From positions 1 through 47,349 of the forward strand of contig JAGVBT010000115.1 of NCBI GenBank assembly GCA_020059605.1: a stretch of 47,349 nt of DNA, in the 5' to 3' direction. The stretch comes from Deltaproteobacteria bacterium (lineage in GTDB: Bacteria > Desulfobacterota > BSN033 > UBA1163). Made by a program: the position numbers and the translations under genes. Numbering within the stretch: position 1 is the stretch's first letter; every line of letters begins with the position of its first letter. This document shows positions 1 through 47,349 of this stretch, piece after piece. The notes under the pieces were generated by a model. That model made no database searches, was not told the DNA's origin, and was given only the letters and a program-made list of their open reading frames with translations.

Positions 1-3000
1 GGACGTCCACGGCCGCCATGACGCCGGGGTCCACATGCATGCCGGCGGCCTTGTCCATGCAGAGGGCCCGCTTGTTCACGATTCGAAACCCGTCCTCCGC
101 GGAATAGACACCGGCCAGGCACAAGGCGGTCAGTTCGCCCAAACTATGGCCGGCCATGGCCACTGGGTGGATACCCAGGGTCGTGAGGTATCGGGCCATG
201 GCGTATTCCATGGTGAACATGGCAGGTTGTTGCCACCGGGTCTTCTGAAGGTTCTCCTCTCGATCATGGAACAATAAGTGAAGGAGGTCGAAGTCCGCTG
301 CAGCTGCAGCCCGATCCATCCACTCCCTGATAACGGGAAAGGACTCGTAGAGATCCCGACCCATTCCGCCATACTGTGACCCCTGTCCGGGAAATACAAA
401 GGCGAACGGCAGGGCTGGCAGATCCTCACAATTCATGAAAATCCCCTGCTGTGTTAGGGACCTCAACACCCTGGGTGAGACAGCTCCGGGTTCGGTAAGG
501 GAGGCCGACCTTTCGATGACTGTGAGCGCCTCCTCTTCGGATTGCTCCATAACGGCCATCCGGTAGTTATGGCCACCCACTTTAGTCCGGAAGAAAGAGA
601 TGCCCTGAACTTCAGGAAGCCCACCACGTGCCTCTCCAGCGGAATTGTGCCCTTCCTTCAAACCCGAAATCCGAAATCCGAAATCCGAAGTGCCCCCCCC
701 CTTCTCTCCAGCGAGACCGGGTTCTCTGTCCGGTGAGACCAGGATCGTATCCAATTCATCCATAGCCTGCTCCACCTGCACAACGTAGTTGGAACCTCCG
801 AACCCGAAGGCATTGACCTGAAGCCTTCTTGGCTCGCCGTTCCTGCCTTTCCAATCAAGCGGCTCCGGGGGGATGAGGAGCCCCGACCCTTCTAAGCCGA
901 TTTCCGGGTCTGGATAGTTATAATTGAGGGTGGGAGGGAAAATCCCAGCTTTCATGGCCATGACTCCTCGAATGAGGCTGTTCATGCCCGAGGCGCCCAG
1001 TGTGTGTCCGATCTGGGATTTGAATGAGGTGATCACGGTGCGATTGGAGGAATTAAAGAACGCCTTCAGGGCGCGGACTTCCTCCACGTCCCCTTGCCGG
1101 GTGCTTGTGGCATGGCATTCCACCAGGTCCACCGCATCGGGGCCATAGGGGATCGCTCGGAATGAGGCGCGGATGGCGATCTCCTGGGTGACACTGGCAG
1201 ACTCCACCATGCCTAAATGGTTGTTGCTCGCTCCCATGCCGGTGACGACGGCGTGGACACACGCTCCTCTTGTACGGGCCAGGCTTTCCCGCTCGATGAC
1301 GATCATTCCCCCCCCCTCGCCGAGAACCATTCCGTCTCTATCAGCATCGAAGGGACGGGAGGTCTCGTAAGCGGGTCTTTCCTGTCCGGACAGTCCGTAA
1401 AGTGCGCCCAGAGCGGAGAATTCCAGAAAATGCAAGTGCGTGAGATTGTCCTCGCCCCCTCCGACAATGGCTGCGTCGATGATCCCGCTCCGGATCATCT
1501 GGATGGCGCTGTGAAGCGCCACCAGTGAGGTTGCGCAGGCTGCGGAGACAGAATAGCTGGGCCCCATGAACCCATACCGGTTGCAGATGAAGCCGGCCGC
1601 TGCGCAGTTGAGCCTGCCCAGGAGTGTGGTGTCGTCAGGGGCCATGCGTCCGGACTTCACCTCCTTTTCGATGGCGCTCTGCTGATCCGGCGTGAGGTGA
1701 ACGGCTCTTTTGACTGCGCCAAGGATATCGTGAACGTACTCCCTGATGATCATATTGGTGAGGGTCCCTGCCGCCTCTCCCGAGTTTTGGGAGATGAGGA
1801 CTCCGATTCGCTCACGCGGGATGTCAGACTCCAAAATGCCGGATGCCCGGATGGCCCTGTCTGCCAACCACATGGTGATCCTTGTCGCCTCGGTCATGGT
1901 CCGGAAATCATGGGGGGGAATCCCGAGTTCATCTCGGGAGATATGGAAGTTTAGGAAGGCGCCTACCTTGCAGTAGGTCTTGTCCGGAACGTACGGCCGG
2001 GGATCATAAAAAAGCGCGTGATCCCACCGCGAAGGCGGAACCAATGTAATCCCGCTCTTCATGGCCAGGCTTGCATCCCATACCTCCTCCGGACTCTTCC
2101 CCAGGGCATTGAGGGTGCTGATCCCGGTGATGGCCACTCTTTCATGATCGTCCCCATGGGGGGCGATTCGCATCCGTCCACGTTCGACCCTGGAGGGTGG
2201 GGTTTCCACGGATAGCGACGCGTTGGGTGGGGGGGCGGGACGATGCAGCAAAAGAGGGCCTTCGGCTATATCGCGGTGAAAGGACCGGAGCTTCTGGACC
2301 TCACGGATGAGGCCGGCGCAGGCCCCGCTCATGAATTGCCCGCGCTCCAGGCAGACCTGCTCATCCAGAGCCACCCCGCCCGGATTGTCCATGCCCCGGG
2401 CCGCAGCGAAGAGGCTCCCCGCAGCCATCTCCTCCAGTCTCGCCCGGAAGGAGAGCTCGTCTTGGTGGCCCGCTGCAAACTCCCTCTCCAGGGATAAAAT
2501 AGCTTCTACTCTCGGAGTCCTCAAGGACCGCACCCGAAGTCCGGTGTCCTGGCCTGAAACGACTGTTCCCCCCGGAAACGATTTCAGAATCATCCCCTGA
2601 TAAAACGCCGTCAAGGCGTCCGTTTCAACGATCTCCCGGGTGGCGAGATAGGCGGTGCCCATCTGGATGGCGTCCGCGCCGAGCATCGCGGCCATGAATG
2701 CAGTCTCCCGATTGAAGATCCCCCCTGCAAGGATCATACGACAGTTTTGGAACAGGGCGGGCTTGCGCCGTTTGAGATCCAACGCCATTTGAGCAAGGGT
2801 GAGCGTGCTATGTTGGCCCACGTGGCCGCCTGCCTCATACCCCTCGCAGACCACGTATCTCACGCCCGCTTCAAGGGCGAGCCTCAACAGCGCCTCGTCA
2901 GGAGCGATATAAATGACCTCCATGCCACGTTCTATCAATTCTCTTAAGGGGGAGAGATCGCCTCCTGCGATCACTACAAAACGGGGCCTGTTTTTCTTTA

Positions 3001-4276
3001 TCCAGGCCAGATGCGTCTCCCTGAAAGGGTTCTCTGCCAAAGAGACGACATTCACTGCATAAGGACGCCCTCTCATAATCTCCGGCAGGCGTCCCAGCTT
3101 CCGGTCAAGGGCCTCCGAGTCCATCAGGCCGAGTGCGATCGTCGGCAATCCACCAGCATCGGCAACCCTTGAGGCAAACTCCGGGACATCTGTGATCCAG
3201 GACATGGCCCCCTGGATAAAGGGGTATTGGGTTCCCATCTCTCTGGCTACAGGGCTGTCCAAAAAGCAATCCTTTTTCGCCTCAGCCAGGTGACATAAGT
3301 TTCGAATCTCGTCCATGAAGACCTTCACGGCCTCCTCGGTTCCGGCCCCAAAACGCTCAACGAACGACCGAGCAAAGGCGGCCTCCACACCGAGAGAGAT
3401 GACTTCGTCCTGCGTGAAATGGCTCTCCAGAGGGGGGAGGGCCATGGCATGCACCTGGTTTGCAAAGGAACGACGGCTTTCTTCCGTGATCTCTGCCCCG
3501 CATAGCGAGTCCTCGAGCGTCTTGATCTCCTTGAACGCGCGAGAGTTTCCCTTGTTGAAAAGGCGACAGGGAACCTGCAGGTCCAGGCCAACCAGATCGG
3601 TGGAATCCGGGCGGAGGTTGGAGAGCCGCTGGCGTTGGAGATCATCAATGGCAACCAGGTCTGTCAACCAATGGACGCTCTCGAAAACGATCCCGGCGGC
3701 CCCTGTGGACAGGAAGGCCGCTGCCGCCTCAGGGGTGGAGACGCCTCCCCAGATGAGGATGTCAAGAGGCTTCGAGGGGGTGCGCAGCATCTCCTTGACC
3801 ACCGAATAGAGAGTTAGGGTCGTCTCACCGCTCACGAATCCGGAGGCCTCGCATCCTTTCAGAACGATGCGCCCAATTCCCGAGCTATCCTTCACAATCG
3901 TTGCCAGGAAATCCAGGTCCCCGGTGATGGGAAAGCAACGGTGGCTTTCCGACAATTCCTTCAATCTCTGCAGAAAGACAGAAGGATCTCCTTGAAAAAA
4001 CTGCGGGTGGCATTCGACCCAGATGTCGTGGGCCCCTGTTTCCTTGAGCAACCGCCCCAAAGATGGATCCATCAAGGCAGGGATAGAAATCTTGATATCC
4101 CTGACGTAGCCGGCAGGGTCGGCCTTTCGTAAGAAAGAACGCAGCCCTTCCGCTCTCATTGCGGAAAAATCGAAGATGGCTCTGCTCCCTGTTCGCTGAG
4201 CCATTTGAATCACCGATGGGATGATCTCCTCATGCCGCCAGACGAAACCGATGATAGGAACCCGATGCTCAGCCAC
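1..4276 (-). CDS. Pfa-like synthase: tandem NMO/PfaD-type barrels, ketosynthase and acyltransferase (3' end outside window)
   Basis: The gene runs off the left edge; 1425 codons are visible with no stop. Residues 1 to about 260 form a first flavin-barrel-like domain with an altered motif (KGCEASGFVSG, Phe147). Residues about 340-640 form a second, intact nitronate-monooxygenase/PfaD-type enoyl reductase barrel (EGYEAGGHVG with His485, then ILAGGIF and GADAIQMGT). A ketosynthase follows from about residue 710, with SAACATS (Cys914), ECHATST (His1055) and KSQIGHT (His1091). An acyltransferase starts near residue 1295 (FPGQGSQYGGMG, GHSLGE with Ser1378) and is cut by the window edge. Known family: PUFA/secondary-lipid (Pfa) synthases condense malonyl units. 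Inference: this protein makes a long-chain or polyunsaturated lipid. The GTG start at 4276 is chosen because GGAGGT lies 8 nt upstream; in-frame ATGs at 4303 and 4345 lack well-placed ribosome sites. It is the third gene of the operon starting at 6342. Domain assignment is firm; the product is unknown. Confidence 0.88.
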   Translation of the reverse strand, partial: MAEHRVPIIGFVWRHEEIIPSVIQMAQRTGSRAIFDFSAMRAEGLRSFLRKADPAGYVRDIKISIPALMDPSLGRLLKETGAHDIWVECHPQFFQGDPSVFLQRLKELSESHRCFPITGDLDFLATIVKDSSGIGRIVLKGCEASGFVSGETTLTLYSVVKEMLRTPSKPLDILIWGGVSTPEAAAAFLSTGAAGIVFESVHWLTDLVAIDDLQRQRLSNLRPDSTDLVGLDLQVPCRLFNKGNSRAFKEIKTLEDSLCGAEITEESRRSFANQVHAMALPPLESHFTQDEVISLGVEAAFARSFVERFGAGTEEAVKVFMDEIRNLCHLAEAKKDCFLDSPVAREMGTQYPFIQGAMSWITDVPEFASRVADAGGLPTIALGLMDSEALDRKLGRLPEIMRGRPYAVNVVSLAENPFRETHLAWIKKNRPRFVVIAGGDLSPLRELIERGMEVIYIAPDEALLRLALEAGVRYVVCEGYEAGGHVGQHSTLTLAQMALDLKRRKPALFQNCRMILAGGIFNRETAFMAAMLGADAIQMGTAYLATREIVETDALTAFYQGMILKSFPGGTVVSGQDTGLRVRSLRTPRVEAILSLEREFAAGHQDELSFRARLEEMAAGSLFAAARGMDNPGGVALDEQVCLERGQFMSGACAGLIREVQKLRSFHRDIAEGPLLLHRPAPPPNASLSVETPPSRVERGRMRIAPHGDDHERVAITGISTLNALGKSPEEVWDASLAMKSGITLVPPSRWDHALFYDPRPYVPDKTYCKVGAFLNFHISRDELGIPPHDFRTMTEATRITMWLADRAIRASGILESDIPRERIGVLISQNSGEAAGTLTNMIIREYVHDILGAVKRAVHLTPDQQSAIEKEVKSGRMAPDDTTLLGRLNCAAAGFICNRYGFMGPSYSVSAACATSLVALHSAIQMIRSGIIDAAIVGGGEDNLTHLHFLEFSALGALYGLSGQERPAYETSRPFDADRDGMVLGEGGGMIVIERESLARTRGACVHAVVTGMGASNNHLGMVESASVTQEIAIRASFRAIPYGPDAVDLVECHATSTRQGDVEEVRALKAFFNSSNRTVITSFKSQIGHTLGASGMNSLIRGVMAMKAGIFPPTLNYNYPDPEIGLEGSGLLIPPEPLDWKGRNGEPRRLQVNAFGFGGSNYVVQVEQAMDELDTILVSPDREPGLAGEKGGGTSDFGFRISGLKEGHNSAGEARGGLPEVQGISFFRTKVGGHNYRMAVMEQSEEEALTVIERSASLTEPGAVSPRVLRSLTQQGIFMNCEDLPALPFAFVFPGQGSQYGGMGRDLYESFPVIREWMDRAAAAADFDLLHLLFHDREENLQKTRWQQPAMFTMEYAMARYLTTLGIHPVAMAGHSLGELTALCLAGVYSAEDGFRIVNKRALCMDKAAGMHVDPGVMAAVDV

Positions 4277-4284
4277 TATGTCAG

Positions 4285-4290
4285 ACCTCC
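4285..4290 (-). promoter_or_regulatory. Ribosome binding site that decides the synthase start
   Basis: On the minus strand GGAGGT lies 8 nt before a GTG at 4276. The upstream in-frame ATG at 4303 has no purine-rich site, and the ATG at 4345 has GGGCGGG directly abutting it, which is too close. The GTG start also begins the protein just before its first conserved strand (HRVPIIGF). Confidence 0.7.
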
Positions 4291-4378
4291 GCTTCAACGC
4301 CATACGTTCATCTTTTAATGGAGCCCATTCGCCAGTTGGATCCATCCCGCCCGATACGGCCAAGTATCAGCCCGATCG

Positions 4379-5224
4379 TCACCGCTTCAAACCCAGATAC
4401 GATTCTGTGGTATCACCCCCGATTCTTAACCGGGCAAGCTGGCGCAAATCCACTTCCAGAACGTCGGGTGTGCTGAACTCCAGTATGCGGTATTGGGGAT
4501 CCGTCCAAACTCGCCGCATCCGACCCAAAACCTTCGTTTCCGGCGGCCAGGTGAGGCGAATGCGGTGGATCAGGTTGATGCCCGCGAGCGCCGCTGTTTC
4601 TACCACCATATCGGTGCAGTTGTTGCTCCTCACGCCGAACTGGTCGTACTTCCGGTGCATCACGTATTCATAGATCAATTGATACCGTCGCCGGGTAATC
4701 GGCATTCGCCAGACAAACGTGGGCGGGCGGTTGGGCTTGCCGATCTGAAGTTGGCCATCGGACATCGTCTGCCAAAAATAACCGATAGGATTGGGATCCT
4801 TATGCCGAACCCTCTGAAGCACGCCGACATGGTAACGCGGCTTCGCTTGCCCGAGGTCGCCGGTGTGGCCAAATTCCAGACGATCCTGGGGACTTTCCAG
4901 GATGAGCCAACTATGTCCCCACGGACGCTGCCAAAGTGAGAAGAGAAACGACGTCGTACTGCTGTAGTCCCAATTGCCAGCTTCGTTCAGGATATAGAGG
5001 TAATATCCCACGTCCCCCACGGGCGTTCCGGTGGCGGGATCCAGGTCGGCATCGGGGGCAAAGCGGCACACAATCTCGATGGGCTGGGCGCTCCAGCCAT
5101 CGGGTTGTATCGAAGCGTAGAGCCTGGGCCTTCGATGGGCGCATCTGACCGCAACCCCCGCCAGCCATCTCATCACCACGAGGAGACGGGCTCGATATCC
5201 TCGTTCGGTCGCTTCGCTATTCAT
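4379..5224 (-). CDS. Hypothetical protein, possible permuted NlpC/papain-fold (DUF4105-like)
   Basis: A 281-residue protein not recognised with confidence. Seen: a basic N-terminus with a short hydrophobic stretch (residues about 13-27), a GHSWLILE segment with His104, and an NNCTDMVVETAA segment with Cys203. A histidine in a beta-strand context followed about 100 residues later by an Asn-Cys helix start is the order found in permuted papain-fold proteins such as DUF4105 and YiiX-like families; the fold assignment here is inference. Its ATG overlaps the stop of the upstream acetyltransferase-like gene by 4 nt (ATGA), so the two are translationally coupled. About 100 nt separates its stop from the synthase start. 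If the fold is right it could be a cysteine hydrolase or acyl/amide transferase acting on the lipid product, but nothing in the sequence proves this. Confidence 0.6.
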   Translation of the reverse strand: MNSEATERGYRARLLVVMRWLAGVAVRCAHRRPRLYASIQPDGWSAQPIEIVCRFAPDADLDPATGTPVGDVGYYLYILNEAGNWDYSSTTSFLFSLWQRPWGHSWLILESPQDRLEFGHTGDLGQAKPRYHVGVLQRVRHKDPNPIGYFWQTMSDGQLQIGKPNRPPTFVWRMPITRRRYQLIYEYVMHRKYDQFGVRSNNCTDMVVETAALAGINLIHRIRLTWPPETKVLGRMRRVWTDPQYRILEFSTPDVLEVDLRQLARLRIGGDTTESYLGLKR

Positions 5225-6342
5225 AGGGACTTTCTGAATATACGATATTTCTTATATTTTTTTGCGCCGGCTTCCTCTATCAATGAGTTAATCGATTCAT
5301 TGTCCTCCAGGGTCCAGCCCAACTCCAAATAATGATATTTCTCTTTTTTCCTCACCACCTCATAGATGTGGCGGAAGGCTAACAGGGGGAGTCCCAGTTG
5401 TCGGTATTCCTCCTTGATCCCGAACATCAACAATCGCAATCCGTTGATCTCCCGCCGATACATGAGGAACTTCAGCAAACCCGTCAGACCGATCCGCCCG
5501 TTGAAACGCTTGAGCAAAGGGTTAATGTCAGGAAAGATCACACAGAACGCTGCGGGCTCATCCTCATAATAGATGAAGAAAACTAAGTCCGGATCCACGA
5601 ATTCCATCACGTTCTTTTGAATGTCCCGCATTTCATTGTCGGTCAGGGGGACGAAACCCCAGTTACCAGACCAGGATGCATTGTATATCTCCCTGATCAA
5701 AGCGAACTCAGAGTCCGCATCCTTTGGACGAGAGAGCCTGATGTGGATGCCTTTTTTTTGGGTGATCCGTTCAGCAAGATGATCCATCCACTCGGGAAGC
5801 CGGTAATCGCCATCTATCAGGAAAGCCAGCAGATCCTTTTCTTTGGTGAAGCCGCACGATTCGACCAACCCTGGGTAGTACGGCGGGTTGTAGGCCATCA
5901 TCAAGGTAGGCGGATGATTGAATCCCTCAATGAGCAGCCCCACCTCGTAATTGCTAGACGGGTTGAGCGGGCCTCTCATGAAGGTCATTCCTTTGTGGTG
6001 AACCCACGTCTCCACGGAAGAGAAGAGGGCCGCCGCGGCCTCCGGATCGTCAGCGCATTCGAAAAATCCCCAACTACCCATCTTTTCGCCGTGGAACTGG
6101 TTATAATGGCGATCTATGATGCCCGCGATCCTTCCCACCGTCTCCGAACCGCGTCGGGCCAGAAAGAGGATACGCTCCGAAAACTCCCAGAAAGGGTGTC
6201 GGCGGGGGTCCAATAACCGGCGAACCTCCTTTTTAAGAGGGGGGATCCAGTTGGGATACTCAGCATAGATCTTCCATGGAAGGTCGATGAAGTCCTTTAA
6301 TTCCGATCCCCCTTCCACAGTAATGATCTCCATGCCGGCCAT
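5221..6342 (-). CDS. GNAT-like N-acetyltransferase family protein (~373 aa)
   Basis: A 373-residue soluble protein resembling a GNAT-like family common in anaerobic Proteobacteria. Seen: the N-terminal WKIYAEYPNWIPPL motif with KEVRRLLDP, typical of this group, then FLARRGSETVGRIAGIID, which looks like the beta-strands preceding the acyl-CoA site, and a C-terminal acyltransferase-like half with MFGIKEEYRQLGLPLLAF. It lacks an obvious textbook R/Q-x-x-G-x-G/A loop, so the substrate and even activity are uncertain. It is the first gene of the minus-strand operon and overlaps the next gene by 4 nt. The start could be the ATG at 6342 or the in-frame ATG at 6333; neither has a strong ribosome site. 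A palindromic operator candidate lies about 100 nt upstream. Inference: it may modify the synthase's lipid product. Confidence 0.7.
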   Translation of the reverse strand: MAGMEIITVEGGSELKDFIDLPWKIYAEYPNWIPPLKKEVRRLLDPRRHPFWEFSERILFLARRGSETVGRIAGIIDRHYNQFHGEKMGSWGFFECADDPEAAAALFSSVETWVHHKGMTFMRGPLNPSSNYEVGLLIEGFNHPPTLMMAYNPPYYPGLVESCGFTKEKDLLAFLIDGDYRLPEWMDHLAERITQKKGIHIRLSRPKDADSEFALIREIYNASWSGNWGFVPLTDNEMRDIQKNVMEFVDPDLVFFIYYEDEPAAFCVIFPDINPLLKRFNGRIGLTGLLKFLMYRREINGLRLLMFGIKEEYRQLGLPLLAFRHIYEVVRKKEKYHYLELGWTLEDNESINSLIEEAGAKKYKKYRIFRKSL

Positions 6343-6444
6343 GATTGTTCCGTTCGAGAGGTTCTTACCGAAACGTTATGATAATAGCACCTACCGGGGT
6401 CTTGCCGCAAGTTTCGAAGGAGGAAAAGGTCCGCTCGAAGTATC

Positions 6445-6479
6445 CCTCAATATATTGAGGTTCCACCAAATATTGAGGG
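6445..6479. promoter_or_regulatory. Palindromic operator candidate in the divergent control region
   Basis: CCTCAATATATTGAGG (6445-6460) is a perfect 16-bp palindrome. A third half-site ATATTGAGGG follows at 6470-6479 and can pair with the first half. It lies between the minus-strand synthase operon (start 6342) and the plus-strand ABM gene (start about 6600). Its 12-bp core TCAATATATTGA recurs in front of the MarR regulator gene at 20267, also followed by a third ATATTGA half-site. The rest of the 254-nt gap shows no clear promoter. Confidence 0.5.
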
Positions 6480-6596
6480 CGACCAGATCGTTTCAAACTT
6501 GCCTGCCGTTCTCTCCTGTCAATCTAACCCTCTGTTACTAAGGGACGATTCCAAATTTCTGACTTTCTTTCCCTTGTTGGCAACCCATTTGCATCT

Positions 6597-6911
6597 ATGA
6601 TCTCTATGATCATGGTTCTCATACGGATGAATGCCCCTTCCGAGAAGCGCCTGGAGCTGTCACAGACGATTGCTTCGCTGATCGGCTCCATACGGGCGGA
6701 GAAGGGATGCCAGCGTTGCGACTTTTGCCAGAGCATCGGGAATGAAAATCGACTCTTTCTTCTTGAAGAATGGGATACCCGGGGAAACCTGAAAAGCCAC
6801 TTGAGGTCGGAGCGTTTTAGGGTGTTCCGGGGGGCGATGAACCTTCTCAGGGAGCCCTATGAAATGACGTTTCACACCGTTTTTCACCCGGCGGGAATGG
6901 AGGAGATTTAA
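6597..6911 (+). CDS. ABM-domain (antibiotic biosynthesis monooxygenase-like) protein
   Basis: A small protein of 104 residues, or 99 if the third ATG (6612) is used. The shape fits the dimeric ferredoxin-like alpha/beta ABM fold: strand (MVLIRMNAP), helix (EKRLELSQTIASLIGSIRAE), then CQRCDFCQ, a strand with NENRLFLLEEW, and SHLRSERFRVF before the last helix. ABM proteins include YgiN-type quinol monooxygenases, which act without a cofactor, and heme-degrading relatives; many have unknown substrates. The CxxCxFC-like cysteines (CQRCDFC) are worth noting for a redox or metal role. No strong ribosome site precedes any of the three candidate ATGs at 6597, 6606 and 6612; the family N-terminus fits the later ones. 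It is divergent from the synthase operon and shares its control region. Confidence 0.7.
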   Translation: MISMIMVLIRMNAPSEKRLELSQTIASLIGSIRAEKGCQRCDFCQSIGNENRLFLLEEWDTRGNLKSHLRSERFRVFRGAMNLLREPYEMTFHTVFHPAGMEEI

Positions 6912-7191
6912 TAGTTAAAAATCAAATGCAGGGATAGGAAAAGGCACATCGCATGAAACAACCAGAACAATGAATCCAGAGATTTTTATCAATTTCTTAA
7001 AACGATGGAAACCTACAAAAATACTTTATTGGAAAAGGATTGGCTTGTTCTGTCCACCAAAGGAGATTTCTTTAAATAACTCCAGCTGCAATTTGTCAGG
7101 ATCGGCTAAAAGCTGGCAGAAACGGGAAAGGAGGTTTGATCTAATGGTCTGATATTTCTATTAACCGCTAACCAAGAAAGGAGGACGATGT

Positions 7192-7725
7192 ATGCATTTC
7201 AAAAGGATATTCATACTTATGGCGTTATGCGTGGTCATTGGGTCTTTCGGTTGCGCTAAGGAAGGGGGAAAGGTGGAGGCCCCCAAACGGGAGCGCATCA
7301 CGAAGAATTTAGTTCCAAAGGACTCTGAGATTAAGGGCCAGAATTTTCTTGTCGAACTTAAAAACCTTGAAATCGTTATGGACATAGACGCCGCCTCGAA
7401 AGAGATTGTCGAGACGCCAAACCTCAGAGGTCATATCAAGATCACCAATAAATCGAATGACATCCTGGATATCCAGGCGGTAACCCTCGAATACCTGGAT
7501 GAAGCGGGGAAGCCAATCCCTTTTACATCCGGGGAGAAAATATCTAAGGTTTCTGTCTTTTTGAGGGCGGTTAAGCCCGAAGAGACTACCGAGGGGTCTC
7601 TGGATGCCACAATCCCAAGGATGGCTGTTAAGGAAAAGGCCTTGGGAAAGATAGAAATCAACCTGGTCTACGTCCCTTCTCCTCTTAAACGAGAGACCCT
7701 GATATTGTCTCAAAAGGTTGAATAG
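7192..7725 (+). CDS. Putative lipoprotein, FxLYD/LEA14-like
   Basis: A 177-residue protein with a lipoprotein signal: basic MHFKR, a hydrophobic core, and a lipobox ending GSFGC with lipidated Cys at about residue 21. The mature part is a single beta-rich domain (KNLEIVMDID, LRGHIKITNKSNDILDIQ, VTLEYLDEAGKPI), the pattern of immunoglobulin-like FxLYD/LEA14-type domains in which a late-embryogenesis-like sandwich describes N-K-S/T plus a residue or two around a D-E-x-G turn. The family assignment is inference. A ribosome site AAAGGAGG at about 7177 supports the start. It is monocistronic or forms a loose unit with the LapA-like gene 150 nt downstream. The 280 nt upstream (6912-7191) contain no gene I can support. 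Confidence 0.6.
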   Translation: MHFKRIFILMALCVVIGSFGCAKEGGKVEAPKRERITKNLVPKDSEIKGQNFLVELKNLEIVMDIDAASKEIVETPNLRGHIKITNKSNDILDIQAVTLEYLDEAGKPIPFTSGEKISKVSVFLRAVKPEETTEGSLDATIPRMAVKEKALGKIEINLVYVPSPLKRETLILSQKVE

Positions 7726-7883
7726 TCAATGTTTTCAATTCACGGAGCTCGGCAGGGAGGGCATTTTGATCACTTAACAGGGGGATGGATGCCCCCCCAT
7801 GCCTCTTTGGGATCGGATCGAAGGAGAGCGTTGGGTCGATGCTTGACTGATTCTATTGTTTCCTGCAGAAAGGAGTGAAATCC

Positions 7884-8186
7884 ATGCAGTTCTTCTTGTG
7901 GCTGGCTTTTCTGGTGGTTATCGGCGTGGCTATTTTTATGGTTCAAAATTCAACGGCTCCACCTGTGGTGATGAAATTCCTCTTTTGGGATTTTAAAACT
8001 TCATTGATCTATACGATCTTAGGGTCTGTCGGTTCAGGGATGCTCATCATTCTCTTTCTCTGGATTCCCAGGAGCATTAAGGCTTCATTCAGAGAGAAAC
8101 ATTCGAAGAAAGAAATCGAGATCTTGGAGAGGCAGATGAAACCTCAGGGAGAGGCAAGCAAACCACTGGAAAACCCACAGAGGTGA
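7884..8186 (+). CDS. LapA-family (DUF1049) small membrane protein
   Basis: A 100-residue inner-membrane protein with two hydrophobic helices: residues about 2-22 (FFLWLAFLVVIGVAIFMVQN) and 38-60 around the LGSVGSGMLIILFLWIPRS segment, then a charged cytoplasmic tail (KKEIEILERQMK) with coiled-coil character. The QNS motif after the first helix and the two-helix layout match LapA/DUF1049 proteins, which in E. coli help LapB and FtsH control LPS synthesis; that role is not shown here. The ATG at 7884 is preferred over a GTG at 7875, because AAAGGAG at 7869-7875 sits 8 nt before the ATG and would overlap the GTG. Confidence 0.75.
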   Translation: MQFFLWLAFLVVIGVAIFMVQNSTAPPVVMKFLFWDFKTSLIYTILGSVGSGMLIILFLWIPRSIKASFREKHSKKEIEILERQMKPQGEASKPLENPQR

Positions 8187-8271
8187 GGGATGGAATTTCG
8201 GATTGGTTCAGATGTAAGAAAAAGGGCGAGTAGCAATGCTAAAAACTCCTTGCATCAGGGGAGGCAACGAT

Positions 8272-9000
8272 ATGAGCTCTGAAGGACATTCCGTGCACTA
8301 CGGCATTGAGCAACATGGAATAAAGAATGTGGGAAGGGTTTTTGGGACCCCGTCCACTCCGGTGCTCTATGAGGAGATTGTGCGAAGAAGGGAAGGATTA
8401 ATCTCTCACTTGGGGCCGATTGTCGTGCGAACGGGACATTATACCGGCCGCTCTCCCAACGACAAGCAAATTGTTCGGGAAGCTTCAAGCGAAGAGAAGA
8501 TCTGGTGGGGATCTGTCAATGTTCCCATGGAGCCAACCAAGTTTGATATGCTCCATTCGAGATTACTCGCCTATTTACAAGGCAGGGATCTTTTTATCCA
8601 GGATTGTTTTGTCGGGGCAGACCCTGTCCGCCGGATTCCCATTCACATCATCACGGAATATGCATGGCATAGCCTCTTTGCCAGAAACATGTTTATCCAG
8701 ATCAAGGAGAGAAGCCAGCTGATCAATCATATCCCTCAGTTCACGGTGATCAACACCCCCAGATTCCATGCCCTCCCCGAGCCTGATGGGACCAATTCGG
8801 AAGCCTATATCATCGTCAATTTCGGGAAGAGACTGATCTTGATCGGCGGCACCAGTTCCCCGCGATATTCTGGTGTCAGGCCCAAGGGCTTCCGAGCATT
8901 CCCCGAGGAAAAGTTAACCTTCGTAAGAACCATTCGATTCCGGTCGGCAAGGAAAGAGGGGTCGGCCTGTTTTATTTATCGACAGCTGTTTCTTTCCTGA
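8272..9000 (+). pseudogene. pckA: Truncated ATP-dependent phosphoenolpyruvate carboxykinase (N-terminal domain only)
   Basis: About 200 residues align by motif with ATP-type PEPCK: TGRSPNDKQIV, the substrate-binding segment FVGADPVRRIP, TEYAWHSLFARNMFI, and FGKRLILIGGTS. Normal PckA is about 530 residues; this reading frame stops after 242. Similarity ends right after IGGTS (about 8860). The nucleotide-binding half, with the GxxGxGKT P-loop and the metal ligands, is absent and is not found downstream in any frame I followed. The last 45 residues (encoded from about 8866) look like unrelated sequence read through to a stop. The start at 8272 has a good site (GGGGAGG). The end overlaps the convergent gene at 8972 by 29 nt. 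It cannot make an active enzyme; a deletion or rearrangement fused its 5' half to foreign DNA. Confidence 0.85.
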
Positions 9001-9649
9001 AAACTTCCAAATCCTCTCCAAAGCCCCATTTTTCAACAACCCATCTTGCTTTTGATTCCACATCCATCTTTTTAAACAAAGTTGCCTCGGAATCGGACAG
9101 GATCTGAAGAATCTGTTTGATTCCCCGCTGGTCGGAAACAAAAGCCAGGGCCACTTCATGGGCAATCATCCCCATGTTGGCCTTTGGTTGATTTGGAAAC
9201 GACTTCTGAAAAAGCACAATTCGGATGGACCGCCCTTCCTCCAGGACCGTTCGTTCCGTTTCCCCCTCTCTCTGGAGAAGATCCAATGTTGCCTGTGACA
9301 TGGGAACGGTCAGATGGGACGAGGATGCGCCTCGTGGAGCTTCGTAAAACAGGAGGAGATTTCTAAACAAAATCATCCCGAGAGGCGAGCTATAAATTCG
9401 ACTTAAAAACTCTAAAAGGCATGCCCCGATCTCGTTTGAAAAGATTTGGGATAGGTCAATAATTTTTGAAATCAGATTTTGTTTTCTGAGCTCATCCCTT
9501 TCTCTCCTCTCTTCTTCGATCTGCCTGCTGGTGCGCAAACAATCACGGATCTCTTCACAGTTTCGACATTCTGGTCTCGATTGGGCCATCTTTTTCCCAT
9601 CGTTGAGTGTGATTTCCCTGATGGACCCGTAACAATCCCTTCTCTCCAT
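8972..9649 (-). CDS. Hypothetical Cys-motif protein
   Basis: A 225-residue protein I do not recognise. Seen: an N-terminal Cys cluster (RDCYGSI, then RPECRNCEEIRDCL), then a charged helix (RQIEEERRERDELRKQN) predicted as a short coiled coil, then a mixed helix-rich body with no signal peptide or clear membrane span. Four cysteines with CxxC spacing near the N-terminus suggest a zinc or Fe-S site; this is inference. It is convergent with, and overlaps by 29 nt, the pckA remnant. Upstream, 9650-9930 (about 280 nt) is AT-rich and contains no gene; it must hold promoters for this gene and for the stress protein on the other strand. Confidence 0.55.
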   Translation of the reverse strand: MERRDCYGSIREITLNDGKKMAQSRPECRNCEEIRDCLRTSRQIEEERRERDELRKQNLISKIIDLSQIFSNEIGACLLEFLSRIYSSPLGMILFRNLLLFYEAPRGASSSHLTVPMSQATLDLLQREGETERTVLEEGRSIRIVLFQKSFPNQPKANMGMIAHEVALAFVSDQRGIKQILQILSDSEATLFKKMDVESKARWVVEKWGFGEDLEVFRKETAVDK

Positions 9650-9930
9650 TCACTTTCTTCCTTTTTAGATTCGGGTTCGGCACCCCATGCTATGGATAGC
9701 TCCAATCATAACAGTCTTGTCAAGAGAATTCTATCAATTTTCCACTTTTTTTAACTTTGAATATTTGGGTTTCATTGTTATATTTTAGTTGGACCGGGGA
9801 GTATTCGGGTTTGTTAGAAAAAATATAAGATCAAAAAAGAAAAAAGTAGAATTTTCAGTTGAAAATAGGTATGATTGTTTTTGGCAGGAGTCAGGCTATC
9901 GTCGTACTAAAAAAAGAAAGGAGGTTCAAA

Positions 9931-10434
9931 ATGATTCCAAAAATTAACAAAATTCTTTACGCCACCGATCTCAGTAAAAACTCCTCTTATGCCTTTTTAT
10001 ATGCGGTGGATCTGGCCAAAAAACATGGTGCAAAATTAGTCGTTTTGCATGCGATTGAGCCTATCCCCCCTTATGCGGAAGCTTATGGGGCCATGACGGA
10101 TGAATTCAAAAAAAAGCAGCTTGCAGAAATCGTTGAATCGATGAACAAGCACCTGGTGGGATTTTGCAAAAAGGCAGAGGCCCAGATCGGCCCGCCCTGT
10201 GTTGAGCTCGTTTCCAAAATACTTGTTCCAACGGGTCATCCCCCGGAGGCCATCCTGAATGCGACAGACCAGGAAGGGTGCGACGTGATCGTCATCGGAT
10301 CCCACGGAAAGGGGTTTTTATCCCACGCCTTTCTTGGGAGTGTTTCGAAGGCTGTATTGCATCGGACTCGAAAACCGGTCTTTATCATTCCTTTGCCATC
10401 TGAAAAAAGTGCTATTGACTGGGATGGCATCTAA
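9931..10434 (+). CDS. Universal stress protein, UspA family
   Basis: A 167-residue single-domain UspA protein. The first strand KILYATDLSKNSSYAF and the late nucleotide-binding motif GSHGKGFLSHAFLGSVSKAV (G-x2-G-x9-G-S) are both present, so it probably belongs to the ATP-binding subgroup. The start at 9931 is set by GAAAGGAGG at 9917-9924; an upstream in-frame extension has no ribosome site. It is monocistronic and followed by a strong terminator. Usp proteins help cells survive starvation and energy stress; the exact target is unknown. Confidence 0.9.
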   Translation: MIPKINKILYATDLSKNSSYAFLYAVDLAKKHGAKLVVLHAIEPIPPYAEAYGAMTDEFKKKQLAEIVESMNKHLVGFCKKAEAQIGPPCVELVSKILVPTGHPPEAILNATDQEGCDVIVIGSHGKGFLSHAFLGSVSKAVLHRTRKPVFIIPLPSEKSAIDWDGI

Positions 10435-10456
10435 CATGATTCCATATTCATTTTTT

Positions 10457-10489
10457 AAAAAAGGCAGGGCATTCGTCCCTGCCTTTTTC
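10457..10489 (+). terminator. Rho-independent terminator after the universal stress gene
   Basis: AAAAAAGGCAGGG, a short loop, then CCCTGCCTTTTT make a perfect GC stem flanked by A and T tracts. The A/T tracts make it usable in both directions, so it may also end the convergent oxidoreductase operon, whose last stop is at 10516. Confidence 0.88.
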
Positions 10490-10515
10490 GTTCCGTATGA
10501 ACCTTTATGGTTTCC

Positions 10516-11019
10516 CTAACACCCTCTTGCCTTTTTCTTTTCAAGGATCTGCTTTTCAATCTCGACAGGATCGCCGAAGTAAATGCAGTGAGCGAGGCAG
10601 ATGTTATCGGCACAGGCCGGATAGAGACCCTGATCCACCCGGTGATGGCAGAGGTTGCACTTGGCTGCGGCCTTTTTTCCATCGTTAAAGGTAATGGCCT
10701 GGTAAGGACATTCATCGATGCAAAGCCGGCACCCGGTGCATTTCTCACTGTCAAGGACGACAATCCCGTCTTCCCTCTTTACGATGGCTTCCTCCGGACA
10801 GACTTTCACGCATGGAGGGTTCTCGCAATGTTTGCAGACAGTCACACGCCATACGAAATCGAGGTTTCCGTTCATGACCCTCGGGCCATCCGGCCAGACG
10901 GATAAATACTTGATCCCATTGGCTGCATCAAACGGATTGTATTCCTGTTTGCAGGCGACTTCGCACGTCTTGCATCCCCAGCAGGCGAACTCTTCGATAA
11001 CCAGAGTATATTTATTCAT
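10516..11019 (-). CDS. 4Fe-4S ferredoxin subunit of a Mo/W oxidoreductase (DmsB/FdhB-like)
   Basis: A 167-residue electron-transfer subunit with four cysteine clusters in the usual order of the DMSO reductase/formate dehydrogenase beta family: CWGCKTCEVAC, CKHCENPPCVKVC, CTGCRLCIDEC and a last CNLC with trailing cysteines (YPAC, ADNIC). It would pass electrons between the catalytic subunit and a cytosolic or membrane partner. It starts 8 nt inside the end of the catalytic gene (ATGAATAA overlap), so expression is coupled. It has no Tat signal. No membrane anchor gene (NrfD- or DmsC-type) follows; the next gene downstream is convergent, so the complex is probably soluble or uses an anchor encoded elsewhere. 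Confidence 0.9.
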   Translation of the reverse strand: MNKYTLVIEEFACWGCKTCEVACKQEYNPFDAANGIKYLSVWPDGPRVMNGNLDFVWRVTVCKHCENPPCVKVCPEEAIVKREDGIVVLDSEKCTGCRLCIDECPYQAITFNDGKKAAAKCNLCHHRVDQGLYPACADNICLAHCIYFGDPVEIEKQILEKKKARGC

Positions 11020-13171
11020 AGGATGCCCTCTTTTCAGGGTAGATGCGGCATAGAAACGTTCTGATGTTCGATGCACCCATTGCTGGATCACAGCCTTCCA
11101 GACTATTATCCGTCAGGATATTGATGTTGGATTTTTCCCAGCCGTGCCCCGGATCTTTGTTCTCAGGAAACCACCACGCATGCTGGGCTGCCACGATCCG
11201 GGGATCGCAACCCAGAGTGAATTTGGCCCTCTGTCTCACCTTTCCCCGGGGGGATTCAATGATGATCCAGTCACCCTCTTTGATCCCCTCCTTTGCCGCC
11301 GTCTCAGGATGGATCTCAACCATGGGATCCTTGTGAAGCTCCCTGAGCCGTCCTATTTGTCTGTTTTCCGTATGAAAGAAACCCGGCATTCGTGCGCCGG
11401 TAATGAGGATGTAGGGATATTTCTTGTAAAGCTCCGGGGCGCTCACCGGGCTTTCCGGAGGTTCCCTGTACTGAGGAAGGGGGTCATATCCCATCTTTTC
11501 GAGGACGGTCGAATAAAGCTCGAACTTCCTCGTGGGAGTGGAGAATCCTGTCTCTTTATACTTGTAATACTTTACCTCCCCCCTGATGTAATCCATCTTC
11601 TTGAAATCATTCCAGGTGATATTGATCGGATGGAGGATATAATCGAGGGCTTGCTCGAAGTTCTCCCACCAGTATTGGCCCTGGCCGAGGCGGTGGGCGA
11701 GGTCGTTTAGCATTTCATGGTCTGACCGGCATTCGCCGACCTGGATGACCTTGCGCCGGGGCAGGATATAGCCATGACGCTTCCAGAAGTCGCCGACATA
11801 ATCCATCTCAAGCCAGGTTGCTGCAGGAAGAACGATGTCGGCAAGCTCCGCGGTTGGGGTCAAAAAGAAATCGGCCACGGCCATGAACTCGACCTCCTCA
11901 AGGGCCCGGTAGACCTCTTTTGCATTGGCGCGGGTGATCACGGGATTGGAGCTGATCAAAAAGAGCATCTTGACCGGGTAGGGTTTCTCTTCGAGGATGG
12001 CGTCCCAGACGCACTTCGGTTGAATGATGGCGAATCGGGAAGCCAGGCGGAAACGCTCCCCTCCTAGTCGTTTTGCCAACTGGTCCTTAGGGAGCATGCC
12101 ATGGGCGCCAAATTGGCCAACGTTCACGACATTCGGCGTCCGGTTAAGGACCTGTCCCCCAGGGGCATCGATGTTACCGGTGATACCCATGAGGAACATG
12201 AGTAGCCTATTATTGTCCGCGCAGTTGATCTGCTGCTCGATAGCAACCCCCCATTGAATGGCGGCCGGTTTTGTGGTTGCAAAGAGTCTTGCCGCTTCCC
12301 TGATCTTCTCTCGGGGAACCCAGGTGATCTGTTCAACCTTATCCAGGGGATATTCATTCACTCTGTTGACGAACGGCTCCCAGCCATGGGTGTATTTTTG
12401 GACGAATTCCTTGTCATAAAGCCCCTCGTTAATGATCACGTTGAGCATTCCAAGGGCGAGGGCGGCGTCTGTGCCTGGCCTGAGTCTGAGCCAGATATTT
12501 GCACGTACTGCCGGACGGGTGAGTCTGGGATCAACGACAATGAGTCTGGCTCCTCTGTCGAGAGCGACGGAGAAGGGTTCCCCTTTGTATTCGTCGGGAT
12601 TGCTGATCGTCACGTTATTTCCCCACATCATGATGCACCTGGGGAGATTCTCGTAATCCACGATGGGATTCGTTCCACAGGTGATGATGCTGGTGCAGAT
12701 GCGGGGTCCGTAACAGAAATGGCCTGCTGTCAGGACGTTTGGAGAGCCGAGGAGATTGGCGATCCGGTAGATCACCGCCTCGTTTTCCCTGCCGGTTCCA
12801 TAACCGAATACAACCGATTCAGGCCCGTGATTTTCCTTATACGTCAGGATTCTCTCCGCAATGGTGTCGAGGGCCTCGTCCCACGAGATCCGTTCCCATT
12901 TGCCGCTTGCCTTCGGACCAATCCTTTTGACAGGGTAGGTGAGCCTGTCTTTATGATAGGCAAGCTGTGCCGAGGCAAGGCCTTTGGTGCAAAGCGTCCC
13001 GTGGGCGATGGGGCAGTCCGGATCACCGGCGATCTTGGCCACCTTACCGCCTTTGACATAGACGATCACTCCACAGCCACCGTGGCACATGCGGCAGTGG
13101 CTCTTCACAAATGAATCATAACCATAGACTTCCATCTCCCGCTCTATATTCGAATATCGAAACTCCGGCAT
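11012..13171 (-). CDS. Molybdopterin (bis-MGD) oxidoreductase, acetylene hydratase-like branch
   Basis: A 719-residue catalytic subunit of the DMSO reductase superfamily. The N-terminal Fe4S4 site is CRMCHGGCG plus CTKG; then come the conserved WERISWDEALDTIA, a metal-site region with GHFCYGPRIC (candidate Cys ligand to Mo or W), the LIVVDPRLTRPA segment and the C-terminal pterin-binding barrel. Length and the ERISWDEALD/YPLDKV signature fit acetylene hydratase, transhydroxylase and similar enzymes, but these motifs are shared widely; the substrate cannot be read from the sequence. No twin-arginine signal is present, so it acts in the cytoplasm. A good ribosome site (AGGAGG) precedes the ATG. 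It is cotranscribed with its ferredoxin. A redox role is more likely than a hydratase role, because a dedicated electron-transfer subunit is present. Confidence 0.88.
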   Translation of the reverse strand: MPEFRYSNIEREMEVYGYDSFVKSHCRMCHGGCGVIVYVKGGKVAKIAGDPDCPIAHGTLCTKGLASAQLAYHKDRLTYPVKRIGPKASGKWERISWDEALDTIAERILTYKENHGPESVVFGYGTGRENEAVIYRIANLLGSPNVLTAGHFCYGPRICTSIITCGTNPIVDYENLPRCIMMWGNNVTISNPDEYKGEPFSVALDRGARLIVVDPRLTRPAVRANIWLRLRPGTDAALALGMLNVIINEGLYDKEFVQKYTHGWEPFVNRVNEYPLDKVEQITWVPREKIREAARLFATTKPAAIQWGVAIEQQINCADNNRLLMFLMGITGNIDAPGGQVLNRTPNVVNVGQFGAHGMLPKDQLAKRLGGERFRLASRFAIIQPKCVWDAILEEKPYPVKMLFLISSNPVITRANAKEVYRALEEVEFMAVADFFLTPTAELADIVLPAATWLEMDYVGDFWKRHGYILPRRKVIQVGECRSDHEMLNDLAHRLGQGQYWWENFEQALDYILHPINITWNDFKKMDYIRGEVKYYKYKETGFSTPTRKFELYSTVLEKMGYDPLPQYREPPESPVSAPELYKKYPYILITGARMPGFFHTENRQIGRLRELHKDPMVEIHPETAAKEGIKEGDWIIIESPRGKVRQRAKFTLGCDPRIVAAQHAWWFPENKDPGHGWEKSNINILTDNSLEGCDPAMGASNIRTFLCRIYPEKRASYE

Positions 13172-13225
13172 GTTTACCTCCTGATGGTGTTCAATTGGAA
13201 AAAATAATAACCCATAGCCTAAATT

Positions 13226-13348
13226 TAATACAAACTCATTAAATTCTCTGAAATTGTCCCCTCACCCCCTCCCTCTCCCCTTCGAGGGGAGAGGGGAAGG
13301 GTGAGGGGTGGTCGGCCAATTGTCAAAATTAATATTTCGTTTGTATTA
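13226..13348. repeat. MITE-like palindromic element
   Basis: A 123-bp element between the oxidoreductase and the CMD gene. Its ends are a perfect 10-bp inverted repeat: TAATACAAAC at 13226-13235 and GTTTGTATTA at 13339-13348. The middle is a C-rich/G-rich palindrome of two 24-nt arms (13258-13281 and 13285-13308, 21 of 24 positions pairing) with a TCG loop. It has no coding capacity. Elements with the same kind of C-rich/G-rich centre occur at 40840 and 42821. Confidence 0.7.
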
Positions 13349-13466
13349 GTGAAGGGAATGGAAATTGGAATATTGACAGTTTGTTTGGGCTCTGCTAATT
13401 TGCTGTCATGGTTCGCAGGCCCCAAACAAATCTTCCAGCGCTTCTGATCGAAGGAGGACTCCTGCC

Positions 13467-13859
13467 ATGAACGACGAATTAAGGAAAAAGACTCAAGAAA
13501 CAGCCAACCAACTCTTCGGTAAAGGGATCAAGATGGATCCCCCCTATCTGCTATGGAAAGAATTCGACAGAGACCTGGCCAACGATTTTTCCCTGTTTAT
13601 CACCGGCAAACTCTATTCCAGGACGGTGTTGACCCTGCCCGAGAGGCAGATGGTTGCGTGCGCCATGTTAGCGGCCCTGCGCGCCACGGATGAGTTGAAA
13701 CTTCACTTAAACGCCGCCTTGAATGTCGGCTGCGACCCAGGAAAAATGACCGAGATCTTTTTCCAGCTGGCTCCCTATGCGGGAATGCCTGCAGTGAATG
13801 AAGCTCTTCAAGTCTACCGCGATGTCCTGAAAGAAAGAGGGGAGTGGCCCATCAAATAG
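13467..13859 (+). CDS. Carboxymuconolactone decarboxylase (CMD/AhpD-like) family protein
   Basis: A 130-residue all-helical protein of the CMD family: YSRTVLTLPERQMVACAMLA, then LKLHLNAALNVGCDPGKMTE, and a last helix with YAGMPAVNEALQV. The classical AhpD redox motif (CxxC) is absent; one Cys (NVGC) sits near the usual second position, so peroxidase-reductase activity is unlikely and a decarboxylase or unknown role is possible. A ribosome site GAAGGAGG precedes the ATG by about 9 nt. It is monocistronic. The 470 nt that follow (13860-14330) hold no gene I can support, only the promoter described below. Confidence 0.82.
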   Translation: MNDELRKKTQETANQLFGKGIKMDPPYLLWKEFDRDLANDFSLFITGKLYSRTVLTLPERQMVACAMLAALRATDELKLHLNAALNVGCDPGKMTEIFFQLAPYAGMPAVNEALQVYRDVLKERGEWPIK

Positions 13860-14275
13860 AAGGTCCGAAGAGGGTGGGACAGGGCCTGTTGAAAGGTGGC
13901 AAGGATTCATGCAGAATGCGGCTTCTCGTGGCTCCAAGATGACAGTTCCCAGTAAAATCTTGGCATAAACTTTCCTGCATAAAAATGGGGACGTTCCTGC
14001 AGAGCGTGCTTGACGATTGTATGTGTCCTGGAAACAGGTGTAAGTAACTCAGTCAATTGTAATGTACCGTTGGGAGGGATTACCAATTACAAACAGTTCC
14101 TGGCGACTGGCCCCCCGAGGGGTAAGGAGTGTCTATTTTTGTCATTTCCTGGAAAAGAAAAAACCAGTTTTAACTGCACTCATCATGACTTCCTCTCCTA
14201 TTTGAATGGCAGATGGTCAATCAGCAACATAAATCTTATTGAGATTATAAGGTCTTAGGCTCAATACCCTTATTT

Positions 14276-14291
14276 TGGCTTGGCTTTTGCA
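14276..14291 (+). promoter_or_regulatory. Candidate sigma-54 (-24/-12) promoter
   Basis: TGGCTTG-GCTT-TTGCA matches the RpoN consensus TGGCACG-N4-TTGCA at the invariant GG and GC, which are exactly 10 bp apart. It lies 40 bp before the ATG of the SPFH-like gene and would give a leader of about 30 nt containing the GAGGAGG ribosome site. An inverted repeat CCTG-GAAA-CAGG about 250 bp upstream could be an activator site, but this is weak. Confidence 0.5.
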
Positions 14292-14330
14292 ATCTCCCTT
14301 TGAATATTTGTGCCATCTGAGGAGGCCACC

Positions 14331-15452
14331 ATGGGAACAAACAATATTATTTTCCTTGAGGTGATCGAATGGTTTGATGAAACCGGCAGAGAAATCGTCC
14401 ACCGCATTCCGGAAAGGGGATCGGGAGACATCAAGTACGGAGCCCAGCTCATCGTTCGTGAGAGTCAATCGGCTGTTTTTTTCTATAACGGAAAAGCTTA
14501 TGACGCCTTTGGTGCAGGTCGCCACACGCTCAAGACAGCAAATCTTCCGATTCTTACCCGGGTCCTGAGCGCTCCCTGGGGAATGACGAGCCCCTTGCGG
14601 GCAGAAGTCTACTTCGTGAACATGAAAGTCTTTCTCAATCTTAAATGGGGGACGAAAGATCCGGTGGCCTTTCGTGACGCGGAGCTCGGGCTTATCCGTC
14701 TCCGTGCCTTCGGCGTCTTCAATATCCGGGTCCTTCAACCCGTGTTGCTCATTAACACACTCGTAGGAACTCAAGGAATCTATACAACGGAGGCTGTTGA
14801 GGATTACCTGAGTCAGGTGATCGTCTCGCGAATCAATGATCTCTTAGGGGGAAAACTCGATACGATTTTTAATCTCCCGGGCCGATACGAAGAGCTGGCC
14901 GGGGAGTTAACGAAGACGCTCGAAGACGATTTCCACCGGTTTGGGCTTGGGCTTTCAAGTCTCTACATCAATTCGATCACACCTCCCCTTGACGTTCAAA
15001 AAGCGATCGATGATAAGAGCCGCCTCAATGCCTTTGACGATCTGAACCGTCTCCTCAAGATGAAGGCTGCCATGGCCCTGGAGAAAGCTTCCGAATCGCA
15101 GGGTGAAGCCGGAGCGGCGATGGGAATGGGCGTGGGTTTGATGATGCCTGCCATGTTGGCCAACCTTTACAGCGGGGCCACGCCATCCCCCTCGTTAAAA
15201 GGGAACCGCTGTCCCCAGTGCCGGCACGTTGTGCCCAAACAAGCGGTCTTTTGTCCCTACTGCGGCTCTCATTTACTCGTCTTTGACAAATGCTCAAAGT
15301 GCAACAAGAACCTTCCACCCACAGCCCAATTTTGCCCCAGGTGCGGACAGCCGGTTGAAACCAAACCCCCACCGAAGAAGTGTTCTCGCTGCGGGGCTGA
15401 GAATCTCCCTCACTCCACCTATTGCAACGGCTGCGGTGAAAAACTAAGTTGA
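14331..15452 (+). CDS. SPFH/virion-core-protein-like protein with C-terminal zinc ribbons
   Basis: A 373-residue protein. Residues about 1-250 look like the SPFH-like (YdjI, 'virion core protein') domain: an N-terminal [18 protein letters not shown] segment, then [21 protein letters not shown], typical of the family's repeat of short beta-strands, and a long helical portion. A Gly/Met-rich segment ([16 protein letters not shown]) follows. The last 90 residues have three zinc ribbons (CPQC/CPYC, CSKC/CPRC, CSRC/CNGC). Known family: these proteins oligomerise at membranes and often sit with PspA-like stress genes. The start at 14331 rather than 14310 is set by GAGGAGG 7 nt upstream. It is probably cotranscribed with the zinc-ribbon gene at 15487. 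Confidence 0.85.
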
Positions 15453-15486
15453 CGTCATCCGTTTCGGTGGCACCGGGCAGATCGTT

Positions 15487-16722
15487 ATGAAGAGATTATC
15501 CTGGGAGATCGAACTTCAGTGTTCGCAGTGCGGAGCCCCCATCTCACTCGAAGAGACTGACCGGCTTTCCACCTGTTCTTATTGCCATGTCAGACTCTAT
15601 CTCTGGACCTCCAGCCAATTCTGTTACTGTCTTCCCGCACTCAAGGCCCCATCGGAGAATCTCATCTTTATCCCGTACTGGCGTTTTAAGGGGATTGCTT
15701 ATTCAGTCATTCCTTTCGAAGTTCGGCACCGAATGCTCGATGCAACCCTTCTTGCTTCTTCTCACCGGATACTCCCTGTGACATTAGGAATCAAGCCCCA
15801 AGCATTGAAGCTTCGCTTCGCCTCCGGGGAAATCCAGGGAAGGTTCATCAAGCCTCAAAGGTCCCTCCAGGAGGCGGTTATTCAGATCCAGAATCAGTTT
15901 GGGGGGCTTGAGAGGAGTCTTTCGAGTTACTTTCCGTTTCATCGTGAATTCATCGGAGAACTTGGAAGCCTGATTTTCTTCCCGGTTTTCGTGCGGAAGG
16001 GAGAAGTTTTTGACGGAATCCTCAGAAGAGCAATCGGTCCGGAAAAAGATCTGGTTTTTGACGAGACCCCGGCGGGAATCCCTGACCATTGGCAAATCAA
16101 GCCCATGTCAACGCTGTGCCCAAACTGCGGAAATGGACTGAAAGGAGGGCCAGAAAGCGCCCTCCTTTTTTGTGCGATATGTCACACCGCATGGAATCCA
16201 TCATCGGGTAGGTGGGTGGCCGGTCAATTTGAGATCGTCCCCGGAAAACGGGACGGCTCGGTTTATCTTCCATTCTGGAGAATGCAGGTGGCCGTCAAAG
16301 GCGTCACACTTAAGTCATATGCCGATCTTGCGCGGGCAGCCAACCTTCCCAAAATGATTCTCCCAGCATGGGAAGCGCAAGAATTTTACTTCTGGATTCC
16401 TGCCTTTAGGGTCCATCCCGCTCTTTTTCTCCGTTTATCAAAACAGATGACTCTTTTTCAGCCGGCAGAAAAGACAGAGGCCATATTGCCGAACGCTCCG
16501 TTTTATCCGGTTACCTTTTCTGAGGGGAATGCTGCGGCGAGCCTGAAAATCCATCTGGCCAACCTTCTCACCAGGAAAAAAGATTACTTTCCAAAATTGA
16601 AAGAGATCTCGATCAGGTCGGTTGAAAGCAGATTGATCTTCCTGCCCTTCGATTCCGTCGGTGCCGACCTTGTCCACCCTCAACTTCAGATCGGCCTCCA
16701 AAGACAGCTCCTGACCCTGTAA
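15487..16722 (+). CDS. Hypothetical protein with two zinc ribbons, partner of the SPFH-like protein
   Basis: A 411-residue protein of unknown function. An N-terminal zinc ribbon (CSQCGAP with CSYC about 20 residues later) is followed by a repeated module: FIPYWRFKGIAYSV near residue 60 resembles FLPFWRMQVAVKGV near residue 260, so the protein appears to contain two copies of a domain, each led by a zinc ribbon (the second is CPNC with CAIC). There is no signal peptide or membrane span. It starts 34 nt after the SPFH-like gene with no terminator between, so they form an operon. The pairing suggests this protein binds or loads the SPFH-like oligomer; that is inference. Confidence 0.75.
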   Translation: MKRLSWEIELQCSQCGAPISLEETDRLSTCSYCHVRLYLWTSSQFCYCLPALKAPSENLIFIPYWRFKGIAYSVIPFEVRHRMLDATLLASSHRILPVTLGIKPQALKLRFASGEIQGRFIKPQRSLQEAVIQIQNQFGGLERSLSSYFPFHREFIGELGSLIFFPVFVRKGEVFDGILRRAIGPEKDLVFDETPAGIPDHWQIKPMSTLCPNCGNGLKGGPESALLFCAICHTAWNPSSGRWVAGQFEIVPGKRDGSVYLPFWRMQVAVKGVTLKSYADLARAANLPKMILPAWEAQEFYFWIPAFRVHPALFLRLSKQMTLFQPAEKTEAILPNAPFYPVTFSEGNAAASLKIHLANLLTRKKDYFPKLKEISIRSVESRLIFLPFDSVGADLVHPQLQIGLQRQLLTL

Positions 16723-16763
16723 ATCAGCGCCGACAACCACTCACAACCCGGTACCGTCATTTC

Positions 16764-17174
16764 TTAAATTTTATCCCCAAAGACTTCCAGAAATTCTGAA
16801 GGGGATAAGATCCTGATTCCTTCATATTCTTTTCTGGGAAAGTGGCGTTTATTTCCCGTAACAATTGCCTCCGCCCTTGTCGCCAAGGCAACTTCCAAGA
16901 AAGGCTCATCATCAGGGTCAGGAAGTCGAAACTTCAGAGGCATGACTGAAACAACAATCCCTTCCTTCTCCACCTGATCGAGGAAAGTTATGGTATCCTC
17001 CTTTTTAAAGGGAAATTTGGGACGATTTAAGACATCTTGATATTCCGAAAGGATTCGAAAATCATAGGCCAACTGGACCGTTCCGGTTGCAACAAGGCGG
17101 AGAATGGCTGCCGCCTTGCTGTAAGGTCTTAGAATTCCTGAAACGATGACATTGGTGTCGAGGACAATGATCAA
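16764..17174 (-). CDS. PIN-domain toxin (putative VapC-like ribonuclease)
   Basis: A 136-residue PIN-domain protein of the COG1569-type toxin family: MIIVLDTNVIVSGIL carries the first catalytic Asp (D6), SEYQDVL the conserved Glu region, and PDDEPFLEVALATRAEAIVTGNKRHF the later acidic residues. PIN toxins cut RNA with Mg2+ or Mn2+. Its ATG overlaps the antitoxin stop by 4 nt, the usual order with antitoxin first. It is convergent with the zinc-ribbon gene at 15487. Confidence 0.9.
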   Translation of the reverse strand: MIIVLDTNVIVSGILRPYSKAAAILRLVATGTVQLAYDFRILSEYQDVLNRPKFPFKKEDTITFLDQVEKEGIVVSVMPLKFRLPDPDDEPFLEVALATRAEAIVTGNKRHFPRKEYEGIRILSPSEFLEVFGDKI

Positions 17175-17455
17175 CGTCGTCGATCCTTCCTTACGGCCTG
17201 GATCTCTGACTCAATTTCAGCATCGGTCAGCTTGTCCAATCCCAATTCCAGCGACCTTTTTTGCATCTCTTCTAAGGCCATGAGAGCAAGGCTGCGCCGG
17301 ATCGCCCGGAGCTTCTTCTCAAGGGTCTCCTCTGTCACGCCAGAAAGTATGGCGATGGGTTTCCCATTCGAGGTGATCACTATTTCCTCATCCTTGATTT
17401 TACTCCAAATTTCCTTGGGTTTTGTGCTTAACTCCCTTACAGAGATAAAACGCAT
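17171..17455 (-). CDS. Phd/YefM-type antitoxin
   Basis: A 94-residue antitoxin. The N-terminal MRFISVRELSTKPKEIWSKI and IVITSNGKPIAILSGV are the standard Phd/YefM DNA-binding and dimerisation fold; the charged C-terminus (DAEIESEIQAVRKDRRR) would wrap the PIN toxin. It overlaps the toxin start by 4 nt and likely represses its own promoter, which must lie in the AT-rich stretch 17456-17520. The pair is a complete type II toxin-antitoxin module. Confidence 0.88.
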   Translation of the reverse strand: MRFISVRELSTKPKEIWSKIKDEEIVITSNGKPIAILSGVTEETLEKKLRAIRRSLALMALEEMQKRSLELGLDKLTDAEIESEIQAVRKDRRR

Positions 17456-17579
17456 ATCTGCCTCCTCAATCGGTTGTCATTTAATATGTAGCAAATTATC
17501 TGATAATTGTCAAACAAATAGTAACTGATTAGTTGATGCTCGGTTAGTGAGATTAAGACTTGTTTGAAATCCTCTGCTT

Positions 17580-18107
17580 TTATAACGAACCATCCAGTTC
17601 GTCAGCAACTGGTTTTTTGCAGGCCCTGCAGCGCTGTGCGCCTCTGAAAAGCGGTTCACCGCAAGAAGAGCAGTGATAGCGCTCACATTCCGCCCGCGCC
17701 CATTCGATACTGCCTTTCTCATCGCCGTGTTGCGCTACTTTGGCCCGCCATACGGGAATTGCTCTTTCCATCACCCGGATCCCGGTGGGGAAACCAAAAT
17801 TCTCAATCAAACCGCATGGCCATTCCTCGCATTGGTGGCAGGAGTAGTGTCCTTTTGATCTTACGCAATTTCTTATCGAGCAGGTCCCACAATAGCCATA
17901 GAGTTTTTCGGGTGGGTCCGGCTGCATACAGCCGAGACATTCGGTCTCTTCCGGTTTGGTCCCATAGAGGTTCCCCATCACAGCCCTGAATTTTTCATTC
18001 TTATCCCTGGTGGCAAGATAGACTCCGCAGACACCGCAATAGAGACCGCAGGGCGCCATCAAACTCTTGTTACTCATCTCTTCTTCGGTCCATCCTTTCG
18101 TGCTCAT
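17580..18107 (-). CDS. DUF3795 domain-containing Cys-rich protein
   Basis: A 175-residue cysteine-rich protein. The N-terminal half has the DUF3795 signature (APCGLYCGVCGVYLA, ECLGC, GYCGTCSIRNC, CHQCEEWPC); the C-terminal end adds a zinc ribbon (CSSCG, CRACKK). Function is unknown; the cysteines probably bind zinc. A ribosome site AGGAGG lies 5 nt before the ATG at 18107. It is monocistronic; it reads away from the HAD phosphatase gene. Confidence 0.85.
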   Translation of the reverse strand: MSTKGWTEEEMSNKSLMAPCGLYCGVCGVYLATRDKNEKFRAVMGNLYGTKPEETECLGCMQPDPPEKLYGYCGTCSIRNCVRSKGHYSCHQCEEWPCGLIENFGFPTGIRVMERAIPVWRAKVAQHGDEKGSIEWARAECERYHCSSCGEPLFRGAQRCRACKKPVADELDGSL

Positions 18108-18192
18108 CTCACCCTCCTGTTTTCAATTTCGTTAATTTGAAATTGACGTTTGTCATTGTCGAAACTCGGTTCTATACTCGATCTTCGTCTTT

Positions 18193-18308
18193 CGGTTAGG
18201 GTAACGAGGCCCGTTTCGTTTATCGGTAACAGTAAGGTAAAACAATTAAAAGACGATCGACGTAACCTTTTATGACCGTTTCGGGCTTCGTCACCGTAAC
18301 CTTAACCG
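18193..18308. repeat. Imperfect inverted repeat in a 267-nt gap
   Basis: The left arm at 18193-18213 (CGGTTAGGGTAAC then GAGGCCCG) pairs with the right arm at 18282-18308, whose reverse complement reads CGGTTAAGGTTACGG then GACGAAGCCCG. About 70 nt separate them and contain a weaker inner pairing (GGTAAC against GTTACG). No ORF is supported. It could be a structured RNA, a degenerate mobile element or a remnant of simple repeats. Confidence 0.45.
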
Positions 18309-18374
18309 TACTCACAGACGTGGTTTATCCAATAAATTGACCTTCAAGGGTATTTTCTTTTATAAAGATAAACA

Positions 18375-19031
18375 ATGTCAATGGAAAAGAAGGGACGCTA
18401 CAAACTGGTCATTTTTGATCTCGATGGGACACTCACTCAAGAGCGGTCCATCTGGGAATATATCCATGTCAGGTTGGGGAAATGGTATGGGTTTGCAGAA
18501 GAGTATCAGAATCGGTTTCTCGCAGGCAAGATCTCTTACCAAGAATTTTGTGAGCGCGATGCCCGGGTCTGGAAGGGAATGAGGGTGGAGGAAGTATTGG
18601 AGATTGTTAAGACCGTGTCGTTTCACCCCGGGGTGGACGAGTTGATTTCTCATTTAAAGCAGAGAGGCCTGAAACTTTCGATGGTTTCCTCCGGACTTTC
18701 TCTCCTTACCAACTGGGTTCACCAGAGATACGGGTTCGATTATTCTGTCTCCAACGATCTCCTCCACAAAAATGGAATCTTAAGCGGAAAGGTAAGGATC
18801 CAGGTTTATTACGATAAGAAGGCGGAATGGGTGAGGAGGGTTCTTCAAGCCTATAATATCAAGCCTGAAGAGGCAATCGCCATCGGCGATAGTAGAGGCG
18901 ATATCGATATGTTCCAGATGGTAGGGTTCTCCATTGCTTTTAATTCATCTTGTAGAGATCTCGATCAAATTGCCAGCACCTGTGTACAGACCAATCATCT
19001 TGCGGATATTATTCCTAAGCTTCCAATTTGA
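18375..19031 (+). CDS. HAD-superfamily phosphatase, SerB-like (HAD-IB)
   Basis: A 218-residue HAD phosphatase. Motif I is IFDLDGTLT (nucleophile and acid/base Asp), motif II MVSSG, motif III Lys in YYDKKAEW, and motif IV AIGDSRGDIDMF. The four-helix cap between motif I and II places it with SerB-like HAD-IB enzymes; phosphoserine, phosphoglycolate-like or lipid-linked phosphate substrates are all possible. It is followed directly by a PAP2 phosphatase gene, which suggests a shared role in lipid or polyprenyl-phosphate metabolism; that is inference. Confidence 0.88.
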   Translation: MSMEKKGRYKLVIFDLDGTLTQERSIWEYIHVRLGKWYGFAEEYQNRFLAGKISYQEFCERDARVWKGMRVEEVLEIVKTVSFHPGVDELISHLKQRGLKLSMVSSGLSLLTNWVHQRYGFDYSVSNDLLHKNGILSGKVRIQVYYDKKAEWVRRVLQAYNIKPEEAIAIGDSRGDIDMFQMVGFSIAFNSSCRDLDQIASTCVQTNHLADIIPKLPI

Positions 19032-19034
19032 ATC

Positions 19035-19076
19035 TTAGCCTTAGCCTCAACCTTAACCTTAACCTTAACCTTAACC
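19035..19076 (+). repeat. Hexanucleotide tandem repeat (TTAACC-type)
   Basis: Seven hexamers in tandem: two TTAGCC, one TCAACC and four TTAACC. They lie between the stop of the HAD gene and the ATG of the PAP2 gene. If a TTG at 19028 were used as start, they would encode Leu-Asn/Leu-Ser repeats in frame. Confidence 0.85.
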
Positions 19077-19096
19077 TAAAACTGGATGGATTAGAG

Positions 19097-19630
19097 ATGG
19101 ACTGGGAATTGCAATTCATGAAATGGGCGGATCAATGGTGGAGTTCGCCTTTTCTTGATGGCATGATTCCATGGCTGACCTATCTGGGCAGCCATATTGG
19201 AGTGATCCTCTTCATTCTTTTAAGCTGGATTTTAACCAAGCAGAGAAAAACTCTTCATTATCTCATTTTTCTTTACGCCATCCAATCCGTTGTTATTTAC
19301 AGCCTCAAATTTCTCATCCGGAGGGAAAGGCCTTTCCACTTCCTGCAGGAAATTGCCTCAAAACTCTCCAGGGGACCGGGAGAGATCCTGGATCCCGGTT
19401 TCCCAAGCGCTCATGCCACCTTTGCCCTTATGATGGCAACGCTGCTGGCTCATTGGTTTCCCCAATACCGGATTGTTTTTTATATCATCGCAGGATTCAT
19501 CGGCTGGAGCCGAATCTATTTGGGGCTACATTACCCCACCGATGTCATCGCAGGAGCGATGCTGGGCTTTGGAATCACAAAATTACTGCTCCGTTGTTTG
19601 AATATCTCCCCTTCAGAAAAAATTTCCTAA
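19097..19630 (+). CDS. PAP2-family phosphatase (membrane)
   Basis: A 177-residue integral membrane phosphatase with the three PAP2 motifs: KFLIRRERP (K-x6-RP), PSAHAT (PSGH-type, with Ala in place of Gly) and SRIYLGLHYPTD (SR-x5-H-x3-D). Hydrophobic helices flank them. Such enzymes remove phosphate from lipid phosphates or undecaprenyl diphosphate. I chose ATG 19097, where GGATGG lies about 7 nt upstream, over a TTG at 19028 that would place the hexamer repeat in the protein. The gene is convergent with the MarR gene, 92 nt apart. Confidence 0.88.
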   Translation: MDWELQFMKWADQWWSSPFLDGMIPWLTYLGSHIGVILFILLSWILTKQRKTLHYLIFLYAIQSVVIYSLKFLIRRERPFHFLQEIASKLSRGPGEILDPGFPSAHATFALMMATLLAHWFPQYRIVFYIIAGFIGWSRIYLGLHYPTDVIAGAMLGFGITKLLLRCLNISPSEKIS

Positions 19631-19722
19631 TAAAGGGAGGGGAAATAGACAAAACGGTGTTATCGATTGTTCAGGGAAGAGATCAAAGAGAATGCGGGAT
19701 AGTTAAAAGATTGCAAGGGGGT

Positions 19723-20184
19723 TTAGGTAAGTTGCCTGTTATTCTTTATGATCAGTTTGATTTTAGCCAAAAGGTCAAGCAGGTCATCATTCGAAAAACC
19801 TTTGAGGATGATGGCTATGTCTTTGTCTTTTTCGTTTTCTATTTTTTGAAGGGTTTTTCTTCCCTTTGGGGTAATTTTGAGCAGGGTGATACGTTCATCC
19901 ATCGAATCGGACTTCCTGATTATAAAGCCGCCTCTTTCCAACCTTTTTGCTATGCCTGTCACGTTGGCTCCCGGAACGAGCATGATTTTACTGACGGCAC
20001 TGATGTTGTTCTGGCAATTCTCTGAAGCCTCCAGGACCCTGAGTATATTATATTTTTGAAACGTAAGCCCATAGCGCCTAAAAATTGCAGAATGGATCCT
20101 TTTAAAATTTTCCGCGGCTCTCACAATGCCTATCAGCACTTTTTCGGAAATATTTAGATTACTCACATATCCACTGTTTCTCAT
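19723..20184 (-). CDS. MarR-family transcriptional regulator
   Basis: A 153-residue winged-helix regulator. The DNA-binding region is LTFQKYNILRVLEASENC, then ISAVSKIMLVPGANVTGIAKRLERGGFIIRK (recognition helix near VTGIAKRLE) and the wing SMDERITLLKITPKGRK; a dimerising helix follows. MarR proteins usually repress nearby genes until a small ligand, often an aromatic acid, binds. A candidate operator lies at 20267, and a gene remnant cut by an insertion sequence is divergent from it. The same 12-bp operator core occurs at 6447. Confidence 0.9.
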   Translation of the reverse strand: MRNSGYVSNLNISEKVLIGIVRAAENFKRIHSAIFRRYGLTFQKYNILRVLEASENCQNNISAVSKIMLVPGANVTGIAKRLERGGFIIRKSDSMDERITLLKITPKGRKTLQKIENEKDKDIAIILKGFSNDDLLDLLAKIKLIIKNNRQLT

Positions 20185-20266
20185 GTTCCACCCCTTCCAT
20201 ATCAGTCGAAATATTCATTGCCTTTCATCGTGCACAATCCATGATAAAATTACATGGTTACAAAAG

Positions 20267-20295
20267 TCAATATATTGAACATTTACATATTGACA
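20267..20295. promoter_or_regulatory. Palindromic operator candidate for the adjacent MarR regulator
   Basis: TCAATATATTGA (20267-20278) is a perfect 12-bp palindrome. A third half-site ATATTGA starts at 20287, within ATATTGACA, whose TTGACA also resembles a -35 element for the rightward direction. It lies 83 bp upstream of the MarR start. The rest of the stretch 20185-20509 holds no gene I can support, and its -10 candidates are poor. Confidence 0.5.
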
Positions 20296-20509
20296 ATTTA
20301 TTTTGGATTTGATAGCCTTGCCTTTCAGGTGGCTAAACCGGATGCATGGTCTGGTGCATTAGAGATGATTTCATGAAAGGATGACATTGTGTGAGTCAAT
20401 CAAACGATGAACAGAGAGGATTAGGGCGCTGTCCATAATTCTTTTGGGGCCAGGAAAAAAATGAGGGACATATCGGGTGAGCATTCAATGCTTTAAAGGG
20501 AGGTGAATT

Positions 20510-20557
20510 ATGGGAAAAATAATGCGGGTCAATTTGGCAGAGTTAAAGGCTAATTGA
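20510..20557 (+). pseudogene. 5' remnant of a gene cut by the insertion sequence (possibly aldehyde:ferredoxin oxidoreductase)
   Basis: A 15-codon frame, MGKIMRVNLAELKAN, sits behind a strong ribosome site (AGGGAGGTG) and ends at a TGA that is formed by the first bases of the insertion sequence. Its opening closely resembles the usual start of tungsten aldehyde:ferredoxin oxidoreductases (MGK-hydrophobic-RVNL); with 15 residues this is suggestive, not proof. The rest of the gene does not continue after the right end of the insertion sequence, so a deletion probably followed insertion. Confidence 0.4.
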
Positions 20558-21933
20558 TAACGTTCACGACATCGTGGACAAATTTAATACTCAGGACATC
20601 GTGGACAAAAGCTCTTTGACAATCGAATAGCCACAGCCCGTTATATCATGAACACCCAATTCTAACTTAAGGAGGTGTTCATGAAAAAGAAGATCAAACA
20701 AGAAAGGCTAAAAGCTGTACAACGATTCTTCGATGGCGTAGATCCAAAGAACATTTGTGCATCTCTTGGTCGTTCGCGGTCATGGCTGTACAAATGGGTG
20801 ACGCGGTGTGCCCCCGATAACTCACAAATGGGTTGGAGGTCAATCTCGGCGCCCTCTTTCCAGCCCATACCGCACCCCTGCAGAGATCGAAAAGATCGTG
20901 GAGATGGTTCGATTGAGCCTGTACAACAAGGGCCACTTCTGCGGCAATCAGGTCATCCAATGGGAGCTGATCGATATGGAAGTCCAACCGATTCCTTCCC
21001 TCAGCACGATTGGTCGTACCTTGCTCCGCCGAGAATTGACGCATCATCGGACCGGAAGATACATCCCGAAGGGCAAGAAATATCCCGAACTCCCGGCGCT
21101 TTTGCCCAACCAAACCCATCAGGTTGATCTGGTCGGCCCTTGTTACCTTACCGGCCCAATTCGGTTCTACAGCCTGAATGCCATCGATACCGCGATCAAC
21201 CGATGCGCAATAGAGCCAATGCCCTCCAAAGCAGACCAAAGCGTTTTGGATGCTGTTTATGCGGCTTGGCTGCGTATGGGCATCCCGGAGGACCTCCAGG
21301 TGGAAAATGAACTGGCCTTTTACGGAAGTCCAACCCATCCGCGAGGCATGGGACCGCTTATTCGTCTCTGCCTGCATTACGGAGTCCATCTCTGGTTCAT
21401 TCCACCTTCCGAGCCGTGGCGAAACGGAGTTGTCGAGAAATTCAATGACCATTACCAGCAGAGGTTTCTCGACAAAGTCGCCATGTCCTCCATGTCACAG
21501 CTTCGGCAAGAATCGTTGGCCTTCGAGCACCGGCATAACAGCACCTATAGCTACAGCAAGATCCAAGGGAAAACGCCTCTCAAGGCATTGGCATTGGCTG
21601 ACATGGAAAAAAAGCGATCTTCCCAAGCAAGAGTCATTCCCCAAGACATCCCTTGGATAAGCCGGAGGAAGGTTGCTATCATCTTGTGAGATTCATCCGA
21701 AGCGACTGCCGGCTCAACATCTTCGGTGAAATGTTCTCCGCTCCACCGGAGACTCAATACGAATACGTTGTGGCTATTAGCGATGTCAAAGAACAAAAGC
21801 TAAAGCTCTTTCTGGATACGATCCAGATCGGAGAATTCAAGTATCAAATGCGATGAGCTATTCGATTTGCGTCACGGCATCGTTGGGTACATAATTTCAA
21901 AGTTGTGTGTCCACGATGTCTTGAACGTTGTCA
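20555..21933 (+). mobile_element. Insertion sequence, DDE (rve) transposase type, decayed
   Basis: The element spans about 1.38 kb and is bounded by imperfect 26-bp inverted repeats at 20555-20580 (TGATAACGTTCACGACATCG...) and 21908-21933 (reverse complement begins TGACAACGTTCAAGACATCG). Pairing may extend a few bases outward. A second, direct copy of GACATCGTGGACAAA sits at 20594, inside the left end. No target-site duplication is evident. The transposase is broken by two frame changes. The family is probably IS481-like, by the rve core and its HTH N-terminus, but this needs a database match. Confidence 0.85.
20681..21856 (+). pseudogene. Transposase of the insertion sequence, two frameshifts
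   Basis: The coding region starts at ATG 20681 (AAGGAGGTG upstream) with a helix-turn-helix part (AVQRFFDGVDPKNICASLG, SRSWLYKWV). The reading then must change frame near 20815 to continue as SRRPLSSPYRTPAEIEKIVE, and change back near 21655 to reach DKPEEGCYHLVRFIRSD and the C-terminal FGEMFSAPPETQYEYVV. The middle part carries the rve core: HQVDLVGP (first Asp), LQVENELAF (where family members usually have Asp-Asn, here Glu-Asn) and PSEPWRNGVVEKFN (Glu). The second change looks like loss of one base in CCCTTGG. Two frame changes plus the replaced Asp make it inactive; programmed shifting is unlikely for both sites. Confidence 0.82.
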
Positions 21934-21979
21934 TTTAGGGGATAAGAAATCCCAATACAGGTCAAGGAGGTAGATGAAC

Positions 21980-22609
21980 ATGGCGAAAGATCTGGTTAAC
22001 ACATTAGCAGACTTGAAGGAAAAAGAGGCGTTGGGAATGGTCCAAGATAGATTGAGTGCAGGTGAAGACCCACTCCGCATTCTCGATGATGCGAGACGCG
22101 GGGTGGAGATTGTGGGCAAGCGTTTTTCCGATGAGGAGTATTTTATCCCCGACCTGGTGTACTCCGGTGAGATATTGAAGCAAATAACCGATATGGTTAA
22201 GCCGAAGCTGACCAAGGCAGCAGAGGTGAAACGGTTGGGTAAGGTTGTGGTGGGCACGGTTGCCGGGGATATCCATGATATTGGCAAGGACATTGTTGTC
22301 TTTATGCTTGATGTCACTGGATTTGAGGTCTTCGATCTTGGCATTGATGTGCCAGTGCAGAAATTCGTGGATAAAATTAAAGAGACCGGCAGCGGGGTGG
22401 TAGGACTGAGCGGCTTTCTGACCTTAGCCTTTCAATCCATGAAGGATACTGTAGGGGCGATCGAGAAAGCGGGGCTTCGCAATCAAGTAAAAATCATGAT
22501 TGGAGGCGGTCAGATGGACGAGCAGGTGAGGAGTTTTGCCGGGGCAGATGCCTATGGGAAGGATGCCATGGATGCTGTTAAATTGGCCAAAGGCTGGATA
22601 AGAGGGTAA
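21980..22609 (+). CDS. Corrinoid (B12-binding) protein of a methyltransferase system
   Basis: A 209-residue methyl-carrier protein of the MtaC/MtbC/MttC type. Residues 1-85 are the helical cap (ISA of the form LSAGEDPLRILDDARRGVEIVGKRFSDEEYFIPDL), and residues 86-209 the Rossmann-like B12 domain with the cobalt-ligand motif GDIHDIGKD (D97-x-H99-x-x-G102), then SGFLTL and the GGG/GGQ loop. The start at ATG 21980, not 21974, puts AAGGAGG 9 nt upstream. It is the first gene of a four-gene cassette 47 nt after the insertion sequence, and the IS now lies between it and the older promoter region. Confidence 0.93.
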   Translation: MAKDLVNTLADLKEKEALGMVQDRLSAGEDPLRILDDARRGVEIVGKRFSDEEYFIPDLVYSGEILKQITDMVKPKLTKAAEVKRLGKVVVGTVAGDIHDIGKDIVVFMLDVTGFEVFDLGIDVPVQKFVDKIKETGSGVVGLSGFLTLAFQSMKDTVGAIEKAGLRNQVKIMIGGGQMDEQVRSFAGADAYGKDAMDAVKLAKGWIRG

Positions 22610-22613
22610 GAAA

Positions 22614-23966
22614 ATGGAAAAGAGATGGGAAGAGATGACGGCAGATGAAAAACAGGAGGCACAGTTTCAAAAGTTGCTTAGGCCGAAAGACCATGAGGGG
22701 AATGACCTTAAATTCCAAAGCCCGGAAGCGGAGGCTAACTATAAAGCAAACATCACCAGAATTAAGGATGCCATTCAGCTAAAAAAGACTCCAGACAGGG
22801 TGCCGGTCACCTTACTTCCAAGTATGTTTCCTTTTATTAATGCCGGGATGACCGTTCAAGAGGCCATGTATGACTACGACAGATGCGCCTTGGCCTTTAA
22901 GAAATTCATCTTGGAGTTTAAGCCGGATATGCATATAGGCGCTGCAGCGCCGGGGCCAGGGAAGTTCTATGAAATCCTTGACTACAAGCTATACTCCTGG
23001 CCGGGCCATGGGGTCGCGCCTGAACACAGCTACCAGTGCAATGAGGGCGAATACATGAAGGCGGAGGAATACGATCTCTTAATGACGGACCCGTCGTTTT
23101 ACTTCAGGAATTTCTATCTGCCGCGCGTATTCGGGGCGCTCCAGGGATTCCAAATGCTTCCCCCTCTTACCGGCATACTCGAAATGTATGGGGTTGCCTT
23201 TAATTTTATACCCTATGCTCTTCCCCCTGTTCAGGCCACCTATAAGGCCCTTTTTGAGGCCGGAGCTGAAGCCCTGAAATGGGCGATGGTTATGGGTGGT
23301 TCAAATGGTGAGTTGGCAACATTAGGATTTCCGAATATCCTCGGCGGATTTACCAAGGCGCCGTTTGACACGATCGGCGACACCCTCAGAGGCACCAAAG
23401 GGATCATAATGGATATGTACCGGCAGCCGGATAAACTCCTCCAAGCTCTGGAAGCAATAATGCCAATCATGATTGGCATGGGGTTGGGCGCGGCGCAACA
23501 GACTGGAAATCCTTTAATATTCATACCCCTCCATAAGGGTGCCGATAGCTTCCTCTCCGACGAGCAGTTTAAGAAATTCTACTGGCCTACCTTAAAACAG
23601 GTCATGTTGGGCCTAATTGAGGGAGGGTGCATACCCTTTCTTGCGCTTGAGGGGCATTGGGGCTCGCGTTTGAACGTTATCCAAGACATACCAAAAGGTA
23701 AGACGGTATGGATGGTTGACCAGACAGATATGGCGAAAGCCAAGGAAACATTGGGTAAGAATGCTTGCCTTATCGGCAATGTGCCCTCCTCCATGTTGAA
23801 CTTAGGGACGCCAGATGAAGTGAAAGCTTGCTGCAAGAAACTCATCGACACTGCCGGCAAGGGCGGCGGTTTCATCATGGGCAATGGTGCGTTTTTCGAT
23901 GAGGCAAAGCCGGAAAATGTCAAGACCATGGTTGACTTCGCCAAAGATTACGGCGTGTACAAATAA
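22614..23966 (+). CDS. UroD-family methyltransferase (long form)
   Basis: A 450-residue member of the uroporphyrinogen decarboxylase superfamily, longer than UroD (about 350), with an N-terminal helical extension (residues 1-50). Seen: PDRVPVTLLPSMFPFINAG near the start of the barrel, and GKTVWMVDQTDMAKAKETLG with NACLIGNVPSSMLNLGTPDEV near the end. The usual H-x-C zinc motif of MtaA-type enzymes is not seen; the region reads GCIPFLALEGHWGSRLN. Gene context, 4 nt after the corrinoid protein, makes a substrate:corrinoid methyltransferase the likely role, but the substrate is unknown. Confidence 0.85.
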   Translation: MEKRWEEMTADEKQEAQFQKLLRPKDHEGNDLKFQSPEAEANYKANITRIKDAIQLKKTPDRVPVTLLPSMFPFINAGMTVQEAMYDYDRCALAFKKFILEFKPDMHIGAAAPGPGKFYEILDYKLYSWPGHGVAPEHSYQCNEGEYMKAEEYDLLMTDPSFYFRNFYLPRVFGALQGFQMLPPLTGILEMYGVAFNFIPYALPPVQATYKALFEAGAEALKWAMVMGGSNGELATLGFPNILGGFTKAPFDTIGDTLRGTKGIIMDMYRQPDKLLQALEAIMPIMIGMGLGAAQQTGNPLIFIPLHKGADSFLSDEQFKKFYWPTLKQVMLGLIEGGCIPFLALEGHWGSRLNVIQDIPKGKTVWMVDQTDMAKAKETLGKNACLIGNVPSSMLNLGTPDEVKACCKKLIDTAGKGGGFIMGNGAFFDEAKPENVKTMVDFAKDYGVYK

Positions 23967-24034
23967 CCGTCAAAAGACTCTTAGGGTAGTAGAAACGTGG
24001 GCCATCCGCGAGATTTTCTTTAAAAGAAAGAACC

Positions 24035-24940
24035 ATGAGTAGTTCGGTTGATATTGTTAGAAAAGCATTTGAACATAAGCCAACAGGCCATCTTCCAAAG
24101 GGGGAGCTCTGGATAGGATTGGATCTCCTGAGAAAAGCGAACCTTGCAGACGATTTGAAAGGCCACATTGACCTGGTCGAACGTTTGCGTCAGGACGTCC
24201 TCTGTCTCCCCCTTTCAGATGGCATATCAATGAAACAAGACCTTGGATATAGGCGCTTCAGTCTAAAAGAGCTTGAAGAGGCATCGAAGGTAAAACATTT
24301 CTTTTTAATGGTCGTAATGAATGGGCCTTTTCAAAGGCTTGGAGAAAAAATAGGATTGAAGGAAATCCTAAAAGGATGGAAGAGGGAACGGCATGAAATG
24401 GCGAAGGAATATGAGAAAGAAGGGATAGAAGTCGGCATTCTTATAGAGCAGTGCCTGGAACGGTCGGTTGACGCTATTGTGATAGCGGATGATTTGGCCG
24501 GAGAGAGCTCCACATTTGTTGATCCACATGAGATCGAGGACCTCTTTTCCTCTTTTTATATTCAGGCCGTTTCCAAAATTCATAGAGAGCATTCTCACGC
24601 TATGTTTCATTCTTGCGGGAATATCAAAGGGTTGATCCCCCAGCTGCTTTCTTTTGGATTTGACGGTTTAGCAGCCAGTGAGCATCGGATAAATGATCTG
24701 ATTGGCTTAAAGGAAAAATATAAATCCAATCTTACTCTAATGGCCGGAATCGATGCAGAAATTTTAGGGGCGGGGGAAATGTCATTGCTTGACCTGAAGG
24801 AGTTTGAGCGGCAACTTAAATCCCTTGCCTCACAGGGTGGCTTTATCCTCTGCTCATCGAGCGGCCTATTTTCCGGAGAATTTCTTGAAAAAATAGAAGA
24901 GCTCTATCGAATCGCAGACAAACTGTTTGATCGGTTTTGA
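24035..24940 (+). CDS. UroD-family methyltransferase (short form, zinc motif present)
   Basis: A 301-residue UroD-fold protein, shorter than the first. It has the motif MFHSCGNIKGLIPQL (H-x-C-G zinc-type site) and a late LMAGIDAEILG strand, both shared with MtaA/MtbA-type corrinoid methyltransferases. The N-terminal VDIVRKAFEHKPTGHLPKGE matches the substrate-loop opening of this superfamily. It lies 68 nt after the long UroD gene, in the same direction. With two UroD-type proteins, one may accept methyl groups from the corrinoid protein and the other deliver them, or each may use another donor. Confidence 0.85.
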   Translation: MSSSVDIVRKAFEHKPTGHLPKGELWIGLDLLRKANLADDLKGHIDLVERLRQDVLCLPLSDGISMKQDLGYRRFSLKELEEASKVKHFFLMVVMNGPFQRLGEKIGLKEILKGWKRERHEMAKEYEKEGIEVGILIEQCLERSVDAIVIADDLAGESSTFVDPHEIEDLFSSFYIQAVSKIHREHSHAMFHSCGNIKGLIPQLLSFGFDGLAASEHRINDLIGLKEKYKSNLTLMAGIDAEILGAGEMSLLDLKEFERQLKSLASQGGFILCSSSGLFSGEFLEKIEELYRIADKLFDRF

Positions 24941-24969
24941 GTTGGCGGCTTGAAGGAGGCCCAAGACGG

Positions 24970-25830
24970 ATGGAGACCGGTATATCAAGCATCACGAGAG
25001 AAGTCATCATTGGGGATGGCCATCCCACAGCGCTTATCGGCGAGCGGATCAATCCTGCCGGTAGAAAAAAACTCCAAGAAGCTCTAAAGAGGGGCGACCT
25101 GGAGATGGTCCAGAGAGAGGCCCTAAGCCAAGCCGAAGCCGGTGCAGACATTCTTGATGTCAGCGTAGGAACATTCGGTGTGGATGAAGTGAAGCTGCTT
25201 CCTGAGGCCGTGCAATTAGTGATCGAAACGGTAGACCTCCCTCTGTGCATTGACAGCGCTTATCCTAAGGCAATGGAGGCGGCGCTCAAAGTCTACAAGG
25301 GGAAACCCCTCGTCAATTCGGTAACAGGCGAAGAGCACTCTTTAGCCAGGGTTCTGCCTCTGGTCAAGGATTACGGAGCGGCCGTGATCGGTTTGGTGCA
25401 AGACGACGAGGGAATCCCAAAAAATTCGGAACGGCGATTAGCCATTACCCGAAAAATAGTGGAGCGCGCTGAATCGGCCGGCATCTCTCGAAGGGATATT
25501 CTCATTGATTGCCTAACGTTTGCCGTGGGAGCCGATCCCACTTCTGGGTCAATCGTCATTGATACGATTCGAAAGATTAAGGCCGAATTGGGAGTAAACC
25601 TGACACTGGGAGCAAGCAATGTCTCTTTTGGCTTGCCTGATCGTTCCTTGCTCAATAAGGCATTCGTCGCAATGGCTATTGCCGCAGGTGTCACCTGTCT
25701 TATTGTGGATGTCGCACAAGTACAGTCTGCTGTCTTAGCCGCTGATCTGATCATGGGCCGCGACAGACGGGCGAGGCGCTATATCGAAGCTTATAGACAA
25801 CGCCAGACTCCGCACGAACAGAAGGAGTGA
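24970..25830 (+). CDS. Methyltetrahydrofolate:corrinoid methyltransferase-like protein (pterin-binding)
   Basis: A 286-residue pterin-binding (DHPS-like) barrel of the AcsE/MetH/MtvA type: GERINPAGRKKLQ, ILDVSVGTFGVDE, CIDSAYPKAMEAAL, VNSVTGEE, DCLTFAVGAD and LGASNVSFGLPDR. It would move a methyl group between the corrinoid protein and tetrahydrofolate. ATG 24970 is chosen because AAGGAGG lies 10 nt upstream; a TTG at 24937 overlaps the preceding stop and has no such site. It closes the cassette. The strand motif is LDVS rather than the usual LDVN. The 183 nt downstream contain no gene. Confidence 0.9.
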   Translation: METGISSITREVIIGDGHPTALIGERINPAGRKKLQEALKRGDLEMVQREALSQAEAGADILDVSVGTFGVDEVKLLPEAVQLVIETVDLPLCIDSAYPKAMEAALKVYKGKPLVNSVTGEEHSLARVLPLVKDYGAAVIGLVQDDEGIPKNSERRLAITRKIVERAESAGISRRDILIDCLTFAVGADPTSGSIVIDTIRKIKAELGVNLTLGASNVSFGLPDRSLLNKAFVAMAIAAGVTCLIVDVAQVQSAVLAADLIMGRDRRARRYIEAYRQRQTPHEQKE

Positions 25831-26013
25831 GGTCAGGCTAACTGTGGAGCACCTCGTTTTTGAATTGCCGGATCAAACATGAGGTAAGGGTTAAGTATTC
25901 CTTTTCAACCCCTAATCTTTACCGAAAAATAGGATTAAAACAATTTTTGGGAAACGCCTTCCTTTGGCAGAGGAGTAAAGGCCCTGAAATTATTTGAAGT
26001 TGATGGAAGTAAC

Positions 26014-27621
26014 ATGCAAGAAAAGTTTTTACTAAAAGAATTATGCCGGTATGCCATAGGAACCTGGGCTGACATCATTTATCGAAACGCCCTTCTTTAC
26101 CCGGAATACGAAGCGTTTGTCTATGGTAAAGATAGGATCACATTTGCCCAATTTAATGCCAGGGTGAATAGATTGATCCATGCCCTTCATTCCATGGGTG
26201 TTAAAAAGGGGGACGGGATCGGCATTTTTTCATGGAATTGCCTTGATCATTGTGATGTCTATGGATCAGCAATGAAGGGCGGATTGATCCTCTCCCCATT
26301 CAGCCCTCGACTACAAACCAGTGAACTGGATTACCTGATCAACTATTCAGAAATCAATACGCTTTTTATTGGCTGCGAATTCATAGAAATGGTGAGTCAG
26401 TTGCGCTCGCGCTTTCCCAAGGTTAAAAACTACATCTCTCTTGAAACATCTGCTCCCGGTATGGTTTCCCACCATGACCTGCTAATGGCTCATTCAGAAG
26501 AAGAACCCGATGTTCAGGTGAGAGAAGAAGACCCATTCCTCATCTTCTATACGAGTGGCACGACAGGCACACCCCGTGGCGCCCTTTATACCCAGGGGCG
26601 TAATATTGAGAATACCAGGACGAAAACTCTTCAAATAGGTGTGAAAACGGGTGATAAACATATTATGATCTTACCTCTTTTTCATATCGGAGGATACAGC
26701 CACTTCTGGAGCTTCTTCTATGTGGGGGCAAGCAATGTCATTATGCAACAGAAATCTTTTGATCCTGCAGCTACCTTGCAGGCCATTCAGGAGGAGAGGG
26801 TAACGGATATTCATATCGTCCCTACCCATTTGGTCACCATGCTGGCCCTGCCCAATATTGAGGAATATGATCTAAGTAGTCTGAAATGCATTTGGTATGC
26901 CGCCTCTCCTATGCCTACCGAGTTATTAAAGCGGGGGATGGAGAGATTTGGAGCTATTTTCATGCAGGGATATGGTCAGTCGGAGTCGGGGCCAGATATA
27001 AGTTTTTTTTCAAATAAATCTCATCAAGTCTTAGACAAGTCTCAGGAGGAACAGAAGGTATTGGCTTCATGCGGTCAACCCTGCGTGGGGGTGCATGTCA
27101 GGATCGTTGATGGGAACAACAATGATGTGAAACCCAATGAAGTGGGAGAGGTTGTGGTGCAAAGCAAAACAGTGATGGTGGAATACTGGCATAATCCGGA
27201 TGAGACTCGAAATGTCATGATGGATGGGTGGCTCCATACAGGCGACACGGGATATTATGACCGGAAGGGGTACATCTACTTGGTTGATAGGAAGATGGAC
27301 ATGATTGTTACTGGAGGGGAGAATGTCTATCCTCGGGAAGTGGAGGAGGTTCTCTACCGACATCCTGCAGTCGCCGAGGCTGCTGTTATTGGTGTTCCCG
27401 ATAAGTTATGGATAGAACGGGTTCATGCGATTCTCGTCTTAAAGGAGGGGCAGCGCGTTACGGAGGATGAGATTATTGAATTTTGTAGACACAATCTGGC
27501 ACGCTATAAAGCCCCCAAAACGGTTGAGTTAATTGAGTCTTTGCCAAAGAATCCACAAGGTAAGATTCTAAAAAGAGAACTTAGAGAAAAGTATTGGAAA
27601 GGGATGGAGAGAAGCATTTGA
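26014..27621 (+). CDS. AMP-forming acyl-CoA synthetase
   Basis: A 535-residue ANL-superfamily ligase with ATP-binding FYTSGTTGTPRG, GYGQSESGP, the hinge GWLHTGDTGYYDRKGY and DRKMDMIVTGGENVYP, and the C-terminal catalytic Lys in PQGKILKRELR. It activates a carboxylic acid to acyl-CoA; the acid is unknown. It follows the corrinoid cassette by 183 nt and lies before a convergent FadR-type regulator, so it may be part of either module. Confidence 0.92.
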   Translation: MQEKFLLKELCRYAIGTWADIIYRNALLYPEYEAFVYGKDRITFAQFNARVNRLIHALHSMGVKKGDGIGIFSWNCLDHCDVYGSAMKGGLILSPFSPRLQTSELDYLINYSEINTLFIGCEFIEMVSQLRSRFPKVKNYISLETSAPGMVSHHDLLMAHSEEEPDVQVREEDPFLIFYTSGTTGTPRGALYTQGRNIENTRTKTLQIGVKTGDKHIMILPLFHIGGYSHFWSFFYVGASNVIMQQKSFDPAATLQAIQEERVTDIHIVPTHLVTMLALPNIEEYDLSSLKCIWYAASPMPTELLKRGMERFGAIFMQGYGQSESGPDISFFSNKSHQVLDKSQEEQKVLASCGQPCVGVHVRIVDGNNNDVKPNEVGEVVVQSKTVMVEYWHNPDETRNVMMDGWLHTGDTGYYDRKGYIYLVDRKMDMIVTGGENVYPREVEEVLYRHPAVAEAAVIGVPDKLWIERVHAILVLKEGQRVTEDEIIEFCRHNLARYKAPKTVELIESLPKNPQGKILKRELREKYWKGMERSI

Positions 27622-27765
27622 AAAACAGTAAATCTTTAAGGCGAAGTTTCCCTCACTCCATCTGCCTGCTCTCGCCATATTGAAAGCGCTGATCAATATC
27701 ATTGTAACAGGGAGATATACTGAGACCCTTATGGAATGACGAAGGTCTTTCTTTTGTATTGGAAT

Positions 27766-28500
27766 CTAAAAGGAAGAGAAGGTATTTTTTTCTCGGTAGG
27801 TCCTCTCCATTTTGATAAAATATTCGCCGAAGTCAAGGGTGTGTCTTTTCATTGCCTCATACGCGGCCTCCGCATCACCGGCCACCACTGCCTTCACAAC
27901 AGAGCAATGCATTCCCTTCGGATGAACAGTATCCACGTCAGGATTGACTGCCTCGACGACCCTTTTCGTCAATTTTAGCAAGGACCTCATCAGGGCTTCG
28001 AGAAAGCGGTTTCCACACATTTGAGCCAAAATGAAATGGGCTCTTTGCTTCCTTTCCACATCTAACGATAAGGTTGCAATAGGGAGTTCTTCGGCCTCCA
28101 AAGCCTCCTTCAACTGCTGTGCATATTCTGGCGTGATGTTTAATGCGGCTAACCGGGCTACTTCAGGTTCAATGATAATTCTTACATGGTGAAGTTCAGG
28201 GATTGAAATCTTATCAGTTAAAAATAGATCCACAAAAGCGTTTACCAGATAATCGAAGGTTAATTCGGTGACATAAGCACCTCCTGTTACACCTTGCCGT
28301 GTCACTATAAAACCGGCATGCTCCAACTTCCGTAGAGCTTCCCGTATGGCCATGCGACTCACCTGAAATTGTTCTGACAGGTCTCGTTCGGAAGGCAGTT
28401 TATCGCCAAGCTTAAAGTTGCCGGTTAAGATAGATTCCTTGAGTTGTTCAATAATCGCTTCTGATACCCGTAATTGCCTCACAGGTTTAAACTTTGGCAT
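27766..28500 (-). CDS. GntR/FadR-family (FCD) transcriptional regulator
   Basis: A 244-residue regulator: an N-terminal winged helix (LPSERDLSEQFQVSRMAIREALRKLEHAGFIVTRQ) and a C-terminal all-helical FCD effector domain with candidate metal/ligand residues (HHVRIIIEPEVARLAAL, then AHFILAQMCGNRFL and KGMHCSVVKAV). FCD regulators usually bind organic acids or acyl-CoAs. It is divergent from the first liv-type importer, and a strong promoter in the gap carries a partial FadR-type operator, so it probably controls uptake by substrate level. Confidence 0.92.
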   Translation of the reverse strand: MPKFKPVRQLRVSEAIIEQLKESILTGNFKLGDKLPSERDLSEQFQVSRMAIREALRKLEHAGFIVTRQGVTGGAYVTELTFDYLVNAFVDLFLTDKISIPELHHVRIIIEPEVARLAALNITPEYAQQLKEALEAEELPIATLSLDVERKQRAHFILAQMCGNRFLEALMRSLLKLTKRVVEAVNPDVDTVHPKGMHCSVVKAVVAGDAEAAYEAMKRHTLDFGEYFIKMERTYREKNTFSSF

Positions 28501-28643
28501 ATTTCATCCCCCAGACCATGATATTTTCGTTAAAAGAAAAAACATTAAAAATATAATGTTTAACAAAAACAACTTGTTACATCACCACGTAACGAACTTT
28601 TCAAAATGATATTATAAAAAAAATTATTTTTCAATTATTTTTC

Positions 28644-28672
28644 TTGACAAAATTATTTGATTGGTCTAATAA
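28644..28672 (+). promoter_or_regulatory. Sigma-70 promoter with FadR-type operator overlap
   Basis: TTGACA at 28644, a 17-nt spacer, then TAATAA at 28667. The spacer end and the -10 box form ATTGGTCTAATAAT, in which the left half ATTGGT is the FadR/GntR-FCD half-site and the right half is partial. It would start transcription near 28679, about 130 nt before the importer's first gene. The rest of the gap 28501-28807 is very AT-rich and shows no gene. Confidence 0.7.
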
Positions 28673-28807
28673 TTGTACCTAATTTTCAATTAAGAGATTT
28701 TTAAAATTCATCAATCACAAAAAATATTCATAACATTTGTAAAATCAAATCGTTTGTATTTCATGACAAGAGACGAGTATTAGACTGATCAGGAGATATT
28801 AAAATAG

Positions 28808-29626
28808 GTGGAAAAAGATAGACAAGTTAAATTACAGATTGATAAAGTGTCGCTTAGCTTTGGTGGTGTCAGTGCCCTTGTTGACGTGAGCCTGGACATC
28901 AGGGATAAGGAGATACTGGCTATTATCGGACCTAATGGTGCCGGAAAGACCGCTCTACTCAACTGCATCAATGGGTTCTATAAGCCTCAAAAAGGCGAGA
29001 TATATTACGAGGGGCAAAAAATTACCCGGATGCGACCGGATAAGCTGGCCAGACTCGGTATTGCAAGAACATTCCAGAACATCGAACTGTATACCCACCT
29101 GAGCACTCAAGACAATCTCATGGCTGCCCGACACGTTCTGATGGAGCATAACTTCATCGCCGGTGCGCTCTACCTTGGCTGGGCGCAAAAGGAGGAGATT
29201 GAACACCGCCAGGTTGTTGAAGAGATTATCGACTTCTTGGAAATAGCACCCATCAGAAAAAGGATCGTTGGCCTTCTGCCCTATGGAATGAGAAAGAGGG
29301 TTGAGCTGGCAAGGGCATTGGCTCTGGGGCCGAAAGTCTTGCTTCTTGACGAGCCTATGGCAGGGATGAATCTGGAGGAAAAGGAAGATATTGCCCGCTT
29401 TATCATTGATGTATTCGAAGGTCAGGGGGCCTCCTATCCTGATACACCCGTTCTAAGGGATGGAATTCGTTCTATCATCCTCGTCGAACATGATATGGGA
29501 GTGGTCATGGATATTGCGGACAGGATAATCGTCCTCGATTTTGGGCGCAAGATTGCTGAGGGCACTCCTGCAGAGATTAGTAGCAATCCCGAGGTGATAA
29601 AAGCTTATCTTGGGAAAGAAAAATAG
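28808..29626 (+). CDS. Branched-chain-type ABC transporter ATP-binding protein (LivG-like)
   Basis: A 272-residue ATPase: Walker A GPNGAGKTALLN, signature LPYGMRKRVELARAL (the Liv-type variant of LSGGQ), Walker B VLLLDEPMAGM and the EHDM switch His. The GTG start at 28808 follows AGGAG at about 12 nt. It is the first gene of the importer downstream of the operator-linked promoter. An insertion of about 15 residues after Walker B (FEGQGASYPDTPVLRDG) is longer than in typical LivG. Confidence 0.92.
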   Translation: MEKDRQVKLQIDKVSLSFGGVSALVDVSLDIRDKEILAIIGPNGAGKTALLNCINGFYKPQKGEIYYEGQKITRMRPDKLARLGIARTFQNIELYTHLSTQDNLMAARHVLMEHNFIAGALYLGWAQKEEIEHRQVVEEIIDFLEIAPIRKRIVGLLPYGMRKRVELARALALGPKVLLLDEPMAGMNLEEKEDIARFIIDVFEGQGASYPDTPVLRDGIRSIILVEHDMGVVMDIADRIIVLDFGRKIAEGTPAEISSNPEVIKAYLGKEK

Positions 29627-29636
29627 GTATGGAATA

Positions 29637-30431
29637 ATGCTGCAGGTAAACAATATTGAAGTTGTTTATATGAATGTTATTCAGGTGCTACGAGGTGTAT
29701 CGCTCGATGTGAGTGATGGCAAGATCATTGCCCTGCTTGGAGCGAATGGTGCGGGTAAGACAACCACATTAAAAGCTGTATCAGGAATGTTGAGAACGGA
29801 GGAGGGAGAGGTCACCGACGGCAGCATCGATTTTGATGGGGAGAGGATAGACAGGTATGGTCCCGAGGATATTGCCGCCATGGGCATAAGCCAGGCGATG
29901 GAGGGGCGAAGGGTTCTCGAACACCTCAGCGTCGAGGAGAATTTACTCGTTGGCGCTTACTGCCGCAAAGACCGGGCCGAGGTAAAGAGAGACATCGAAA
30001 GGGTCTTTAACTGGTTCCCAAAAATTAAACAACTCCGCCGCCAGATGAGCGGGTATTTGTCCGGCGGTGAACAGCAGATGTTAGTGATAGGACGGGCACT
30101 CATGGCGCGTCCGAGGCTAATGCTTCTGGATGAGCCTTCCCTTGGTCTTGCCCCTTTGCTGGTGGAGGAGATTTATGAAATTATCGCAAGAATCAATAGT
30201 GAACAAAGAATGGCCATCCTCCTCGTGGAACAAAATGTTAGAGCGGCTCTCGGCATCGCAGATTATGGTTATGTGATGGAGAATGGAAGGGTTGTTTTGG
30301 ATGGCCCGGCTGAAAAGTTAAAGGATAATGAGGATGTTCGGGAATTCTACCTGGGGTTGTCCGCTGTTGGTTCTAAAAAAAGCTATCGTGAAGTTAAGCA
30401 CTACCGGCGAAGGAAGAGGTGGCTGGCGTAA
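29637..30431 (+). CDS. Branched-chain-type ABC transporter ATP-binding protein (LivF-like)
   Basis: A 264-residue ATPase: Walker A GANGAGKTTTLK, signature LSGGEQQMLVIGRAL, Walker B LMLLDEPSLGLAP and the conserved VEQN. ATG 29637 gives a 10-nt gap after LivG; an upstream TTG lies inside the livG reading frame and would overlap it. The C-terminus (YREVKHYRRRKRW) is a basic tail longer than usual. Confidence 0.92.
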   Translation: MLQVNNIEVVYMNVIQVLRGVSLDVSDGKIIALLGANGAGKTTTLKAVSGMLRTEEGEVTDGSIDFDGERIDRYGPEDIAAMGISQAMEGRRVLEHLSVEENLLVGAYCRKDRAEVKRDIERVFNWFPKIKQLRRQMSGYLSGGEQQMLVIGRALMARPRLMLLDEPSLGLAPLLVEEIYEIIARINSEQRMAILLVEQNVRAALGIADYGYVMENGRVVLDGPAEKLKDNEDVREFYLGLSAVGSKKSYREVKHYRRRKRWLA

Positions 30432-30501
30432 TAACAGCATAGCGCAGAGCGCATAGAGCATAGCGTAATTTCTTGATCACCTCATCATTACATACGAGGG
30501 A

Positions 30502-32442
30502 ATGATAACTTCGATGGATCAACTCTATAAAGGAAAGGGTGATACCTGGCCCAAGGTTCTCAAATATAGCTATGAGAAATATGGCGACAACCATCGGGCC
30601 ATCCGATACAAGCACTATGGTATTTGGCAGCCTTGCACCTGGAAGGACTACTATCTCAGCGTGAAATACTTGGCCCTTGGGTTACTCTCTCTCGGATTTG
30701 AACCCGGAGACAAAGTGATGATCATAGGAGACAACGCCCCACAGTGGTATTACGCTGAGCTGGCCGCTCAGGCGAACCATGGAGTTTCAGTGGGATTGTA
30801 TTCGGATTTAACGCCGATGGAGGTAAAATATATTGCTGAAAATTCTGAGGCGCGATTCGCTGTTGTTGAAGATCAGGAGCAGGTTGATAAGTTTCTCCAG
30901 ATCAAAAACGAGCTCCCCTTGTTGAAAAAGGTTATCTACTGGAACTATAAAGGATTGGCCCACTATGATGATTCCATGTTGATGGGATATCGGGAGGTTC
31001 TGCAACAAGGGAAGAAATACGAGGAAGAGCACCCCGGGCTGTTTGAGGGGAATGTGGATACCGGCAAAGCGGATGACGTCTGCGCCCTTGTTTACACCTC
31101 GGGAACCACTTGCGTGGCACCCAAGGGAGCCATCCATACCTACCGAACAATGAGGGCCGGAGCAGACTATCACTTGAATCTTGACCCATGGTATGAGAAT
31201 GATAATGTCGTCCCCTACCTGCCACCTGCCTGGATGACTGAGCAATGGTTTGGAATTGGTTGCCACCTTCTGTCGGCGAGCATACTTAACTTCGCTGAGG
31301 GACCGGAGACCCAGCAGAGGGACACAAAAGAGATACAGCCCAATATCGTGGCCTATGGCGCCCGGCAATGGGAAGGACAGGCAGCGATGGTTCAGGCACG
31401 GATTCATGGTGCTGATGCCTTGAAAAGGTTTGCCTTCCGTGTGCTGATGCCCATTGGCTATAAGATGGCTGACCTGCGGTATAGAAAAGAGAAGCCAAAC
31501 TTCATCTTGAGAATGCTCTATGCATTGGCGGACCTCTCCTTTTTCCGGCCTCTGAAGGCCAGCTTGGGTCTGTCAAATGCCAGAATCTGCTATACCACCG
31601 GGGCGATGCTCAGCCCGGATGCCTTCCAGTTTTATCATGCCCTCAATCTTCCCCTCAAAAGCCTGTATGGAACGACAGAAGGAGGTGCTCTAACCGGCGC
31701 GAAGAATGATGACATCCGTTTTGAAACCGTCGGTCCTGCTCACAAAGGGACAGAGGTGAAAATTACCGATAAGGGGGAACTGATCTATCGGCAGCCCGGT
31801 GTCTTTGTCGGTTATTACAAAGATCAGGGCAAGACCGCTGAGGTGCTTAAGGATGGGTGGTTTTATAGCGGAGACTGCGGCTTTATCAGGGAGGATGGAC
31901 ACATTGTGTTTGTGGATAGGGTCAAGGATCTCATTCCACTGGACGGTGGAAATAAACTGGCCCCCCAATTTATTGAGAGTCGACTGAGGTTCAGTCCTTA
32001 CATTAAGGATGCCTGGGTTTTATCGGGCCCGAACAGATCCTACGCGTCAGCGATTATCATCATTAACTATCTTAATGTCGGCAGGTGGGCTGGCCAGAGG
32101 AGGGTGGCTTATTCTACTTTCGCCGAGCTTTCACAAAGACAGGAGGTTCAGGAACTGGTAAAGCAATCCATCGACAGAATAAACAGCACCTTACCCCCGG
32201 GCTCCAAGATAAAGAAATATGTCAATCTGCACAAGGAATTTGACCCTGATGAAGGTGAGTTAACAAGAAATAGGAAACTGAGAAGGACTTTATTGGAAGA
32301 GCGCTACCAAGGGCTTATCGATGCAATTTATGCGGGGAAGACAGAGGTTACCATCGAAGCTCGGGTCAGATCCCAGGATGGTCCGACGAGAACGGCAAAG
32401 ACAATTCTAAACATCAAGTCTGTTGAAGGGGCTGCCTTATGA
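30502..32442 (+). CDS. Long AMP-forming acyl-CoA synthetase (FadD15-like)
   Basis: A 646-residue ANL ligase of the long-chain type: P-loop VYTSGTTCVAPKG, LYGTTEGGA and GWFYSGDCGFIREDG with the adenylate-binding DRVKDLIPLDGG. The catalytic C-terminal Lys region is not the usual GKILKRELR; the end reads ELTRNRKLRRTLLEERY, as in FadD15-type proteins. It sits inside the importer operon between livF and livH, overlapping livH by 4 nt, so its substrate is probably the imported acid. This operon arrangement is also common in other Desulfobacterota. Confidence 0.9.
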   Translation: MITSMDQLYKGKGDTWPKVLKYSYEKYGDNHRAIRYKHYGIWQPCTWKDYYLSVKYLALGLLSLGFEPGDKVMIIGDNAPQWYYAELAAQANHGVSVGLYSDLTPMEVKYIAENSEARFAVVEDQEQVDKFLQIKNELPLLKKVIYWNYKGLAHYDDSMLMGYREVLQQGKKYEEEHPGLFEGNVDTGKADDVCALVYTSGTTCVAPKGAIHTYRTMRAGADYHLNLDPWYENDNVVPYLPPAWMTEQWFGIGCHLLSASILNFAEGPETQQRDTKEIQPNIVAYGARQWEGQAAMVQARIHGADALKRFAFRVLMPIGYKMADLRYRKEKPNFILRMLYALADLSFFRPLKASLGLSNARICYTTGAMLSPDAFQFYHALNLPLKSLYGTTEGGALTGAKNDDIRFETVGPAHKGTEVKITDKGELIYRQPGVFVGYYKDQGKTAEVLKDGWFYSGDCGFIREDGHIVFVDRVKDLIPLDGGNKLAPQFIESRLRFSPYIKDAWVLSGPNRSYASAIIIINYLNVGRWAGQRRVAYSTFAELSQRQEVQELVKQSIDRINSTLPPGSKIKKYVNLHKEFDPDEGELTRNRKLRRTLLEERYQGLIDAIYAGKTEVTIEARVRSQDGPTRTAKTILNIKSVEGAAL

Positions 32443-33326
32443 CTTTCTTTCTCCAATTAGTTGTAACTGGTTTTGCTCTTGGTATGATCTATGCCCTTAT
32501 CGCTTTAGGCTTTGTTATCATTCTTAAATGCTCCGAGGCATTTAACATTGCCCAGGGACACTTTGTTTTGATCGGTGGCTATCTCGGCTATACCTTCCTG
32601 GTGACGTTCGGCTTACCAATATGGGGCACCCTGCTAATGGCAATATTAACAGCTATTATAATGGGTTTGTTGATAGAACGCCTCATCTTACGGCCTCTGG
32701 TGGGTCAACCCGTACTCGCGGTCATCATGGTGACCATAGCCTTGGCTACGGTATTAGGGGGACTGGCAACCCTGATCTGGGGTGCCGAATATAAGGCTTA
32801 CCATGGGTTACTGCCAACCATAAATCTGCAGATAGGCTCGATATCAGTACCCTCAGAATCCTTGATTGGACTCATTGTTTCTATAGTTACGGTAGCGATA
32901 CTCATGCTCTTCCTTCGCTATACAAAGATAGGATTGGCGATGAGGGCCACTGCCGAGGATCTACAGGTGGTTCAGAGCGTGGGTATTAAGGCGACGACCG
33001 TCTATGCCGTCTCATGGGTCATTGCCTCTATCGTTGGTGTAATCGGCGGCATCCTCTTGGGGGGCGTATCTGGCGCAAACATGGAACTCGCCGAGATCGG
33101 CCTCAAAGCGTTTGCAGTGGTGTTGTTGGGCGGAGTGAATTCGATCGGTGGGGCAATTGTGGCAGGTATCATACTGGGTATGCTGGAGAATGTAGCCGCC
33201 GGGTACCTGGATCCACTCCTCCCGGGCGGTGGGCTGGCTAAGGTGTTTCCATTTATTGTTATGATCATCGTACTCATCTTCAGGCCATACGGGCTCTTTG
33301 GCCTGGTCAGGATAGAGAGGATTTAA
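32439..33326 (+). CDS. Branched-chain-type ABC permease (LivH-like)
   Basis: A 295-residue permease with about eight hydrophobic helices. The GFVIILKCSEAFNIAQGHF segment near residue 25 is typical of LivH, and the late GGVNSIGGAIVAGIILGMLE loop contains the ATPase-coupling region. It overlaps the ligase stop by 4 nt (ATGA). Confidence 0.92.
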   Translation: MTFFLQLVVTGFALGMIYALIALGFVIILKCSEAFNIAQGHFVLIGGYLGYTFLVTFGLPIWGTLLMAILTAIIMGLLIERLILRPLVGQPVLAVIMVTIALATVLGGLATLIWGAEYKAYHGLLPTINLQIGSISVPSESLIGLIVSIVTVAILMLFLRYTKIGLAMRATAEDLQVVQSVGIKATTVYAVSWVIASIVGVIGGILLGGVSGANMELAEIGLKAFAVVLLGGVNSIGGAIVAGIILGMLENVAAGYLDPLLPGGGLAKVFPFIVMIIVLIFRPYGLFGLVRIERI

Positions 33327-33329
33327 TAA

Positions 33330-34379
33330 ATGGGTTCGCACTTTGGAGCTGTTCAAGAAAGTTATGCGCAGGACTTGGCCATCTTCCGCACCAAGCTTCA
33401 CTGGGGAGCGCTATTTGCTTTCCTCCTCTTTCTTTTTACCTGTCCGCTTTTTTTCAGTGACCGAATGCTGACGATCATGACCATGATCGGTATTGCAGTG
33501 ATCAGCGTCCACGGCCTCAATATTCTGACCGGATACTGTGGCCAAATTTCCATAGGCCATGCAGGTTTTATGGCAGTCGGTGGTTATGCTTCGGCTATTT
33601 TGTGCGCCAAGCTTGGATTTCCATTCTGGATAGCCCTCCCCTGCGGGGCTCTGACCGCAGGAATTGCAGGTTTGATCTTCGGCCTGCCTTCCTTAAAGAT
33701 TAAGGGATTCTACCTCATTATGGCGACCATAGCCGCGCAATTCATCATTATTTGGACCATTATCCAACTCCGAAGCATTACCGGGGGACCCGATGGTTTA
33801 AGCGTGCCCAAACCCGCGATAGGGAGTATCGTGCTGAGCTCCAAAGCCAACTATTTCTATCTGGTGATGGCATTCACCTGCCTGGCTACGCTCCTGGCTA
33901 AAAATATCGTGAGGACCAGGACAGGCAGAGCCTTCATCGCCATCAGGGATAACGACTTAGCGGCGGAGGTCATGGGAATTAGCCTCTGGAGTTACAAGCT
34001 GCAGGCATTCTTTATCGGTTGTGTCTATGCCGGCGTGGCAGGTTCATTGCTCATTCACTACTACAGTTTCGCCAGCATAGACCAGTTTCCCTTTATGGAC
34101 TCGGTCTGGTATTTGGGGATGTTAATCGTAGGGGGCATGGGCAGTACGACAGGGGCTATCATGGGCGCCGTTGCCCTCAGGCTGTTGGATGAGCTCATTA
34201 CGATGGTGGGCCCCATTCTATCCGCAGCCGTTGCTCCTCAGGCAGCGGCCTCGTTGGCTCTTATCTCCCACGGATTAATCATCATCATCTTCCTCATTTT
34301 TGAACCCAGAGGACTTCATCACCGCTGGGAGATGATCAAAGCCTATTTCAGGCTATGGCCTTTTTCACATGAAGAATAG
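33330..34379 (+). CDS. Branched-chain-type ABC permease (LivM-like)
   Basis: A 349-residue permease with LivM signatures GYCGQISIGHAGFMAVGGYA and DNDLAAEVMGISLWSYKLQAF (the ATPase contact). It starts 4 nt after livH and forms the heteromeric channel with it. The N-terminal 30 residues are a cytoplasmic stretch before the first membrane helix. Confidence 0.92.
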   Translation: MGSHFGAVQESYAQDLAIFRTKLHWGALFAFLLFLFTCPLFFSDRMLTIMTMIGIAVISVHGLNILTGYCGQISIGHAGFMAVGGYASAILCAKLGFPFWIALPCGALTAGIAGLIFGLPSLKIKGFYLIMATIAAQFIIIWTIIQLRSITGGPDGLSVPKPAIGSIVLSSKANYFYLVMAFTCLATLLAKNIVRTRTGRAFIAIRDNDLAAEVMGISLWSYKLQAFFIGCVYAGVAGSLLIHYYSFASIDQFPFMDSVWYLGMLIVGGMGSTTGAIMGAVALRLLDELITMVGPILSAAVAPQAAASLALISHGLIIIIFLIFEPRGLHHRWEMIKAYFRLWPFSHEE

Positions 34380-34460
34380 AAGGAGGGGAGGTGATCAGAT
34401 TCAGGGGAATGCCTAATGTATGGTGTCCACTAAACCATAAACGAGAAGAGGAGGAAGAAA

Positions 34461-35714
34461 ATGGCTAAAATTAGATGGTTGGTCGTTTCGGTGATTATGA
34501 TTTTGATGACATTATCAGTACTTCCTGATGGGGCTGAGGCTCAGAAGAAATTATATGTCGGCGGCACTCAGTCGCTTACCGGGCCCTTTGCTGAGGATTC
34601 AGCAGCCGTGCTGGCTGCCATTGAAGACTATGTCAAATATGTTAATGAAACAAAAAATTTGGGTCCATGGCGGAAAGAAAAATTTCCAGCCGACATAACG
34701 CTGGAGGTACTTTGGCGTGATGATGAGCTGAAGCCGGCCAAAGCGCTGAGCATCTATGAGGAACTTAAGGCCAAGGGAATGATGGTCGCCAGAATATCGG
34801 GGTCTCCCATAGCGCTGGCGCTCAAAGATAAAATGTGGGAGGACCGTATGGGCGCCACGAGCATGGCCACCGGACCCTACTACCTGTCGCCGCCTCAAAG
34901 CTGTTTTACCTATTATCCTATTTATACCGATTCGTTGGCAGCCATCGCCGACTGGTTTAAAGCGAACTGGAAGGAAACGAGAAAGCCCAAGGTTGCCTAC
35001 CTGACCGCTGATAACGCCATGGGCAGATCGATTGAGATCCCGGAAATGAAGGCGTATCTCGAGAAGGTCGGCTATGAGTTTGTAGGCACCCAGTATGTGC
35101 CCCTCGTGCCTACCTCGCCGCCGACCACCCAGCTGACCTGGCTCAAGGAAAAGGGTGTTGACCTTGCCGTTGGTGTTATGATTAATCCCGGCGCACAGCC
35201 GACGGTAAAGGAGATGGTCAGGCTGGGTATGGGACCCTACCAACCCTACAAGATGACCTTTGGCACTGGCGCACCGGGTCACGCTGCCGTGTTCGCGGAA
35301 GCCATGGGTGAGCTGGGTGACGGTTATGTCTGCGCCGGTAGCTTCCGCCCCATGGACGACCTCGCCATTCCTGGGATAAAGTTCTGTCGCGATCTGCAGG
35401 ATAAGTATCGACCCGGCAAGCGGGTTACCCACATCATGTATCAGGCAGGGATCCTTGAAGGTATGATCCAGGTTGAGGCATTGCGGTTGGCCATGAATGA
35501 GGTGCCTTTTGAGAAGCTCACCCGGCGTGACGTTCTGGAGAAAGGCTTCTTCAAGATCAAGAATCTTGAGACCGGAAAAATAAGCAGTACACCACTCACC
35601 TATGGTGAAGGCGATATCGAAGGGGTTGATCAGATACGTATTGATCAGGTGCAGAAAGGCAAAGTGGTAGAGGTGGGTCTCACCCCTCTGCGCCACATTT
35701 TTACGCGTAAATAA
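34461..35714 (+). CDS. Periplasmic substrate-binding protein (LivK-like) of importer 1
   Basis: A 417-residue binding protein with a Sec signal peptide (cleavage near AEA at about residue 27). The mature part has the type I periplasmic fold: KLYVGGTQSLTGPFAEDSAA near its start and YLTADNAMGRSIEIP in the second lobe. It is the last gene of the first importer unit, following livM, and is followed by a short GC hairpin. The ligand is unknown; the neighbouring ligases suggest an acid. Confidence 0.92.
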   Translation: MAKIRWLVVSVIMILMTLSVLPDGAEAQKKLYVGGTQSLTGPFAEDSAAVLAAIEDYVKYVNETKNLGPWRKEKFPADITLEVLWRDDELKPAKALSIYEELKAKGMMVARISGSPIALALKDKMWEDRMGATSMATGPYYLSPPQSCFTYYPIYTDSLAAIADWFKANWKETRKPKVAYLTADNAMGRSIEIPEMKAYLEKVGYEFVGTQYVPLVPTSPPTTQLTWLKEKGVDLAVGVMINPGAQPTVKEMVRLGMGPYQPYKMTFGTGAPGHAAVFAEAMGELGDGYVCAGSFRPMDDLAIPGIKFCRDLQDKYRPGKRVTHIMYQAGILEGMIQVEALRLAMNEVPFEKLTRRDVLEKGFFKIKNLETGKISSTPLTYGEGDIEGVDQIRIDQVQKGKVVEVGLTPLRHIFTRK

Positions 35715-35724
35715 CGATTATTCT

Positions 35725-35744
35725 GGGGGCTCTGATGGGCCCCC
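35725..35744 (+). terminator. GC hairpin after the first binding-protein gene
   Basis: GGGGGC, an 8-nt loop, then GCCCCC. No T-run follows, so it may protect the 3' end of the mRNA rather than stop transcription. Confidence 0.4.
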
Positions 35745-35881
35745 GGAAATTCTTCCCGAAACCAAACTCCGTTAGAACGGTTGGAACTCTGACTCCACGC
35801 TTCCTCTAAGGAATTGAAGCTTTTTTTGATCATTTCCACCATCTATGGCGAACCCGCTAGCGGGGTGAAGAGTAAAAAGGC

Positions 35882-35913
35882 AGCCCGAGATAATTGTATT
35901 TATTCTACGGGCT
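35882..35913 (+). promoter_or_regulatory. Stem-loop just upstream of the DUF169 ribosome site
   Basis: AGCCCG pairs with CGGGCT across a 20-nt AT-rich loop, ending 8 nt before the GGAGGTG ribosome site of the DUF169 gene. It could sequester or space that site. The stem is only 6 bp, so its importance is uncertain. Confidence 0.3.
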
Positions 35914-35930
35914 TGCCTTCGGAGGTGAAA

Positions 35931-36689
35931 ATGATTCTCACGGAGAAAGATGTAGCGATCTTGGATAAATTTGAATTCGATGTGCAACCTGTGGGGATCA
36001 AATTCTTGGCCGAACGACCGGACAAGATGGAGAGGCTAAGCGAAAGCATGGCTTTATGTGAAATGCTCAAAAAAGCCCAGGAAGGGAATGCCTTTTTTGC
36101 CAGCCAAGAAAACCATACCTGTGAAGCGGGCCCGTATGTGTTGGGGCTAGCCGATGCTCCAGAGCCTTTTGTAAGTGGAAGATTTGGAGCCGGGTTAAAA
36201 ATTTTCGAAGACGCGCGTTCTGCCAGCAGGCTCTACCATTATATACCGAGGATGAATAAAGGTGTTGCTCATCATATTGCCTTTTGCCCGTTAGATAAGC
36301 TCCCATTCGATCCCGATGTCTTGATCCTCTTAGCCAAAACCAGTCAAACAGAAATTTTACTAAGAGCCATGAGTTATCGGACGGGAAAAATGTGGTCGAG
36401 TAGATACTCCGCCGCAATCGGATGCGCATGGGTTTTTGTTTATCCCTATCTGACAGGGGAACTGAATTACACCATTACGGGCCTTGGCCATGGCATGAGG
36501 CGAAGAAAGCTATTTCCGGAAGGTCAGCAGCTTGTTTCTATCCCCTTTGACCTGCTGCCCTCCATGCTTCAAACATTACAGGATATGCCATGGGTTCTAC
36601 CTGCTTTTAAACCGGATGGGACGGAATTTGTTAAACGGCTGCTCATGGAGTTGGGGATTGCCCCGATCTCATCATTATTGAAAGATTAA
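35931..36689 (+). CDS. DUF169-family protein
   Basis: A 252-residue protein of the DUF169 family: FDVQPVGIKFLAERPDKMER near the start, then ENHTCEAGPYVLGL and the late LGHGMRRRKLFPEGQQLVSIP. Function is unknown in the family; genes of this type often neighbour acid-uptake and corrinoid genes in anaerobes. ATG 35931 is set by GGAGGTG 4 nt upstream; an earlier frame from 35814 has no such site. No signal peptide or membrane span is seen. Confidence 0.85.
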   Translation: MILTEKDVAILDKFEFDVQPVGIKFLAERPDKMERLSESMALCEMLKKAQEGNAFFASQENHTCEAGPYVLGLADAPEPFVSGRFGAGLKIFEDARSASRLYHYIPRMNKGVAHHIAFCPLDKLPFDPDVLILLAKTSQTEILLRAMSYRTGKMWSSRYSAAIGCAWVFVYPYLTGELNYTITGLGHGMRRRKLFPEGQQLVSIPFDLLPSMLQTLQDMPWVLPAFKPDGTEFVKRLLMELGIAPISSLLKD

Positions 36690-36781
36690 AAGTTACGTCC
36701 GTATCCTTTTATATCCCTAAGAAGAAAAAACAGGCGCGCTGTATTGCCACATAGCGAAACGTATGATTTAAGGAGAGAGAA

Positions 36782-38293
36782 GTGAATTTGGCGGAAAATT
36801 TGGAGAGATCAGCCTATTACTTTCCCGATCATTTGGCTATCATCCACGAGAACAGAAAATTTTTATACCTCGAACTCAACCGAGAAGCCAACCGAGTGGC
36901 TACAGCTTTAATCAAGTTAGGAATTCAGAATGGAGACCATGTGGTCCTTTGTGCCCCCAATTCTTATGAGTGGCTGGCATTCTACTTTGGAGTTCTCAAG
37001 GCAGGGGCGGTCGCTGTCACCCTACCGAGCACGCTTACTAAAAGCGAACTGGCCCACTTATTGGATGATGCTCGACCCAGGGTTCTTTTCACCGTTGATG
37101 AAAAATTGGATGGCCTTGGTGACCGACGAGACCGACCTTATATGGATAAGGTGATTAGTGCCGGAGGAGACATTTCTTATCCAAAGTTGATCGAGATAGG
37201 ATCTGCCTCCTTTAAGGCCCTTGACCTATATCGAAAAAACACGGCAGCCATTCTTTATACTGGAGGCACGACGGGCACTCCCAAGGGAGTGATGTTGACA
37301 CACGAAAATATAAAATCATCCGTACACAACGTCTGCCATTTCGAGCGGTCCAATGAGGAAGACCGGGCCTTATGTTTTCTCCCACCCAACCACATATTTG
37401 CCCAGATCCATATTATGAATGCCATGATCCACGCCGGCGGTTCCATTGTGATCCAGCCCTCATTTGACTTAGAGAGAGTAATGGAGGCGATCAAACGGTA
37501 TGGAGTGACAAAATTTTATGGTGTGCCCACGATCTACTACCGCTTACTTCAAATTGATGGTCTAAAAGAAAGGTTGGGCTCCGTCAATTACTGTTTCTCA
37601 GCGGCGGCCAGTATGCCTGGTGAAATCGTAAGGGAGTGGAAGTCACGAACTCAGGTTAATATCTATGAATCTTACGGAATGACCGAGACCGCCACGATGG
37701 TGACCTATAATCATCATATTCGTCATGTGGTCGGCTCCGTAGGGACACCGGTTAATATCGTGGAGGTTCAAATCAGGGATCCCCAGGGAAATGTTCTGGG
37801 ACCGAAGGAGGAGGGAGAGATTTGCATCTGTGGTCCCAATGTGATGAAGGGGTATCTGAACAATCCGGATGAAACCAAAGCGGTTTTCTGGGGTGACTGG
37901 TTGCGGAGTGGAGATATTGGGGTATTTGATGAGGATGGCTATCTCTACATTATTGACCGTATCAAAGACATGATCATCACCGGTGGCGAGAATGTCTATC
38001 CGAGAGAAATTGAAGAAGTTCTTTATAAGAGACCCGAAGTGGGGGAATGCTCTGTTATCGGTCTTTCCGATAAAGAATATGGTGAAAGGGTGACAGCCTG
38101 TATCGTCCTCAAACAAAAAGGCCAGCAGTTGGATCCGGTGGAACTCAAGTCTTTTCTCAAGGTTCACCTTGCCTCATTTAAAGTGCCTAAGGACTTCATC
38201 CTCCTTGACGAATTACCCAAGGGAAGCACGGGCAAGATTCTGAAGCGTGAATTGAAAAAACAGATCATGCAACAACTCAAAAAAACGATCTAA
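36782..38293 (+). CDS. AMP-forming acyl-CoA synthetase
   Basis: A 503-residue ANL ligase: ILYTGGTTGTPKGVMLTH, YESYGMTETATMV, GDWLRSGDIGVFDEDGY with DRIKDMIITGGENVYP, and the C-terminal catalytic Lys in GSTGKILKRELKK. The GTG start at 36782 has AAGGAG about 8 nt upstream. It ends the first importer region; after it a fresh promoter starts the second. Confidence 0.92.
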   Translation: MNLAENLERSAYYFPDHLAIIHENRKFLYLELNREANRVATALIKLGIQNGDHVVLCAPNSYEWLAFYFGVLKAGAVAVTLPSTLTKSELAHLLDDARPRVLFTVDEKLDGLGDRRDRPYMDKVISAGGDISYPKLIEIGSASFKALDLYRKNTAAILYTGGTTGTPKGVMLTHENIKSSVHNVCHFERSNEEDRALCFLPPNHIFAQIHIMNAMIHAGGSIVIQPSFDLERVMEAIKRYGVTKFYGVPTIYYRLLQIDGLKERLGSVNYCFSAAASMPGEIVREWKSRTQVNIYESYGMTETATMVTYNHHIRHVVGSVGTPVNIVEVQIRDPQGNVLGPKEEGEICICGPNVMKGYLNNPDETKAVFWGDWLRSGDIGVFDEDGYLYIIDRIKDMIITGGENVYPREIEEVLYKRPEVGECSVIGLSDKEYGERVTACIVLKQKGQQLDPVELKSFLKVHLASFKVPKDFILLDELPKGSTGKILKRELKKQIMQQLKKTI

Positions 38294-38437
38294 ATTGTAC
38301 CTGGTGTCATTCGCAACGCCTCAGAATTATTTTATAGTAATGCAATTTTAGCAAAAACAGCAAGCCAGGAGTTATCCAAACTCATTTCTTAACCATCAAG
38401 ATTCGACTCTAATAATTTAGCAGATTCTTGCCTGGCA

Positions 38438-38465
38438 TTGACAAAAGTTCTAAAGTTTGTAATAG
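38438..38465 (+). promoter_or_regulatory. Candidate sigma-70 promoter of importer 2
   Basis: TTGACA at 38438, a 16-nt spacer, then TAATAG at 38460. It would start transcription near 38472, giving a 37-nt leader with AAAGGAGG before the binding-protein ATG. Confidence 0.55.
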
Positions 38466-38508
38466 TGAGGTCGCTTTTTCTAAACCATTTTTAAAGGAGG
38501 ATGGGGTT

Positions 38509-39789
38509 ATGAAAAGAGTCATTTTGTCAAGTTTCGTGTTATTGGCGTTTCTTATCTGTTTTCCTATTGGTTCTCATGCTCAGCTTAAACCTGGCGACCC
38601 GATTATCATCGGAGTTCCCACCTTTCTGGGATCCATCGAGGGAGGAGAGAGCCTGAAGTGCGTGTTGATGGCTGCCGAGGAGATCAATGCTAAAGGAGGG
38701 GTCACCATTAAAGGGGCCAAGCATCCGATCAAGATTGAGGCGAGTGAGATCCGGGATGGTGCACCGGGAGTTCCAGTGCCAGAAGCGCTTCTTGGGATTG
38801 AGAAAATCATCCTGGATAAAAAGGTTCATGCCATTGTCGTCGGCCCCTTCAGGTCGGAAGCGTTGATGGCAACCATGGATCTCCTTGCCAAATATAAAGT
38901 GCCCATGCTTGGAACGATTGCCATGTCACCGGCTTCCGAGGCAAAGATCATAGAAAATCCTGAGAAATATAAGTATGTTTTCAGGACGTGTTTGACCTCG
39001 AGATACTTTGTCAATCTTTTGACAGGGGTAATGGATCAGTTAAATAAGGAGTTCGGGTTTAAGAAAGCCTATCTGATGAACCAGGATGTCTTATGGGCAA
39101 GAGGAACCACGGCTGGTTTAAAGGGATGGTATGAGAAGTCAGGTTGGGAGGTCACGGGTCATGACGAGTTTCCCACAGGTGCATCCGATTTTTCATCCGC
39201 ATTGATGAAAGCAAAAGCAAAAGACGCGCAACTTCTGTTTACTTGTTTCGATATGCCACAGAGTGGCATCCTGGTCAAACAGTATAAGAGCATCAAGGTG
39301 CCAGGACTGATGGCCGGATTTATCTCTCCAATGGCTGGCGAGGTGGCATGGAAGAGTTTTGATGGCCAGATCGGAGGATTGATGAACGCCATTTTTGAAT
39401 TGGGAAATATTCCTTCAGCGAAATATCCACCCGCCCAAGCCTTTTATGATGCCTATAAGAAGAAGTATAAAGACCCCCTTCAGTCCGGACATGGACCTGC
39501 TCCTTCCTATGAATCCGTCTATGTCCTGAAAGAAGCGATTGAGAGGGCTGGAACGGTCGAGGCAGACACCTTGGTCAAAGCACTTGAACAAACAGACCGG
39601 GCAGGCGTCATGGGTAGAGTAAAGTTCGACAAAGGCCATCAGGTGGTCTATGGCACCGACCCTGCAAAGGAAGCTGTTGCCGCCATGTTCCAGTGGAGTG
39701 AAGCCGGAGAGCGAAGGATCGTCTATCCAACCGCTATAGCCGAAAAGAAGATCTGGGCTCCGGAATGGGTATTGAAATCAAAGAAATAG
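38509..39789 (+). CDS. Periplasmic substrate-binding protein (LivK-like) of importer 2
   Basis: A 426-residue binding protein. The signal peptide (MKRVILSSFVLLAFLICFPI, cleavage near SHA) starts the mature domain GDPIIIGVPTFLGSIEGGES. The hinge strands and AYLMNQDVLWARG, GHGPAPSYESVYVLKE fit the type I periplasmic fold. ATG 38509 follows AAAGGAGG. Unlike the first importer, the binding protein comes first here. A strong hairpin separates it from the permease genes. Confidence 0.92.
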   Translation: MKRVILSSFVLLAFLICFPIGSHAQLKPGDPIIIGVPTFLGSIEGGESLKCVLMAAEEINAKGGVTIKGAKHPIKIEASEIRDGAPGVPVPEALLGIEKIILDKKVHAIVVGPFRSEALMATMDLLAKYKVPMLGTIAMSPASEAKIIENPEKYKYVFRTCLTSRYFVNLLTGVMDQLNKEFGFKKAYLMNQDVLWARGTTAGLKGWYEKSGWEVTGHDEFPTGASDFSSALMKAKAKDAQLLFTCFDMPQSGILVKQYKSIKVPGLMAGFISPMAGEVAWKSFDGQIGGLMNAIFELGNIPSAKYPPAQAFYDAYKKKYKDPLQSGHGPAPSYESVYVLKEAIERAGTVEADTLVKALEQTDRAGVMGRVKFDKGHQVVYGTDPAKEAVAAMFQWSEAGERRIVYPTAIAEKKIWAPEWVLKSKK

Positions 39790-39841
39790 ATTCAATATTT
39801 TTCTCATAGTAGACCGAGTAATTCTGTCATTGTCTATTTTA

Positions 39842-39865
39842 CGGGAGGCCCATTAGGGCCTCCCG
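39842..39865 (+). terminator. Strong hairpin between the binding-protein and permease genes
   Basis: CGGGAGGCCC, the loop ATTA, then GGGCCTCCCG form a perfect 10-bp stem followed by AATTTTAT. In binding-protein operons such hairpins commonly stop or slow part of transcription so that more binding protein than permease is made. Confidence 0.8.
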
Positions 39866-39905
39866 AATTTTATCTGTCTCAACAAGATCGGACAAAGCGG
39901 ACCTT

Positions 39906-40778
39906 ATGTTCCAGGGAACTCTGATTTATGGATTTGTCAACAGTGTGACACTGGCGCTCATTGCACTTGGCTTTAATCTCACCTTCGGGATCAGTGGCGT
40001 TGCCAATTTTGCTTATGGCGCTCTCTATATCCTTGCCGCATACACCGCCTGGATCCTGTTGACGTGGTTAAAGATAAACTATTTCCTCTCCATCGTTCTG
40101 GCCGTTATTTTTACCTCGTTCATCGGCGGACTTATCTACAGGTTTATTCTTCTTCGCGTCAGGGGAATGCCCATTTCAGAGGTGATTGCCTCCTTTGGAA
40201 TCGGTCTGGCCATTCTCGAATTCTTTCGATTTTTGGGGTTTGTCGGATCTGAATATACCCTGCCCGTCTTTATTGATGGCAGTGTTTCTCTGGGAGGAAC
40301 TTATATCGACGTCCAACGTCTCCTGATCGTTGGCATTGGAATCGCATTGGTGATCTTTCTCTGGCTTTTCACCCATTACACCAAGACAGGTCTTGCCTTC
40401 AGGGGAATGGCCCAGGAGGAACGGACCGCCCTGATCCTCGGGATCAATTCGGATAAAATGGCCACCTTAAGCTTAGCCTTCGGTTCCGGATTGGCTGGCG
40501 TGGCTGCCATTACGATTCTTCCCCTGGGACAGGTTGCGATAGAAGGGGGTTACAGCGCCCTGCTCAATGCTCTCGCTGTCTGTATTGTTGGAGGGCTGGG
40601 GAGCACAGTAGGCGTTCTCGTCGCCGCTGTTCTGATCGGATTTGCCCAGACTTTTACGGCTACCTATATTGGTTCTCACTGGATGATGATTGTGAGCCTC
40701 GTTGCCATTCTTGTGATCCTTATCTTCAAACCTTCGGGGCTCTTTGGTAAACAGAAAGAACTGGAGGAGAGGATTTAA
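39906..40778 (+). CDS. Branched-chain-type ABC permease (LivH-like) of importer 2
   Basis: A 290-residue permease. The signature LIALGFNLTFGISGVANFAYG near residue 20 marks LivH, and GGYSALLNALAVCIVGGLGS near residue 215 is the coupling loop. It starts 40 nt after the hairpin and 116 nt after the binding-protein stop. It is followed by a MITE-like element before LivM. Confidence 0.9.
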   Translation: MFQGTLIYGFVNSVTLALIALGFNLTFGISGVANFAYGALYILAAYTAWILLTWLKINYFLSIVLAVIFTSFIGGLIYRFILLRVRGMPISEVIASFGIGLAILEFFRFLGFVGSEYTLPVFIDGSVSLGGTYIDVQRLLIVGIGIALVIFLWLFTHYTKTGLAFRGMAQEERTALILGINSDKMATLSLAFGSGLAGVAAITILPLGQVAIEGGYSALLNALAVCIVGGLGSTVGVLVAAVLIGFAQTFTATYIGSHWMMIVSLVAILVILIFKPSGLFGKQKELEERI

Positions 40779-40839
40779 GAATTGCGGATTTCGGCCTCCG
40801 GCTCAGAGAGCTATCTGGCTCGGAGAGATTGCGGAATTA

Positions 40840-41007
40840 TTAAGGGTTTCAAAATTGAATTGACATGCGCCACAAAATCTCCCCTCCCCCCTCTTTGCCA
40901 AAGAGGGGTATTTTCCCTCTCTTTGGCCTTTTTATCCTGCCAAAGACAGGCAAAGGGAGGTGAGGAGGGATTTTATTAAAACTCTCATCATTATTATGAT
41001 CCGTTAA
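40840..41007. repeat. MITE-like palindromic element (copy B)
   Basis: A 168-bp element between livH and livM of importer 2. The ends are TTAAGGG (40840) and CCGTTAA (41001-41007), and the inside has long imperfect arms starting AAAATCTCCCCTCCCCC and ending GGAGGTGAGGAGGGATTTT. The flanking ATTGAATTGACAT segment also recurs in copy C at 42821. Confidence 0.7.
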
Positions 41008-41022
41008 CAGGATAGGGTAGAA

Positions 41023-42027
41023 ATGGAACACCGAAAAGAGAGAATTGATCGTGGCATTAAGGCGAGAACAGAGGATATCTACGCCTTATTCTCCTACCGG
41101 GAGATGCTCTATCTCCTTGTGCCACGGGTCATTCCCATTCTGGTTTTATTTCTGGTAACTCTTCTGGTTGGAGTCTACTGGCAGAAGGTATTGATCTCAA
41201 CCGCCGTCTTCGCTCTGCTCGCCCTCAGTTGGGATCTTTTAACTGCGGCCGGAATGGTCTCGCTGGGACAAGCTCTCTTTTTCGGAGTGGGGGCTTATAT
41301 TACCGGCATATTAAATCATTATTTTAATTTATCGCCTCTATTCACGATCCCCATCGCCACTGTGGGAGGAGGAGTTGTCTGCACCCTTTTGCTCCTTCCT
41401 GTTCTGAGATTGCGCGGGATCTATTTTGCCATGGTCACACTGGCCCTCCCTTTGATGTTAGTGAGGATCATCGAGGCCACAAAGATTTTCGGAGGAACAG
41501 AGGGATTAAGCGGTCTCGCCGGCCTTCCAAGCACCCGATTTGAGTTATATCTGAGCCTCATTGCGGTTCTGGCTGTTCTCTTTTTCTTTCGAAGGTTGAT
41601 CAACACCGATTATGGTCTTGTGCTCAGAGGCATCCGTGACAACGACCGCTCCGTGATGAGGAGTGGAATCAACATCTACTGGTTTAAAGCGCAGGCTTTA
41701 TTTATGGCCAGTGCGGTCGGAGCCTTTGCCGGCGCTTTGATGACGCATGTCTATATGTTTGTGGGAATGCCTGTTTTTGAAATGGATTATTCCATTCTGC
41801 CGATTGCCTCAGCCGTGGTGGGCGGGATGGGAACATTTGCGGGGCCGATGCTGGGCGCTTTTATCCTGGTTCCGTTATCAGAGGCGCTCCGTGGCGTGGG
41901 GGGATTGAGGATAGTCATTTACGGTCTCTTCTTGGTCATTTTCACGGTTGCCCTGCCGGAAGGCATTTTTCACTATTTTCAGAGAAAGTATCACCAGTTT
42001 GAACGATGGGTGAAGGTCGAGAAATGA
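41023..42027 (+). CDS. Branched-chain-type ABC permease (LivM-like) of importer 2
   Basis: A 334-residue permease with LivM signatures LTAAGMVSLGQALFFGVGAY and RDNDRSVMRSGINIYWFKAQ. It starts 16 nt after the right end of the MITE-like element, so any promoter or stop signal in the element would affect it. The N-terminal KERIDRGIKARTEDI stretch is cytoplasmic. Confidence 0.92.
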   Translation: MEHRKERIDRGIKARTEDIYALFSYREMLYLLVPRVIPILVLFLVTLLVGVYWQKVLISTAVFALLALSWDLLTAAGMVSLGQALFFGVGAYITGILNHYFNLSPLFTIPIATVGGGVVCTLLLLPVLRLRGIYFAMVTLALPLMLVRIIEATKIFGGTEGLSGLAGLPSTRFELYLSLIAVLAVLFFFRRLINTDYGLVLRGIRDNDRSVMRSGINIYWFKAQALFMASAVGAFAGALMTHVYMFVGMPVFEMDYSILPIASAVVGGMGTFAGPMLGAFILVPLSEALRGVGGLRIVIYGLFLVIFTVALPEGIFHYFQRKYHQFERWVKVEK

Positions 42028-42782
42028 AAGAAGAGGCTCCCTTTCTCAAGGTTACCAGCCTGACCAAACAGTTCGGAGGGGTGAGGGCTGTTGATACGGT
42101 CAGTTTTGACCTGAAAAAAGGCGAAATCCTTGGAGTCATTGGTCCCAATGGGTCCGGAAAGACAACCCTGGTCAACCTGATCACAGGTTTTGTCAAACCC
42201 GATGCGGGTAAAGTTTTTTATCAGGGAAGAGATATCACAGGGATGATGCCCCACCGGATCGCTGATCTTGGAATTGCAAGGGCCTTTCAGATGGTGAAGC
42301 CTTTTTATCAGCTTCCCGCCTTCAAGAACCTCATCATCCCGCTTTTTTCGCCCAGAGTGAAGAGACTGACAGGCGGGAAATATGGCGACCGGGATGCGAT
42401 TGCCATTGATCTTCTGGAGGAGGTCGGGTTTGAGCGGGATTCCTTCGTGCCATTTAAGATGGCCAGTGTGCTTCCGCATGGCTATCTGAAGAGAATGGAA
42501 CTGGCTCTGTGCATGGCCCTGAGACCGGAATTGATCATCCTTGATGAACTTTTCTCAGGCCTCAGCATGGCAGAGGTGGCGAGCATGCTTCCGATCATCG
42601 AAAAACTGATGTCCGAAAATTTGACGATCATCATGATCGAGCACCGGTTAAGAGAGCTTTTCAGGATTTCAAACCGGGTCATGGTCCTCAATTATGGCAA
42701 GAAGATTGCCGAAGGCCCTCCCAAAGAGGTGATGGAGAGCGAAGAAGTGAAAAAGGCCTATTTAGGTTCAGAGGCGGAGTAA
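42024..42782 (+). CDS. Branched-chain-type ABC transporter ATP-binding protein (LivG-like) of importer 2
   Basis: A 252-residue ATPase: Walker A GPNGSGKTTLVN, signature LPHGYLKRMELALCMAL, Walker B LIILDELFSGLS and IEHR (switch His). ATG 42024 overlaps the LivM stop as ATGA, the better start than the in-frame ATG at 42006. It is followed by MITE-like copy C. Confidence 0.92.
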   Translation: MKEEAPFLKVTSLTKQFGGVRAVDTVSFDLKKGEILGVIGPNGSGKTTLVNLITGFVKPDAGKVFYQGRDITGMMPHRIADLGIARAFQMVKPFYQLPAFKNLIIPLFSPRVKRLTGGKYGDRDAIAIDLLEEVGFERDSFVPFKMASVLPHGYLKRMELALCMALRPELIILDELFSGLSMAEVASMLPIIEKLMSENLTIIMIEHRLRELFRISNRVMVLNYGKKIAEGPPKEVMESEEVKKAYLGSEAE

Positions 42783-42820
42783 CCCGGCAACGAGATTAAC
42801 CGATTTTGTAGGGCAACCCT

Positions 42821-42980
42821 TTAACGGTTGCTTATTAAAAGTCTCATAATTGAATTGACATAACCATCTAAAAATCTCCCCTCACCCCTTTTTGCCAAAG
42901 AGGGGTAATCCCTCCCTTTGGAAAAGGGAGGTTAGGAGGGATTTTACAAAATAATGTCGATATTATTACGAGACCGTTAA
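42821..42980. repeat. MITE-like palindromic element (copy C)
   Basis: A 160-bp element between livG and livF of importer 2. The ends are TTAACGG (42821) and CCGTTAA (42974-42980), a 7-bp perfect inverted repeat. Inside, AAAATCTCCCCTCACCCC and GGTTAGGAGGGATTTT pair imperfectly. It is clearly related to copy B, including the ATTGAATTGACAT segment. Confidence 0.72.
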
Positions 42981-43053
42981 TAAAATGGGGCTGAGATCTT
43001 TTTTTTGCAAAGCTAAAAAGTAGACAAAAAGAGTACAGGATTTAAGGGTTGAA

Positions 43054-43800
43054 ATGTTAGAGGTAAAAAACCTATTAGTTTTTTATGAGAATGCCCTGGC
43101 GATCAATGACCTGAGCCTCAGGGTGGACAAGGGCCAGATGGTGGGGGTGATCGGGTCGAACAGCGCTGGCAAGACCACACTGATGAACACCATTTCAGGG
43201 CTCATCATCGATATGAAGATCAAGGAGGCGAGAAGGGGCGGGGAGAGGATCACCGTCATGGGTGATGTCATCTTTAACGGGGAGACGATTACACATATGG
43301 AGCCCTATGATCGAGCCAAGAAGGGAATCGCCCTCTGCAGGGAGCGACATCCCATCTTTCAGGAAAGCGATGTTCTGGAGAACCTGAAAATTGCAGGATA
43401 TTTGATCAAAAGGTCTGAGTTGAAGGAACGGGTCGATTTTGTCTTTGACCTCTTTCCAGCACTGATTGCCCTGAAAAGCCGGCGCGCCGGTTTTTTAAGC
43501 GGCGGAGAACAGCAGATGCTGGCCATTGGCATGGCCTTGATCATCAAGCCCGTCCTCCTGTTGCTGGATGAGCCATTGCTGGGGTTGAGCCCTGCGATTC
43601 AGACGAAACTAATCCAGGCCATTAAAAACATCCAGAAGGAGATGGGAATAACGACGGTCATCAGCGAACAATTTGCCCGGCCCATTCTTCCGATGATCGA
43701 TTATGGATATATCATTGAAAACGGAATGCTCACACTCACCGGTTCGGGAAAAGAATTAATGGATAATCCCGAAGTCCGATCGGCCTATTTTGGCGTGTAA
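43054..43800 (+). CDS. Branched-chain-type ABC transporter ATP-binding protein (LivF-like) of importer 2
   Basis: A 248-residue ATPase: Walker A GSNSAGKTTLMN (Gly-to-Ser change at the fourth position of the loop), signature LSGGEQQMLAIGMAL and Walker B VLLLLDEPLLGLSP. An insert after Walker A (MKIKEARRGGERITVMG) is longer than in LivF of importer 1. It is separated from LivG by a MITE-like element, yet direction and context place it in the same operon. Confidence 0.9.
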   Translation: MLEVKNLLVFYENALAINDLSLRVDKGQMVGVIGSNSAGKTTLMNTISGLIIDMKIKEARRGGERITVMGDVIFNGETITHMEPYDRAKKGIALCRERHPIFQESDVLENLKIAGYLIKRSELKERVDFVFDLFPALIALKSRRAGFLSGGEQQMLAIGMALIIKPVLLLLDEPLLGLSPAIQTKLIQAIKNIQKEMGITTVISEQFARPILPMIDYGYIIENGMLTLTGSGKELMDNPEVRSAYFGV

Positions 43801-43824
43801 AAGTTGTAACACCTCTAATTCTCT

Positions 43825-43845
43825 CCCCTCCCTTGGCGGGAGGGG
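43825..43845 (+). promoter_or_regulatory. GC hairpin after livF of importer 2
   Basis: CCCCTCCC, a 5-nt loop, then GGGAGGGG form a perfect 8-bp stem. It begins a G/C-rich stretch (43820-43920) of further stem-like repeats before the ligase gene. No T-run follows. Confidence 0.45.
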
Positions 43846-43952
43846 ATGAAGGGGAGGGGGGAAGTAAAACCTAATCACCCCCACCCTCACCCTCCCCCGT
43901 CAGAGTGGGAGGGAAATCGGTATTAATGAATGAAGAGGTAGAATGAAAAGTT

Positions 43953-45587
43953 ATGAGTATTGAATTGCTACAGACTATCGTAGAAGCCTTCGAAAAACAG
44001 GCTGAAAAGCATCCCGATAAAACGGCGATCATTTTTCTTGGGACAGAATTTTCTTACTCCCGGATAGGCGAATATGTGAGGAGATTTGCAGCCGCCCTGT
44101 ATGAGATGGGAGTGAGAGGGGGAGAGAAGATGATCATCTATATCCCGAACTCCCCTCAGTGGGTGATCGCGTGGTTCGGAATTCAGAAGATCGGAGGAAT
44201 CGCTGTTCCCATCACTCCTATTTATACGTCTTACGACCTTCAATACATTGCCAATGACAGCGGTGCGGAGACCATTATCTGCGCCGACACCAATTACGGA
44301 TATGTTCAGAGGGCCATGGCCGGAGCCAACATCAAAAGAATCATTGTGACCAATGTGGTCGATCTCCTTCCATGGTGGAAAAAGGTATTCGGAAAGGCTT
44401 TTGATAAGGTTCCGACGGGGAAGGTTTCAAGAGATAGCAAGACCTATCTCTTTGAAAAGTTGATGCGGCGATCCGGTTCCCTTCCTCAGAGGGCCGGAGC
44501 AAGGGGAGGCCAGGTTGTGGAGATCCTCTATACGGGTGGAACGACCAAATTTCCCAAAGGTGTTCCCATTGCCCATGACCTCTTCATGGAATCTGCGGAG
44601 GAACAATTAAACGTGAGCATGCCCCTCTTCCCGATGGAGGAGAATACCATTCTGGCCGGCGCCCCTCTGTTTCATATCCTCGGTCAGGCATGTGAGCTTG
44701 CCACACTCTGTTTCGGAGGCACACTGATTCTGCAACCCAAAGTCAATCTGGATGGGATATTGGAGACGATCCAAAGGTTTAAGGCAAAAACCTTCGTCGG
44801 TGTCCCCGCTCTTTACCGGATGATTCTGGAACATGACCGGATCGATTTTTATGATTTACAATCTCTTCAATATTGCTTCTGTGCAGGCGATGTCCTGCCG
44901 ATTGAAATCGGAACTCGTTGGTTCGAGAAATATAAGAAACTGATTTACCAGGGTTATGGGGCAACCGAGACCTGTGGAGGAGTGACCATGTGCCCGGTAG
45001 GAGCGGACAATCCTCCCAGGAGTATGGGTTGCCTCGTTCCGAGCAAAAAAATTAAAATCGTCAACCCTGATACCCTGGAGTCGGTTCCTTTAGGAGATCC
45101 GGGGGAATTGATCGTTTTCTCTGAGAGGATGGTAACAGCTTACTGGAATAAGCCGGAGGAGACAGCGGTCTCATTTGTTGAACTGGATGGCCGGAAGTGG
45201 TACCGGACGGGCGACATCGTTTCGATGGATGAAAAGGGTTACCTCTATTTTGTGGATCGGACGGTTGATACGATCAAACATAAAGGCTATCGGGTTTCCG
45301 CCTCGGAGATCGAATCGGTTCTGCAGGAACATCCGGCAGTGATCGGAGCCTGTGTGGTCGGCATTCCGGATCAGGACGTGGGAGAGAGGATCAAAGCCTT
45401 TGTGGTTCTTAAGGAGGATGTAAAGGGCATCACCGGGTACGATTTACTCAAATATTGCCGCCAGAAGTTGGCCTCCTATAAAGTTCCCCAATATATCGAA
45501 TTCCGGGACATGCTTCCAAAATCGAAGGTAGGTAAACTCCTGAGACGTGAATTGAGAGCCGAGGAGCGGAAACGCTTCGAGAAATAA
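43953..45587 (+). CDS. AMP-forming acyl-CoA synthetase
   Basis: A 544-residue ANL ligase: ILYTGGTTKFPKGVPIAHD, YQGYGATETCGGV, RKWYRTGDIVSMDEKGY, DRTVDTIKHKGYRVSASEIE and the catalytic Lys in SKVGKLLRRELR. ATG 43953 is used because a nearer upstream ATG at 43943 stops after seven codons. It follows livF of importer 2 and probably activates what that importer brings in. Confidence 0.92.
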   Translation: MSIELLQTIVEAFEKQAEKHPDKTAIIFLGTEFSYSRIGEYVRRFAAALYEMGVRGGEKMIIYIPNSPQWVIAWFGIQKIGGIAVPITPIYTSYDLQYIANDSGAETIICADTNYGYVQRAMAGANIKRIIVTNVVDLLPWWKKVFGKAFDKVPTGKVSRDSKTYLFEKLMRRSGSLPQRAGARGGQVVEILYTGGTTKFPKGVPIAHDLFMESAEEQLNVSMPLFPMEENTILAGAPLFHILGQACELATLCFGGTLILQPKVNLDGILETIQRFKAKTFVGVPALYRMILEHDRIDFYDLQSLQYCFCAGDVLPIEIGTRWFEKYKKLIYQGYGATETCGGVTMCPVGADNPPRSMGCLVPSKKIKIVNPDTLESVPLGDPGELIVFSERMVTAYWNKPEETAVSFVELDGRKWYRTGDIVSMDEKGYLYFVDRTVDTIKHKGYRVSASEIESVLQEHPAVIGACVVGIPDQDVGERIKAFVVLKEDVKGITGYDLLKYCRQKLASYKVPQYIEFRDMLPKSKVGKLLRRELRAEERKRFEK

Positions 45588-45606
45588 GGAGCAGGGAGAT
45601 GCTTCC

Positions 45607-47187
45607 TCATTTTTTTGAGGAAGGAATCGGGCCTTTGCATTCAGCATGATTCCACTCCTCACCGAGTCTCGCCAGGAGGTGCTGTTGCTGCCGGACCGAG
45701 AAGTAAGCATATTCAGGGTCCTTCTCCCCGTAGGTCTTCTCAATAAAGGCAATTGAATCGTGGGTGGCGCGAATCTCCGTGCGGATCTTCTCACATCTCT
45801 TCGGTTCCAAACGGGGCTCGATCGACTCCTTCGGACGAGGGAGAATCGAGTCTTTTTTCTCTAAAGATGGAAGGGGTTCTCTACATTCGGACCTGTTCCA
45901 CTCCTCGCTCAGTCTTGCCAGTATATGTTGTTGCTGTCGAATCGAGAAATCCGCATACCGGGGATCCTTCTTCCGGTAGGTTTTCTCGATAAAGTTGATG
46001 GATTTGTTGGTGGCACGGGTCTTTGCGTGGATCATTTCACACTTCTTTAACCCCCAACGGGCTTCGGTCGAGTCCCCCGGATGGGGGGATAACCAGAGGT
46101 GGTTCCAGTAGACATGATAGAGCGAGACCGAACGATTCTCCGAGATATCGATCAAAATGGCCTCCATCATCTTTTTTGCTTTCTCTTGGTCGACACGGTT
46201 TGGTCCGATGAGCTGGGAAAGATGGTCCACCAGGGAGATGATCAACCCGTCACGGCCCGTAGTATTATGAAGTTCCCACCCTTCCGAAGCTTCCCGACAG
46301 CCCCCATTTTGGCAGTGCCGGTACCCTTCCAGAACAATGGGAACCCTTTCCTTAAGCAATTGGCTAAGCGTTCCCAACACCTTAACCCACTTCTCCTCCG
46401 GGCTATAATGCGTTGGGTCGATCCGCCTGGCCACGGCCTCGACAAAGTCCGAATATCCCCCGCGGAAAGCGGAGGTATATTGTTCTTCCGAATAAAAAGG
46501 GTGTTCTTTGACCGGGAGATAGTTCCACTCCCCGTTTTCCAAAACAGGCCAGCGAAATTTCACTAGGCCTGAGCCGGTCTTTAATTCCGGTCCCGTTGAA
46601 AAAAAATATCTCAAGCCGAGCTTTTGCACCTTCACCGGAAGCGCAGATTCCCATGCCTGAAGGGGATGGGCGTGGCTTCCGTCGAGAAAGACGCGGCTGA
46701 TCATCCCGGTATGGGATTCCGTCTCTAAAAAGAGCGTCCCCGGTCTAACGGAATCAGTGGAAATACGGATGGGGTACGTGTCGAGGGGGAGGGTTCCTGT
46801 CCATGTCCTCGGAAAAAGGTAGAAGAGGGCAGCCCGGAAACGCCTGTCCTGGTGCCACTCCGGGTGGGTTGGAAGATGTTTCCAATCCGTCGACCAGTGG
46901 CCGACCAACTTCCCGTCTTTTGTGGTGGCGGCAGCAGGAAGATGGAAGATCCGGGAGTAAATCCACCGGATTGCATAGACGGCATCAGCGCAATCCGTTG
47001 GAATTTTGTAAGGGATAAAAAAATCCTCCGTGATCGTTTCCTCCACCCATTTCTCAAACTTGTGTTCCTCTTCGATGGTCCACCGGCGGTCGCCCACCTC
47101 CCAGATTTGATCAGTGGTTTCCTCCAGCGCCAGGCAAAAGGATGAAGTGGAAATAAGAAGAACCAGGATGACAATAAAAAAAGACAT
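45607..47187 (-). CDS. Secreted protein, possible NlpC/papain-like domain plus duplicated C-terminal repeat
   Basis: A 526-residue protein with a Sec signal peptide (FFIVILVLLISTSSFCLA). The mature N-terminal part contains PTDCADAV (Cys66) and, about 90 residues later, ETESHTGMI (His159), the Cys-then-His order of NlpC/P60-type papain-fold hydrolases; this is inference because the catalytic context is not textbook. Residues about 400-526 hold two copies of an unnamed repeat (SINFIEKTYRKKDPRYADFS...RQQQHILARL and SIAFIEKTYGEKDPEYAYFS...RQQQHLLARL), 80 to 90 residues apart, each preceded by a Cys and a basic helix. It reads toward the last ligase gene (20 nt apart). Confidence 0.6.
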   Translation of the reverse strand: MSFFIVILVLLISTSSFCLALEETTDQIWEVGDRRWTIEEEHKFEKWVEETITEDFFIPYKIPTDCADAVYAIRWIYSRIFHLPAAATTKDGKLVGHWSTDWKHLPTHPEWHQDRRFRAALFYLFPRTWTGTLPLDTYPIRISTDSVRPGTLFLETESHTGMISRVFLDGSHAHPLQAWESALPVKVQKLGLRYFFSTGPELKTGSGLVKFRWPVLENGEWNYLPVKEHPFYSEEQYTSAFRGGYSDFVEAVARRIDPTHYSPEEKWVKVLGTLSQLLKERVPIVLEGYRHCQNGGCREASEGWELHNTTGRDGLIISLVDHLSQLIGPNRVDQEKAKKMMEAILIDISENRSVSLYHVYWNHLWLSPHPGDSTEARWGLKKCEMIHAKTRATNKSINFIEKTYRKKDPRYADFSIRQQQHILARLSEEWNRSECREPLPSLEKKDSILPRPKESIEPRLEPKRCEKIRTEIRATHDSIAFIEKTYGEKDPEYAYFSVRQQQHLLARLGEEWNHAECKGPIPSSKK

Positions 47188-47217
47188 GGTCCCATCTTAA
47201 AAAGAAAGATCAAGTAT

Positions 47218-47241
47218 TGTCAACCGAGATGTCAACCGAGA
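47218..47241. repeat. Tandem 12-bp duplication
   Basis: TGTCAACCGAGA occurs twice in a row, upstream of the secreted-protein gene on the other strand. The remaining end of the window (47242-47349) shows nothing I can support. Confidence 0.6.
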
Positions 47242-47349
47242 AGCAGACAAAACCTTACAGTTGCAGAACCGGCCATGGGTAAATCGCTCTTCAAGGCTTC
47301 GAATGGCGGTTAATCGGATGTCTTAAAGGAATCGCTGGACTTAACCCAA

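Follow-up and report, generated by a model that had tools for sequence, protein, structure and literature searches.

A redox-dead TIM barrel as the probable built-in partner of a FabK-like enoyl reductase in a large bacterial synthase

Introduction

In modular polyketide synthases and animal fatty acid synthase a degenerate or second half stands beside an active half within one chain, as in the structural KR subdomain and the double-hotdog DH, whose folds differ from those of the tandem barrels described here. Among enoyl reductases (ERs) built on a TIM barrel, FabK (enoyl-ACP reductase II, FMN-dependent; PDB 2z6i, 5gvh, 9pl0) is free-standing and homodimeric, and PfaD and the ERs of trans-AT PKSs (PDB 4yx6, 6lkc, 4z38, 4cw5) serve PKS-like synthases as separate or AT-ER proteins (PMC13311796). 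According to that paper, the thraustochytrid PUFA synthase (PDB 9SDD) has two TIM-barrel ERs, ERb and ERc, which are PfaD-like, lie on two polypeptides, both bind FMN with the His kept, and form a heterodimer of which one member is unstable alone; folding and FMN binding of ERb depend on ERc, and activity of TIM-barrel ERs requires dimerisation. In PMC10921412, GbnE, a relative of FabK, no longer reduces any substrate once its His is changed to Val and still binds FMN, so loss of the His alone does not imply loss of the flavin. A degenerate half beside an active FMN-dependent ER was not found in the literature searched, where one phrase search was dominated by unrelated matches.

Here we describe a large bacterial synthase that, unlike FabK, holds two such barrels in one chain with KS-AT-ACP-KR-DH, one of the barrels being redox-dead. 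An earlier note on this DNA had likened the barrels to PfaD, which does not stand as both are nearest to FabK by Foldseek, and had taken such reductases to be single and separate proteins, which is at odds with the thraustochytrid ERs, fused and present twice (PMC13311796). We think it probable that the synthase carries its own ER pseudodimer, with redox-dead barrel 1 as the built-in partner of a working barrel 2.

Results and Discussion

The window (the whole stretch of 47,349 nucleotides analysed) has the synthase as its first gene, on the minus strand from 4276 to 2, with 1425 codons open and a GTG start at 4276; an in-frame TTG at 4363 is a possible alternative start. Past base 1 the gene runs on in contig C78 of genome G000, joined through an exact overlap of 31 residues, giving the order barrel 1, barrel 2, KS, AT, ACP, KR, DH:

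3257..4276, minus strand: barrel 1 with lid/linker, residues 1-340, the barrel proper being about 8-219 (AlphaFold2, Foldseek)
2207..3256, minus strand: barrel 2, FabK-like FMN enoyl reductase, residues 341-690 (Foldseek, PDB profile search, Pfam NMO)
764..2143, minus strand: ketosynthase domain, residues ~712-1171, with the Cys in SAACATS (Pfam ketoacyl-synt E 3.2e-50; motif positions)
2..406, minus strand: N-terminal part of the acyltransferase, residues 1291-1425, cut by the contig end (Pfam)
G000:C78 (L009 16390 down to 12536): continuation of the synthase with the remainder of the AT, then ACP, KR and DH (Pfam; 31-residue exact overlap)

The enzyme carrying both barrels is probably a lipid-chain builder. 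When the window's 1425 residues, about half of the protein, were scanned, they scored 244.8 bits with the PfaA-type PUFA synthase model TIGR02813 (cut-off 1010.1) and 326.1 bits with the PKS_plus_SDR model NF045894 (cut-off 1740).

Barrel 2 superimposes on FabK (2z6i) with a TM of 0.88 and an rmsd of 2.0, as opposed to a TM of 0.46-0.54 for PfaD and 0.46-0.60 for PfaD and the trans-AT ERs together, and a PDB search with its profile gives E 4.2e-45 for FabK and E 7e-4 for PfaD. Together with a score of 23.0 bits with the PfaD model TIGR02814 (cut-off 449.25), this rules out a PfaD-type assignment. Pfam NMO reaches 83.3 bits in the window protein (cut-off 28) with its best stretch at 422-608. 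Like FabK, barrel 2 keeps motif I with its Met, the GGH catalytic loop with its His, and the phosphate-binding Gly-Thr, the three features by which we judged FabK-like FMN-dependent ERs:

3203..3223, minus strand: motif I PFIQGAM, residues 352-358; Q, G and M (M358) in 80/80 rows
2816..2845, minus strand: motif III EGYEAGGHVG, residues 478-487; catalytic-type His485 in all 79 rows that have a residue at this position (79/79)
2654..2668, minus strand: IQMGT, residues 537-541, with the phosphate-binding Gly-Thr; G540 in 79/79 rows, T541 in 78/79

We call barrel 2 FabK-like and not FabK because it scores 145.3 bits with the FabK equivalog TIGR03151 (NCBIfam), below the curated cut-off of 453.1. 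Judged by these residues, barrel 2 appears to be intact as a FabK-like ER.

The reading of two tandem barrels at the start of the synthase, made in the earlier note, is borne out by the open frame, Smith-Waterman alignment, profile comparison and predicted folds. Barrel 1 (1-260) aligns to barrel 2 (331-650) with a Smith-Waterman score of 67 (shuffles 33 ± 5, with none of 1000 reaching it), and the alignment covers the barrel's second half (131-213). As a pairwise signal this is weak, since BLASTP of one barrel against the other gave nothing better than E 1.4 besides ten residues common to both pieces; profile against profile, the two match at E 5.9e-7 with a probability of 92% over 165 columns.

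The fold of barrel 1 had been set beforehand as a point on which the reading could fall, and AlphaFold2 predicts a TIM barrel of eight beta-alpha units with high confidence (pLDDT 91.9, pTM 0.91). Both predicted barrels have the FabK/NMO TIM-barrel fold by Foldseek. Among the matches listed, the structure nearest to barrel 1 is FabK (E 5.9e-14, TM 0.68/0.73, rmsd 4.9), which the barrel-1 profile also finds in the PDB (E 1.4e-6), and neither search lists a better match outside the FabK/NMO group. The best 50 of 426 Foldseek matches (E 0.001 or better) are all chains of FabK, nitronate/nitroalkane oxidising enzymes, PA1024, PfaD, trans-AT ERs or FabX. Across these best 50 the fit is moderate (TM to query 0.52-0.69, rmsd at least 4.3), which we counted against the pseudodimer. 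In the window protein barrel 1 stays below Pfam's cut-off.

The residues that define barrel 2 are replaced in barrel 1. Counts refer to 80 aligned rows, 79 loci plus the window, with L069 excluded as its frame is broken:

3827..3865, minus strand: motif-III loop, residues 138-150; Phe147 replaces the catalytic His, and Lys140 corresponds to Glu478 of barrel 2
3743..3751, minus strand: WGG, residues 176-178, a retained Gly-Gly strand end; W176 80/80, G177 80/80, G178 72/80
3659..3685, minus strand: FESVHWLTD, residues 198-206; Glu199-Ser200 replace the phosphate-binding Gly-Thr; E199, H202 and W203 80/80, S200 78/80

Position 147 is never His (F70 L7 Y1 W1 V1), and the catalytic His is likewise absent from all 11 family-B/C rows. 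The first strand, IGFVWRHE, lacks QGxM and with it the motif-I Met. The motifs had been read correctly beforehand (KGCEASGFVSG with F147, EGYEAGGHVG with H485, and the GGV and GGI strands), and the flavin site of barrel 1 is indeed not intact, judged by its residues. These losses rule out two working reductases as far as barrel 1 is concerned. The proposed loss of activity holds for the redox residues and does not extend to plain decay: barrel 1 has invariant residues of its own and is therefore kept, so that 'dead' is apt for redox chemistry only.

Two synthase families have the tandem. Of 395 genomes, 14 contain relatives, at 16 places in all (E below 1e-60), and family A comprises 80 loci in genome contigs, which rules out an oddity of one genome; none was found among viral contigs. 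As these 80 loci were found with barrel 1 as query, its presence there is not evidence. A search with barrel 2 gave at least 28 places in open frames of at least 900 aa, and barrel 1 stands in front in 27 of them, two only partly; the exception is a frame whose start, at a contig end, falls within barrel 2 (G375:C452). Distribution is patchy, covering 2/23 genomes of the class, 0/9 other genomes of the genus and 0/7 further genomes of the family. The locus sets (alignments A3, A4 and A5 hold the window plus 60/79, 35/74 and 55/74 loci) are not independent, as several contigs are counted both as GTDB loci and as G loci (e.g. L102, L043) and two loci each come from at least four genomes. Records named 'Deltaproteobacteria bacterium' carry the phylum label Myxococcota, and the labels are untrustworthy.

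In quick trees with SH-aLRT support only, using 14 of the 80 family-A rows, the barrel-1 rows of both families all fall on one side of a branch with a support of 100, which indicates that barrel 1 is old; the trees place the origin of the tandem before the split of the two families. The branch leading to barrel 1 is long, and a clade uniting barrels 1 and 2 is not rejected (p-AU 0.635), making tandem duplication a possible origin of the pair. Family-B barrel 1 is not one clade in these trees, and one clade is not rejected (p-AU 0.568). The free-standing rows were chosen by their GGH motif and give no control for the frequency of His loss; the row L029_solo is the same gene as L062_b2B, and a later tree was made without it and without two L207 rows.

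Under the pseudodimer explanation, barrel 2 would be an active FabK-like ER that uses FMN and NAD(P)H and saturates the chain once KR and DH have acted. Barrel 1 would share this fold as an old, redox-dead counterpart: with catalytic His, motif-I Met and phosphate-binding Gly-Thr gone, it would pack on barrel 2 within the chain and replace the second subunit of a free TIM-barrel reductase dimer; in its emptied flavin site Lys140 and the acid at 199 might form a pair or bind some other ligand. The AlphaFold2 model of the tandem (690 residues, pTM 0.93) predicts both barrels as one rigid unit, and this confident single arrangement supports the structural dimer half suggested earlier, as loosely placed halves would be expected to score a lower pTM. 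The contact may be of the FabK-like dimer kind, with an active barrel 2 that would depend on it, and barrel 1 presumably binds no FMN. Besides the moderate fold match and the GbnE mutant that kept its FMN, two points count against the pseudodimer: AlphaFold2 may arrange homologous domains dimer-like from its training, and the conserved polar residues on the active-site face of barrel 1 seem to exceed the needs of a purely structural half. If the pseudodimer is real, the degenerate-half solution of type I synthase KR and DH would extend to FMN-dependent ERs in two large-synthase families, and account for the way in which a reductase of the TIM-barrel type, active as a dimer, is accommodated in a single chain; it also flags a conserved domain that Pfam leaves below its cut-off in the window protein.

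The conserved polar residues bear on two further readings. That barrel 1, within a fused pseudodimer, is a flavin-free TIM barrel in which a charged Lys-acid pocket has taken the place of the FMN site, and that it has a ligand or reaction of its own and acts on the ACP-bound chain next to the active reductase, is conceivable if rather doubtful. A related reading, likewise compatible with the pseudodimer, is that barrel 1 was re-tooled into a flavin-free barrel binding or converting an acyl or phosphopantetheine ligand, and we hold it to be unlikely. Eleven residues (K140, E143, G146, W176, G177, E199, H202, W203, R238, G243, N244) are invariant in 80/80 rows. Positions conserved in at least 95% of rows are enriched in the loops after strands, at the active-site end (14/69 versus 10/143 elsewhere in the barrel; Fisher p 0.009), where 11 conserved polar or Trp positions lie, with none in loops of the opposite face, one in a strand and one in a helix. 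However, the faces were assigned from strand and helix ends only, and this conservation may be partly inherited, as barrel 2 shows the same (24/51). K/R at 140 and E/D at 199 hold in 24/24 rows from both families, and nine family-B rows keep D36 (one N), basic 140, E143, acidic 199 and R238, but the two families share no complete catalytic set because family B mostly lacks W176 (1/9) and W203 (1/9) and has H202 and N244 in 0/9. Position 140 is Arg in 2/9 family-B rows, contrary to Schiff-base chemistry there, and on this ground a class I aldolase-like Schiff-base Lys at the end of strand 6 was set aside; that no other fold outmatches the FabK/NMO group among the matches listed also speaks against an own site. 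Should the pocket have a ligand, it would be a new part of chain assembly, and on the own-ligand reading barrel 1 would be a second, unrecognised functional domain in a widespread family of large lipid-type synthases.

Less likely again is that barrel 1 serves programming or docking without chemistry of its own, holding the ACP or the chain and steering the iteration count of the KS; the same chain does contain KS, AT and ACP, and GbnE that has lost its catalytic activity can still suppress the iteration of a module through association (PMC10921412). A pseudo-domain with no role, either recent or in decay, to which the lost catalytic and flavin residues and the lower mean identity of barrel 1 to the window (0.56, versus 0.72 for barrel 2) would point, is very improbable given the eleven invariant residues, the age of the domain and its presence in 27 of the 28 long frames listed.

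Two genes lie upstream of the synthase:

4379..5224, minus strand: 281-aa gene, no family match
5221..6342, minus strand: 373-aa gene, no family match, GNAT-like by eye only, overlapping the next gene by four bases

The former is present at 15 of the 80 family-A loci (14 upstream, one downstream), and the latter at 44 of 80, lying upstream and on the same strand in all 25 listed.

Domain order of the synthase

The synthase is the first gene of the window, and residue numbers refer to its protein:

4276 (GTG) to 2, minus strand: synthase frame, 1425 codons, cut by the contig end

The start at 4276 is likely, since a stop lies 6–8 codons upstream of residue 1 in at least 10 relatives; TTG at 4363 is the alternative. 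The remainder of the synthase is a 1284-residue frame on C78, a contig of the same genome placed by a 31-residue exact overlap, and holds the AT end, one ACP, KR and DH. Uncut, unbroken frames of relatives are mostly ∼2530–2760 residues long with the order barrel 1, barrel 2, KS, AT, and the complete order through DH was confirmed by Pfam in one relative (L043). At five loci (L067, L068, L070, L092 and L069, the last on G375:C143) the synthase is broken over several frames or carries stops, at varying sites, which may reflect decay or assembly error.

Barrel 1 has a predicted FabK-like fold and lacks the catalytic histidine

An earlier note proposed that the synthase opens with two enoyl reductase (ER) barrels in tandem, the first of them apparently dead. 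In agreement with this, AlphaFold2 with 61 aligned rows predicts a TIM barrel for the first 340 residues (pLDDT 91.9, pTM 0.91), with strands at 8–14, 32–36, 60–63, 84–88, 113–118, 136–139, 172–176 and 195–198 and a helix after each. Its top Foldseek match is FabK 9pl0 (E 5.9e-14, TM 0.68 by query and 0.73 by target, rmsd 4.9, 17% identity), and every one of the best 50 matches listed is of the FabK/NMO/PfaD/FabX kind. Sequence profiles agree with Foldseek, as the barrel 1 profile also matches FabK (E 1.4e-6). Pfam NMO stays below its cut-off for barrel 1 of the window protein (13.6 bits vs 28); 19 of 61 barrel 1 rows reach E 0.1 (best 4.3e-5), and in two family B proteins, which belong to a second family of tandem-barrel synthases, the best NMO stretch falls within barrel 1.

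Conservation was measured over 80 rows, the window and 79 of the 80 loci of its own type (family A). The loss of the catalytic His from barrel 1 holds throughout: position 147 is Phe in 70 rows, Leu in seven, and Tyr, Trp and Val in one each (His 0/80). In a thraustochytrid ER structure, FMN is contacted by the Gly-Thr pair, both Gly of GG, one Gly of the GGH loop and motif I residues (PMC13311796); by motif alignment barrel 1 retains GG alone (177 in 80/80, 178 in 72/80), and its loop-Gly position is Ser, Ala or rarely Gly. K140, E143, G146, W176, G177, E199, H202, W203, R238, G243 and N244 are invariant (80/80), and the barrel 2 equivalents of K140 and E199 are Glu and Gly, respectively. Positions at least 95% conserved make up 14/69 of the active-site-end loops vs 10/143 of the rest of the barrel (Fisher p 0.009), and those that are polar or Trp number 11 in these loops, none in the opposite loops, and one each in strand and helix. 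The active-site face of barrel 2 is likewise conserved (24/51); overall, barrel 1 is the less conserved of the two, its rows averaging 0.56 identity to the window against 0.72 for barrel 2.

Barrel 2 is FabK-like

The same note had likened barrel 2 to PfaD, a label that does not hold, as barrel 2 matches T. maritima FabK at E 4.2e-45 and PfaD at 7e-4. It superposes on FabK 2z6i (TM 0.88, rmsd 2.0, 27% identity) and retains motif I, the catalytic-type His and the Gly-Thr pair in nearly all of the 80 rows. We call it FabK-like rather than FabK because its score of 145.3 bits lies under the NCBI cut-off for FabK proper (453.1 bits).

A possible role for barrel 1

A prediction spanning both barrels (690 residues) places them in a single rigid unit (pTM 0.93). 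Free TIM-barrel ERs are described as active in dimeric form; thraustochytrid ERb is insoluble and without FMN unless co-produced with ERc, which alone is soluble, FMN-bound and mainly homodimeric with some monomer (PMC13311796). Replacing His by Val in a FabK-related ER abolishes reduction, yet the protein keeps its FMN and its ability to steer module iteration (PMC10921412). By analogy with these enzymes and from the predicted unit, barrel 1 likely supplies, within the same chain, the partner that an active barrel 2 pairs with: barrel 2 would be the reductase of the pair, and barrel 1 would complete a pseudodimer. The conserved pocket of barrel 1 also leaves room for a bound ligand or for a steering role, and either would be compatible with the pseudodimer.

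Distribution and history of the tandem

Of the relatives on GTDB contigs 81 passed and 80 were retained, their record names including Thermodesulfobacteriota, Nitrospirota, Verrucomicrobiota, Acidobacteriota and others, nearly throughout metagenome bins. Barrel 2 follows barrel 1 in the same frame at 79/80 loci and KS does so at 73/80, the exceptions being contig ends or broken frames. Conversely, among the matches listed for a barrel 2 query, 28 places lie in frames of at least 900 aa and 27 have barrel 1 ahead (partial in two, at contig ends); at the remaining place the contig begins inside barrel 2.

In a phylum sample, barrel 1 occurs at E <1e-60 in 16 places in 14/395 genomes. Its distribution is patchy, as it was found in 2/23 genomes of the class and was absent from all 16 other genomes of the window's family searched. 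The presence of the synthase in other classes and phyla, though not in these family genomes, hints at gene transfer.

The architecture recurs in family B, with both barrels ahead of KS in frames of 2466 to 3734 aa. The barrel 1 domains of families A and B are homologous over 314 columns (hhalign 99.6%). The His position in family B/C barrel 1 is Arg in five rows, Trp in four, and Lys and Phe in one each (His 0/11), and a basic residue at 140 with an acid at 199 is found in 24/24 rows of families A and B together. One family B synthase (L060, 4821–15560; 3580 residues) comprises two barrels, KS-AT, a second KS-like part, ACPs, KR, DH and a terminal PPTase-like domain. A third, very divergent version (L207, 10595–13408) reads IRGNEAGGFCG in barrel 1 and EGRGSGGHVG in barrel 2, followed by a KS cut at the contig end. 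A tandem of FabK-like barrels whose first copy is dead is described nowhere in the literature searched, which mostly excluded subscription papers and so does not prove absence. Secondary lipid synthase types are treated by Shulse and Allen 2011 (PMC3098273), in passages that mention ER (pfaD) genes as single and never as doubled.

In a quick tree built from 71 barrels, a branch with support 100 has every barrel 1 row on the same side, and barrel 2 of both families clusters as a single group (support 99); a single two-barrel ancestor therefore most likely predates the split of families A and B. Barrel 1 may be a copy of barrel 2, as constraining the two together is not rejected (p-AU 0.635).

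Gene neighbourhood

Locus lengths limit the neighbour counts, 60/80 loci spanning 2.2 kb upstream and 43/80 spanning 9.5 kb downstream.

5221–6342: 373-residue gene; match in 44/80 loci, the 25 listed all upstream on the same strand
4379–5224: 281-residue gene; match in 15/80 loci, 14 upstream

A PPTase match occurs in 39/80 loci (the 25 listed all downstream), an exporter ATPase in 21/80 (16 at ≥75% identity, five weak), an exporter permease in 15/80 and a FemAB-like gene in 8/80. These neighbours suggest an operon that assembles and exports a lipid-like product. On C78 a B12-binding radical SAM protein (L009, 6943–8304, minus strand) adjoins the exporter permease, with matches in 6/80 loci only, at ≤30% identity. 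Elsewhere in the window, a 254-residue frame at 8236–9000 (plus strand) matches only positions 4–174 of 465 of ATP-dependent PEP carboxykinase, a gene that looks short or interrupted.
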